Assembly (NCBI RefSeq): GCF_029227915.1
Contig: NC_079875.1
Coordinates: forward strand, 12,645,001 to 12,709,000
From: Hydractinia symbiolongicarpus
Lineage: Eukaryota > Cnidaria > Hydrozoa > Anthoathecata > Hydractiniidae
Direction: 5' to 3'
DNA length: 64,000 nt
This document shows, one piece after another, positions 1 to 64,000 of the stretch. The translations under genes and the position numbers were made by a program. The notes below the pieces were generated by a model that saw only the letters and a program-made list of their open reading frames with translations, was not told where the DNA came from and did not search any database. Position 1 is the first letter of the stretch. Every line of letters begins with the position of its first letter.

Positions 1-78
1 AACTGTTATTACATCGAGGAATCAGCATATTTATGATTCGTAGCACAGACTAAGAGAATGTCTATATTTGTATTTTAG

Positions 79-3000
79 TATGTCCTCGAATACAGTGCAA
101 GCCATGCCGTTATGGTTACATGAAAGATAGTAAAGGTTGCCAAACTTGTCAATGTAGACCACGAGGTAAAATTCTTTAATACTTTCATCAAATCATGTAT
201 TTTCTCATGAATCAAAATTACTTAACAAAGACTAGTAGTAATAATTCTGAACATGATATCTATAACAATTTAATGTGCTTTTATATAAAGAAAATATATG
301 GAATGCTTGTAAATCGCTATCTGACTTTAGTTTGTCCTTTGAGACGTTGTTTGCGACCTTGTCCAAATGGTTATGTAACAGATCGGAATGGCTGCAATAC
401 GTGCATTTGCAAACGAAATGGTAGGCAGTATGCTTTTAACCACAATTTTTTCTTGTTACATTGCAAGTAATATTTATCCTTGTCCCTTTGTATCAAGGAC
501 CTGTAATTAACTCTATTTTGCAATCTTTAAGAATAGCTAAGTAAACACAATTTTTTTTGTTTTCTGGCGTCCTGATAAAAATGCAATTTCATTTTATTAT
601 TAGAATGTCCTCAAGTATTGTGTAAACGACATTGCAGATATGGATTTGCTAAAAATGCTCAAGGTTGCCAGACGTGCACTTGCTTACCAAGAGGTATATA
701 AATTGCATTGATCTCTAAGTGTTATTAAATCGAGGGATCGGTATATTTATGATTCATAGCACAGACTAAGTGAATGTCCATACATGTATTTTAGTATGTC
801 CTCGAATACAATGAAAACCATGTCGTTATGGTTACATGAAAAGTTTTGATGGCTGAGAAACTTTTATCAGTATTAGTATTGTAGTTAGAATATGTGACCA
901 GAAACTGGTCACAAGCAGTCAATGCGTAAACGGAGGCAGTTATGTAACTCAAGAAATCACAATAGTAACTTAAGCCAGTGGGAAATATTTGAGTTCGATA
1001 CCTCGTTAAAAAACAAAAAACTTAAAACTTAAAATCAATTTTGAATGCAAAGCTCGCTTAAACGGATATGTATGATGGAAAGATGCTTGTGAAACATGTT
1101 AATGCACAAAAGAACTAACTTTTATTCTGCTCCGGTAAAATGAAAAAAGTTAACCACCTATTATAGTCTTATATAGAAATCTCGTTTCTCAGTTTTTTCA
1201 AAACATCTTCAGTTGTTTAAATGTTTCTAAGTATTGTATAAACGAAATTGCAGCTATGGATCTTTAAAAATATGCAGTGTAATGTTGTCAAAAGGTGTAC
1301 AAACTACGTTGTGCTTTGATATGCGAAATAAATTGTTTAGTAGTTCTTTTCATCAAGATCTTTTTTAAAGACCTCAAGAAACGCCTACATCTTTTTTTAG
1401 CATGTCCTTTGCTCAAGTGCAAACCATGTCGTTATGGTTACATGAAAGATAGTAATGGTTGCCAAACTTGTCAATGTAGACCACGAGGAGGTAAATTTCT
1501 TTAATATTTTTATCTAGTTGATGTAATTTCTCATGAATTAATATTATCCAACGAAGGCTAATTTTAATAATTCTGAACATGATATCCATAACAATTTAAT
1601 CTGTTTTTATATAAAGAAAATATATAGCATGCTCGTATCTGACTTTAGTTTGTCCTTTGAGACGTTGTTTGCGACCTTGTCCAAATGGCTATCTGACAGA
1701 TCGAAATGGATGCAATACGTGCATTTGTAAAAGGAAAGGTAGGGTATCCATTTAAAACCCAACCACTAGGCAATTTCATTAGTACTACTATTGTTTTTAA
1801 AATATCCTATTGCAAATTAGTCAATAAAAAGATAAGTGCTGACAGGTGTGCGTCTGCATGCCTTTTAGCATGTCCTTTACTCAAGTGCAAACCTTGTCTT
1901 CTTGGCTACATGAACGATAGAAATGGCTGTCAAACTTGTCAATGTAGACTACGACGTAAGTTAATTGGAAAATCTTTTTTTATTATCGGAGACTCTTATA
2001 GCCTGTTTTATTTGTTATAGTTTTGACAATACTAGAAATATTTAGATATCAATGAGCTAAAATTAATGTTCTTTACTCGTCAGAAATATACCTTAAGGGA
2101 ACTTATTTTGGCGGGAACTAATTTTGGCGGACGAAGGAAATCTAAAAAAAATTTAATTTTGGCGGGAACTAATTTTGGCGGATCAACGAAATTTTTAATT
2201 TTGGCGGGAACTTATTTTGGCGGGTGGCGGTTTTTTTTAATTTTGGCGGGAACTTATTTTGGCGGGTCAGCGGATTTTTTAATTTTGGCGGGAACTAATT
2301 TTGGCGAGTGAAGGATTTTTTCAAATTTCAACGAAAATTTTCTTTGGTAAAGATGTAGAAATAAGCATTACAAAGCAAAGAATTTTAAAACAAATACTAA
2401 AAATCTACTCTTCTTCATCGTCTATGATAATGTCAAATGCATTCCGACTAAAGTCTATGTCATCCTCGTCACGCGTGTACTCCTCTTCTTTGTCATCGTC
2501 ATTTTCGACTCGCACGTTGATGAAGCTATCCTTTAATAAATCTGGCGCATTGATTATGTCGGTTATGGGCTGAGTAATTACACTATTGCTTTCTGGCAGC
2601 GGTGATAGATCTTGAAAAGGGTCAAGGGATTCAAGTGAAGTGGATCCCATGCGAACTGCGTCGTAAATTCCAGATGCTTTCCACCCATTCAAAACGACTT
2701 CACGGCCATCTGCCGAAGTGATATGGTTATAAAACTGGAGGAGCCAACTTGCATGAAGAGGCTTGATGGTGGTCAGCTTTAATTGAATATTTATATCTTC
2801 GATCTTTTTGTTAAGGGATAGCTCTTTCTCGATCTGTTTTGAATACCATTCAGTGAACAAATTTCTCATGAATTGCTTGCAATGATTATTCACAGTAAGA
2901 TCCAAGGGCTGGAATATATGTGTCATGTTACTTGGAACCAAAACCAGGAAGATGTTGTTCTTCTTCAGCAATTCGGTAACTTCCTCAGTAATTTGTCCTC

Positions 3001-6000
3001 GAAAGACATCGAATATTAGAAGAGCAGCTTGCTTTGGGTTATTTAACTTCTTCCTCTGGTCTTCAACGTGCTTTAGAACGATCTCTTTGATGACTTTGAT
3101 GGATTCTTGTGTATTGCTGTAGTGTTTGGGATTAACGCTTAGTGAGAACGATTCGGGGAATTCAAACTTTGGGAGGCTTTGATTTGTTTTCCCCCCATAT
3201 ATCAGTTGCATTGGCAGAAAAGAACCATCAAGCGTAATAATAAAGGTACCAGTAAGGCATCTTTTGTCGGAAGATCCAACGATAGGGACGGACGATGAAC
3301 CCTTTTTCGCCATGGTGTGATTCATTCTTGGAACAAACTTAAGAGGTGTCTGGTCCAGATTCATAACAAGTTGGTGAGGGATGCTGTGTTGTTCGATGGT
3401 CGAAACAATATCGTGAAGAAATAGTAATTCGCACTCCTTTTTGGCTCCTTCAGTGATTTCAACTTTGGAGGTCGTTTTCATTCTTTTCTTGAAACCCATT
3501 CTCTTGAAGAGGCTTTTTGCCCAACTGTTATCAATTTTAATATGCCCCAACTCAAATTGAGGGTTTCGTGATATTAGAGCTTTCGCTGCAGCGGTTGCAA
3601 CTGTTCTTGAAACAACACCTCCTCGATTTCTCAGTGCAATTAAAAATCTTTGTACCATCTCATCTAGACTGCCAAGGAACAGAGGTCTACCGCGTTTCAA
3701 AGGAACAAATTTGGTTACCACGCTACGTTTTTCTCGGGTTGAATCTTTCAGCTCTTTTTTGTAAAGATTGCCAAATCTTCGAGCTGTACTCTCACTTAAC
3801 GGCCTGTCTTTGGTTTGAAACTTTGTGATTGCAGCCGCACCACCATGAATCGCAACATATTTTCCGATATCAAATCTTTCTTTTTCTGACCAACGGTTGT
3901 ATGATTTTTTGCCACTGGATTTAACATTTTCAGTCGCGTCTGTAACAGCTTCGTAGTCTAACGAACCAAGGGATGATTCTTGCTGGAAGTCAGTTGGTTG
4001 TGGGCCTAAAATGAATAAAACGAACCACTATGTAATTGCGAATTTTGACCAAAAATTAAAAATTTTCAAACAAAGAAAGAAACTTCTTCGCAGGTAGGTA
4101 TAACAAAAAAAAACATCAAAGAGAAATACTTACTTTGTTCCCTAGAACTGTTTGAAGGTGTTTCGTCTGAAGTTTTTTCCTTTTCAGCGGCCCTTTGTTG
4201 AGCTTCTTTCTCTTGTAATTTAGCTAACTTCCTGATGTAAGACATTTTGAAAGCCGGGAGATAAAAAAGGAAACGTAAGTTATCTGTATCCTGTATATTT
4301 ACTCGAACATAAACATTCCATTCACTTGGCCTATATTTACACTAAAAATCGAACAAAAACATTCTTTTTTTCTTGGCTAAGGCCCGTTTAGACTACCCAA
4401 TCGAACAAAAACATTCTTTTTTTCTTCGCTAAGGCCCGTTTAGACTAACCAATCGAACAAAAACATTCTATTTAATTGGGAAAGTTCGGTCTACACTGAC
4501 AAATAGAACAAAAACGTTCTATTTTCATGCTAGGCAATTAAAAAATCGATCGATTGACATTTTTGTTTTTCATCAGAGCTAGAAAAGAAAAGACGTCCAT
4601 ATGGCTTACAACAAGACGTTCGAGTTTACAGCTGCTGTCAGAGGATTCCATTATTATAAAACTTATTGGAAACCTGAGGAAAATCAATCACTGGACTGCT
4701 TTCATGAGAACAACAATGTTTTCGATAGATTTGCAATCAAAGTTTGTGAATTCGGAAATGACAAACCAGTTGGCCATTTACCCAAAGAAATCTCAAGGGT
4801 TACAAAATTTCTTCTGGACAGAGGAGCGTCTATGAAATCCACGTTGACAAGTGTACACTATCGAAGATCACCTCTCGTTCAAGGAGGCTTGGAGATCCCC
4901 TGTAAAATAACTGTTACTTTACCAGGGACAGTAAACAATCTTTTGGTTCTTGCAAGATACCAACAACTTGTAGAAGCCTTGTATACAGAGCCGAAAGAGG
5001 AATTGATTCTTGGTTCGTTCTTACATATTGCAGTTATTTTAGATGTCGTGGTTCCAACCGAAGAGAGACCAAAGCGTAAAAAAAATACAGCCAAAAGCCA
5101 AAGCAAAGAGACGAAAAAGCAAAAAGATATTCGAAACTTTTTTGGAAACACCTCAGCTGCACCAGCCCCAAAAAGGCAAAAAGTTAACAACAAACCTAAA
5201 AAGTCGTCACCATCGTCAAGCAAGGACTTAGAAATCATAAATATTGATTAAAAATTATCTTGTATTAGAGGTTTATTATGACATAATATTTCTAGCGCAA
5301 AGGTATATTTCTAAAAGATATAAAAAATTGAAAAAAAGTTGATTTTTGTCGATTTTTTAAGGGGAACTTATTTTGGCGGATCAACGAAATTTTTAATTTT
5401 GGCGGGAACTTATTTTGGCGGGTGGCGATTTTTTTTAATTTTGGCGGGAACTAATTTTGGCGGGTGAGTAAAATATTTAATTTTGGCGGGAACTAATTTT
5501 GGCGGATTTTGCCCCAATCCGCCAAATCCGCCAAAATTAGTTCCCGCCAAAATAAGTTCCCTTAAGGTAGTTAAAAAGTTTTATATGAGATGGCTTTGCA
5601 CAAAAATCAATTTGGGCAAATTATACTCCAGCTCGACATGCGCAAATGGATGCTAGCAATAAGATATCTTATTTCATCTTAAATTATTTATTGCGCTAAC
5701 GATAGTTTGCTCGAAACAGTATAATTCTTTGCACATTATATCATCTAAAACACTAGACAAAATATATTTTGCAAAACGTAGTGTTTCGCCATTTGACAAA
5801 ACGGGTAACCAATCATATGGCCAGTTCTTTGCAGCAGTCGGATTTCAAAAGTTTTAAATTTGCAGAGATGTAGGCTAATTAATTGAAGTCAAAAATAATG
5901 GAATAACCTAAAATCATAGGTTTGCTGTGAAAAACAACTGGACTTAAAAAGTCCGGAGTCCGCTCTACTTATATATAAACTGCTTTCCCAATTGCTCGTG

Positions 6001-6265
6001 GGTATACGAACTTCGAAATTCAGCCGGGCTTTGCATGTCTTGGATTGTAGACGGAAGGCTATCATCTTATTTGCTAAAAGGATCAGTATTTGCTATAGCT
6101 TGAAAAGTGTCCATAGAAGGATGGGTCCTATTTTTACGTTGAAAATGATTGCAACCCAAAGTATTTCTTCTAGGTTGCCCAACCCCATTGTGCAGATACA
6201 GATGTCCTATGGGATATGCAAAAACTGAAGACGGATGTCCAACATGCTCTTGTCTTAGACACTGA
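79..6265 (+). CDS. Antistasin-domain protein, 3' part of a multi-exon gene (5' end outside window)
   Basis: Eight exons, each encoding one antistasin-like domain: 79-165, 331-420, 604-693, 1401-1490, 1649-1738, 1869-1955 and a last exon 6174-6265; 87-92 nt each. All lie between AG acceptors and GT donors and all introns are phase 1, so domains can be added or lost without changing frame. Each exon reads as C-P-x(3)-C-x(2-3)-C-x(2)-G-[YF]-x(4-5)-G-C-x(2)-C-x-C, the six-cysteine antistasin/hirustasin pattern, known in leech and Hydra proteins; many members are secreted serine-protease inhibitors. The last exon keeps the pattern (CPTPLC...GCPTCSC) and stops at TGA 6263-6265. The long intron before it (1956-6173) holds a DNA transposon. 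No start, signal peptide or promoter is in the window. The domain call is firm; inhibitor activity and joining of all exons into one mRNA are inference. (Seven exons are listed; the eighth domain copy at 795 is broken and given separately.). Confidence 0.8.
795..870 (+). pseudogene. Broken copy of an antistasin exon
   Basis: Follows a TATTTTAG acceptor and matches the exon at 79-165 closely for its first ~50 bases (C-P-R-I-Q), but a TGA falls where the third cysteine codon region begins, and similarity fades before the GCxxCxC end. The ~80 bases upstream (713-794) also match 1-78, so exon and intron were copied together. Inclusion in an mRNA would truncate the protein. Confidence 0.7.
1040..1300 (+). 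pseudogene. Two decayed antistasin exon remnants
   Basis: Around 1041-1110 the DNA still resembles an antistasin exon (G-Y-[MV] region and a T-C-x-C-x-C-like end) but is out of frame. Around 1218-1300 it resembles the exon at 604-693 (S-I-V-x-T-K-L-Q-L-W-like reading with several substitutions, a stop and indels). Neither has a usable reading frame. They look like older rounds of the same exon duplication. Confidence 0.5.
2091..2311 (+). repeat. Left TIR and subterminal array of TTTTGGCGGGAACT repeats
   Basis: Five copies of TTTTGGCGGGAACT(A/T), each followed by a second TTTTGGCGG half, are spaced 40-50 bp apart between 2105 and 2311. The array translates openly, but only because of its repeats; it is not a gene. 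Subterminal repeats of this kind are usually transposase binding sites. The core TTTTGGCGGGAA also fits the E2F consensus. Confidence 0.85.
2405..4245 (-). CDS. DDE (pogo/jerky-type) transposase, two exons, complete
   Basis: Exon 1 is 4245-4134 (ATG, starts M-S-Y-I-R-K-L) and exon 2 is 4005-2405, joined in phase by a GT-AG intron; total 1713 nt, 570 aa. An acidic, coiled N-terminus is followed by a psq-like helix-turn-helix (Y-N-R-W-S-E-K-E-R-F... about residues 60-115), then a CENP-B-type second DNA-binding region ending W-A-K-S-L-F-K-R-M-G-F (about 140-210). The catalytic core follows, with D255 in NLDQTPLKF, D370 in LLIFDVFRGQ and D406 in FQPLDLTVN, a DD35D-like spacing. The C-terminus is strongly acidic. 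No internal stop, so it may be active. It shares its 5' region with the divergent HIRAN gene. Family: DDE_1 endonucleases (pogo, Tigger, jerky, CENP-B); cut-and-paste transposition is inferred from the family. Confidence 0.88.
4246..4600. promoter_or_regulatory. Shared 5' region between divergent transposase and HIRAN genes, with ~52-bp tandem repeat
   Basis: The two start codons face away from each other across 355 bp. Within it, AATCGAACAAAAACATTCT occurs at about 4347, 4399 and 4451, with a variant (AAATAGAACAAAAACGTTCT) at 4501; the spacing is 50-52 bp and the interspersed AAGGCCCGTTTAGACTA is shared by the first copies. No TATA box is obvious. A bidirectional promoter is inferred from position. 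Confidence 0.55.
4601..5251 (+). CDS. Transposon-borne HIRAN-domain protein with PIP-box motif
   Basis: Single-exon ORF of 216 aa. Residues about 7-120 form a HIRAN domain: FEFTAAVRGFHYYK, then C-x-H-E-x(2)-N-x-F-D-x-F-A-I-K, then V-G-H-L-P-x-E-I-S-R and SPLVQGGLEIPC. HIRAN domains are known in HLTF/Rad5 DNA translocases, where they bind 3' single-stranded DNA ends at stalled forks. Here the domain stands alone, with no Snf2 helicase or RING. The tail is basic (PKRKK 157-161, PKRQK 190-194) and holds QKDIRNFF at 174-181, a full Q-x-x-I-x-x-F-F PCNA-interacting motif. It lies inside the transposon, divergent from the transposase. A nuclear, DNA-end- and PCNA-binding accessory role is inference; the domain and motif are visible. 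Confidence 0.85.
   Translation: MAYNKTFEFTAAVRGFHYYKTYWKPEENQSLDCFHENNNVFDRFAIKVCEFGNDKPVGHLPKEISRVTKFLLDRGASMKSTLTSVHYRRSPLVQGGLEIPCKITVTLPGTVNNLLVLARYQQLVEALYTEPKEELILGSFLHIAVILDVVVPTEERPKRKKNTAKSQSKETKKQKDIRNFFGNTSAAPAPKRQKVNNKPKKSSPSSSKDLEIINID
5361..5567 (-). repeat. Right subterminal array and TIR
   Basis: A leading GGGAACTTATTTTGGCGGA unit, then three + oriented TTTTGGCGGGAACT units, then the terminal inverted unit (TTAGTTCCCGCCAAAATAAG) and the end GTTCCCTTAAGG. The inner units have the same orientation as the left array; only the outermost ~41 bp is inverted. Confidence 0.85.
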
Positions 6266-6499
6266 CAGGTAAAAATGGTAACCTTTTATTCAGAGCAGTA
6301 AAATGTACCTTGTTTTTGTTCATGGTAAGATCGCTTACTTGGCCCCTAAAAATCTTGACTGTCACCAGTGAATATTTGATGCAAGTACGATTTTAATTGT
6401 CACAATTATTTAATGTCACAATGACGAATTGATTCTTTGATATGCGCAGTCTATTTTTAGTTTACATATTTAAAGTGATAACTACTTATAAACTGACAA

Positions 6500-7150
6500 C
6501 TAAGCAAAAAGTTAGCAAAAAGACCACGGTTAATTCTTGTTTTTACTGCAATTATAATTCAAATAATGAAGTAGATCCAGCTATAAAACGGTTTTAAAAT
6601 GAAAAAATTACAACCAGTTTCAAATTGACAAGGGTTGCCATTTTTTTAGAGAACAAATTTAAAGAGATTTGAAGATTTTTAATGAGACTCCTGAACAATT
6701 TTTGGTGATATTTTCATAAAAAATATTAAGGAGATTTGAGGAAATTTTTGTATTTTTCCAATGAAATTGAAGAGATTTCAGTTGATTTTTATTACAATAA
6801 GGTCGATGTTGTACTGGACAAAACCAGAGATTATAACTTCTTGAATTTTACCTTTTACCTTTCTCCTTTAGGTTATTCTTCCCTTAACTGCAGGTTACAG
6901 AAGAAAGAAATGACGTGGAAATAAAAATGATTTTGTAACAAGTTGTAATTTTTTTACTGCAAGTGCAATGCCTTTTGAACCATTTTGAGCATAATGAACA
7001 CATTTCATGAAGTAATGCTTGGGACTAACTGATCCAAAATTACTATTTAATTTCAAGTGCTTGCTCGAGGAATAATATTTTAAGAACGATACTGCAATGG
7101 CAACACCCAGTTGGTCATTGTACCTACTGAATTCTTTATTAAACAACAAA
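6500..7150. repeat. Dispersed repeat also present at 43250-43870
   Basis: Blocks such as GGAGATTTGAGGAAATTTTTG, AAATTGAAGAGATTT and AATGACGT...GATTTTGTAA...TTTTTACTGCAA occur here and at 43250-43870 with moderate divergence, in a different order. No ORF. Likely an old non-autonomous element; class unknown. Confidence 0.5.
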
Positions 7151-8839
7151 TTGATAGTGGGAGTGGTTACATGTGCGCATATAGCTCTGCTCGACTTCTA
7201 ACATCCTTGCCTATTTTATAAAGGCCTTTAACGGTTATCCTCTGTGTATATAGCTACCAAGTTATTTGCTGAAGAATCAATTATCTACAAATTTTATTTT
7301 TCTTGTATTGTCAATAATTCTGCTGCAAACCTTTTCCTCCTTAGACTTTATTTACTCCTGAAAGCTAATTAGTCTCCACTAAAAATCCATTCAGCAAATT
7401 CCGGAAATATCTAGTCATCCGCAAAAATATATTCCCCAAAGATTTCCTTGGCAAGTAATTTGCATCCTAGACATATAGCTACCGTAATGGATCGCTTAAC
7501 AACACATTTGTACATTATGATAATGATGATAATAATTATAAACCTATCTATACATGCCTGCATTTTCTTTTTCTAAATAAATGATTTTTACGCGCCAATA
7601 TACTGTCATATTCTAATCTACCTTGCAATACACCTTTCTCAAATTTTATAAATTATAATGATTATGACGTCATCCAAAATTTTATAATGGTTTTATGCTC
7701 CTGAGGATATTCAGATAGAATATTAAATTATCATGACAAAACTAAAGTTTTTAGACCAATATAATATTCTGGTTGGATTTTATTTAGATTTGTAGAAAAT
7801 TATTATTTTAAAAACGAGACTATTCTTAGAAGCTTGGCTATATGAAGGGTTTGACCGTAACTTTCAGCTCGCAATTGAGGCACTTAAGGAACCAAAATAT
7901 TTACAAAATTGGTAATTTGTTCTACCTTTTGATAAAGAACTTAGAGCTGAGAATCATTTTTATTCTCTACCTCTTTAATCGAGTTTGGCATAATTGGTCG
8001 GAAAAAAGTCTATTCTAAACAAATGTAATCTAACAATATTTACTTTTTTGAAATTATCGACGGATTTTTTGATGATTTGTTTGGTCTGCGAAGCTCCATA
8101 ACTGTTAATTTGCGTAAGGTATAAACAACATGCGCCACGATGAAATTCGTCTATTGGCTTTAGCTAGAAATAGACTGTTTAGGTTATGCGCAGCCATTTT
8201 AAAAATATTCCACAGGAAATTTAGCATATTTCCAGACACAACGATGGTCTTAAAGAAAAGAAGAAAAGAGCTGTAACAACAAACGCTATATCTCCTGTCA
8301 GCACAAGTAATATTAGAAAACATATTTAGGTCATCAAGAGGCTGATAGAATGTAGCTAAAAAATCGTGGCGACTATGCAAAATAAGGGCGATGGGCAGCA
8401 AAAAACCATGTTAACAACCCAATTAGAAAAAATAAATCGCCTAAAAGAGACTATTGTAGCTTATTTAGGTCAGTGTTTAGACCGTGCGAAAATGTAATTT
8501 TGAAAATTCCAAAAATTAGTTTTTTTGGTGTTGCAGGTTCAGTTTTTAAAATTTCTAATTGAAATTTTCCCACTTGATGTATAAAAAGAAGGGGAATATA
8601 TATGTACCCCAAATTTTCAAGAGCTTTCTGGGATTAGATATTCCAATAGCGCGATAATTGCAATATTATCTACTGCAAATTTTCTCCAAACAACAATGGA
8701 ATAATTTCATTCTAAAACAAAAATCATTGGATTTTCAAGCATTTTCGTCTAAAATAAACACACACTTAGACTATAAAAACCTCAATTGTCCTGTAGATGT
8801 GCAGAAATTTGAATGATTTACCTCAAACGGGAGCTTTAA
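7151..8839. other. No gene seen
   Basis: AT-rich sequence with stops in all frames. Short open stretches (for example on the - strand at 8105-8401) have no recognisable motif or splice context. I see no tRNA or repeat ends here. Confidence 0.5.
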
Positions 8840-8912
8840 GGTCCCTCCTGAAAATAATTGACATGGTAGCTATATTCGTTGTAATTAGTAAGGCTAACCA
8901 CATAATATAAAA
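8840..8912 (+). repeat. Decayed 3' end of the tRNA-derived SINE
   Basis: GGTCCCTCCTGAAAATAATTGACA... to ...AAGGCTAACCACATAATAT follows the 3' end of the SINE at 46711 (GGTCCCTCCTGGAAATAATAGACA ... GAGGCTAGCCATGTAAAATAT) with scattered substitutions. The tRNA-like head is missing, as in a 5'-truncated or rearranged copy. The sequence from 8913 to 9690 shows nothing further. Confidence 0.6.
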
Positions 8913-9690
8913 AACACTTATACTGCTACATGGTTAACGTCACACATGCTCCCATAGTTAAAAGTGTCAGATACTTCTTTCAACGTGCCAAAACTCAAGA
9001 TTATGGTTTGCAAATGTCCATTTTCTAAACAAAAGTGATGAATCCTGTAATTGATGTAGGCAGTGCACGAAATGTCATTGTTTCATTTAAAATAGGGCGA
9101 CCACTCAAAACTGCACATGCTCTAATCTTACTGTAAGTTTTATCTAAAGTAAAACAGAGTTTTTAATACATAAAATTTTGGACTTTCTCTTTTACGTTCT
9201 TAAAAGACTTTTTTCCTTTATATTATTTTAAAGTTTACCCCCGTAAACATTTTATTAATCTAAATCCACTCAATATTTGTTTGGATTTGCGAGTAAAAAT
9301 TTGTTTTCTATAATCCGTGTTTATATTTAAGATAAAAGACAAAATTTGTTTTTAGACTACTTCTTGTTTGCTCACTACGCCACACAATCTGGATTGCCAT
9401 TTTTTTAATAAGGTTAAAGTAATGTTTAAAATAACGTCGTTTTTCAAACACGTAACGTCAAAATGAAAGTCGCTTCCGACGTTTGTAAAAAAGTTGGAAA
9501 CATAGTTTCTTTGCGGATTCTGCACTACAATACAATCGGGCCAGTGCTGTTGTAGCATCACAAACTAAAAATGGATAGACACCCAAATGAAGAATCATCA
9601 ATTCTCGACGATCGTATGGCTGAAATCGTTTCCAAAACAATAACTATTCCAAATATGGAATGAAGAAAATATTTTTTGTTTTATCAGACG

Positions 9691-9825
9691 CACAATCCGG
9701 GAAAAAATAGTCCAATGATTCACAGTCCGGCGAAACACAGTCCGGTGATTCACAGTCCGGCGAAACACAGTCCGGTGATTTACAGTTCGGCTAAACACAG
9801 TCCGGTGATTCACAGCCCAGGGAAA
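9691..9825. repeat. 30-bp minisatellite, about 4.5 copies
   Basis: CACAGTCCGGCGAAACACAG + TCCGGTGATT repeats with exact 30-bp period at 9691, 9721, 9751 and 9781 plus half a copy. Each unit is two similar 15-bp halves. It is open in frame on both strands only because the period is a multiple of three; there is no sign of a gene. Confidence 0.85.
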
Positions 9826-11369
9826 TTTTGTTTATTTTTATCCTATTGTAATAATAAAAAAAAAACATTTTCATGACCGTATAGCAACGCTTTTGTTCAA
9901 TGCTTCACGGTAATTTTTCATGCATGAACCATGTCGGGCAGAAATACTTAAAGTCCGGCGACTAACAATTTCTCCCGAACACATTATACATAAAAATGCT
10001 GACCAGGCTTTTCTCAACATGACATTTGCTTGTTTACAATATAGATTTTTCACTCCAGCTTCATATATTATTTTGTTCTCAAGATGAGACGGATCCATGT
10101 TTTTTCACATCAGGCAAACTTTTGAGGAGGCTAGTAAGCGTAATTTTCACGAGGTAATTCGGCGTATTTTGAGACTCCTCTTTGTAAGTTTTTTGCGAAA
10201 ATAATAGTATAGGTATATTGCAAAAATGTTGTAGATGGCTAAAAATTCTTAGAAATTATGTTGAGTAATAAATCTACAAATTTCTAATGCTCAGTGATGC
10301 GCACTATAATTCAAACTAATATACACTCCCAATATTTATGTGCACAACTGTTTTAAGCATGCAAAAAGGAGGCCTATAAAAGAAGTAGTTTTTATTAAAT
10401 GAAAAACATTTAACCAAACACAACAACATATGTAGACAATACTTTTAAAAAATGACAACATTACACCAATTACTACGACTTTGAGAAGGATGGAAAGGAT
10501 CTAATAGATAAATATAAAAACTCAGAAGTATCTTAGCCATGTAGCATACCAAAAAAAGGGTCATTGAAAAAAACCCTTCCTTCCAGTATTCTTAGGGTTA
10601 AACATGCTACTTATGTAATAAAAATTTCGCGAAAATAAATTCTTGCGAAAGTTTATATAATCTTTAAAAAAGCATATCTTTTAAAAAGAAAAAGAACTAA
10701 CTGAGATGAAAATTAAATCTGAGGTGATTAGAATTCGATAGCCACCACTTCAAACTTTTGTGGAAAACTAAATCCGAGGTGCTCAATAACTCTTCTAAGC
10801 ACCTGTAGCTGGCGATATAACTTAAAGGTTAGAACACTGCAAAACGTATACAATTTCAATTGCTATTTTCAAAAAAATACAGCGGAAAGCAAATTCTGAC
10901 TGCGTATGCGAAAGTAATCATTCATCGGTGTTTCGGTGTTTGCTTTAAGCTTTATTATGGATAGCTTTAACTGATACAGTTGATTACACTCAGAGGTAGG
11001 CTGTACTACATTTTGAAATGAGATACTGACATACACCGGACACAAATTAAAAGTGAAAGGATTATATTTTTAGTGACGTAAGAAGGTCCACCGTGGTTGA
11101 CCCCGACACGCAGGATGAAATTTTAGAAAATAAAATTCCAGGATGCCAAAAATTTACATTTCCGCCTCGTTTTATGTAACTTTAAAACAACCTAAAGTTT
11201 TTTTTTTGTTTTTATAACAATTCAGAGTTCCCGTTACTATTATCTTTGTTAAAAAATTGGGAGTACATAGGTTGAAAGGTTTGATGACAATATTGACAAT
11301 AGCACACTTTATATTAGCCAGGAGATCCAGCATAATTTTTCTTACCAGCAGAAAATCGGAATTGCTAAG
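9826..11369. other. No gene seen
   Basis: AT-rich, with frequent stops. Short CGCGAAA/TTTCGCG bits near 10625-10650 resemble the repeat at 18238-18726. Nothing else is supported. Confidence 0.45.
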
Positions 11370-11640
11370 CTGGGTCTGATTTTTCTGCGGTCAGAACACT
11401 GACCGTGCTTTTTGATTGGTTAATTCTATTATTCCTTGCTCGCGTGGGCAATATCGGGAAATGTTTTGTTTAGAGCGCACCTCACTGCCCTGAACAAATA
11501 TGATTAATTCACAAATAGAGGGTAAGATGTGACCACGCCGACCTAGTGCTAATTGGATGGTTGTAATTTGAGATTTGCTTTTAGGTGGATTTAGATTTTA
11601 GGAATTTGCTCAAACATTTGTTTGCGTCAAGCTTTCGTTT
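11370..11640 (+). repeat. Dispersed repeat, inverted copy at 26100-26420
   Basis: Shared landmarks in the same order are TTTTTCTGCGGTCAGAACACTGACCGTGC, then ATATCGG(G)AAATG, then GTAAGATGTGACCACGCCG, then TTGTAATT...GGATTT. The copy in the TEP intron at 26100-26420 is on the opposite strand. No ORF. Confidence 0.6.
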
Positions 11641-12113
11641 AAGAAAAAATTGAATGTGATATCCACGAAGAAAGCTTAGTTATCTAGGCTAACTTTTATA
11701 TAGGCTGTAGACTATATTATTAACATATATAAACTATCATTTAAAATCATTAAGGGTATTACAATGATGTCTAATTTGTAAAAAAACTCGTGGCACCAAA
11801 ACTAACGTGTTTAAGTAATAAATGCAAATGCATCGTTATAAAAAATACGTATACTCACAACCTCGATCCCAGGACAAGTTGTCTCTTTTTGAATATCGGA
11901 CGGCGAGACGAACATGGCCCTGGTGGAGGCTGGTCAAAAATCTTTGATTTTCGCAGATTTTTAATTAATGCACTCGTGTCTCGTTTATCAGGAATTTTAT
12001 ACTTCCTAGTCTTTGGTAAGCGAGTTTCAATTTAATTATTAGGGTCTGGATTTTATCGTGATCGATGGAAAGAGAACTTTTTAGTGAAGACTGGACCTTG
12101 AAGGCTTTATGTC

Positions 12114-14051
12114 GTGATGGCTCTAACGTATATTGATATTTTAAAGCGAATATCTTTCGCATTAAATAATTACATTTTTCAGTTTTGCCTGAAACCAAAG
12201 CAAGTCATATGTTTGGAAGCTTTGTTAAAGGGGAATGATGTGGTGGCAGTTCTGCCTACTGGATTTGGAAAATCAATTATTTTTCATTTACTTGCTGATC
12301 TCTTCCCAGTTAAAAATAAAAAGAATATTGTTTTGGTCATCAGCCCTTTAACTTCCATTATAAATGATCAGGTGAAATACTTGAATGGGATTGGTTTTTC
12401 TGCTGCTGTATTGCACTTGGAACAGAGGAAGTTTGAGGCAGATGAGAGCTTGTTTGGAAGTAATGATGCAGTGGAGGACGACCATGATGGTACAAATATT
12501 ACAATTGATTGTGGTATTAAAAACGGAGATATTAAGATTTTATTTGCCCATCCAGAATCCTTTTTATCTGATCAAGGGCGTTCAATTTTAAAGAGCAAAA
12601 TTTATCAACAAAATGTGGTAGCTTGCGTGGTTGATGAAGCGCATTGTGTTGAAATGTGGTAAGTAAACTAGCTCTAGCTGGCTATTCAAGAATATAGATT
12701 ATAAAATTATAAAAAAACTTTGGTGGTTTTTAAAATTCATTTTATAAAATAATAATGAAGTACTGTAGGTATGTATATAGACCATATCATATGAAATATT
12801 TAACAAAACTGAATATATACAGTATAAAAATCTGTTATATATATATAGCTATATGTAATATATATATGAAAATATATAATGAAACTAATATAAACGAACA
12901 TATCTTTTGACAAGTTGATAATATATATCTGTTGGTACATAATATAATAAATTGCTAATATATTAGCTATACAAAATTTTAAAAAAAACACTCCATTTAT
13001 ATGTTTTAGGGGTGCTGAATTTCGTGAAGATTTTGGAAAATTATGCACACTGAAAGCTCTTTTTCCAAGCACACCCATGATTGCTTTGACAGCAACTGCA
13101 CCCCCAAGCAAAATAAAAAATTTAAAAGAGAAACTATGTTTCAGTCCTTATTGTAAGGTTGTTGTTGCAAATCCAAATAGAAAAAATATATTTTTAAAGA
13201 AATTGCCAAGACGCGGAAACAACTTTGGCTTAAGAAGCTATGACGATATTTTAGTTCCCATTGCTAAAGAGTTAAATAAATTACGGGATGATTATCCCAT
13301 GACAATCATTTACATGAAGCTAAAATATTGTGGCTATGCTTATTCGTTATTTCAGCAAACAGTAACTCCAAATAACACAAAACTATTTTGTCAATTTCAT
13401 GCTCCTCAAACATCTAGAATGAAGAAAGAAATCTTAGATGAAATTACAAAACGAGATTCGTCTATTAGAGTTGTGTTTGCAACCACAGCACTCGGGATGG
13501 GTGTTAATGCACCAAAGGTTACTGAAGTTATCCACATAACGCCTCCAGCCAATATTGAATCTTACATGCAAGAAATTGGTAGAGCTGGAAGGCGTGGGCA
13601 AAACTCAACTGCAACATTGTATTACAATAATGCAGATATTGCTGTTAATAAAAATAATGTTGACGATAGCATGAAGTGCTTCTGCAAAACAGATCTGTGC
13701 TTAAGGGAATTTATTCTAAATTTCTTTGGTTTTAAAAAGTATGAACAAGATAATTGTTGCTCAAATTGTACAAAGTCTAATTTGCTGATAAAAGAAACAA
13801 CATTACCTTGCCGTGATTTAGTATCAGAAGATGCTTTTAAATGCTTACAAACTGAGCTGAAAGAAATTATTGAAACTTGGAGACTTTCGCTATTGACTAC
13901 CCTTGATCAAACTTATGAACTTCCATCTATCAATAAAAATTTGGTTCAAACACTATTGAGTAAACTTCCATTTATAAGATCTAAAAATGATCTGTTATTT
14001 GAATTTCTAGATTTTCCTTTTTCGTTCTTTTTCTCACTTTCAATAGTTTGA
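12114..14051 (+). CDS. RecQ-like superfamily II DNA helicase, transposon-borne
   Basis: Two exons, 12114-12658 and 13010-14051, joined in phase (W-G at the junction) give 528 aa. Motifs in order: KPKQ Q-motif-like start, I LPTGFGKS, Ia ISPLTSIINDQV, II VDEAHCVEMW, III LTATA, V FATTALGMGVNAPKV, VI QEIGRAGRRGQ. A RecQ-type zinc region follows: C-F-C-x(4)-C-x-R-E-F-I-L-x-F-F-G ... D-N-C-C-x-N-C. There is no HRDC domain. The open frame runs into unrelated sequence after about 13990 (low-complexity F/S tail), so the C-terminus is probably truncated. The start is uncertain; a 5' exon before the acceptor at 12183 is likely. Such RecQ-like genes occur in large numbers in cnidarian and sponge genomes. 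3'-5' unwinding is inferred from the family. Confidence 0.8.
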
Positions 14052-14367
14052 TTTTTCTCGTTATGCGGAGACAATATGCCACGTTTGACAGACACGTTTT
14101 GTCGTAACTGAATTTGATTCAGTTGAACATTTTTCCGAAAGTCTGACATTTTCTCGACAAAGGTGACACAAGACTGACATATAACAGTTGGAAGAGCATC
14201 CAGTTCCGTTGTTCTTAACCCACATGTTAGACTTATTTTGTTCTCAATGTTTTTGTTTTTTCCAATATTGCTGAATATTTTTATAAACAAAGATTTTTGT
14301 AGAAATTTCCATCATTGGAAGTGTTACGAAAGTAAATCTTCTTAGGAGTAGCTGGCTTAGCCATTCT
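13946..14367 (-). pseudogene. ZAD-like zinc-finger protein remnant, antisense to helicase 3' end
   Basis: From ATG at 14367 the - strand reads M-A-K-P-A-T-P-K-K-I-Y-F-R-N, then stops; one frame over it continues from about 14300 as ...S-L-T-C-G-L ... L-P-T-V-I-C-Q-S-C-V-T-F-V-E-K ... Q-L-R-Q-N-V-S-V-K-R to 13946. The C-G and I-C-x(2)-C spacing with a following helix resembles a ZAD-type domain, but the first C-x-x-C pair expected after Y-F-R is absent and a frameshift separates the halves. It overlaps the helicase frame by ~105 bp, which marks a junction of two once-separate pieces. Family assignment is from memory and tentative. Confidence 0.45.
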
Positions 14368-15074
14368 TCTATACCTTGAATAAAAAAAGAAAATTTTTAT
14401 ATTTAGCAATATAGATGTATATATATAAATGTATAGATAGCTTTGTGTTTTTATCTTATATATAATCCCTTACCATTTTAAGAGTTAACAGAATTCTTGC
14501 AATATGTAAAATCTGTGTAATTAGCATGGAAAATACATCCAATCCTTTATCTGTTTTTGCGTTGATGTAGCTAACTGCGCTTACTTTGTATTCTGATGTT
14601 CAGTAGTAATAATAATAATAAATAACTAGTAGCTATCTATCTGTAACTATATATATGTCTACACTTCTTGTTTTATAACTAGCTAGCTCTAGACAATCTC
14701 TTGGTCAGTTGCTAATATTAATTTGAGCATAAGTAGCATGTAGTTACATACAAGCACATCTGGACTAAGAGTTAACTAGTTAAAACTAATTGAAACCATA
14801 AAAGTTTCTTGCCAAAATGTATTTTTCAAATATTTTTTTCTGATACAAAACATGTATGCACAGTGTCGGCCATCTTTATTGTTTACAGTTAGTTTCAGCG
14901 TGAATATTTCACGGACCGAGTGACGTTTTATCTTTCGCATAATTAGGTGAAATTCTCGACCAATCACGGCTCGGAATAAAACCAGCCTCCTCCAGGGCCT
15001 TTTTCGTCAGACCTATCAATAAGCGCAGCGCCGATGAGAGACAAAAAGCCCTGGGAACGAGGTTGGTATACTCA

Positions 15075-16649
15075 CCAATTTTTGCTTCAACTGGCGTATG
15101 TACTTGTTTTTTATTTATTTATACAAACTTTACCCCCAAACTACCTGCTAATAAAAATTTTTGAACAAACACGGTTGTTGTTTTAATGTGTTTAGCTCTG
15201 CACTTTTTCATTCACGGATAATAGGCTCTGCACTTTCCCAAATAAAATAGCTACAAAGAACTTTTATTTCGCTGTGGATTTAAAAAAAACTTTATGAGAA
15301 ACTAAGTTAAACTTACTGTGACACTGTAGGGCGGTTTATACTGACGCAAAAAGGTACGAAAACCGAAAAAATGCGTGCCTGGACGGACAGATTATTAAAA
15401 TGATACGGTGAGATTTCGTTTAGGGGGAATACTCACGTTCTCAAGACCGCACGAAAGTCGCCTCGGCATTAAACTTTATCATATAAACACGTAACAAATT
15501 TCAAGAGTTAGTGGTTACCAACTTTACTCCCCATTCCAGATATAAACAGCAACTAAGCAAGCGAAACTGGAGATTGGTTTTTGTCACACGAACATAAACA
15601 CACACTCGAAACTTCAGATAAAGTTAGACCTCCAGGCTTCGTCAAAACATTGTAAATCTTTGATCTGACAAGGTCTAACGTCATACAACATCGCTAAGCT
15701 TGGTCTAACGTCATGCAACATCGCTAAACCTTTTAACACTTGAAGATTGTAGTGGTTTTTACTTGTGCCAATCCTCATTTTTTTATCCTTACATTTTTGT
15801 ATAACCGTTTGTTAAAAAATTCTAGTGAGCAAATAAACATTTAGATAGTGAATAAAATCTTGACAAACGCTTTAAAAAACAATAGTGTTTCAAATCTGTT
15901 CGATAAACAGATATAAAGATATGAAACACTTGACTGATTCTATAACCTGAAATAAGCGTGATAGCTTGATGGAATATTTGCTGAGCACTGTAGCTAGGAG
16001 CGTGGTGAATGGAGGAGGGGTGTATGTTTATGTCACACGTAATCTGTAGGTAAATGTTCTCCTTTTGATATAATCTCATACTGTAGTCCTAAAATTAAGA
16101 CTGAAATTTAAACAATAAAGAGGATTAAAATTTCAAACTTTTCTGCTCAGAAGGCCTCAATCTTAGTGAAGTCTCCAAAACGTTCAAACCTACAACCTCG
16201 CCCTTCCAGCCCAAAAGCTATAGTTGAGCCTCTGCAGATGTGCCTTTCTATGCAATTTTCAGATTTAAGAAAGTGCTTGTACAAGGGGTGGGCTAGAAGG
16301 GGAAGCATTTATATTTTGTTTATGGAAAAGGTGCAACAAAACAATTTATGGGGAATTTTAAAGAATGTTCAGATGTTTCTAAATAAGAATAATTTGTTTA
16401 TGCATTATTGTTTGTTTACAGATGGAAACCGGCTTGTGAAAGTTTCATATGCAGTGTGTTATTAAAGCCTAAAAAAATAACACTAAGACGTGACACTCTT
16501 CTTTTGCTTTTGAAGTGGGATAACCACACTTTCAAGTTAATTAATGCAAAAAAGTACGACGATGGAGTGTTCGTGATCATTAATAACCTTTAAAAGCAAG
16601 TGTTTTTCTTTTACTTGCTCAATTTTCAAAGTTAGTAAAAGAAGAGAAG
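15075..16649. other. Upstream region of the thioester-protein gene
   Basis: No gene. A direct repeat pair of about 30 bp (GGTCTAACGTCATxCAACATCGCTAA) lies at about 15670 and 15702. No TATA box is clear within 100 bp of the ATG at 16650. Short open stretches at 16166-16593 have no motif; they are probably chance or 5' untranslated sequence. Confidence 0.4.
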
Positions 16650-16708
16650 ATGAGAGGAGATAATCTCCTAATACTGATCCTTTTCTTTGGGCACACTGCT
16701 GCCAAAAG
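16650..16708 (+). other. Exon 1: start codon and signal peptide of the TEP gene
   Basis: ATG followed by [19 protein letters not shown]: a short polar start, hydrophobic core and small residues before the likely cleavage at A-A. The donor AAAAG|GTGAGT is strong, and phase 2 matches the exon at 19659. This is the only ATG context upstream that gives a secretory leader in frame. Confidence 0.85.
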
Positions 16709-19700
16709 GTGAGTGCCTATTGTCAATGTTGATTATTGAATGTGGTTGTAGCGCAGTTGATAAGTGATCGTCTAACACAGATAAAAACAACATAAAGTCA
16801 GACTTTCTGTAGCAGGTATGTTAAATAACCATTTCCGTAGATTCCCGCTAAAAAACTTCGATACTCTCATATAAAAGTTTGTATATACCGACCTTTTAAA
16901 TACAAGAATCGTATTTTTTTTGGTCGAGTCTCGTGATTCCTAAAAAATCGATATTTTAGTGATTAATTTAAAAAAAAAATTCCCGCCAAAAAAATCGAAA
17001 TCTGTTCAATTCGCTTAAATATGTAAGTTAAATAAGTAAGATTTGTTACTCTTGAAGGTTTTAATTTCGCAAAAATTAATTGCAGGGCTGACTAATTCTA
17101 GTGAAACAAACTTTTTTTAAAAAAAGTGTGTACAGACAAAAATAAATTCTTAAAGCAGCCGAAACTTTAACATAAGAAATCTCTCTCCTTACGCGAGGTT
17201 TTGTTCTAATGTCACGTCGAGTTTTGTCCACAAGCACATAAGTAAGAAACCCAGAAGCTGAGTACAAAAATCCCCTGAACCTAGATAGACAAACTCTGGA
17301 TCAGCATTAAAAAAAAAAAACTGAAAGTAAATCAACGTTTTTGACCTGAATTTTGCCACAAAAAGCAACAACTAAATCCGAACGTAACTTAGATAGGGAG
17401 ATTTAATTTTACTTCGCGACCATTTGTTTAAAAATCATTAACATTCCAATTACTCAAATAAGTGTAGTGTAGATATTGGAAGAGTAAACAATTTCAATTA
17501 GCTACGGCTTTGACACTCCACCACCTCCTTTTATTTACCAATGCAAATAAATTCAACCTCGTTCCAGAACTTATATCTAGTGTTCATCAATGCATAAAGT
17601 TTAAAAGGTCCTAGGAATAAGGTTGATGCAGAGGGGTTTCCAATTCCAATTTTTTGTAGTCCAGAACGGAGGTGCGTAATCAGCCCGGCCACGATCGCAC
17701 AACGGGAGGTCAAAAACCGAAAGTGAAAAGAGATGGAAAATATCAGAATATTTGTAAGATTTAAACAGACGATGCAAACTTTCTATTCTCATACTTCATA
17801 TATCATAAAATGGAATTTGGACTCGAAAATGGAGATTTTTAAGTGGTTTTCTTTGACTAGCATGTTAAGGAAGGAAGGTTAAGGAAGAGGCCTGGTTGCG
17901 AATGGTGTGCGAATAAACTTGTCTGTTTCATGCCACAATGAATTTAAGTTGAGCCGTGGAATGTACATTAATATGTTTTGCGTCAGCTTAATCATTCTGT
18001 TATTCAAATCTGTATTTACACAATATCCAGTGTATATTTACTTCACTTAGCATAAGTATAAACAACAATAATTATCACCATAAGTTTTTTTATCCTTTTT
18101 TTCTCAGCAATTTGAGTGTGTATAATAAATTTAATTGCAGGAAAGCAAGGGTGTTAGTCACTAGAGCCATTACGTCTTTTCTATTTTTTATCTCACAGAT
18201 ATGCGACAGCTTTGTCAAGTCAAAGACACTGGTCAACATTTTGTGTTATAATTTTTATAAGATTTCGCTGATTTTGGCCTAATCTGCGAATTTGTAAACA
18301 ATTGTCTGATCCACGAAATTTATATAGAAAATTTCCGATAAATTTGCATGGTCGAAATCTCCACTTCCACAATCGTTCGTACTTTCCTTTACTTCTATTG
18401 TCACCTCCGCGTTTTCCGATAAGAAAAAAACGAGTAAAAATTATGAGATATGATTTATTCTATATTTCAAAATAAAATACTACTATTAGTATTTACTTTT
18501 TCGTCTGGCTTGATTTTTGACAATAGATTTGGCTGTTTGTCACGAAAATTAGCCGAGAGCCGATTTTTCCAGTTTTGAAAAATTGTCAAAATGTCGAAAC
18601 GCGAAATTAGGTCCCTGCGAAACAAAAGAAAATGCATTATCCGCGAAAATAAGACCCCGCGAAATGCTCGAATTTTGCGGATAAGCTCAACCGCGAAATT
18701 TAATCCTCACGAAAATTTATCACAATAAAGTATTGTTTTAGTTTCATGCTATGAGTTTTATTAATCCTGTCTAGAATAAACTATTTACTAAGGCATTATT
18801 AATAAGAAATTTTTTATCAGAAACAAAACAAAAATCTTATGATTTTGGCAAAGATAATTAGAACGCGAACAATCATGCAGTTTTCCATATTAAGCATGCT
18901 AAATAAGCGACCATGAAACAGTCTAAAAGCAGATAAACCTTGTCCAATAACTGCGAATTGTGCAAAAATAAAGTTACGTTGTTTAAATCCAAAAGATAAT
19001 TAAATTGATTTAGATAAACTTTCTTGTCAAAGGAAAAAAGTTAATAACAAAAAAATTCTATATGGCAGATACAGTAACGCCTGCTACTGCTCTGTAAGAC
19101 AGCCAACTCTCTTATTGCAGTCCAAAATAACCTCCATGAATCTTTTAGTACAAATGCTAATGTGTAATGCCTTCTCAACACAACCATCAAAAGACAAATA
19201 AAAGAATTACCTTCATATTTTACTTCACCTACGAACACAAAGAACTTGAAATGCTTGCAGTCCTACCGAAGTTGGTTGATACATACCTATCATGTGGAAA
19301 CGAGTTGATCTGTTTGTCAGTAATCCTAGACATTATCCAAAGAGGAAAACCTTAATAACCACAAAGCAAAATATTTTCTCTACAACTGAATGAACATTTC
19401 TGTTACATGTCTTTTAATAGACTTTTTTAAACTCTGCAGAATCAATTTAATAAAAAATTTGCTCAATCAAACTTGTGTGGCTTGGGTCTTGTTAAAGAAG
19501 TATGAATGGTGGCACTCAGGGAAATCTGCAGGTTCTGAGTTGGTTTAAATTATTGTTTCTTGGTGAAAGTTTCTAGAATAGTTATAACAGACTAGCTGTA
19601 TTATTTCCAGAAGTCGTCCATTTGTATTACACACATAAATTTATATATTTTCTTTTAGTTATTATTTTATCTCAACACCTGGAATATATCATGCTGGCGA

Positions 19701-22700
19701 ATATGCAAGTATATTTGTCAACATCGATGAAAAATTTCCAAACTCGGGTGTTACTGCTGTGTTGAAAGATTTACATGGGAATGTTCTGTCGCATGTTTCA
19801 CAATATATATGGAAAAATCATGACGTGATGCGCCTTTATGTTCCCATCTCAGTGAAAAGGAAAGTGATACTGTCTATAAAATCCAAGAATGGAGTAAAAT
19901 TTAATCACGAAGAGAAGATTACTGTTAAGACATTGAAAGATACAATATTTATCCAAACTGATAAACCCACATATAAACCTGGAGACAAAAGTAAGTAAGG
20001 CCCAGATTGTTTTTTTTGGTTGCTGTGGATTCAAACCTCTTATAATTTCACAGACAATAAACAGTAACACAAATTTTATGTACTTAATGTGATTTTGGAA
20101 ATGAAAAATAAGTTATATTTTAGATCACAAGAAAATAAAATTTTGTGCAGGAATAAAAGACCGAACGTGATATTACAATAATGTATAATTAATGTAACTA
20201 CACTATCTAATGTATAGGGAACTTTAATAATTTGAGAAAATATGACGTAGAAGTTTGTTTTTGTAAGAATTTTATTGAATTTAAAAAATGATAAAAATTT
20301 GGAACAAACGCTTGTGAATGACAATCCTGATATTTTACCCACTTTGGGGATTTTACAAATTCGGGAAATTTTATTCTTGTGAAAATGTATTCCCTGTGTA
20401 GGCCCTATCAGCAGCTATACTTTAGGAGCTGGGAGCATTCTTGTATAAAGTTTGTTGTAGAGAGGTTGTAAATCTTGATTTGACTAGATAATTTTCAAAG
20501 GGATAAAAAAATGCTGCATTTTTTTTGCTCATGGTCAAATTTTTGCCATTATGGGTTAAAGGCCAATGTTAATTTGTATTTTCAAAAATTACCTTTGGCC
20601 TCTCATTTTTTAGCAAATTTTATGCCGAATCAGAATATAAATATGACTCTTTGTTGTCAAAACAAGATTTTGTATGTTTCGGACAATCACATCAATATCA
20701 CACACGTCAGAACCACAACTTCAATATTTACAATTGTGCCAACTGCCTGCATCTACAAACGAGGTCACGTGTACATTTCTTGCTAGAACAAGGGAACGGA
20801 AAATTATATGGAAGAAGATTGTGCTCAGGAAAAATAATTGGCTCCATGACATCAAAATTTACACTAAAAATGTAAAATTTTAGTGATTCAAAAATATTGT
20901 TTTTGCTCCTATCTAATTTTATAATAACTGCAATTAAGTATTAAAACTTTTACTTGAGATGCATAGAAGGTAGTGACAAAAACAACAACATATATTTATG
21001 TCGTAAAACTTTCTAACAAAGCTTAATCAACATCGCCGCAAAATAGTTTTCTGATGCATGTTAAACCTTATTGTCTAAACCATTTTCTAACGGAAAAGAA
21101 AATTACTACCCGGGCTTGATCCATTGAAAAATTATTTGCTGCTCAAAACGCCCAGGATGTTATTGTGCACGCTTTAAGCTTTACTAATCCTGACGGAACT
21201 TAAACTACCAAAATACTGTTGATTCACTATAATAACATATGTTTCTGTTTGTAGTTCGTTTTAGAGTGGTTATTGTTGACAAAAACTTAAAACCACCATT
21301 TAGACAGGTACCGACTAAAAATTTGTTAACATTACATAATTTTTATTCCATCTTAAATTCTCTTCAATTTGTGCAGTACCTTCTCAGCAAACTAGTGTTT
21401 TAAATTGTGTGAAAAAGTGTTAATGACAATATGAAAAATGGTAAATTTCTTTATACTGAAAAAACGTTGGATTAGATTCTTGCAGTGCTCTAATTGACAT
21501 TTTAGGTTGGATCAGAAGTGTACATCACAGTAGGCTTTTTTTTTGTAAAATTTCTTATCTTTATATTATCTCACATTTCAGACCAAACTCTCCTTTGGTT
21601 TTAAATTTTCTTCTTGGTGATCCAAGTGTGTTTTCAACAGCTATGTCTTTAATTTCCCTTTATTTCTATAGAACGCAGGAGGATCTCGAGTTATGCAATG
21701 GTCTAACGTAACATGGGATAAAGGTAAGGTTCTGTTTTTTCGATGGGATCCCCTAAAAAATCACTTACAATTTTGAAAAAGCTTTATATTGCTTTCATTC
21801 ATATCGAATAGCTTATCCAGTAAACAAACACTTCTTTCAACCGATTGTTAGACTAATCAGCGGCCATATTTGTACACAGACAGACAAAATGCATTTTGAT
21901 GTGTATGATGTTGAAAAAACATATAATTGACTAAATTATAAATAATTTGGATTTAGGTATTATGAGTCTTGAAATGCCGATATCTGTAAAACCTGTTCTT
22001 GGAAAATGGCAGATCACAGCTACATACGGGGTAATAATTATGTGAATCAATGCTAATTATGTAATATTTTTAGTTTCTGTATAAGTTTTTCGAGGGGAAT
22101 TTACCAAAGTAAAACATATATACTTGGATTTTAAGTATTTGAAAACAAGGCTGACTGTGAAAGCCAGTTAAACATGTTTTCTATGTTTTCGGAAATGCTG
22201 TAATCAATTGCTGTATTAGATGAATTGTACATGTCCTTCTTTTAAAAAATAGAAAAGAATGTTTTTGTTTTACACATTATAAAATGATGTATTGCACAGT
22301 CATATTGTGAAGCCATTTTAATTCCCCCGCTTATTTTTAACCCTCTTTAAGTATTCCAGCATTAGTTTTAGATTCCATCCCCTTGCATAGCCCATTAAAT
22401 TTTATCTCCTTTCTGTCAATTAACCCCCCCCCCTCTCCCCCATCCCCAATATCTCTTAAATTTACAGTACCCAATTAAAGGCGAACTTGCAAATGATCTA
22501 CCCCCAATAAGTGGCGGCGGGGATCACTATAGACAGCTATTATGATGTGAATGTGCATGTTGCAAAAAATTGTAATTAAGGTCTTGAATATAATACGGGG
22601 AGGGGGAGGAAGGGAGCACTGTGAATACAATTACAGTGGTAAATGATGCTTATTGTAATGTAGAGAAGAGCAAATGAGAAATTTTGATTCAAGATTGTAT

Positions 22701-25700
22701 TTCGTATTTAGGCAACTAAAGCTACACAAGATATTATGGTTAAAAAATATGGTGTGTATGACACTTTCATTTTTTTTCTTGCAAATATTTCAGATGTATT
22801 GATTCTGTTATTCCTTTATTTTCACTAAGAAAGAGATGCCTATATGTTAATTAACTAAAAACATCTTTATTCTGGTCCAAAATATAGCACTCCATTAACG
22901 GTTTTAGCGTTTTTTTTAGTGTTTTAAGTTCCTCGCTTTGAAAAAAAGTTAAGATTTGAGGAACAGTGTGTTTTTAGTGCTTCCAAAATTTGAAGTCAAA
23001 ATACAGTCACCGTCGTATCTATTGTGGTCGATGAAAGAAGTACCAATAACAATATGTGCTAAGTATGTTTGATTGATTATATTTTGTGATATTTCCCTTG
23101 GCTGAAGCTATTTTGTTGGCTGCTGAGGCTAACACACAAATTCCTTTAGGATCATTTTTATTCAAACACTTTTTTTTTATTTAAAAGTAAAAACATGCTT
23201 ACGCCATTCATCCTGTGGACATGTATAAAACAAAATAAACATACAGATATTGAACCTCGTGTTGCTTGCACACAGGAACATATTGAGAAAAAATTCTTTG
23301 AAAATAATGTTATTTTCTAAAAAGAAATCATATTTTCTTCTAAAATTCTCAGGTCAATAGGATCTTACTCTCAAATTACAGGCGTGGATATATAAATTAA
23401 AATTTCATATTAACGGATTTTGTGTGGAGACTACTGTAAATGCCAAGAAGTTTTCTCTGCAAACTTGTAACATTACAATACGTTTAGAGACTGGAGTGAG
23501 CTTATAGTATTACAATAACAAGAAGGATAAGTTTGGAGATAAAGCTTTGGAGTTGAATACCTTATATGAAGTTAGATCTACCACCTGTGAAAAATGCCTT
23601 TAGCGGCACTAAACTATAAAGAAGTAAAAAAAAAAGGTGAAAAGTTGGTTTTAATTTCAAATAAAAACATTCTAGTGCATGCTAGATTTGTGAAGACAGA
23701 TCCAGAAAACAATAAAATAAATGAATTCTTTAACAAATATGCCATACCCTGTCAGCTATTTTTAACCCTCACATATAAAGGGCTATTTTAAAGCATAAGC
23801 CTGGTGAAAGCTTCACAACATATATAATTATTAATATAAACAAAACAAATTTTGATTGATATCCCAAACTAACCACAAAAGTGTATACTATAGCTGTTTG
23901 GCATAAGGTTATGGAGGTTTTGTTATGTAATTCTTGCAAGAATAAAACGTATAATCATTTTTTAATACTGTAAGCTACATATAAATGCAGAATAAGTTTA
24001 TTAAAAACATGCATTAGCTCGATACCTACCGTAGCCCATACTTGTGATCTTAAACTATTTTTGCTACTTGCTAACTGGCTAGCTACAGATCTTTGTTTTC
24101 ATTCAGATCTGGCTAATATGTCTTAGTAATGTCTTAGTCTACCTATAATGTTATAATTGTCGGTTACACAAAAAGCAGGTGCAACTTTAACCATTTTTTA
24201 AAAGATATTTTAATTGGGTTTTATTTACTTCCTAATTTAGCATTGCGTTCAATTTGCGTAAAATTATGTTTTGAATAAACCCTGGATATTTAATTAAATA
24301 AACACAGTAATCAATTAAAACAGATAAATAATATATGGGAATAGTTTGTAATTATAGGCTAGTTATCGAGGTATTGAGGCTTTCATATTTTGCGGAGCAA
24401 TGTCAATGCTTAACAGCTTCCTTTGGTCTTATAAATGTTGCAACATCATGTTATTTTCTATCATGTTATCTTCAATTTTTAATGAATAAAGTGCAAAAAT
24501 ATGATCTTTTGTTGAGCAGTCTTTAAACAATGCTTTTTAAATTGTTTATAAATTTTTTTTCTGTCCAGGACTCCCTTCTACGAAAAAGACCAAGGTTATT
24601 GACATCCAGTTTAATTCATGTTTTGTCTTTATAAAGGTACACATATGGAAAATCTGTTGTCGGAACATTAAAAGCAACAACGTGTTTTTCATCAATTATT
24701 CATGGTCAAAGAAGATGCATGGAAATTTCAAAATCTTTGCTTTTATTTCCAGTATGCTTTTTCTTTCTATCTTCTTGTTATTTTTTTATTTCTTAGTTGA
24801 ATATAGATTTCAAGAAAGGACACTTATTTTATCTATTCAAATCAAAATACTTTCATTATTTGTCTCATAAGAAATATAAAGTTTTAGCTATCATTGGTTA
24901 AAATAGAAGAAAATTGTTGTTATGAATTCCCGCGAATTGTCAAAATGATGGACGTTTTGTATACAACGTTTTGTTATTTTGCTATTTTGTTTTCTGTTTG
25001 TTTTCCCTAAACAAAAATTTCTGACAAATTTTATTTTTTGGGCATTAATTTTTTGCAAACTTGACAAAAACCTGTTGAAATCAGTTCATACGTAAGATAG
25101 CATGTTTGGTAAGACATGCAAAACTTTCAAAGAAATGGAAAATGATAAAGTTATTTTTCCAATAAGAAGGCAAAAAGAATGTGTCAATAATTTTCATTTT
25201 CTGATGCAAGTGATTACAACAATTGTTCATTTTCAAAAAAGCCAAAACTAAAGAAATTAAGGAAAAGTCTGTTGTAACTTATAGAAGTCAGTTGTTACGG
25301 TGAAAACAATCTTCTCCTGAAACCCGAAAAGTAAGAAATCTGCTTGTAAATTTAATTTGAAATATTTTTAGATCGATGGATGTCTTACCACCATGGTTGC
25401 TGTGGACAGAGATAGAATCAAGAGAGACCATACGAATCCTATTGCTGTTACAGTCAATGCCACTGTAGTAGAAAATGGAACTGGAATAGCGCAAAACAGA
25501 ATACACACAACAAAAAAATTTCTTACAAATGAAATAACATTAAAGTTTGACGCACCCAAGTATTATAAACCAGGATTTATGTACAAAGTGAAGGTAATAT
25601 TATTTTTTACTCATGTATATATATGCTCCAAGTGCTTTTAAATGTATAAAGGTTCTCTAGGAATTTTTTTCAATTTCGTAAAAATAATAGATAATAGATA

Positions 25701-28700
25701 CATGAATTTCAGTTCCAGCATGTTTCTAACATAAAAAAGACCACCAAAACGATAATTAAATTCCCTTCACAATATTGATATTGTTATTCCTATAAAGTCC
25801 AGTGTTATTATCAATAATGTCGCGTACAACTAAACACTGCGTATGCAAGAATTGATTTTTAACATGCTACATAAACATCTTAGAAAAATAGTGTATGGAG
25901 GAGCTTGCAAAGAAGGAGGTGCTAGCAAACATTTTCCAAGAAAGATTGAATTTGTGATAGTATTGTAGCACCTACTAGATTGACCTATCACAGAACTCAG
26001 ATGACAAAAGCTATCAAGAAGGTTTAATTCTTCACTATTGATTACCATATGTAAATCATTAGGAAAACGATAAATCACTTCTTTTATGTGCCTTTAAGAC
26101 CCTAGCCAGTAAACTGAGATTTTCTTGGGTATATCAAATTTAGTTTCTCTCAAACGCAAGCTTAGACGCAAGGAAATGTCACATCAAATCTCTAAAAATC
26201 AAATCCAACTCATAGCAAACCCTGAATTACAATCAATGAATGAGCATAAATCCGGCGTGGTCACACCTTATTCTCTTAAATAATACATGGAAATTAATTA
26301 TATTTTTATCGGGTGAGTAGGGCCTTTTGCGCTTAAAAGAAAGGATTTCCGATATTTACCACGTGAACAAAGAACAATATAATTAACAAATGAAAAAGCA
26401 CGGTTAGTATTTTGACCGCGGAAAAATCGTTTGAAACCCACCGTAATTTTTCCCACCTTAACTGTTCCGATTTCCAGATGGTAAGCAAAATTATGCTGGT
26501 TCTCCTGGCTATTAAGACCCATGTATTTCTTTTAAACTGATTTGCAGGAAATGGCACATTTAGCTCTCTTCTATCTGACTTTCTCATTATAACATCTCTT
26601 TAGTTTTCTTTATGTCAATTCTAAACAATAAATGCTAATTCAACTGTATTCATGTACAGTTCTTTATTAGTTTTAGTAGTTAAGACAAGTTTGTTAGCAT
26701 GTAGAAGTTACAATAAACAGCAAACTCAAAATTTCAAAGATTTTGCTTCATTATGATAATAAATAAAAGTGGGCTTTAAAGAAAGCCTCGTCATGGAATA
26801 AAAATATCTCCCTTTAAACTAAAAACAACAAAGTATCGAGATTTCAACATTTGTCCTTATTTGTCAAGTCACAATAACGTAAGGAGTAAATGCATTTCCT
26901 TTGTGTGCAGACTTGTCAAGAATTTAGGAGCAAAAACAAACATTTACATTAAAATATTTATACAATCTTGTAACAATCTTTAATTTTAAGTCATGACACA
27001 AACCATTTTGCAAGTTTTCAATAAAAAAATGCTAAAAATGCCTTTTTTGACAGACCACATCAGATATAGAAATTCTTTCAGCAACTTCTGTCGTTAAAAT
27101 TATATGCAAGCTAAATTTTGGGTCTACAGCTTAACAACCATTTAAAAAAAATCAGCCTAAAATCATGTCCAATGTGCAGGTGTAAGTTTAGAAGTTTGTT
27201 TTACCTCGGTGTACGTTCTTTGTAATACAACGTTTTGTGGCAGTATACACAATAATAGAATGCACTAGCTGTAATCATTCTCCTACTATTTATTCTCATT
27301 AGTTATATGCCACAACACCTGATGGACGTCCAGCATTGAACAAGAAGGTGAAAATTATTCTTACATCAAAACGAGGGCATGCTTTAAAAAGACATGTACG
27401 CACGTATGAACGACATATTACCAATGGCGTTTACTCATTCAATGTCTATCCAACTGAGAGTGCTGATTCATATCACTATGAAGCTATCTATCGTGAAAAA
27501 AATGCATTTTCACAAGTAAATATGATTTTTTTTTAGTAATTTGTATTATAAGTGTTGCAGATCATAGAATGAAAATTCTAGCAAGTAACAAAACAAATAA
27601 TCTTTTTACTTAATGCAATTACTTTTTTTTACCTTTTCGTCTAGGGAAAACGCAAAAACTACAAGGTATATGGAAGCTCCGAAAGAAGGCTCTCACCCAG
27701 TTCAAACTATATTGAAATTGCAAGAATGAGAGATCTCACAGCTGGCAAGACTGCAAAAATTACTGTAGACATTACAAAGCATAGTGAAGTTCTTGGAAAG
27801 GACGTACATTATTTGGTAAAAATGATATTAACTAGTTACTTCATTTTTTAAGTTACATTAAAAAGTTCTATTTTAATTCCCATGCGATACTAAGAAAGAA
27901 ATCTATTCTATAATTCTCGCTGTGCGTCTGTCTGTCTGCCTGTTAGCCAAAATAGTAGCTGCAAACAGCGCAGGTTTCTTTACAAACAGAGGCTATAATG
28001 GTACATTACTTACAGTATCAATCCCCATCCAGCCTTTTCTAGATATCAATTTATTGCACTTTTGATCTTCAACAATGGACAGAGGGAACGCTTAATCATG
28101 ACTATATGTCACGACTACGTTTTAAGTGATGGAAATTTGGTCTTTCTCTTATATATAACGGCAACTGCTTGACTTATGTTTGAGGAAACATACTTTGTAA
28201 AAAAGGCTGTGACCAAGCAAAAGGGTTCAAATACAGTTATCATGTAGGGACATCCGACGAGTGCTATTTAGTACCATTAAAAATTCTTAGAGTGGTAAAT
28301 TATAATTAAAAGAACATACTTTGAAAATAAACAACTGAGGCTCCCATTTTCATCAGCCCTATGCGTGATGACATATTTGTTATTTTTGTAGCTAATATGC
28401 AGAGGTAAGATCTTGTTGTCGGATCGAAAGGTAGTTTACCACAAGCACGTGCATATTGATTTTCTGGTCCAACAGGAGATGTTACCTGTTTGTCGAATGT
28501 TTGTGTATTACATCAGGAACGATGGAGAGCTAGTCTCTGACTTCAAGAAAATACATTTTGAAATGTCCTTCGAAAACAAAGTTAGTATAGATTTGTTTAT
28601 GCCAAAATACTTCTTTAGTCTACGCTTCATGTTAGCAGAATATAATTGCAGTATGAACGCTGGAGTTCTCTGTGTGTCCATGAAAGATACAAACTGCGTT

Positions 28701-31700
28701 TTATAGTTTCTTAGTTTTTTCAACTAACTAACAGCGCTGCATTAGTTGCTAACTGCGTTAACATTTTTTTGACTTTTGAATTGAACTTCTGCCATATTTT
28801 ACCATGTCTTACTTAAGAAACATTTGTTGATTTTTTAAATAAACATTCTTAAATATTGAAAAATTGAATGGTAGAAATTTTTCATTTAGGTATCACTGTC
28901 ATTTTCTGATAACAAAAAAAAGCCTGGAGAGAAAGTAAAACTAACATTAAAAGGAACTGCAGGATCCAAATTTGCTTTGTCTGCTGTCGATAGAAGTGTC
29001 CAGTTATTAGGTGCTGCTTCTGATCTCAGAGAGAAACAGGTGAACACACTTCTTACCTACTATAAACAATTTTTGAAATTTTCAGGGTTCCTACACCTCC
29101 TAAAAGTTCTTAAAAAGTCCTGAAAAAAATGAAATCTTCCTAAAAAATTCCAAAGAAAATTTTGTCTTGTGAAACCTCCTAAAAATCTCTTTTAGCAAAT
29201 GCAGAACTAAAATTTCATTAATCCAATTTATCTTCCTTAATTCCTGAAATCTTCTGAATGTTTTTGTGTGAGAAAACCTCTGCTAATTGATCAAATTCAC
29301 TAAAAAAACCCAGCTAAAATTCACCTTAAAAATCCTAAATACTCAAAAAGTTAGTTGCAAAATGAGTGGAAACCTTTGTTTTGTAAGTTGTCAATTTCTT
29401 AGTATAAGAAACTCAATCTAAATCTGTAAACATAAAATATGCTTAATTTAGTAAAATTGTAAACTCGATTTTCGACTTTATACCAATGTAGTACATGATT
29501 TCTTAATTTCTACTTTGCAATCTCACAAGGTCCGCAAATCTAAAGTATAGAAGCAGTTTGTTTTGCTTAAAGTTTTAGGGATTAACTTCATCATTTCATT
29601 AAATATTGTATAGCATAAAAATATGTAAAACTAATAATTGTCACCCTACAGATTCTGGATATATTGAACGAACAAGATGTTGATGGCCAAAAATTTCAAG
29701 TCAGAAAAAAATGTGATGTTTCTACACGTTACTGGGGTGAAGTCCTATCACCTCCAACACTGAAGTTCGATAGCAGGCTAGCCATTGAGGTGATATTACA
29801 AAATAATATTCTTTATTTTTTTTATTTTTAAGGTTTTTAGCGGTTTATTTTATTGACTTCTATGTTGTTTATGTTAAAACCTAGTAAATTAACCAAGTAA
29901 AGTGACATTTTATTTTACCAAAGCTAGATTCCAAAAATTAATACTTACATGTAAAATATGATAAAAGAATGACAAATTAATAAAAAGATTGTGTAGCTAT
30001 TATTGAATACACAGTCTATGTTAATTGCTCGCTGTCTGTGTGTGGGTAGTTTTTCCACAGGCTAGCAACTACTTCATAACACTTTTCCACAGGCTAGCAA
30101 CTACTTTGTAACACTTTTTCCACAGGCTAATAACTACTTTGTAACACTTTTGCACGGGCTAGCAACTAATTTGTAACACTTTTTAAAGAGGCCAACAACT
30201 ACTTTGTAACAATTTTTCCATAGGCTAATTACTACTTTGTAACCTTTTTTCCACAGGCTAGCAACTACCTTGTAACACTTTTTCCAGAGGCTAATAACTA
30301 CTTTGTAACACTTTTTCTACAGGCTACCACTACTTTGTAACACTTTTTCCACAAGCTAATTACTACTTTGTTACACTTTTTCCACATGCTAACAATTGTC
30401 AAACAAACTAATTTAGACTAATCTTGTGATGAGACGCATAGTTAGCCAAAATCATAAAATCCAAACAAGATTTTTCAAAATCAGATAACGATTCGTAGAT
30501 TTAAAGTGAGGTAGGGCAAAAGACTGCAGGTGAACGCTAAAATATCTTTTTTTAGCTGCCTTTTAATCAAATTAATTAGGTTTGAAACAAACTTACCTGT
30601 GAATACTTGTCGAATAGTAAGTTTAGCGATGATATTAACTTTTTATACTTTGGAATTACTTTGGCTAGGTCGGTCTGCATATACACTGATCTAAAGGTTT
30701 CTGTAAAAGAAAAAACTCACTTGATGAGCAGTCTCTGAAAAACCCTTATAATTTATCAATACTTTTATATATTTTTTTATTTTTCTTTGTTCCTGAATGC
30801 TTGGTGAAAGACTTTTTTGGATAGTGTTATTTTCATGAAACGTTAATTTTCCAAAAAGGAAATATAATGAAATAAACACACACCATTTTGTTTTTCACCA
30901 GACGTTTTAAAATGGCTTCTTTTTCCGAGTTCTCGTTTTTGCACCATTTAGCATAAATTAATTTCAAAAAGGTTCCCGTTTTTTTTTTTCTAATAACGTT
31001 GCTATGAAATTATTTGTAATTATATATAATTATCTAAAAGAATGCATTTTTTTTTCTTTCTGTTGTCATAATTCGCTAATCAGTAATTTATACAAACGAA
31101 TCCGGGAACCTTTTCTGCATAATTTATTCAGCTTTCCATTACCGAAAATTTCAATGAGCCAATAGGAAGCTTTCGGAAAAAGACACCACAAACGTAAAGG
31201 GATGTATGCGAAAATTTACTAACGAGATATTTGTTTTTAAAGATTTTCGTAGGATATAACACCTCTGAAAAGGCTTTTTCCATTTCCAAATATTTTAATG
31301 GAATATAAAATATGTCTTTCGAAAGAAATTTTTTTTTCTATATGTCATGAATTTTTTGCAAAAAAGCTTTAAAAAAATTTGTTTCCTTTACAGTAACCTA
31401 GAGAGATGTTGCTTTTGTTCTCCTTTTTTTTCTTGGTTGGAAAATAGAACTAGATACAGATACGAACACATTTTTAAATGTTCGATGATTGTTAATATGG
31501 TTTTGAAAACATGTCTTGAACATGAATCCTGAAAATAACCAGTGTGTACAATTTAGTTTTCTTTTATAGGATGCTGGTTTAATATATTTTAGTAATGCGG
31601 AAGTTGATTTGGCAGATTGTCCCATAAAATGTATGAATACTGTAAATTCTTTTCTTTTCAAGGCACGCTTTAGAATAAATAGTTTAGACCTTAAATTTCT

Positions 31701-34700
31701 AGGTTCGTCTTGTACGACTCTGTTTGATGTTGTTAAAGTTATTTAAACTCTTTGGTGCAGTACATTGGGATTAAAGTGTTTTTGCATGTTTTATTTCATA
31801 GATAGGCTTAGACTTATAACATTGGCCAGTGCACCTGGAAGATCACTACGAAAAAATCCGTTATCGAGAAAGTACCTCATGAAGGAGAGAAAGGTTGCTA
31901 AAGAGACTGAAAAGGTTGTCGCTAAAGTTAAGAAGACCAAAAAAGTCGTAAAGATAAGATCAAACTTTCCTGAAACATGGTTATGGTCAGACGAAACAAT
32001 TAAGTAAGGAACTTGGTTTTCACAAGCTTGTGTTACTCAACAAGTAAAATAACTTGTCAGTAGGTGTGACACTGTATAACCACAACTTACTATAACTTAC
32101 TTGTTCTGAACATAAAATACAGTAAATTTCAAAATAATCAACTCTCCTCACCCTCAGGTTTGTCTAAGTTTGACATTCTTTGTCATTGTTAAATTGAAAA
32201 ACAGAAGGTTTAAAATATTAAATGTATCGAAAGCAAAATATAAAAATTCAACATATTCCTTTTGTAAGTGTTCATACTAATGTTGTTACTTTTAATCAAT
32301 CCCAGTGCTTCTGGTGAAAACGTACTTGAAGTGAAAGTCCCTGACACAATCACGACATGGTATGCCAGTGGATTTGCTATGTCGACAACAGCTGGTATTG
32401 GCGTAGCCGCACCTGCTAGTATCCAGGCTTTCCAGCCGTTCTTTGTTTCACTAGCATTACCATATTCTCTTATTCGAGGAGAAACAGTTAAAGTTCCAAC
32501 TACAGTGTTCAATTACTTGGATGATTGTTTAGTGGTATGCATGTGATTTGTTTTTGTACTTCCTGACAGACAATAAAATGAAAGTGATTTTAGAGTGTTC
32601 GTTCTAGTGTGTAAAATTATTCAACTAGTGTGATTTTGCTGTCACATGGAATAATTTAGTATTAAGTGATGTTTCTTGGGGAGAAAGTGCTTCTTAAAAA
32701 CTTATGAAAACTTACCTTTTGAAATGCATTTCCAATTGCTTTATTATGATTAGATCTGAAGGATACATATCTTATTCCATAAAATTAACGATTCAAGAAA
32801 TTAACGCGAAATAAATTAACGGTCATGAAATTAATGCGGTTCAATGATATTGTTTTCAAAAAGGCATTTAATTAATGCGGTTAAGCAAGGTTTTTTTTAA
32901 AAATGCAATTATAGCAAAAATTACGGCAAAAATTACGGCAACAGTCCAATCCACGGTAGTGAAGCAGTCTCCTCTATTACAAGGCGGTTTGGAAATCGGA
33001 AGAATAAAATCTAAAAGGGTCAAAAGTATATTAGGGCTATTCTTGGATTTTGGACTTCAACCGGAATATAGCATAAAACATATACCCCTCATATGTTGTC
33101 TTTTACCCTTTTTGTTTTCTTGCATATAATTACTCCATATAAATGTGTCCTATCTATCTCCAATATTAATGCATTGCAGATGTGGAATGTAGCTTTACTT
33201 AGCGAAACATCATTTTATAACTGCATGTACTATTAAACTTTTATACAGTATTTCTTCAACATTTTTATTTTCTGTTAGATACAACTTAGTTTGGACACTT
33301 CGAATGATTTCGACATTACATCGGAAAGATTTAAAAAAATGTGCGTATGCGGTAGTAAATCGAACACTTTCAAATTCAGCATTAAACCAAAAACACTTGG
33401 GAAAATTGATATCACTGTCAAAGCACTCTCCTTGCAGCCTGACATTTTGATATGTGATTCAAGTAACAAAATGGCAGAGGATGTAACTGCAGCAGATGCG
33501 ATGACAAAGAAGTTACTTGTTGAAGCTGAAGGAATAAAGAAAGAGTTTTCTACCAGTTCTTACTTCTGTCCTCGTGATCATTCTGGTTTATATTCTGATA
33601 CTTTAGTTGTAACAATACCTCAGCCTGTTGTTCAAGGATCAGTATATGCTGAGTTAGCAGTTGTGGGTAGGTTTTATGTACATTTAATAACAGGAATATT
33701 TTTAGCGGAGTGGATGCAGCATTATTAAGTTAATATTGAATTCTTTGGGTCACAGCATGAATAATTGATTATTAACATCTAGAAAAATACAAAACAAAAA
33801 AGAATTGATTAAATAAATAATTCTATACTATTTATCATGTTAATATTAGGTGATCTTTTGGGACCCAGCATGGATAATTTGGACAAACTCCTGGCAATGC
33901 CATATGGATGTGGCGAGCAAAATATGTTGAAGTTTGCACCGAATATTTACATTATGGACTATTTAACTGCAACCAACCAGTTGACTGAAAAAGTGGAAAG
34001 AAAAGCGAAAGAGTACATGAGATCAGGTAAAATGTATTTTTGTTATTATATAGTAATCCACCCAGGGTAATTTATTGCCAAAAACTACAGTTCTTTGTAA
34101 ACTGATAACTTCTATACCTTTTCTTGAACGATGCAGAACGATGCAGATACCTAGTGAACATTCTGCTTTTACAGATGCATTGTGCATACCGTAAACACTC
34201 TCATATGAGCGCCCCTCTTAAATAAACGTCAACCATTTTCCATAATTATTTTTATATGCTGCCCTATCGAATAAGCACCAATGGGTGATTATTTGAATAT
34301 ATTACTAGACCCAAAGGGGGTGCTTATTCAAATATTTTGGAAATCGGAAAGGAATACCTTTTACTAATATGTCAAAATGTTTCTATCTTTTTGTTTAAAC
34401 AGTCCGCTCATAATTCATTGACGTAAAAGAAATTTAACCATAAACATTTATGCTCAGAGACATGCTATATTGCTTCTGTTTTTTCACTTAACGACCATTA
34501 CAGTTTTCTAGCATAACATTTTATATAAAACACGAAGAAGATTTTTTATAAGCGCCTTTGTCAATTTACTGCCTCTCTGATCCGATTAGGTATTTGACTC
34601 GATTGACCTGACTCGATTAGGCATTTACTCTAAGTAAATGCCTAATCGAGCAGTTACGGCATTAACTTCTTTTTAAATATGCTACTTACAATCTACCATA

Positions 34701-37700
34701 TTACGATACTATCCACGCAAAGTGAGTGCTCAAGCCTTGCGTGGAGGACCTTTAAAGTTGGGAAAACTTGTACTGTGCAATTGTAAGGATAAAATAGTAC
34801 CGTTGCACTTTTTGAAACTAAATAAATAAACTAAGATCCCAAGTCCTAAGTCTATTTTGTAAGTATTGGCAGTGTACTTTGCAAGTCGAAAGAGTCATCT
34901 GTATCTGTACGCAGAGTATAAATGTCCGCAAACTACTTAAATTAGGATGTCTTTGTTCTAATTATTTTGTTTTTTCATGAAAGGTTATCAACGAGAGCTG
35001 ACTTACAAGCATTCAAACGGAGCGTATTCAGCTTTTGGTGAATTCGATAAGGAAGGAAGCACCTGGTTAGTACTTTTATCGTCTAACTTTGAAGTTTATT
35101 GCTATTCAGAATGTATTTACTTTCACAGCTTACATTTTCAGGCTTACTGCATTTGTTCTGAGATCGTTTTCTCAAGCAAAAAGATATATTTTTATTGACG
35201 ACAAAGATATTGAAAATAGCAAACGTTGGTTACTTTCCTTGCAAGATTCGTCTGGTTGTTTTAAAGAAAGCGGAATGATCCATCACAAAGAGATGAAGGT
35301 AGTTCTCTGGTTTGAATAATTAACGCAAGAACCGTAATTAGAGCGTTTTGGATGGAGTCCTACCAAACTTAGATGACAAAACATCTTATCCTGTTTACCT
35401 TTCATAGGGAAATAGTTCTACAGAAAGCAATAATTACAGTATTTGTAGTTCTTGGGTCTATCTCTATTTTAGGGTGGTGTGAGCAGCGGCATAACAATGA
35501 CAGCTTTTGTGGTCAATGCTCTTCTGGAAGCTGAAGTTCCACATGATGTTAGTTTATTATTTGCTTGTGAACTGTTGAATCTTTTGTAGGGTGACTTGGG
35601 AAAAAAAAAAGAAATCTATATTTGAGTAGAAGAAGCAGAAGTCTTTTAGCCTATCTTCTTAAGTGTTATGTTGCTTTTCAATTTGAATACATTCAAGAAA
35701 CTCAAAATATTCATACAGATTTATATTTTATACTTTTTGTCAGGATTTCAAAATACAAAGCGCACTAGGGTGCATAACGAATGGATTGGACAAGATATCT
35801 GATCCATACACTACAGCATTGCTTTCATATACATTGTCACTGGCTGGTAACACTAAAAGGTTTGATATGTTGAACAAGTTGGACAGTATGTCAAGTCAAG
35901 CTGGTAAGCACATTGCGCCGTATCTATTGATTCAAATTACATGTTTTTTTGTAAGAAAATTTCAAGATGCTTATGTAAAGTACTTTTTCAGGCTCAAAAT
36001 ATGCTTAGATTATGCCTTTATGGCAAAAAAATTTATTGGAATATTCTTACAAAAGACATGATCAAGCTCAAAATGTGCTTATTTAAAAACAAATATTGCA
36101 ATTTTAAACATCTATATTTACAACTTAAAGGTACTGTCCGATTAAAAATCAACTAAAATTTTGACAAAAAATTCTTATTTGGAACTGATTTCTATAAAAT
36201 AATTAAATAATTATTTGTTTTCTTTCCTAACACCAACTGAACAATATCTCATTCTTGTTTACAAAAAAAGCATGCGGTCTCTCGCTTCGATTGTTTATAT
36301 GGATGGCGGATGATAGGCACTAAAGCGAGGCTGAAATAATATGTCGCGTGTGACGTATTTACCTGGAGCGCGCCGAACTGACCAAAATAGATAAAACGTG
36401 GGCCAGGGCTGATATTTTATTATATGTTTAAAAATTTTGGTAATTTTACCCCCTGAATTGTGAAAGACCGCTTTTTATGAATTATTCATATGGAATTAAA
36501 AAATCGAAGGCGAGAGATGTGTCTAGACCTTAAGGTAAGCACACACTGTGCTAATTCTGTACGAACCTAAGTAAGAAGCTTTCGCTAATAAACTTGAAGT
36601 TCAATATGACTTTAGCCTTAGGGTTGCATAGTTGTTTCAGCTACTCTAAAGACAACCAATCAATAATTAAAAATTAGATTCCTCTTCACTAGATGTCCCG
36701 CCACAGAGAGATTAGACTCAGATCCGACATTCAGTAAGGTTGAGAGGCAGAATAATGTCTTGGTGCGCTGTTGTGAATTGCACTAACAACAGTCGAAAAA
36801 AACAGGATAAAATTTTTTTTTCGCTGCTCAAGGATCCAAAAAAAAAATCTTCCGTATAAGGAAAAACCAAAAGTCAGAGAAATATCTGAACTGAGGAAAG
36901 AAAAGGATGTTAAGGAGGTGAGTGGGGGCTGGTAACTAGGTGGTCGTTCGAAACTCTCTGTCATGGAGTGCCACCAAAGATGTTCACAGCGTACTCTTCA
37001 ATAAAACCACCGCTCGGAATTCTTCGTGTTCCGTAATACATTTTTTATCTGAAAAATATTACAATATTACTCAATCACACTCGCATCTAAGAATTACTCA
37101 TGAAGGAGTAGAAACTTTTATACCATGTAATTGAAAATATTTAATAGAGTCCAGTCTTTTTCAGGAGAGGCGTGCGATCGCACGCGCACGCCTTGGCACA
37201 CGCCTAAATCGTTTCAGGCGTGTGATTAATCGCACGCCTGAAAAATAAATATTGAGTTTTCAAAATCAACCTATAAAATCCATTTTGTAGCGTGCGATGC
37301 CAGCCCTCGAAATAATTTTTGGACAGTCGTCAGACAAAACGTCCGATAGATTTCCGTATTGGTCGGACACTTTTAGATCTCAGAAATTATTGAATAGTCC
37401 TGGTCCTTTTAATCCACGAGCAAGCCTATTCATAGCCAACCTGACCATCCTAGCTAATTCACCGACTCCTGACTTAGTTAAAAGAACTACGTAGACATAA
37501 ATCTCTTTTGCCTGGCCCCTTCGTCGTTGGTAACCAGGTCTTACACAAGAAATCCAGCCATGCGGTTCTTAACTAATGCGGATGTGAACGCCGACGAAGC
37601 ACGGATGAAGCAAGTCTGCAAAACTGCACTTACAGGCGGAATAGACATTTTATCATGGATTTAATTGTAGATAATTTCTTCATTTGACAAAATAATTGGA

Positions 37701-40700
37701 AACCATAGCAGGTTCGAATTTAATGGATTTTTTCTTTATGCCTGTAAAACCGAAACCCACGGGCGGTATAAATTTTTTTCTGTAAAAATTTTGGTAAAGT
37801 GTAGCTGAACTTTTTGAATGAATTTTGAAGTTTTGTTTAAGCCACGTGGATTAAGATTTTTTTTAATTTGAAAACAAAGCATATTTTTGCCTATTTGCTT
37901 GTGAAAAATAAACAATAAATATAAAAATGACAGTATAGTCATGCATACTATTTCGGACATGTAGAAAAGGAAGTTAAGATTGAGAGAGTCGCTATACCAG
38001 TAGACGCTCGATCATCGTGTTTGGGGTTCACGATTTAAAACGTCCCCCACTTTTCTACCGCAAAATGAATTCGCAACAAAAATAACCTCGGAGCCCGTAT
38101 CGCAGGCGTAACATTCTTTGCACGTGCGTTTTACATCGCACGCGTTACTTCATTTACACGTGCGAATCATCGCACACCTACTCAAATATTTCTGAAAAAG
38201 ACTGAGAGTCTGTCTCGTGACTGCAAAAACATTCTACACTTAAGAGGGCATCCTCTCACATTTAGGAGTAGGAGCAACAAGGTTTCCAATGTTATGTTCG
38301 TCTACGTCTTGAAAAGTCGGAACTAGCTCATCATTCGCTGTTCTTTCCGGCTCGAATTGAAATCCTAGAACCTGCGAATTATTTTCATTCATTGCTATCT
38401 TCATGAAGAACTTTTTTAAACAAAGGAAAAAAATTATAAATAAACATTTAGTCGTTCGATGCGCAATTCGGGGGGATTCGCCTAATAAGAAGCCAGGTAA
38501 CTACGTCACAAGCAAAAATGTACTGAATAATGAATTGACCCAGTCCTTTTGCCGCGTTTGAAAGTTCGTGAAGATGGTAGGCTAGTGCAGCAAGATCAAA
38601 ACAAACAAACGATGGTGCTAAGTATTGGATAAATCTTTGTTGTTTAAGAGTGCAATCTTCGTTATTTTTGATACTTAATAAAACAAAAGAAAAGATATTG
38701 TTTTTTAATCGGACAGTACCTTTAAATCTCACTACATATTGGATAATTTAGACACACAGAAAAATAGAAAAACTGCTCACAAAGCAAAAAAAATTAAAAA
38801 ACTTCAGAACATTTTCTTAGGCTTCACATAATGCTTAGCATATACTTGAAAAATGATGATGCGGATGCCTATAAATGTCATTCTTATAAAAAAACATGAA
38901 CCTGCCTAGTTATCTTGTAAGTTGTGTTAATAAATGAATCTATCCCATCAATCTCTATTAAATCCTTGCTCAAGTCCTTGTTTAATTTGTATATTTATAT
39001 CGCCTATTTGTGGTACTCTAGCCCATTTCTAAATCTCTAATCTTTATTTCCCTTATTTTCAGATGGCATGTTACATTGGGAAGCGACATCCGTAAAAGAT
39101 CACCGTTCGAGCTTCTGCTATCAAGCCCCTTCCAAAGACATCGAGATGACAGCGTATTCTTTGATGGCTTACATTGGTGGTCGATCGCCGTTCAAGTCAA
39201 GAATCGAACATTTGAAAATTGTAAAATGGTTGGTGAAGCAGAGGAATTCATTTGGTGGATTTGCATCCACGCAGGTTAGCTTGTACTTTTTACAATGGTA
39301 TTATTAGGTGACATTTTAAATTATTATTCCTCTGGTTGAAGATATTTAGGGCAACATTTATTATCCACAAAGTACTGTACTAGAATTGCTTCTTAGCTAA
39401 CATACATGCAAAGATAATACTTATATTAGACTCAAAACTAGTTGGGTTCATAACTCTATGAAGTAATGTTTCCTCATTTTTGGCTCATTGCATGTTATAC
39501 CTTGTTGACACCCTATTTTTAAAAGTGCTTTTCGCATTCTTTTGTTTTTGTTTTTTCAAAAAATTACTTTTAACTTTTTGGAGGCGTTGTTTTTTTTAAA
39601 AAGAATTACTTTTTTCTTTTTTAAGGAGTTGTTGCGTTGTCAAAACTATACGTACTTACTAAGATTTTGTTCTGTAGGACACGTGCGAGACTTCATCACA
39701 GTATTCTGCAGCCTCTACTGAAAAATAAATCTTACAATCAATATTACTTATAGGACACCTGCGTTGGACTTCAAGCTCTATCACAATATTCAGCTGGTGC
39801 TTTCGCAAACATCTTCAACCTTACCATTATGGCAACAACTCAAACTGGTTTCACGAAAGAGTTTAGAGTTCGCAATGATAATAAGTTGCTTCTACAAAGA
39901 GCTAAACTTCCAAACATACCAAGTAACGTTAGTTTACAAGCAACTGGTGATGGATGTACTCTAGTGCAGGTTTTTTTCTTGTTGCTTTATCTGCCTGCCT
40001 GCTTGTTTCTCCGCCTGTTCATCTAACTGTCTGTCAGCCTAAATTTATGCAATTCGTGTGTTGCTTTTCAGGCGAATGTAAAATACAATATACCTCTACC
40101 GAAGGAGAAGCCTTCGTTTTATTTGAATGTTACAGTTGATAAATTAAAAACAATAAATTGTGAACACAAGATTAAAATTTGTGGAAGGTATGGTTTTTAT
40201 TTGTTTGTTTTTTTGTATGATCGCTGTCTCTTTTTCTGAAGCCGCTTTTTCTGAATTTGTTGTAACAATCCCTAGCTACATGAAATCTGGAAAATCCAAT
40301 ATGGCACTCATTGATGTAAACATGGTGTCGGGATTTGAGCCAATCGTAAGCGAGTTGGATATGATCATGCAGTCAACCAGTGCACCATTTTCATATTTTG
40401 AATTCAATGATGGTGTTTTGTCTTTTTACTTTGATGACGTAAGTAGCTTTAAAAGGTTAATGTTTTTGTAAAATCCGCTTCGAAGAAAAGTAGGTTTCTT
40501 TCATATTGGTGATATGGGTGGGTTTCATATAAAATAGGTTAAAAGGTGTTTACGAATTTGCTGCTAAAATATTTTACCTTTGTAGTTTTGCTAATTATGT
40601 TAATTATGCATGATATAGTATGCATGAGATAAATGGTTTGCTATGTCTGACTTATGAAGGTATAGTATGTGGTGATTTACATAAATATTAATATTAAGCT

Positions 40701-42481
40701 AATACCAGCAATTGCTTCTCAGCAACAAGCTGATGTCATAATTTTGCATAACTGGTACGTGTTAAGTCCTATATCACGGAAATTAATAAAAACTTTTGAA
40801 AAAAATGTTTCTTTTCGTAGGAGGTGCATTTTAAGACGTTTACATAAAAACTGAATTTGCAGCCATCTTAAAATAGGTAAAATCGTGAAAATCGGCGTGA
40901 AAGAAAAGATAGTCCGGGGTGTGACGTGGAGTTTTAGTGAAATGTCAGGGAACGCTTTTCATACAACTGTGACGTAAGACGTAGCATACCTGAGTACTGG
41001 GAGAGCGATGGTATACCTAAGGGAAGAAATTATTGCGCCAGAAAATATTGGGGACGAAAATATTGCGGAATTAAAGATTACGAATTTACCTAAAATTCAC
41101 AATCTTTTCCTCCGCAATTCCTAGAAAAATAACACAATTCGCAATCTTTTCTTCCGCAATTCCTAGAAAAATTACGCAATTCGCAATCTTTTCTTCCACA
41201 TTTCAATTAAAAAAAATTCGCATCTAATTTTTGACGAGTTCTAAGAAAAAGTCGAATTACTTCTGTCGTTGTATATGAAAGTTTACAGGGGAATCCCTTC
41301 AATTACTTGTATCAGAAGAAATTTTTAAAGGACTACATCCTAATGAAAAAAATTAAGCGATTTCGTGGAAAAATTTATGGATCATTGCTTCAATTCGCAA
41401 TTACAAATTCAGCAATTTTTTTGACACAATATCAGATTCGCAATCTTTAGTTCCGCAATTTACGATTTTTTTACCATGAATTTGCAATCTTTAATTGCGC
41501 AATGTTTCTTGCGCAAACGTTTCTTTCCTTAAGGTAGTTATAGTTGCAGGGAAAGACTGTCACATTCACAAAGTTGGAATATAAAATGCTGGTATTCAGA
41601 ATTTCATTGTGACCTACCAAGCTTCGTTTTTTGTTAAAGAAGGCTGCCTAATAAGTTTAATCCATTCTCTGCAATATTTGTCCTTGCAATAAAAACTAAA
41701 TTTGAACAAAAAATTTGTTACTATCGCACCGAATTTTCTCGTGGGTGCACGATATTTACTCGTTACTACACGATAGTTGCTCGTCATCACACGATATTTT
41801 TTCGTTACCACACGATATCTGTTCGTCAACGCGCCATTTACTGCAGTCAAATTAATTTATGCGTTCCCAAACGTAACAATTCAAGTAAATATGCATGGAA
41901 GTTTTCGAAATTTAATTTCCGGCATATTTTCTTTCAGTTGGACCAATCATCTACATGTGTAACATTCAAAGTTGAACAAGTAGCAGAAGTTGAAGGACGA
42001 AAACCGGCTGCCGTAAAGTTGTATGATTACTATGACACTGGTGAGTGCTTGCATTTTGTGAATCGCTCTGGTTCTTACGGAACTAAGAACAAAAGCGATT
42101 CAGGCGGAAATATCTCGAATACACTAGAAACTATTTTTTTTGTCGAAACAGTTATTCAGTTTAATTTTTGCACGACTTATTTTAACGCATTTAATTTTTG
42201 CATACAATTTTTAATTTTTCTTTACAAAAAATAAAATCGTTCAAGTTTTATCCTGTGTTAACGAAGCGTAATTCGAATAATATCATAAAATACTTTGGCA
42301 CGAATCTAAATGTGTTTGCATGAAATCTATCTATTTGTGAGGTTGGACTTGTTAACGATGAATTTTAAGAGCTGACAGTGAATGGCCATTCCACGTATGT
42401 ACGATTTTTTTTCTTGCTTTAGACAAGTCAGCCACGACAATGTACAACGTTGAGAGGTGTCCAGAAATCAACGCAACATAA
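16650..42481 (+). CDS. Thioester-containing alpha-2-macroglobulin/CD109/TEP-family protein, complete, 29 exons
   Basis: Exons: 16650-16708, 19659-19990, 21255-21307, 21672-21723, 21957-22030, 22712-22751, 22978-23062, 24637-24751, 25372-25593, 27303-27515, 27645-27815, 28392-28580, 28890-29039, 29652-29789, 31570-31630, 31802-32003, 32306-32534, 33279-33666, 33850-34026, 34984-35065, 35142-35298, 35473-35547, 35744-35903, 39063-39274, 39754-39969, 40072-40187, 40276-40438, 41938-42040, 42423-42481. Every junction is GT-AG and in phase; 4293 nt, 1430 aa, the usual family length. Order: signal peptide; MG domains ([33 protein letters not shown]); basic bait segment; FPETWLW and [11 protein letters not shown] (A2M domain); GCGEQ thioester (C945-Q948); reactive-site H1059; [12 protein letters not shown]; receptor-binding domain. 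No anaphylatoxin, C345C/NTR, membrane or GPI tail is seen, so it is a secreted A2M/TEP/CD109-like protein rather than C3. Family members trap proteases or opsonise targets through the thioester. Confidence 0.92.
16709..19658. other. First intron of the TEP gene
   Basis: 2.95 kb and AT-rich. It contains the CGCGAAAT-rich repeat at 18238-18726 and otherwise only short chance ORFs. Long first introns often hold enhancers, but no motif can be supported here. Confidence 0.6.
18238..18726. repeat. CGCGAAATT-rich MITE-like repeat
   Basis: The left part (GTGTTATAATTTTTATAAGATTTCGCTGATTT...ATCTGCGAATTTG) is an imperfect inverted match to the right part, whose complement reads TTGTGATAAATTTTCGTGAGGATTAAATTTCGCGG...ATCCGCAAAATTCG. 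The interior has many TTTCGCGG/CCGCGAAA words. No ORF. Probably a non-autonomous DNA element; exact ends uncertain. Confidence 0.5.
23063..24636. other. TEP intron 7, nothing recognised
   Basis: AT-rich intron without a recognisable repeat or ORF. Confidence 0.5.
26100..26420 (-). repeat. Inverted copy of the 11370-11640 repeat, in TEP intron 9
   Basis: On the - strand the same landmarks recur in order: CGATTTTTCCGCGGTCAAAATACTAACCGTGC, ATATCGGAAATCC, AATAAGGTGTGACCACGCCGG, TTGTAATTCAGG. Divergence is roughly one base in four by eye. No coding capacity. The rest of intron 9 (25594-27302) shows nothing. Confidence 0.6.
27918..27995. repeat. Fragment of the CCACGGGCTA repeat family
   Basis: GCGTCTGTCTGTCTGCCTGTTAGCCAAAATAGTAGCTGCAAAC matches GTCTGTCTGTATGCTACGCAAAATGGTAGCTTAGCTTCAC at about 60770. 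It lies in TEP intron 11. Confidence 0.45.
29085..29345. repeat. CCTCCTAAAAA-rich degenerate repeat in TEP intron 13
   Basis: Repeated CCTCCTAAAA(A)T(C), CCTTAAAAATCC and AAAAGTCCTGAAAAAA words. On the opposite strand these read AGGAGGTTT/AGGAGATTT, like the family at 6500-7150. Assignment is weak. Confidence 0.35.
30050..30398. repeat. 32-33-bp minisatellite, about 10.5 copies, in TEP intron 14
   Basis: TTTTTCCACAGGCTAGCAACTACTTTGTAACAC repeated ten times plus a partial copy, with 1-6 differences per unit. It begins right after a segment (30003-30049, AATACACAGTCTATG..GCTGTCTGTGTG) that resembles the repeat ending in TTTTCCACGGGCTAATGACTAGTT at 60740-60885, so the unit appears to be that repeat's terminus expanded in tandem. 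The rest of the intron (30400-31569) has no ORF of note. Confidence 0.85.
31802..32003 (+). other. Basic bait/processing segment and start of A2M domain (TEP exon 16)
   Basis: After the end of MG6 ([13 protein letters not shown]) residues 665-704 contain 17 Lys/Arg in 40, followed at once by S-N-F-P-E-T-W-L-W. This is where A2M-type proteins carry the bait region and C3-type proteins the basic processing site. No strict R-x-K/R-R furin site is present; trypsin-like proteases could cut at many points. The function is inferred from position. Confidence 0.7.
32875..33060 (+). pseudogene. HIRAN-gene relic in TEP intron 17
   Basis: An open stretch contains [17 protein letters not shown], matching the conserved H-Y-R-R-S-P-L-V-Q-G-G-L-E-I of the HIRAN protein at 4601-5251. 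The rest of the domain is missing and the reading stops at 33129. TTAACG-rich simple sequence precedes it (32780-32880). It shows that HIRAN-bearing elements have inserted in this region more than once. Confidence 0.6.
33850..34026 (+). other. Thioester exon of the TEP gene (GCGEQ)
   Basis: Encodes [20 protein letters not shown] then C945-G-E-Q948-N-M. Cys and Gln form the internal beta-cysteinyl-gamma-glutamyl thioester in C3, A2M and TEPs. Both residues and the preceding P-Y-G are present, so the site should be able to form. Exon phases are 1 and 1. Confidence 0.93.
34027..34983. other. TEP intron 19 with an 18-bp perfect hairpin at 34612-34650
   Basis: CTCGATTAGGCATTTACT at 34612-34629 and its exact reverse complement at 34633-34650 are separated by three bases. 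Upstream, 34195-34400 has GTAAACACTCTCATATGAGCGCCCC and AATAAGC motifs that look like a decayed MITE. No gene. Confidence 0.5.
35142..35298 (+). other. Exon with the thioester-controlling histidine
   Basis: Encodes the alpha-alpha barrel segment L-T-A-F-V-L-R-S-F... [20 protein letters not shown]1059-K-E-M-K, followed in the next exon by G-G. The second His aligns with the residue that is His in C3 and C4B and Asp in C4A (pattern V-I-H-Q-E-M-x-G-G), which steers the activated thioester to hydroxyl groups. That alignment is by eye from known family positions. Confidence 0.7.
36755..36859 (+). pseudogene. Truncated THAP zinc-finger ORF
   Basis: [15 protein letters not shown]... [11 protein letters not shown], the start of a THAP domain (C-x(4)-C then F-F-x-[FL]-x-K-D-P), stopping after 34 codons. 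A run of nine A at 36839-36847 is the likely site of the frameshift; the C-x(2)-H half is gone. THAP domains bind DNA ends in P and Kolobok transposases. Confidence 0.6.
37152..38204. mobile_element. Nested TIR element with 6-bp target duplication AGAGTC
   Basis: CAGTCTTTTTCAG at 37152 and its complement CTGAAAAAGACTG ending at 38204 are flanked by AGAGTC on both sides (37146-37151 and 38205-38210). Inside each end are CpG-rich words (GTGCGATCGCACGCGCACGCC on the left; GCACGTGCG, ATCGCACGCG on the right). No transposase ORF. It split the Kolobok-like element and so is younger. Confidence 0.75.
38240..38404 (-). CDS. 54-aa ORF with a GFQFEPE motif in the Kolobok-like element
   Basis: From ATG 38404 to TAA 38240: [20 protein letters not shown] ... 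ending C-E-R-M-P-S. A [YF]-x-F-E-P motif near the start resembles the N-termini of certain cnidarian and fish transposon-associated proteins with a P2X7-like C-terminal domain; this is recalled, not checked. It could be a first exon or a relic. Confidence 0.3.
   Translation of the reverse strand: MKIAMNENNSQVLGFQFEPERTANDELVPTFQDVDEHNIGNLVAPTPKCERMPS
39678..39728 (+). pseudogene. Duplicated, truncated copy of TEP exon 25 start
   Basis: After its own acceptor TTCTGTAG, the sequence reads [16 protein letters not shown]-stop. The real exon 25, only 76 bp downstream, begins [16 protein letters not shown]. The copy lacks five codons and ends in TAA at 39726. If spliced from exon 24 it would end the protein before the receptor-binding domain. 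Confidence 0.7.
41016..41534. mobile_element. 519-bp MITE with CCTTAAGG-type ends, in TEP intron 27
   Basis: The left end TA|CCTAAGGGAAGAAATTATTG and the right end, complement CCTTAAGGAAAGAAACGTTTG, form imperfect inverted repeats of about 70 bp (both continue GCGC[CA]AGAAA[AC]ATTG). TA flanks both sides. Inside, TTCGCAATCTTTTCTTCCGCAATTCCTAGAAAAAT is repeated about three times (41098-41210). No ORF. Its ends start like the 3.5-kb element at 2091, which suggests the same transposase class mobilised it. Confidence 0.75.
41748..41831. repeat. 21-bp minisatellite, 4 copies
   Basis: CACGATATTTACTCGTTACTA and three variants, exactly 21 bp apart, in TEP intron 27 about 100 bp before exon 28. Confidence 0.8.
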
Positions 42482-43005
42482 AGAAACTAATGACAGGACC
42501 CGAAAAAAACTTTTGACTGTTTAGTTTTGTTGCTAAGCACCTACGCATTATTGTTAACCAATCATTTTGTATTATTATTAACCTATCATATTTGTGATTA
42601 TTTTTGAGTGTTTTTGTGAGTGTAACAAGTTTGAGGTTTTATAACATTGCTTTTAATTGTATCTTAGTAAGCGGTCTACCTTCATATTTATTTTCGTCCA
42701 GAGGGTTTGGTGTATTAACTGAAAAAGCTAGTTATTAGCGCATATAAATTCTCGCGCTAGATCATTTTACATACGGTTGGTCAATTTTCTCCCAATTCGT
42801 TTTATGAGAATGACAGTTGCCATGTCAAGTGTATTGTCAGAAGATGTCAACCTACTTCCTAGAGTCTCTTCTAGGAAAATTGTCCTGGGGACGAATTTGA
42901 GAAAATACCATAGAGCTCTATAGAAGTATTCACCAGTTGGGTAAAATCTTTAAAAATATTTTTGTATTTTCAGTTTAAAGATATTTGAAAAGAACCTAAC
43001 AAAAT

Positions 43006-43148
43006 CCTTCAATGCACAGTGTAACTTGTTGACATAAAACATTTTATTGACTGAATCGATTTTTGAAAATAGAAAAATTTTTCATTTAGGATGCATTCTT
43101 ACCATCAAAATGTTTTACAGATCAACAAGTTACACTGTGCATTGAAGG
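43006..43148. other. 143-nt hairpin with a 27-bp perfect stem
   Basis: CCTTCAATGCACAGTGTAAC+TTGTTGA at 43006-43032 is the exact reverse complement of 43122-43148. Pairing continues imperfectly inward (ATAAAACATTTTATTG against TAAAACATTTTGATGG) for another ~20 bp, leaving a ~45-nt loop. It lies 525 bp after the TEP stop codon. It could be a MITE core, a hairpin RNA or a small-RNA precursor. The span 42482-43005 otherwise shows nothing, and no clear AATAAA follows the TEP stop. Confidence 0.65.
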
Positions 43149-43249
43149 AAGACCTGTGGTTCGAGTACAGTGTGGAATATTTTTACACGTGAATTGCTTA
43201 TCCACGTTTGGCTCCTGAAACCACAAAATTTAAACTTCCTTCTTAAGAT

Positions 43250-43870
43250 CTCTCTTATGTAACAAAATTTTTAAAGGAATGACGTAAAAAATAACTGATT
43301 TTGTAAAGAATTATAAATTTTTTGCTGCAATTGTATTGCCTGTTGATTCGTTGTGAGCAAAATGACGACACATCGGCCATAAATGTGTTCTAATATCTGT
43401 TTTAAAAAAGTCAAATCAACCCATTTATTCACGCATAACCAAAAAAGTGTCTCCTTAATGAAGCTTCCGCCGTTAAAGAGATTGCGCTTATAGCAGCAGT
43501 TGCTTAGAACAAGTTATTCCGGTTTTTGAAATCTTTATTAAGTTTTATTATTGCAGGAAATGCAGGAGCATTGGATTAACTGCAATAATAATTTAAAGAA
43601 TGACGTAGATACAGCTAAAAAACGGTAAAATAAAAGAAGTACAACCTACCTGAAATTGGCCACGGCTGCCACTCTTTTTATAGAATAAATTTGAGGAGAG
43701 TTAAGGACTTTTGATGAAAATTCTGAACCATTTTTGCGAAGATGGTGGTAGTTTCATAAAAGTAATAAGGAAATATGAGGACATTTGCATATTTTCCAAA
43801 GAAATTGAAGAGATTTGAGTAAATTTTGAAGGTAAAAAGTAGCAGTGCTAAGCCTTTCGACAATAAAAAA
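43250..43870. repeat. Second copy of the 6500-7150 dispersed repeat
   Basis: Shares AATGACGTAAAAAATAACTGATTTTGTAA, GACGTAGATACAGCTAAAAAACGGT, TGGCCACGGCTGCCA-like and GAAATTGAAGAGATTTGAG blocks with 6500-7150. Non-coding. Confidence 0.5.
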
Positions 43871-43873
43871 TTG

Positions 43874-44224
43874 TTACAGGTTGTAAAACTGAAAAAGATT
43901 TAAGTGAGATTTTTTTAGAAATCTTCTTGCAGACCAGCATTGAGGAGTTTCGAGGAAACTTTTTAAAATTGGGGAGCTGGTGCAATTTTTGACGAAGAAA
44001 ACAATAACGCAATTCACCTTTACATTTCCCATTATACCTATTATATATCGCAATTTTACAATGTCATCAGATATGTTAGATGTAAAGGTTTGATGCACAT
44101 ACTTTTTAAGCTGAACCATTTGGTTTTCCTGAATCCATAGTACTACAAACGACTGTTTTTGATCTCTACATGACTGGAAATGTTCTTTAAACTTTACAAG
44201 AAGTCGCAGGAAAAGTAGCCACAA
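43874..44224 (-). CDS. Unrecognised 116-codon open frame
   Basis: A continuous - strand frame with balanced composition (W-I-Q-E-N-Q-M-V-Q-L-K-K-Y-V-H-Q-T-F ... S-F-L-E-T-P-Q-C-W-S-A-R-R-F-L-K-K-S). It looks more protein-like than the chance ORFs around it, but I recognise no domain and see no clear splice sites. It may be a fragment of a transposon gene. Confidence 0.2.
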   Translation of the reverse strand: MWLLFLRLLVKFKEHFQSCRDQKQSFVVLWIQENQMVQLKKYVHQTFTSNISDDIVKLRYIIGIMGNVKVNCVIVFFVKNCTSSPILKSFLETPQCWSARRFLKKSHLNLFQFYNL

Positions 44225-44600
44225 CTCTTAAAGCAACTTTCACTTTTTTAACTCGAGTAAAATTAACTGCTTTTAACTTGAGAAACATACTATTAGGTGA
44301 ACAAATCTAAAAAACATAGTTTTTTAAATATTACTCTAAACCGTATCGTTTTTTTCCGGGAGATTAGTGAAGCGACTATACCAAGGCAAATCAATCTTTC
44401 AATTCTGAATGAATCTAATTCTAACATAGGAATCGTAATATTTCATCAGAAGGAATTTTCTGATGGTGTGTTTGATCAGCAAAGTGTCATAAATGGGGTT
44501 CGGGGACTTCCTTCAAGAATTGCCTCAAAACGGCATTCTTTTCTAACCATCAAGTAAAGTATTCCATTTAAAACACCACACAGCTGAGAAGAAAAACATT

Positions 44601-45105
44601 TTGATTGTTCTCCCTTTTTTAGGTATAACATCTTTACAAACGAGAACGAAGTTAGAAAAACTTTTTAAATCTACTTTGCATTGTTGTAAACTTTTTGCTG
44701 TTTTCAGAACTCACACTCGCTTATCTAACTTCATCAGATTTAAAGATCTGTTACCCAAAGAATTAAAGTCAGGCATCATTTACAAATATAAGTGTAGTGG
44801 CTGCGACGCCACTTATATAGGTGAGACGTTCGCGTCACCTAAAGGTTCGGGCAAGCGAGCGCCTCGGAGTGTCTCCCTTAACAGGTAAGAAATCAACCTC
44901 ATCTAATTGCACGGCAATTAAAGATCATCTTAAAGCCTGTCACATCACATCATCTCTTGACGATTTTAGTATACTCTCTAGGGGTAACAACCGGTATTTG
45001 CTAGAGATTAAAGAGAGTTTGTTCTTAATGCGGGATAGTCCCCATTTGAATAACAGCATTAGATCTGCTCCATTGTATTTTATACAATTAGTATTTAATC
45101 TGTAA
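44601..45105 (+). pseudogene. Penelope-like element 3' end: RT tail and GIY-YIG region, frameshifted
   Basis: The first frame (44601-44850) reads L-P-F-L-G-I-T-S-L-Q-T-R-T-K-L ... L-S-N-F-I-R-F-K-D-L-L-P-K-E-L-K-S-G-I-I-Y-K-Y-K-C-S-G-C-D-A-T-Y-I-G-E-T, typical of the linker and C-x(2)-C/Y-I-G start of Penelope GIY-YIG endonucleases. A frameshift near 44825 moves the rest to the next frame: R-H-L-K-V-R-A-S-E-R-L-G-V-S-P-L-T-G-K-K ... A-I-K-D-H-L ... F-S-I-L ... L-L-E-I-K-E-S-L-F-L-M-R-D-S-P-H-L-N. The RT core is missing upstream, so it is a 5'-truncated dead copy. Its 3' flank (AAACACCCAAAACGTCGCA, ~45178) looks like the usual Penelope 3' tail. Confidence 0.8.
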
Positions 45106-45629
45106 CTATGGTTACTGTTAAATTTGTATATATTTAGGAGAACTTTGTACTTTTTGATTGCTTGAAAATGGGTTTGTAAAACACCCAAAACGTCGCAAAT
45201 AATGTAGTTTTTAGGTGAGATTTAATTTGTAATTAGTTATGTTCAAAATTCAAATCCAAATTTTTTCAAATAACTATTTTTGAGCCTGAGTTTTTCATAG
45301 TATACTTCAATAAAATTTTTGCCATTAAGAATAACCTAAGCATATTTTGAGCCTGAAAAATTACTTTTCATAATCATCCTTAAGTGTCATTATGGAATTT
45401 CGATTGGTTATAAAAAAATGTATCCTTTTAAAAAGCATATGGTTGATGGAATGCAATTAAATACTCTTATGCCGTTTCTGGGTTGGAACCAGTGTCACAA
45501 AAAAATATAAGTGGTGATTGGTGCAGAAATTGGGTAGAAATAATTTTGTTTTGCTGATCAAAACATTTTAATGGAAGAAATTTGATCAATTCCCTTTTAG
45601 GATTTTACAATTATTGCATAGCTACTGAC

Positions 45630-45760
45630 CTTCTTTAACTTTTGTTTTTTTAATTTCTGTCGATCTTTCCCATAGTGGCAATCCAAATACCTTCTTCCTA
45701 ATATCATATATGGCACACCAGTAACATCCCAATAAATTTTATGGGCTTTCTCGTGTAGAT
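45630..45760 (-). CDS. Possible isolated exon with a C-H-Y-G-x-D-R motif
   Basis: Between a TTTAG acceptor (45761-45762) and a GTCAGT donor the - strand reads W-D-V-T-G-V-P-Y-M-I-L-G-R-R-Y-L-D-C-H-Y then G-K-D-R and a Lys-rich end. C-x-Y-G-x-D/K-R patterns occur in CaRF-like and transposase-associated zinc domains, so it may be a stray exon of such a gene. No partner exons found. Confidence 0.3.
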
Positions 45761-45965
45761 CTAAACAGCGAAGACACAAAAAATGAATAATTACTTGCTT
45801 ATACAGCTAGTACATTTGTGTAAACTACCTCCGAGTTATAATTCAAATTTTTTTTGAAAAATACTCTGCTTTTTCATTTTGTGGTTTTTATAGGAAGGAA
45901 AATTTGACTATAGATAACATCTGGACCTAATAAGGTGGCACTTGATTTTTCATAAGTGGCATTGC

Positions 45966-46003
45966 AGCCACTGTAGAGCACATCAATGTGCTCTACAGTG
46001 GCT
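45966..46003. other. 17-bp perfect hairpin
   Basis: AGCCACTGTAGAGCACA at 45966-45982, loop TCAA, then the exact complement at 45987-46003. No poly-T run follows and no gene is next to it. The surrounding 45106-46710 holds no other supported feature except the possible exon at 45630-45760. Confidence 0.6.
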
Positions 46004-46710
46004 ACAGGGCTTCTACTTTCGAAAAGTACACAACTATTTTGCCAATATCTGTACTAGAATGTACTAGCTGAAGTCCACTAGTCTCACCTAATTAATCATT
46101 GTTGATAGTTTGGTTTGCCCACCCACCCACCACTTTTCAATAATTCGTTTTGTTATTATGTACATCAATCACTTCATCCATTGTCATGGATGTCTACAAC
46201 TGTTAACGTACCGATTACTCCCGCAATCAACCATTACCTACGTAGCAACCCGAAAATTGGGCCATCATTAGACATAAGATAAACACCTACTTCTATGACA
46301 ACAACGATCAACAATGCTAGATGATTTACAACATCACATGGATGGGTCGATTGGCACATATACCCAGTGCTCTTGCCTCAAAGTTTTCTCTTTCAACAAA
46401 TTAGCTGAATGTATTCTCGGATTTTGGTTAACTGGCCTTATATTTTCTGATCATTTTCATCATAATTGGCCAACATATTTGTTTTTAACACCAAAATTTA
46501 AGGAAACATGCAAAAATATCACGGTCAATCTCTTAAAAAATTTAAATTAAATTAAACTTTAAATTAAAATAAATTCTGTTCTAATAATGCTTTGGTATTC
46601 TAAATTTCAAACATTGAAGAAAATCAACAAGATTTTAAGTAAAAAAAGTTATATTATAGTTAAAATGTTTTTTACTGTGGTTAGTAGTATCTTTTTACTG
46701 ACAAGTTTAA

Positions 46711-47058
46711 GTGGCGCCATAGATTAGTGGTTAGCTCTCGTACTCTGTGCGGGGGACCAGGGTTCGATTCCTTTTAACGGCGATTCAAAATAGGCGAGTG
46801 AATGTTACCATAGCCTCAGGAGCCATGTGAGGGAAATTGGGGAGATGGCACATTGTGAGCCGTTGGATGTTGCCAGGAGTTGTCTAGCAGAGCGTGGGCC
46901 TTAATTGGTTCTGCGTAGCTCAAAAAGAGCATTAAATACTCTAGGACTCTCCATCTAGACCATGGTCCCTCCTGGAAATAATAGACAGGGTATATCCCTG
47001 GATACTTTGTGAGGCTAGCCATGTAAAATATGCATATCTATCTATCAATCTATCTATA
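46711..47058 (+). repeat. tRNA-derived SINE, full-length copy
   Basis: Starts GTGGCGCCATAGATTAGTGG (box A-like TAGATTAGTGGTTA at 46721-46734) with a perfect box B GGTTCGATTCC at 46761-46771, giving RNA polymerase III promoter spacing. A ~240-bp tRNA-unrelated body and a TATC-repeat tail (CTATCTATCAATCTATCTAT) follow. A second copy is at 55337, so the ends are well defined. Confidence 0.85.
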
Positions 47059-48540
47059 AGATCCAAAGAAAAGAGCTTAGCTAGAGCTACTGCTAAGCTA
47101 GAAAGTAAAATATATTTTTATAAAACCCAGCTATAGCTACAAAAATGCTAAACTATACCTATAGTACCAACATTTTTAGTTGTTTTAATAACCAAAAACC
47201 GTTGGATGCGTTCTGATTCATGGTTTTTGATGGTGTCGGATACTTGTTTGCCATGGTTTAGTTTAGCTCTGAAAGAAACTGCCAAATAAAAACATAGAAT
47301 ACAGCAATTTGAATTTTTTAAAGTCACAATTTGCATTATTCTATATTCATAACCGGTGAAACAAAACGTCCAAAAATATAAGCATTTGCAGCAATAAAAA
47401 AATAATAATAATGTTTTAAAAGCCCCGTTGGTCGTTATAGATAGATTTAATTTTACCCCCCGGTTTACCATGGGCCGTATCTCACGGAAATAAAGTTTAT
47501 CAACTGAAAAAAGAAAACCAAAGCAAGGAAGGTTGTCTCTTTTTCAGAGTAATCCTGAAAAAAGTTATTTCAAACAATGTTTACTCATCATGTTGTTAAA
47601 TTAAAGCTGATTTGTTTCTTTTATCATTTTTGTGTTCTGGGAACGAGGTTGCTTTCTTTTTTTAAAAAAATATCGAATTCGAATGGTAATTCGAATCTAA
47701 AGCGTAAAAAACAAAACTGTTGTTGTAGAGCGGCTCTTGTTGTCGAGCGAGTATAAAAAATTTATGTTGTTGTTAGAAATATTTAATACAAAGAAGAAAA
47801 ACGTAGATGATATAACGTCAAAAGGAGAACTGATTGGAAATGTATCAGACAATTGTAGCTAGCTATACATTATCAATTTGTTTTCTTTGGGATGAAGCGA
47901 AGTTTAGTTATCGAAGTAAAAAACTGATTGGACTTTTATCCAGAGAACACTCAATCAAGTCTAGATATATTCTTAGGATATTCTTACCTTCTGACCTATT
48001 GTTCAGAGTATTTTCCTACTAAAAAAGTGCTTCTTAAAGAAATTATTTTCTGGTTCAAGACACAACAACAAACTTAATATTTAAGGAAAATTTAGCTCTG
48101 ATAGAAACGGCCAAATATTGCTCACAATCTGCATTATATTTATAACCGCTAAAACAAAACCTTTCAAAAATATAAGCAGGTCCAACAATAAATAAGATAT
48201 ATAAAAATGCAAAGGGTCTAACAGAATCGAAGGTGTCTAACAACGGTTATGTAAAAAGCTAAATCTGCTAAACTTGCTTTGCAATGTCAGAAGTATACAC
48301 CAGGGGAACTAGTATACCAGACATTAGAAATCGTTAAGTCCCACAAAAAAGTTTATTGCTAAATATCCACAATGCACAGTTTGTAATGCATCATAGCAAA
48401 TCAGCTATTTAGTCTATTGTATACAGCAACCCTTCCAGTGCACAAACGTTCCGTGCAAGATAACAATGCAACGTTTTCGAATTTAAAAATCGAATAATGT
48501 TTCAAACGACCATAGCGAAACAGATGAACTTCTGACCCTG
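47059..48540. other. No gene; solo terminus of the RecQ-type element at 47634-47651
   Basis: TTCTGGGAACGAGGTTG at 47635-47651 matches the right end of the 11858-15065 element (CCCTGGGAACGAGGTTG). Copies of a GCTCTGAxAGAAACxGCCAAATA block with AACCG(C/G)TxAAACAAAAC occur at about 47265-47360 and 48095-48160, an undefined repeat pair. No coding sequence. Confidence 0.4.
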
Positions 48541-48569
48541 ATATATCAGTTCGGGAGATGACACTAAAA

Positions 48570-50610
48570 GGGAAACGGTTTCCCATGTTTTATAGGGAAA
48601 TTCCCATGTCATACCGGGAAATGGTTTCCCATATATATAGAAAACTCTTTCCTAAACTATTTTTTTTGATTTTAACTTGGGTTTCTCTTTTGGGAAACCG
48701 TTACCCATTCTCAGAACCATTTTACGGAATTGCAGAAAGAGGCTACAATAATTTTTTTTCTTTCGGTGAAAATTCGCGGGAAAATATTCCCTTTCTATTG
48801 GTTAAAAATTTGTAGTGCGCTTGTTAATCAGCTCATGCGCAGATTCCTTTTTATTTTGGTGGTTTCCATAATGGGAAACCATTGCCGTATTTCTGGCCTG
48901 TTTGGGGTAAAGGTTTCCCAAATGGGAAACTGTTTTCCAAATAGACCATTTCGGAGATTATGTGCCATTATGAATCTGCGGAACTTAGTGGTGCAAGTTG
49001 AACTTTGGACTTCATGTTTTATTCAGTCTTTTGCCTAACGGAACTGCTGGCGGCAGGGCAGTTTTGCTTTTTGTTATCTGTTTTTATCTTCTTGATATTA
49101 ATTTTATGATGTATATTTTGAAAAATACTTTTATTAGGCAATTATCTGTACTTTTAATTTCTTTTTGTACAATAAAGGCAACTTAATATATCCTAAAAAC
49201 CTTTAAACTAGCTATATAATTAGTAATTGATGCTTGGTTAAAGGTGATTTCATTGTATATTTAGAAATTGTGTTAAAATTGTGAAGCTGCTTTGTGCAAT
49301 ATATAAAGATATTGGCATTGGATTTTTAACTTGGATTATACTTTACTTTAGAGAGAAATTTTGGATATCGGAAATACCTTACTGGATTTGGACTTGAACT
49401 TTGTTTTTGAATTTGTAAAGAAATGTTTAAGTTGTAGTATTTGTGAAGAGTTATAATCCATTGTCAAAATATTTGTCAAAACTCTACAATGTTATCTATT
49501 CCTAAAGTGAAACTTAAGCTCGCAAAATAATCTGGCTTCTTCTCTATGATAGTGTAAAAAAATTCAATAAACTGCCCATAGAGATACGGTGAAGAGAGTC
49601 AGTCGCAAATTTTAGGAATAGAGTCATTAGTCATTTTAATTGCAAATAATTTTTATTATTTTTATAATTTTGTTTTTCTGTAATAATTACACTAATCTGT
49701 ATGTTTGTCCCTTGATTCGTCTTAAACACTCCTATCTTTGAGTCTTTCAAGAGTTGTATTAGAAAGAATACCTGTCTTTCTTTTCTGCTTTCGCTATTGC
49801 CATATAATTTTTTGTACGCCTCCCTTATTGAAAAAAATCAAAAAGGGAAAAATGTAGAAATTAGTTTACTAGACTAAAGTGGTATTCAATTTTTTGTTTT
49901 TCTATGTTATATGTTTCTGTTGCAATGTATATTTTACATGATGTTTTGTTATATATATATACATATGTTTTTTATTGGTTTCTTTATCAGGACACGCAAT
50001 TATAGCAGTAATTTATTACTAAAGTGTAAATATTTTTGATAAATAAATAAATTCTCCTGTGAAGCTCGTTTGAGTTATTGGCATAATAAGTTCCATTGCA
50101 GAAAAAGCTCTGGCGATTAACTCAACTATTACTCAGTCCACGAACGGACAAGAAGTCAGTCAGCTGCCTCACACTAAGTTCTAAAAAATCTTCATACATT
50201 GTAAGAGGCATAATTCGATCGTAAATATATGTTTAAAGTTGATTAAATATCCACTCAGAGTTAAATTTTAAATGTATTAAATAGGAGTCAAAAATAATAA
50301 TAAAACACACTCAGTATTACCTACGTCCTACACGTGTATTTAATTGCTATTTATAATTCATTAATAGATCAAAGCAATACGCCTAAATGGATGTGGTCTG
50401 GTGTTATCAATGTTACTTAGATAAAAACATTACGAAGACCTAAACACGCTAATAGTGTATACAAAACTTGTTTCTTTTTGTTTGTTTTAAGAGAGTTTTC
50501 TACTACAACATATAGAGTTCAAAGTTCAACTTGCACCACCAGGCTTCGAAAATCCATAATGGCACATAATCTCCGAAATGGTCTATGGGTAGTGGTTTCC
50601 CTTTTGGACT
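48570..50610. repeat. Segment bounded by inverted repeats, with GGGAAAC/GTTTCCC palindromes
   Basis: 48940-49008 (ATAGACCATTTCGGAGATTATG...GGTGCAAGTTGAACTTTG) is inverted at 50520-50587, with GGTTTCCC words just outside both arms. The left flank 48570-48930 holds several palindromic GGGAAACxGTTTCCC words. The ~1.5-kb interior is AT-rich without ORFs. It looks like a non-autonomous DNA element or foldback; no target duplication could be fixed. Confidence 0.55.
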
Positions 50611-50948
50611 CCAGTCCTGAACTGTATAGCTAGCTATATTCTTACAAAAAAAGTTCTTAACTTTCTGGACAAATACTATACTCATTATTCTGAATATATT
50701 CTTAGCATGTCCATGTCCTGAAAATATATAATGCCTTAATAAAATAAAGCATGCTATAAATAGCCCATAGTTAATGGCAAATTCTTTTTATATTTTAACA
50801 AACAATCGAGGTTGGACATAATCTTAAGATATTCTTAACTGACGCTAAGTATATTCTTACAAAAAATATGTTCAGGCTAAAGACAAAACATATTTAAGGG
50901 AAAGTTTAGCTGGAAGCGTGTAAACGGCTTAAAAACTTTATTCACCTA

Positions 50949-53884
50949 CAGTACCGCTATCAGGAAGCCTAACATCGTGATCGTGTATCATGCGCGACAC
51001 CCACGATCCACGATCCTATCGTGTCTGTCATGATTATAAAAATATTAGTTATTAGATCGCGAAACTATCGTGGTGATCATGTTCATCGCGATGGATCATG
51101 AAAACCCTGATAGTTTCGCGATGGAAATCACGATTCATTTATGCAAATTTCTGTTTTTCTTTGATCTACAAAAGCTCTCCTAAATTATTAGAGTTGCGAA
51201 ATACGAATCATTCAAGAAGGCTAACACAAATCTTTTTTAGGAAAGCCTATTTAATTGATTTGTTTTTACTTATGGCTGCACTAGTTATTATAGATATGAT
51301 TAAAGGAATACGACGAATTTATATCTTGCGCTCAGTAGCTTTTTAGTACCTTTAAAATTCAAGCTTTTTAACTTCAAGCTTTTTATAGTCGTTTTTTGAA
51401 AAATAAAACTTGAAAATAACTAAAACAAAATAATTAAAACATAAAAAAAATCATTAACAAAACAGAATATTATTTTAAGTAATGATTTTCATGATCCATC
51501 GCTAGCCTTGTTATCAGCCACCGTTCAACTTCGTAACTTTATTTACATTAAATATTTTTAGTTGCACAAGTAGTAACAAAGTTTAATAACTTTAATACTA
51601 AAACACTCAAGATTTTTCGGACAAGTGTTTTAATTCCCGGCCGTGAACGTGAACATTGATAGAACATACCCTTCAAGTGTTCCCCACGCTGAAATTAATA
51701 ATTTCTGTGGGGTGTACAGGAGTAAAGGAATTGTGTTTTTACTTCTCCTTCTTAAATTTTTTTTTTAAGTTCTAAGATTTTAAAGATTTAAGATCGCACG
51801 CGTGGTAACTTTGATTTTTCGCCTGCGTAAAATTGTAATTTCCCGCTTAAATTTTTTAAATTAAAGTATTTAATAATTTTTGTTTTGAAAAAATATAGTT
51901 TCTACAAGTGAATGTTTTTTATAACTGGTTTCACGCTGCACACTTGCCGTCCTGCTCCAGTTGAACATGATACATTTACGTCATTATTTGATAACACATT
52001 ATGTTTAAAAGAATGCCTTTACTATTTGATATGCCACAAATACGTAGTCATTATCAACTTTTGATATCTTAGACGTTAAAAATGGCGCCTGGACTAAATT
52101 TATACTTGAGACAACGTATTGTTAATCTCGCTAATTTAGGAATTAAATTTACTAAAATTTCATCAATATTATTGAAAGAAGATAAAGCTTTGGTATCACG
52201 ACAAGCAATATCTAACGTATATGCGAAATTTAAAAATACAGGTTCGATTGCGCCAAAATCAAAACCTGGTCGACGCAGGATTTTGGAAACAAGACATTAT
52301 GATTTTATAGACAGTTGCTACGAAAAAAACGATGAACTCACGTCAATAGGTAAATTTTTTAATTAAAAATATTTTTTTTATTATTTTTTACAAACTTAAT
52401 AAGCAAACAAAAATTTCACAGCAAAGCCGAAAAACTTCTCTGTCTTAAGAAAAAGCCCTGAGTACGAACTTGTCTAAAGGAATGTTTGTATTATATTTTT
52501 ATCAGAAGAATGAAAAAAAAATCAATTTAGTAACAATATTTTTATTCGTTAAATGAAAAGTTATATGGTTTAGTTCAATTCTCTCCCAATCAAGATAGTT
52601 TTTTCTTTTCTACACTTTGTAAAGTTTTTGTAAATTTTTATCATAAAAATAGTTAGCTACTTTAACATAACATTTACAACTTTTTTCCAAAGAGAGTTTT
52701 CAAATTAATTTGATCTTTATAAAACCATCCTGAGGCATGACTAAGAATAAATGTGCTAAAATAAATAAAATAAATTCTTTCTGCAGATGCAGGAAAGCCA
52801 GTCTTAAAACGAAACCCAGTAAAAAATAAAATTTTGTGAAACGTATTAAGGATGAGTGCGAAGTTGAAACAACGTTAAACGCGATGATGTGTTGCCAGAT
52901 TTGCTATATGTTTTTTGCATTAATTCTAGATATTTTTGATTTCTCTTTCCCCTTTTAAAAAGATGTTTTAAACCTTATTCAACATGATTTTTCTTTGGTA
53001 TTACATCACGAGAACATTCGTCCGAAAGCTGTATTAAGGTACAGGACACCTAACCTCTCCCATGTTCTGGTTATATTTAACTTGCATGGGTGCACACTCT
53101 TCTCGCAGTATTCTCTGTGACGATGAAGGTCGGACTGACTTGTGGCATGGTTCCAAATGGTCTTCCGTCTTTCGTTCGAGTCTCAGTGTAATGCACCAGC
53201 CGAGCATAAGAGTGTCAGCATGAAGGAAAGGGGCCGACTTTAATGTTCTCTATACCTTTATATAACTTTCACAATTCTTCCTAATAACACCGACCGCTTT
53301 TTGATCGCAGGCTTCATAAGCTTTGTGTTTTTGGTGCCTCTTATTTAGCACATTCATTTAAAATATAAGAAAAATATATCGTAGATAAAATAAAATCACG
53401 ACCGACCGACCGACCGACCGGGTCAGTGCTGAAACCCTCACCTCGGTGACGGCAAACAAATTTTTAATTCCAGCCTAACAAGAAATCATGGTTGGTTAAA
53501 AATCACACATATAGAAAAAACTAGTCAAGAATAAAACCTATCGCGGACGTATATTTTGATTGAGATTTTTAAGATGTGAAGAGGTCGTTAAACTTCAGCA
53601 AATGAAACTGGCTAAAAAGAGAATACGGTGATCTTTTTTTAATTGCTTTTGATTTAAATTGTTATTAAAGCAATAAAAATTATATAGCATTTCAGTGAAA
53701 CAATTGCATCGTGACGAACACGATTTTATTTTTTATATGATCGTTAAACTCATGATGCATCGTGACACGATAGATCGCGTCTCCCACGATGGCATTATTT
53801 CACCTTTGAGCACAAAGATCGTGGATCGTGGGTGTCGCGCATGATACACGATACACGATGTTAGGCCTCCTGATAGCGGTACTG
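50949..53884. mobile_element. Tc1/mariner-type element with CAGTACCGCTATCAGG ends
   Basis: CAGTACCGCTATCAGGAAGC at 50949 and its complement ending at 53884 are both flanked by TA. The inverted repeats stay similar for ~70 bp (GCCTAACATCGTG, GTGTATCATGCGCGACACCC, ACGATCCACGAT), with many ATCGTG/CACGAT words inside both ends. The only coding remnant is an N-terminal helix-turn-helix exon at 52082. The catalytic domain is absent. A (GACC)n microsatellite sits at 53399-53420. Confidence 0.78.
52082..52349 (+). pseudogene. N-terminal helix-turn-helix exon of a Tc1-like transposase
   Basis: ATG, then M-A-P-G-L-N-L-Y-L-R-Q-R-I-V-N-L ... S-R-Q-A-I-S-N-V-Y-A-K-F-K-N-T-G-S-I, then P-K-S-K-P-G-R-R-R-I-L (the GRPR-like linker of Tc1 transposases) and D-F-I-D-S-C-Y-E-K-N-D-E-L-T-S-I, ending at a GTAAAT donor. 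No DDE exon follows inside the element, so the gene is incomplete; it may persist as a DNA-binding fragment. Confidence 0.65.
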
Positions 53885-53886
53885 TA

Positions 53887-54559
53887 AATTCATTTCTCTA
53901 CCAGATATATAATCTAAATAACACACCTGCTTCCCTTTCGCTTTCTCAGTAGGCCGCTGAATCTGTTTTGTTATGATTCGCACATGTCCGTTTCCTGTAG
54001 GCATTGCACGAAATGTTACTGTTTATTTCACGCTGCCGAATAACAGATATTTTGTTATCTTACCCCAAGTAGGGCAAATTTCTTTAAAGTAAAACATTTT
54101 TTAACTCATCCTACTGAAGATTTTAGACCAAGTTTGTCTGTTTTTAGACCGTCACATAACCTGAATTCTTCTGAAAATTTGACGTTGCAATGTTCATTCA
54201 TTGTGTTAGCTGTTAAAAAGGACGGCGAATTTGATATCGTGCTCCCACAAATACTCCTTTTTCAATGCTCGACTTTTTGCTTTTTTTTTTCATACTTGCG
54301 CTACGTAGGGTGAAAGCACTCGGTGTAGGGACAAACAGTTTTATCCGACTTTGTATAACACTTAACTTTCTACGTGCGACCACATTATTTTGTTTAGATT
54401 TTACATAAAAATGCACAGCACATACGTTCACAGCTTCACGTTGGCTTGTTTACAATACAAGATTTTTCACCCTAGTTTGCAATTTTATTTATGTTCTAAA
54501 CTCAAGTACACATTTGAAATATTCTCAGATCCGTTAGTTGGGCTACATAGACATCTAAT
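53887..54559. other. No gene seen
   Basis: Short open stretches only. Phrases such as GCATTGCACGAAATGTTACTGTTT (54001) and CAGTGCACGAAATGTCATTGTTT (9061) are shared between this region and 9050-10100, so both may hold decayed copies of one repeat. Confidence 0.4.
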
Positions 54560-55096
54560 GTAACTCCAATTTATAAGAAAGACTCAAACTTAATAATTAG
54601 TAATCGGCCAATTTTGCTATTATCAAATGTCAACAAATTTTTTGAAAAAGCACTTAAAAAATGTCTTAATAAATTTCAGTTTGGATTTAGAGAATGTCAT
54701 AGCACAAAACACGCATTAATAGCTACAGATAACTGAAAAGATCAGAAACAGCGACAGTGGTGGTGAGTATGGATGCGGGGTGTTTATATAGATCTCCAAA
54801 AATCCTTTGACACAGTCAAACACGGCATCCTACTAAAAAAACTTAACCACTATGGAGTTAGAGGTATAGTTAATAATCTTCTGCAATCCTATCTCTCAAA
54901 CAGATCACAATATGTTACAGTAAATGTTGTCAAATCTGAACAGGGACCTCTCTTATTTCTTATTTATATAAATGATCTATCTACATCCATCAAACACTCT
55001 ATGGTATTTCATTTTGCTGATGATACAACATTATTAAATTGTAGCGCCTCCCTGAAAAAAGTTAATGAACAAGTGAAGGTGCTACGAACCGGTTAA
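54560..55096 (+). pseudogene. Non-LTR retrotransposon reverse transcriptase relic
   Basis: Reads V-T-P-I-Y-K-K-D-S ... R-P-I-L-L-L-S-N-V-N-K-F-F-E-K ... F-G-F-R-E-C-H-S-T-K-H-A-L, then after stops D-L-Q-K-S-F-D-T-V-K-H-G-I-L-L-K-K-L, S-E-Q-G-P-L-L-F-L-I-Y-I-N-D-L, and F-A-D-D-T-T-L-L (the Y/F-A-D-D catalytic box). The G-V-P-Q-G-S block before G-P-L-L is deleted and stops interrupt the frame, so it is dead. Type: CR1/Jockey-like LINE by wording of the motifs. Confidence 0.8.
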
Positions 55097-55336
55097 AGTG
55101 CTCACATTCTGTATATCCTGCGCACATATTAAAAATCCGGCAAACACTTTTTGTGCAATGAACATACCTGCGCAGTTTGCTCGCTGGTTCATTATTTTTT
55201 TCAGAAAAGTATAGTACAAAGAAACATTTCATCAAGACTCATTCTGGAGGAAAGCATGACTAAGGCTGGAGAAGATAAAAATTCTAGATATATCTATATG
55301 TTCGAGTCTGTCTGTCTGTCTGTTCGAGTCTGTTTA

Positions 55337-55738
55337 TGGCGCCGTAGATTAGTGGTTATATGGCGCCGTAGATTAGTGGTTACATGGCGCCGTAGATTAG
55401 TGGTTATAGCTCTCGTACTCTGTGCGGGAGACCGGGGTTCGATTCCTCTTGACGGCGATTCAACATGGGCGAGTGAATGTTACCATAGCCCCGGGTTAAC
55501 CCAAGCCATGTGAGGGAAATTGGGAAGATGGCACACTGTGTGGGCCGTTGGATGTTGCCGGGAGTTGTCTAGTAGAGCGCGGGCCCTAATTGGGTCTGCG
55601 TCGCTCAAAATGAGCATTAAATACTCTAGGACTCTCCATCTAAGCCATGGCCCCTCCTGGAAATAATAGACAGGGTATATCCCTCGATATTTGTGAGGCT
55701 AGCCATGTAAAATATGCACATCTATCTATCTATCTCTG
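55337..55738 (+). repeat. SINE copy with its 24-bp tRNA head present three times
   Basis: TGGCGCCGTAGATTAGTGGTTA(T/C)A stands at 55337-55360, 55361-55384 and 55385 onward; the third leads into a full SINE body with box B at 55436-55446 and a (TATC)n tail. Upstream is a (TCTG)n tract with duplicated TGTTCGAGTCTG. It agrees with the copy at 46711 over its whole length with few changes. Confidence 0.85.
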
Positions 55739-56326
55739 TAAATTACATACATGCCGGAAAAATAGCCATTTTTGTTTTTCACTGCCTCCAGCTCGACTTT
55801 CGTGTAAGTCACTAAAGTCGAAAACCAACAGCCGTTCTGTAGCACCTTGCGTAAATTTTTGTAACATTTGTCAAAGTGGTTAAAAATTCTAAAAATTGTT
55901 TCATGTTGTAAATTTCATAAATTTCAGGTAAATTTATTTGTTCTTTCTAATTAGGGTTATCATTACGTTTCCATGACTTTATAGGCATTTAAAATAGTTT
56001 AACCCAACTTTTAATCCAGAGTAAGGGATGTCCAAGACTGGAATGTGTGTAGTTTGATGACAATTTTCATTGTTGTCACGGTCAAACTGTACAACCCCTC
56101 TTGCTCTGCTGAAAAGTTTTGAAAACAAATTTAATTTACCATACAAATTGTAAAGTTTGTATTTATTTAAATCATGAAGGATGTTTAAACAATAAAAATA
56201 TATGTCTATACTTGTTTTGTTATTATTCTTAAGATTATAAGCAGTTACCTTCTGCTTTAATCAATATTCAATCATGATTTTTCTTGAATAAAAATTATAT
56301 GTTATTGTATTAATACAGATCAAAAA
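55739..56326. promoter_or_regulatory. 5' flank of EFL1 with a splice-acceptor-like site just before the ATG
   Basis: TTGTATTAATACAG|ATCAAAAA-ATG: an AG at 56318-56319 preceded by a T-rich stretch lies 7 bases upstream of the start codon. It could end a 5'-UTR intron or be a spliced-leader acceptor. No TATA box or other promoter element is clear. Confidence 0.4.
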
Positions 56327-59300
56327 ATGAAAACTGAAAGTATTGAGTTTATTTCATCCCTGCAGAAGAACACATCACATATTAGAAATATATGTATCCT
56401 GGCTCATGTTGATCATGGTTAGACCACTACTATTTTTTTTATCTTGTTACATAATTTTGCTGTTTATTTATTTGTGTTTGTACAATCACAGCATGTTTTA
56501 TTCTTGCTACCAAACTTTTTAGGAAAGACAACTTTAGCAGATTGTCTGATAGCAAGCAATGGCATCATATCAAGTAGGCTTGCTGGAAAGGTAGAGTTAA
56601 CATCTTTTTTAAGTTTATGTCATAAATTTTGCTGTGCTGTTTCTTTTAGTTTGGACTTTTCTTATTCTGCATGAGTTAAATTGATTTTATTTGTTTTTGT
56701 CTTCTTAATTGTAGCTCAGATACATGGATAGTCGAGAAGACGAGCAGAAGAGAGGCATTACCATGAAATCAAGTGCAATTTCACTTTTTTATAATTTAGG
56801 CAAGTTTAACTATCATTACATCATTGCATAAGATTTATTAGTTGTACATTAGCATATAATCCTTCTTAAGATCTCTTTAAGCTTCTTTTAATATAGGGCA
56901 AGACTGTCTTTGTCAACTTAAACCAATAAACACAAATTATTTAGTTGCATGTTTTGTGCTGATTAGTGCATTCCTGTTTCTGTGTTTGTAAACCTACTTG
57001 CAAGGACCTTTGGGTTCCATTTAATCCCAGTGTGATCTTATGTTTACCCAGTAAACAATGAATGCAGTTTACTTTACATTTAGTCATTTGCTGTCATGTT
57101 GAGTTCATGCTGAAATTTCATAAATGATACCTTAAGTTGAATAATTACAGTTGTTTCTCGTAAATTTGAAAGGTAGTAAATATATATATTTAAAAATGTG
57201 TAATAAGTGGAAAAAAAATATCAGCCCTCATTTTTTTGTTAAAAAGGCCAACTACTATCAATCTGCTTCCTCAAGTCAGTCTGCTGTCAGAGACAGGAAC
57301 ATTACTTCGGTAATGTAGGCTTTTCAAGGGCCGTGTGATACCACACACAATGACAATATAATGACTGGTATGCTATTAATAGCACCTTTGAAATATAATA
57401 TTTGAAATAAAGAAGCATGCCTATAATGTTTGAGTTTTTTGCCACACTATTATCAAGATCTTCCTTAAAAACAGGACAAGTAAAATTCCATAAGATTTTT
57501 CCTGTTTTAGGAATACCCATTAATGCAAATAAGTAAGAAGTGGGAAATTTGGTTAAAGGGGAACTTCAGTCAAATTAGGTTTTCTTTGTAAAAGTAGTAT
57601 CTTAAGTAGAGTAAAACGGGCTGGAAACTCGGGTAAACAATCACGAAACTGGGAAGTCAAATGAAAATGATAGGGAAACGAGGAAACGACTGAGAAGCAG
57701 GAAAAACTGGGGGATTGTACTATTTAATTGTTATCATAAAGCCGTAAAACTTGAAAATAGCTATGTCGCTATATTTATTTCACATTGATGCTAATACGTT
57801 GCATTCATTTGAAGAATTTTATTCACATTTTGATCAACAACACTTTTCCTTACTTTGTTTACATTATTATCACAGCACGGTTACCATTTTTCGGGGGCAG
57901 TTTAAAGTACAGCTGTGTCGCTGTATAGTCCACAATATATGTTTTCACTATTAGTGCTAGAGGGGAGGACAAACAAAATGAAAATGTAAGACATAATATA
58001 GTTTTAGTAAGTTCTAATGAACACCTTTTTAATTTTTATCGTTTGAACTTGTGGTCCTGAATTTTCAAAAAACGTCTTAGGTTTTCATGTAAGTACGGGG
58101 CCAGCGAGGGACCAGGAACGATTGAGAGCGAAGCACTGACTCTAAGTGTTGCAACGACAACAACAACTGTTCGAATGTGACCGCCATGATTGATTTATTT
58201 CATGCACCATGCTTTCTGGTCGTTTTCTATAATTCTTGATTCTCATGTTTTCCAGTTTCATAACGTTTTCCCCCGTTTCCCTGTAGTTTCCCTGTCGTTT
58301 GTGATAGTTTCCCTCGTTTCTGATGTTTCACATTATAGTACTTACGTAATAAATATTGATACACTTTTGAATTGCTAAAATTTTTATTTATGCCTTTACG
58401 GTCTTTAAAAACATCTTCAATATTTAATGCTGAAGAATTTTTCAAGGTTGGGTAAATTGAAAAAGATTAATATACTAGCCAACTATCAAATGTCTCATTG
58501 CGCAGAAAGTTTGAAGGATCAACAACTCCTTTTAAATATTTTGTTTATTTCTCTAACATTATTCATTCATTGATTAAATTTCCTGCAGTTCTGGCAAAGC
58601 TTTTGTCATAGAAAAACATTTCAACAATTTCAGATTATAGTTTGTTCTTTTCCATTAAAAGTACTTTATTTAGCTTTTTTGATTCTTTAATTTTTTTTTT
58701 AACATACAAGTTCACAACTCTGTAGTTCTGTTCCCTGCTGAGGATTTTTATAATTATTATAAACAAATCGGACATTTAATTAATCCACCGCAGTAAAGTG
58801 ATTTCAAAATATGTAAATAAAAGATAGAATGATCATGCCGAAATCGTGAGATGACACTAACAGGGGTAGAAATATATAGTTATAACCTTTATATTTCGGT
58901 TCAATCATTATTAATCTTATTAAGCAAAAAGGCATAAAACTTTATTTATAGCTGTGTTGTGCGCATGCACAAGTAAAAAGGCTAAAATCTAGAAAATAGA
59001 ACTTTTTTTAACTGGAGTTTCCTTGTGTTCCACTGGGATAATCTACAACAAAACATCCTTGTTCACCAGATATCTAATCCGTTGTAATAATATGTCCTTG
59101 TAGTATTATGTAATACTAGTCGTTGCCCGTGGAAAAGTCCACGGGTTCGCCCGTCCTTTATATTTACCCGTCGCAACAAAGTGGATAAAAATATTTTGCA
59201 TTTGATTTCGTGTTTCTGTAACATTATTTTCTAACTCAGCGGGGGGTCCGCGCAGAGACGGACAGACGACGGCTATTATTATAGAGATGTGTCTGTGTGT

Positions 59301-62300
59301 CTGTAATAGGCAAAGTGGATGTGTTCTTTTTCCTTTATTCTCTTTGAAAAAATATGTCTGATTTGATAACTGCCTGGACGTTACAACACAACGTTAATGC
59401 ATGTCGACTGATGTCAATTCACTAAGTGGGAATAACGGTTTGCAGTGCACTTTTAAGTTTAGGGCTAAATATTTAAAATGAGTGGAAATAAATGGCAGGT
59501 GAACAACTGGGACTAAAAGGGACCAATTTCCTAAAGCTGGTTTAACCCCCAATATCTCTTTACCAGTTTGTCAAAAGCACACAATCTTATACATCTTGTG
59601 ATCAACGTTTCATGCTTTACACAATAGATGTCATGGGTAAACGAGAATTCAAAAACATGTTTGGGATATTTGAAATTTTTAAAGACCTGCCTAAGTTCAT
59701 TTTTTTCACAGACCTTTCTGGCTACTAATACAATAATACCTTAAGCAGAAATTTAATTTCATTTATTAATGCACATAACCTGCCAAATGCAAAAAGTTGT
59801 TCTGAAAATTAATATTTTTCTGTATTAGAAAATGGTCCTTGTATAATAAAATCATGGAATGTTGATTTTTGTAAATTATTAAGATTTATGTGTTATCTTT
59901 GTTAGATCTTAAGAACTACTTGATCAACTTGATAGATTCACCAGGACATATCGACTTTTCTAGTGAGGTTTGTTTTTTGTATTGACTTCCTTAACTTTGT
60001 TCTATTTCAGTCAACAAAATTTTGTTGTAGGGGAACAGAGGTTTGTTCACCCTAATTTTACCTAAGGGGATTAGTAAATGGTCTTTCGTTGCCCTATTTT
60101 GTTGTTAGGGTAAAGGTTACTAAACAAGTCGTGGCCACAGGATGCATGCATGGAATCTTTGATCAAATGGCAAATGTGATATGTTTTTCACAATTTTGTT
60201 AATGTATGAAATATTCTGACAAATTGCTACTTTTATGTTAATTCCTGTGGATTGTTCGGCAGGCTAATGACTAGTTTATTATATTTTCAGGTATCCACAG
60301 CTGTAAGGTTGTGTGATGGTGCACTTGTTGTTGTTGACGTAGTGGAAGGTGTCTGTCCTCAGGTATATATAAACAAATTCATGTCGGTTTATGCATTCTG
60401 TATGTAAAACAGTAACGTTATTTTCTGAACAAGCAGAAACAACTATTAGTAAAATCCAAATAAAAGAGTGGAAACAACATTGAGTTTATGCTGGTGTGAA
60501 TTTCATGCCAATATATAATGCATAAACCACCCCTTAACTACTACCGTAGTATGCCCTTATCAAAATAAGCAGCACTCGTTTATGGCGTGATAAATTTTAT
60601 TTTTGGCTTTGAAAGAAAAAGGGAAAGTAACAGAAAAATAGCAAAACTGAGTAAATGTAACTACAAATATTTGTGATCCTTGATGATTGGTCAATTTGTA
60701 AAAAAAATAAGATTGCTGCAAATGTGCTATGAGTGTAAAATATTTTATTCTTATTATAATACCTGTATACGTCTGTCTGTATGCTACGCAAAATGGTAGC
60801 TTAGCTTCACAAGTAGCAAGACGCACGTGATGCGGTATAAAAAGGACGGGCAACCTGTGGATTTTCCACGGGCTAATGACTAGTTCTTATAAATTTAACA
60901 TTGCCATGTCGACATTCTTGGTGTCCTATTAACTCCTTTTTTATTTAGACTAATGCAGTTTTAAGACAAGCCTGGCTAGAAGGTATAAAACCTTGCTTAG
61001 TCTTGAACAAAGTGGATCGTTTGATCACAGAATTAAGAATGTCTCCCATCGAAGCATATTATCATTTGCAGAAGATCATGGAGCAGGTGACATGTTTCTG
61101 TGCTTTTTCAGGGACCCAGGTTTGGGAAACTTACTCAATTTGATCCCATGTTGTCCCTAGTTAACCATGCGGTAAAAAATGACTGAGGTCACCACTCTGT
61201 TAAGTTACTTGGCCTCAAAGTTTTAATGGAAAGGGATAAACTTTTATGTAAACTTGATTTTGTAGTTACAGAGTTAGAAACAGTATTTCAAAAAATACAG
61301 TTTCGCTATACCATAAATATGATGGATTGTAAATACACTTCTAAACTTCTTTAGGTGAATGCAGTGACTGGTAATCTGTTCAGTGCCCAAGTAATGGAGC
61401 AATCTACTAAAGATGAAAATAAAGAGAATATTACCTTAAATGAAGGGGAATCTCAGGTATTAATTTTATTTTATTGAAGCTTTATTTTGGTCAAAAGAGG
61501 ATTTTATTTACCCGTTTTTAGAAAAACTGCTGTCTAAGTAAAAATGATGATATCAACAAATTTTTTCACACCATATTCTCATATTGAATATGGGTGTGTG
61601 CTTTAGCACCACTATACATTATGCTTGCTCTTGTCCATTTGTCAAAATCTTTGATAATTTCTGTAACTGTTATTCAAAAAGTTTTCTCTCACATTTGATG
61701 TACATTCTTCTGTACAAACTGTGTAAACCTTTTTCACATACTAATATGTTGAACATTATTCGCAGGTGTTTGACTGGAGTTCTGGACTAGATGAAGCAGA
61801 TGATGAAAACATATATTTCTCTCCTGCACAAGGAAATGTCGTATTTGCTAGCGCTATTGATGGCTGGGCATTTGGGTATGTTTAAAAGTAATTGAAATTG
61901 CAATAAGTCCCCCTATATTGACACTAAAATAATATAATATAAGAATATCTTGTGCACATATTGATTTGTCAACTGTTATGATTTATGATTGGGAAAAAAC
62001 TAAAAAACTCAATTGATTAGGATTTTAATGAGTGATTTCTGTTTTCCTTATTTCCAAGTCTTACTGTTGCTGTCCTGTTTTAGAATTGACACATTCGCAA
62101 AACTGTATTCTGAAAAGCTAGGCATTTCTTCAAACATTCTACTGAAAACGCTTTGGGGCGATTACTTTCTAAACTTGAAAGCAAAGAAGATATTTAAAGG
62201 CGCACACGTGAAGGGGAAGAAACCACTGTTTGTTCAGTTTATTTTGCAGAACATATGGGATGTCTACGAAGCTGTGTTGTTAAACAGGTTGGTGTGAATT

Positions 62301-63338
62301 GGTATATTCCCCCTTAAGGTTTTTGCCTTTCTTTAGATAGTCTGTTTTTTTTGGATTTTTTTGAATTAATTCCTTAAAAAAGGGGAAATTATGCTTTGAG
62401 ACATTTTCTTTAGAGGAGTAAAACCTCTAGTTTGTTTCAAAATACATAACAGGTTAAGTTATATTTATTGCGGTGGCTAGCCACCTCTTTGTAAATTACC
62501 TTGATTGGGCTGACAATGGGCATGCGCTTAGCAAGATATAGAGAGCATGTGTGATCTCACAAGTCATGGTGCTAACTGCTACTCCATATGATCAGAATAT
62601 TTACATATCTGGGAAACTTTTTCCTATTTTGACATCATTGTAGGAAACTTTAGCAATAGGAAATTAGAATATTCACAGCAGGGTTTTTTATTGCTGCAGA
62701 AGAACTTGGAAAAATTAGGGGATTCTGTAAAATTTTAACTGCATTTGCGGATTTTAGTTATTTAATTTAATATGATAAGTTCAAAGGGGCTAATGCTTAT
62801 TAAACACAGTAACCTATTGTTTTTGTGTTGTTTTAATTCTAATTTCAAGGGAAACAACGCAGCGCTGAGATGTGATGCAAAAAAGGTTATGGAGACAGCA
62901 CTTTAGCAAATATTAAGAAAAATGGGCAGAGAATAACGCTGATCCTTACATAAACAGCCCTAAATAATGCTGGATAAAACTTGCCTTACAGCTGTAGTTT
63001 AGAAAAAATATTATGGACGATGTCTCTCTTAATACTTGGTATTTTTTATTTTATACTTCTACATCAATCTTTTTTTAGGGATAAGGAGAAAATTGATAAA
63101 ATTGTTGCTAGTTTAAAATTAAAAATTTCAGCACGTGATTCAAAGTATACAGATTATCGAATACACTTGCACGCCATCTTGCGACAGTGGTTGCCTTTAT
63201 CAGATGCTTTGTTGGGTATGGTTTGCAAAGTACTGCCCAGTCCCCTTGATATGAAGGAAGAAAGGGTGAAAAACTTGATGTGTAGTGGATTTAAAAAGTT
63301 TGAATCTTTCAGCTCCGAAACACAACAACTAAAATCAG
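56327..63338 (+). CDS. EFL1: Elongation factor-like GTPase 1 (60S ribosome maturation), N-terminal 397 aa, continues past window
   Basis: Ten exons: 56327-56417, 56523-56590, 56715-56799, 59906-59967, 60291-60362, 60949-61086, 61355-61456, 61766-61875, 62084-62287, 63079-63338; 1192 nt in continuous frame, ending at a GTAAAC donor. GTPase motifs: G1 AHVDHGKT (26-33), G2 R-G-I-T-M (66-70), G3 D-S-P-G-H (92-96), G4 N-K-V-D (146-149), G5 F-A-S-A (233-236). [20 protein letters not shown] and the acidic insert before W-A-F-G-I distinguish it from EF2, which has a longer switch and effector region wording. EFL1 works with SBDS in the cytoplasm to remove eIF6 from pre-60S subunits. The third intron uses a GC donor. 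The C-terminal two thirds lie outside the window. Confidence 0.93.
57605..58335. repeat. GGGAAACG/CGTTTCCC-flanked repeat in EFL1 intron 3
   Basis: The left part (57605-57715) has many + strand words like AAACTGGGAA, GGGAAACGAGGAAACGAC; the right part (58240-58330) has the reverse (CCAGTTTCATAACG, CGTTTCCCTGTAG, GTTTCCCTCG). This is an inverted arrangement around ~530 bp of non-coding sequence, probably a MITE. The rest of the 3.1-kb intron shows only chance ORFs. Confidence 0.4.
59112..59310 (-). repeat. CCACGGGCTA repeat family copy in EFL1 intron 3
   Basis: ACTAGTCGTTGCCCGTGGAAAAGTCCACGGGTTCGCCCGT is a strong local inverted repeat (CCCGTGGA/TCCACGGG), followed by a GACGGACAGACGAC and TGTCTGTGTGTCTGT tract. 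It is the reverse orientation of the copy at 60735-60885. Confidence 0.6.
60735..60885 (+). repeat. CCACGGGCTA repeat family copy in EFL1 intron 5
   Basis: CGTCTGTCTGTATGCTACGCAAAATGGTAGC ... AAAAAGGACGGGCAACCTGTGGATTTTCCACGGGCTAATGACTAGTT. A shorter piece (CCTGTGGATTGTTCGGCAGGCTAATGACTAGTT) lies at 60243-60276. The same terminus is the likely source of the minisatellite at 30050. Confidence 0.6.
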
Positions 63339-64000
63339 GTAAACATCTGTTTTTGTCCATTAGCATTTTAAAAGATTTTATCTTTTCCTTTTGACATCAC
63401 TTCACGGTTGTCAGCCACCTAGATTGTCCGAAACAAAAGGTCTTCTCGAATATCCTGAGATACTCTAAAATTTGGTCCTGACAGTTAAAAGGATTCTGAA
63501 ATATCTAAAGAACGATAAATTTGAACAAAATGTATTACTGAAATTACTTGAATATGCTGAATTCTAAAGTGTTTTAAATTTCATGTTTGTACCAAAATCA
63601 GGACAGATTATGGAATTTGTCTATTACGTTTGTTGGCAACACTATAAAGGCTGATTATACTAGATATATACTGAATATTTTCCAATTGCATTCTTACTTA
63701 GAATAACACTATTCATAACTTCAGGTGGTTATTTCTGCAAAATGCTTTCACTTATATGGTTGCAACACCTGCTCAAAACTCCCCTATTCCTTTAATTTAG
63801 AAAAGTCTCCTTAAACCTCATAGATTTAAATTTCCCCTTAAGTCTTATCGATTTTAATTTTTTTTTCAAAATGCATAGAATTGCCACATGGGTGCAGAAA
63901 TAATTTGTTCTTCCCTCATGGCATTACCTTTAAAATCTTCTCAAATATTTTCAATTTTTTCAAGGAAATGTTGTCATCTACTCAAAAAAGCTTACAAATT
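63339..64000. other. EFL1 intron 10, runs off the window
   Basis: No exon of EFL1 is recognisable after 63338. The last 250 bases carry CTCCTTAAACCTC/CCCCTTAAGTC words like the reverse of the 6500-7150 repeat. Confidence 0.5.

Follow-up and report, generated by a model that had tools for sequence, protein, structure and literature searches.

The 64,000-nucleotide stretch of Hydractinia symbiolongicarpus DNA analysed here (the window) contains a DNA transposon in which a transposase gene is accompanied by a gene for a stand-alone HIRAN protein. The locus raises the question of what such a protein does for a transposon, and whether it could connect transposition with DNA replication. An earlier note on the window had placed the gene between terminal inverted repeats (TIRs), divergent from a pogo-like transposase gene, had read a consensus PIP box in its basic tail, and had proposed that the protein ties transposition to replication forks.

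The element, its genes and its copies

The element occupies positions 2091-5567 of the window (3477 bp) and has perfect 41-bp TIRs that start CCTTAAGGGAAC. The left arm (2091-2131, plus strand; CCTTAAGGGAACTTATTTTGGCGGG...) is 100% complementary to the right arm (5527-5567, minus strand). A TA target-site duplication lies on each side (2089-2090 on the left and 5568-5569 on the right), as read directly and in agreement with the other copies. Subterminal arrays of a 19-nt repeat (GGGAACTTATTTTGGCGGG) with a TTTSGCG core were found on the left (2097-2308, plus strand, spacing mostly 42 bp) and on the right (5362-5506, plus strand). TTTSGCG arrays were subterminal in 8/8 window-lineage elements tested (the window element, L051 and L053-L058), with 12-20 occurrences against about 1, counts that are inflated by tandem repeats; they were absent from the four other elements tested, two of the sister group and two of Tigger type. 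The window repeat can also be read as TTTTGGCGGGAA, which we take to resemble an E2F-type site. The E2F consensus TTTSSCGC occurred 0-2 times, without enrichment, in the eight window-lineage elements tested. E2F sites in the TIRs were rejected on this ground and on the absence of the arrays from sister and Tigger-type elements. The 19-nt repeats are more probably sites for the transposase.

The transposase gene is on the minus strand and has two exons (exon 1, 4245-4134, with a GTAAGT donor; exon 2, 4005-2405) separated by an intron at 4133-4006. It encodes 570 aa, with a DDE_1 domain (40.1 bits) in exon 2. The splice is supported because the NCBI LOC130640840 protein of H. symbiolongicarpus is of equal length and only one residue apart. 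The predicted catalytic triad is D255-D370-D406, with 35 residues between the second and third D. HTH_Tnp_Tc5 scored 14.5 bits against 22.2. With its TA duplication, its TIRs and a DDE_1 domain carrying three acidic residues, the element appears to group with pogo-type elements by target, ends and domain. The transposase C-terminus (window 2405-2450) ends NAFDIIIDDEEE, which is SIM-like. Such ends were found in 14 of the 74 full-length transposase relatives listed, against 3.05 by shuffling, an excess too weak to support a conclusion.

The HIRAN gene (4601-5251, plus strand) encodes 216 aa. Its PIP box, QKDIRNFF, comprises residues 174-181 (5120-5143, plus strand), and a SIM-like motif, IINID, forms the C-terminus (residues 212-216; 5234-5248, plus strand). 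The two genes are separated by a divergent intergenic region (4246-4600) with 51-52-bp repeats at 4316-4521.

Antistasin-family cysteine repeats flank the element (window 603-693, 1400-1489, 1859-1957 and 6170-6262; PF02822 above cut-off in 4/4 stretches tested), which seems to sit within an array of antistasin-like exons.

In the genome searched (480.9 Mb), a HIRAN protein identical to that of the window was found in 22 full-length copies, the window's own included. Twenty of the other 21 copies were taken with their flanks, a selection made through HIRAN. Twelve of the 20 matched all 3477 bp of the window element letter for letter, and for this reason the window element is considered to have moved recently. 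The remaining eight comprised two copies with one mismatch, one with nine mismatches, one minus 9 bp, three internally deleted and one in which the right end was not located. With the element ends located as an exact 24-mer, both ends were found in 19/20 of these HIRAN-selected copies, with HIRAN between them; the flanks were TA in 19/19 and differed beyond TA.

At 99-100% identity, 4 of the 24 HIRAN matches were without a transposase match within 5 kb, and none of the 20 transposase matches was without HIRAN. HIRAN was kept (whole or in part) and the transposase lost (all or part) in the internally deleted copies L036, L044 and L047 and in L023 and L024; copies of the converse kind, with HIRAN lost and transposase kept, were absent from the same 20 transposase matches, the numbers being small and the deleted copies having been found through HIRAN.

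Pairing of HIRAN and transposase in related elements

The genome was searched for HIRAN near transposase genes within 5 kb, as the earlier note had suggested. The sets compared were 150 scored HIRAN matches and 81 transposase matches (82 rows minus the second piece of a listed place), and the counts are lower bounds. HIRAN lay within 5 kb of at least 59 of the 81 transposase matches listed (0.26 expected by rough random placement), and the two genes were divergent in 59/59 pairs. Among the 22 unpaired matches were the 14 that make up a sister group (36-42% identity). At the sister loci L059 and L060, a diverged HIRAN (37% and 35%, respectively) was found in the same place, inside TACCTTA repeats. 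The homology of the L059 protein to the window HIRAN rests on tblastn (E 3.7e-21), no Pfam family, HIRAN included, being above cut-off. The N-terminus of this protein (L059 995-1714) is Cys/His-rich and zinc-finger-like by eye.

At 10/10 loci read (two of the sister group and eight of families B-E), both genes lay between inverted repeats. Eight of the ten were flanked by TA at both ends; L052 and L056 each had one damaged end. The arrangement that the earlier note had described for the window, with HIRAN inside the TIRs and divergent from the transposase, thus extends to the relatives, and the circumstance that it had named as contrary, HIRAN copies always outside TIRs, is false.

The earlier note had also proposed a check of selection. 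For three between-family pairs (A-B, E1-E2 and two Tigger-type copies), on which the estimate rests, HIRAN pS was 0.76-0.83, near saturation, and pN was well below it (0.27-0.30); within families C and D differences were few and were set aside. By this comparison of codons, HIRAN is under purifying selection between families. HIRAN and transposase distances were correlated (Mantel r 0.89 for 17 pairs, eight of them matched through contigs of equal size; r 0.69 for 14 pairs, with the three most diverged left out).

A public-assembly protein database contained 826 HIRAN relatives and at least 249 transposase relatives (7995 candidates scored). Contig sizes were compared for the best 120 relatives listed per protein, equality of size not being proof of the same contig. 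Among contigs of at least 10 kb, 5 of the 34 with HIRAN were exactly as long as one of the 40 with transposase (0.003 by shifted lengths); with the limit lowered to 2.5 kb, 8 sizes coincided, where the comparison gave 0.65 on average and 5 at most. It is very probable that the pair also exists beyond the Hydractinia assembly. Two scans of viral_contigs, one with alignment A1 and one with the transposase exon, gave no viral relatives. The association of the two genes is strong, and HIRAN is an integral gene of the window lineage, not stray cargo.

A search of the genome with the Pfam HIRAN model identified an HLTF-like host exon and a repeat family with a 192-aa HIRAN ORF. At two loci of this family (L061 and L062) the TIR is CAGTGGAATCCC, TA flanks both ends, and HIRAN and a DDE_1-type ORF diverge. 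The L061 transposase is whole and contains HTH_Tnp_Tc5 and DDE_1, by which L061 was assigned to the Tigger type. In L061, the divergent HIRAN and transposase ORFs (3420-3995 and 4001-5605) have start codons 5 bp apart if the first ATGs are used, so that the 5' leaders would overlap. In a third type, a HIRAN ORF lies antisense between two transposase exons (L067 2809-3201, 131 aa, 20.7 bits; L068 2231-2674, 148 aa, 21.7 bits; cut-off 24.7), so that one gene of the transposon is nested in the other. L067 had been chosen as a control, from a family seemingly without HIRAN. The HIRAN codons of the L067 type gave a pN/pS of 0.46 against 0.68 and 0.90 in shifted frames. A CENP-B/Tc5-type DNA-binding domain was found in the L061, L067 and L068 transposases.

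Among the 150 DDE_1 matches scored, of 778 candidates, 74 had HIRAN within 3 kb, all divergent (0.7 expected); within 5 kb, 75 had a divergent and one a same-strand HIRAN. When the L067-type list was added, 36 of the 74 DDE_1 matches without a partner at 5 kb gained an antisense upstream HIRAN within 3 kb (0.16 expected); of the others, 2 had a same-strand HIRAN and 36 were still unpaired. Some DDE_1 families may truly be without HIRAN.

Domain, pocket and tail of the HIRAN proteins

The window HIRAN protein matches PF08797 above cut-off (32.5 bits). AlphaFold2, run with an alignment of 52 sequences, predicts the HLTF HIRAN fold over residues 1-140; mean pLDDT was 71.9, with values of at least 80 per ten-residue block over residues 1-110 and mostly below 60 past residue 140. 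In the part of PMC4666394 consulted, the HLTF HIRAN cavity holds one single-stranded dinucleotide between Y72 and Y93. Window Y18 and F41 align with these residues; the Y72 position is Y in 45/52 and the Y93 position F in 50/52 relatives of the window HIRAN. Among 120 Tigger-type HIRAN relatives, the corresponding positions are mostly A and H (61/72 and 65/74, respectively, counted in rows where the pattern was located), which makes it unlikely that all transposon HIRANs bind 3' ends as HLTF does. As described in a portion of PMC7804152, the HIRAN domain of yeast Rad5 binds PCNA itself and can do without a 3'-OH; reading of DNA ends is therefore not common to every HIRAN.

Conservation of the tail was assessed in 52 of the 120 listed HIRAN relatives, a non-random set made up mostly of top matches. 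The mean fraction of rows with the majority residue was 0.74 over the HIRAN domain. In the tail it was 0.33 at residues 146-173, rose to 0.81 in DIRNFF (176-181), fell to 0.21 at residues 182-211 and was 0.59 in the final five positions. By its sequence the window QKDIRNFF conforms to the canonical PIP box Q-x-x-h-x-x-a-a. I177 was present in 51 of the 52 relatives, D176 in 47, F181 in 47 and F or Y at 180 in 50; Q174 was present in only 22. By family, the region reads QKDIRSFF in B, DIRVMF in C, DIRDML in D and KDIRSFF or KDIRNFF in E. Of the full Q-x-x-I-x-x-F-F motif on which the earlier note had relied, the D-I-x-x-a-F core is thus kept and does not vary freely; the Q is free (22/52), and FF has been lost in two families.

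The listed relatives of at least 185 aa (n = 105) share ancestry and are not independent trials, and some are fragments. Among them, DI[RQKH]x[FYW][FYW] was found in 77 (0.03 in shuffled tails), the full Q-form PIP in 27 (0.13 shuffled), a SIM pattern within nine residues of the C-terminus in 55 (0.77 by shuffling; the pattern misses ETICID-like ends), and PIP core and SIM together in 47. The SUMO-interaction-like C-terminus (IINID, VITID) was absent from the earlier note. IINID has a hydrophobic core beside an acidic residue, as expected of a candidate SIM, and the C-termini of related HIRANs read IITIDSD (B), VIVID (C), TIVID (D), TIIID (L057) and VIEID (L060). No SIM was seen in L058, which stops right after the PIP core, or in L059, which ends in an acidic run.

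The earlier note had described a stand-alone HIRAN-PIP protein. HIRAN proved constant; the PIP box is missing from the HIRANs of the two sister elements (L059 and L060, without any h-x-x-a-a motif) and of three Tigger-type elements. In these three, the transposases terminate at the very C-terminus in QSSIKDYFK, QKDITDFFK and QTVITDFFSK, which read as canonical PIP boxes. Among the 120 Tigger-type HIRAN relatives listed, 2 had a Q-type PIP, 9 a loose PIP in the last 60 residues, and none DIRxFF or a C-terminal SIM. Conversely, a Q-type PIP or DIRxFF was seen in 0/74 relatives of the window transposase that reach 480 aa (among the best 120 listed). A loose h-x-x-a-a pattern, present within 120 residues of the C-terminus in 47 of the 74, is taken as the conserved L-x-x-F/Y-Y-N of the catalytic region. 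Among the window-lineage and Tigger-type elements read, either HIRAN or the transposase thus carries a clamp motif, intact or eroded. The assignment of PIP boxes to the Tigger-type transposases rests on the motif, and pogo is the experimental precedent: in the section of a review consulted (PMC5371812), the pogo transposase is a reported PCNA interactor, a PIP box is conserved in Tigger and Lemi1, and the functional relevance of such transposase motifs is called unclear.

These distributions bear on the possibility that HIRAN partners the transposase structurally or in DNA binding, acting in TIR recognition, complex assembly or nuclear import, with the tail motifs secondary. Harbinger elements provide a parallel, in which a Myb-like protein partners the transposase. 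HIRAN persists even where it has neither PIP nor SIM, its divergence tracks that of the transposase, and its tail in the window protein is lysine-rich (by eye), all of which a partner role would accommodate. It would leave unexplained why DIRxFF and the C-terminal motif are conserved in an otherwise free tail and why the PIP box is on the other protein in Tigger-type elements; to our knowledge, HIRAN domains are not sequence-specific binders. We regard a partner role of this kind as rather unlikely.

A second possibility is that a fragment of host HLTF was captured and rides along as neutral cargo, its PIP-like string being due to chance. Transposons often carry pieces of host genes, and the genome has an HLTF-like HIRAN exon (C3:13870189). 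In a tree of 19 HIRAN rows (midpoint root), this exon grouped with human HLTF (100/99) and the Tigger-type set was apart from the rest (99/100). HLTF (host and human), the window clade and the sister proteins came out in one fork; 11/16 inner branches of the tree were open, and the window clade was not recovered as one. This tree is compatible with one capture, with several captures and with an ancient origin from an HLTF gene, and neither a single HIRAN origin nor an origin from host HLTF was adopted from it. A chance motif and neutral cargo were rejected because of the pairing, a layout fixed across diverged families, pN well below pS and the excess of DIRxFF over shuffled tails. We hold capture as cargo to be highly improbable, its neutral part being strongly disfavoured.

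A proposed role for HIRAN and its place among known systems

The gene is associated with transposase and TIRs across several families, is conserved, has a predicted HIRAN fold and carries the two motifs; binding to PCNA, SUMO and DNA and an effect on transposition are what we infer. The reading that we prefer, with an even balance of confidence and doubt, is that the transposon-encoded HIRAN accessory protein is an adaptor that tethers transposition ends or complexes to PCNA, possibly in its SUMO-modified form. The HIRAN domain would bind DNA ends or single-stranded 3' ends, at stalled forks or as 3' overhangs left by the transposase. Tc1-mariner-like transposases leave short 3' overhangs, and end binding is attractive for the window lineage because such overhangs are expected and both pocket aromatics are kept. 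The disordered tail would grip the sliding clamp through the PIP core, and in most families read the C-terminal SIM would bind SUMO, much as the Srs2 tail reads SUMO-PCNA. Transposition complexes, excised ends or the donor gap could in this way be brought to replicating or PCNA-loaded DNA, and repair or timing could be steered so that the element gains copies. The variable Q, the loss of FF in families C and D, the sisters without PIP and L058 without SIM count against an adaptor, as do the SIM pattern in only 55 of the 105 relatives, the altered pocket of Tigger-type HIRANs and the behaviour of Rad5 HIRAN.

The same motifs would also suit a protein that acts against the host, occupying PCNA/SUMO or DNA ends and so blunting repair, checkpoint or silencing. 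PIP and SIM would compete for SUMO-PCNA, and the window family is recent and multicopy. A decoy, however, would not have to be linked one-to-one to every copy of the transposase, and these data point to no host target; we consider an action of this kind improbable.

The adaptor reading can be taken further, tentatively and with more doubt than confidence. Cnidarian, and perhaps other animal, pogo-type transposons would be two-gene elements in which a HIRAN 'end and fork' protein accompanies the transposase. Clamp contact would be obligatory, its motif placed on the transposase in Tigger-type elements or on HIRAN, together with a SUMO motif, in the window lineage. A dedicated SUMO-PCNA adaptor would then time excision to replication, or route the donor gap or ends to fork repair, and yield copies.

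If a conserved clamp adaptor is encoded as a protein of its own, transposition and clamp contact could be mutated independently, and HIRAN domains would gain a setting outside Snf2 helicases. Because related elements also have a HIRAN partner, the link of transposition to DNA replication can be put to the test; the many bit-identical copies and apparent recent activity of the window family make an assay realistic.

Harbinger, CACTA and MuDR are two-gene DNA transposons. The window element resembles them, and the ciliate Tec/TBE elements (PMC7325037), in combining a transposase with a second element-encoded protein; in the portion of PMC7325037 consulted, the second protein of Tec/TBE is not named as HIRAN. 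A transposon HIRAN gene was undescribed in the titles and abstract openings searched, Repbase and subscription literature being outside this scope, and the term HIRAN was absent from the text consulted of a pogo phylogeny (PMC7325037), a review (PMC5371812) and the Hydractinia genome paper (PMC11067881).

The window protein differs from HLTF and Rad5 in being a stand-alone protein of 216 aa, without Snf2 motor or RING and with about 20% identity, and in being transposon-encoded with a PIP and SIM tail. According to the part of PMC10127746 consulted, Srs2 ends in a tandem receptor that recognises SUMO-PCNA and consists of an atypical PIP followed by a SIM. The window tail shares this order of PIP-like core, disordered linker and SIM, a likeness of motif layout for which no homology is claimed. 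It differs in that the window protein has no helicase and in that the Srs2 PIP keeps Qxxh and is without FF, mostly the reverse of what was found here.

With pogo and Tigger, which are Tc1-mariner-related DNA transposons, the window element shares the TA target, the TIRs and a DDE_1 transposase with N-L-D-Q ... QPLD motifs; unlike them, the window lineage adds a HIRAN gene and has its PIP core on HIRAN, not on the transposase. The two-gene plan of a DNA transposon is already known; what is new is the HIRAN accessory protein and the place of the clamp motif.
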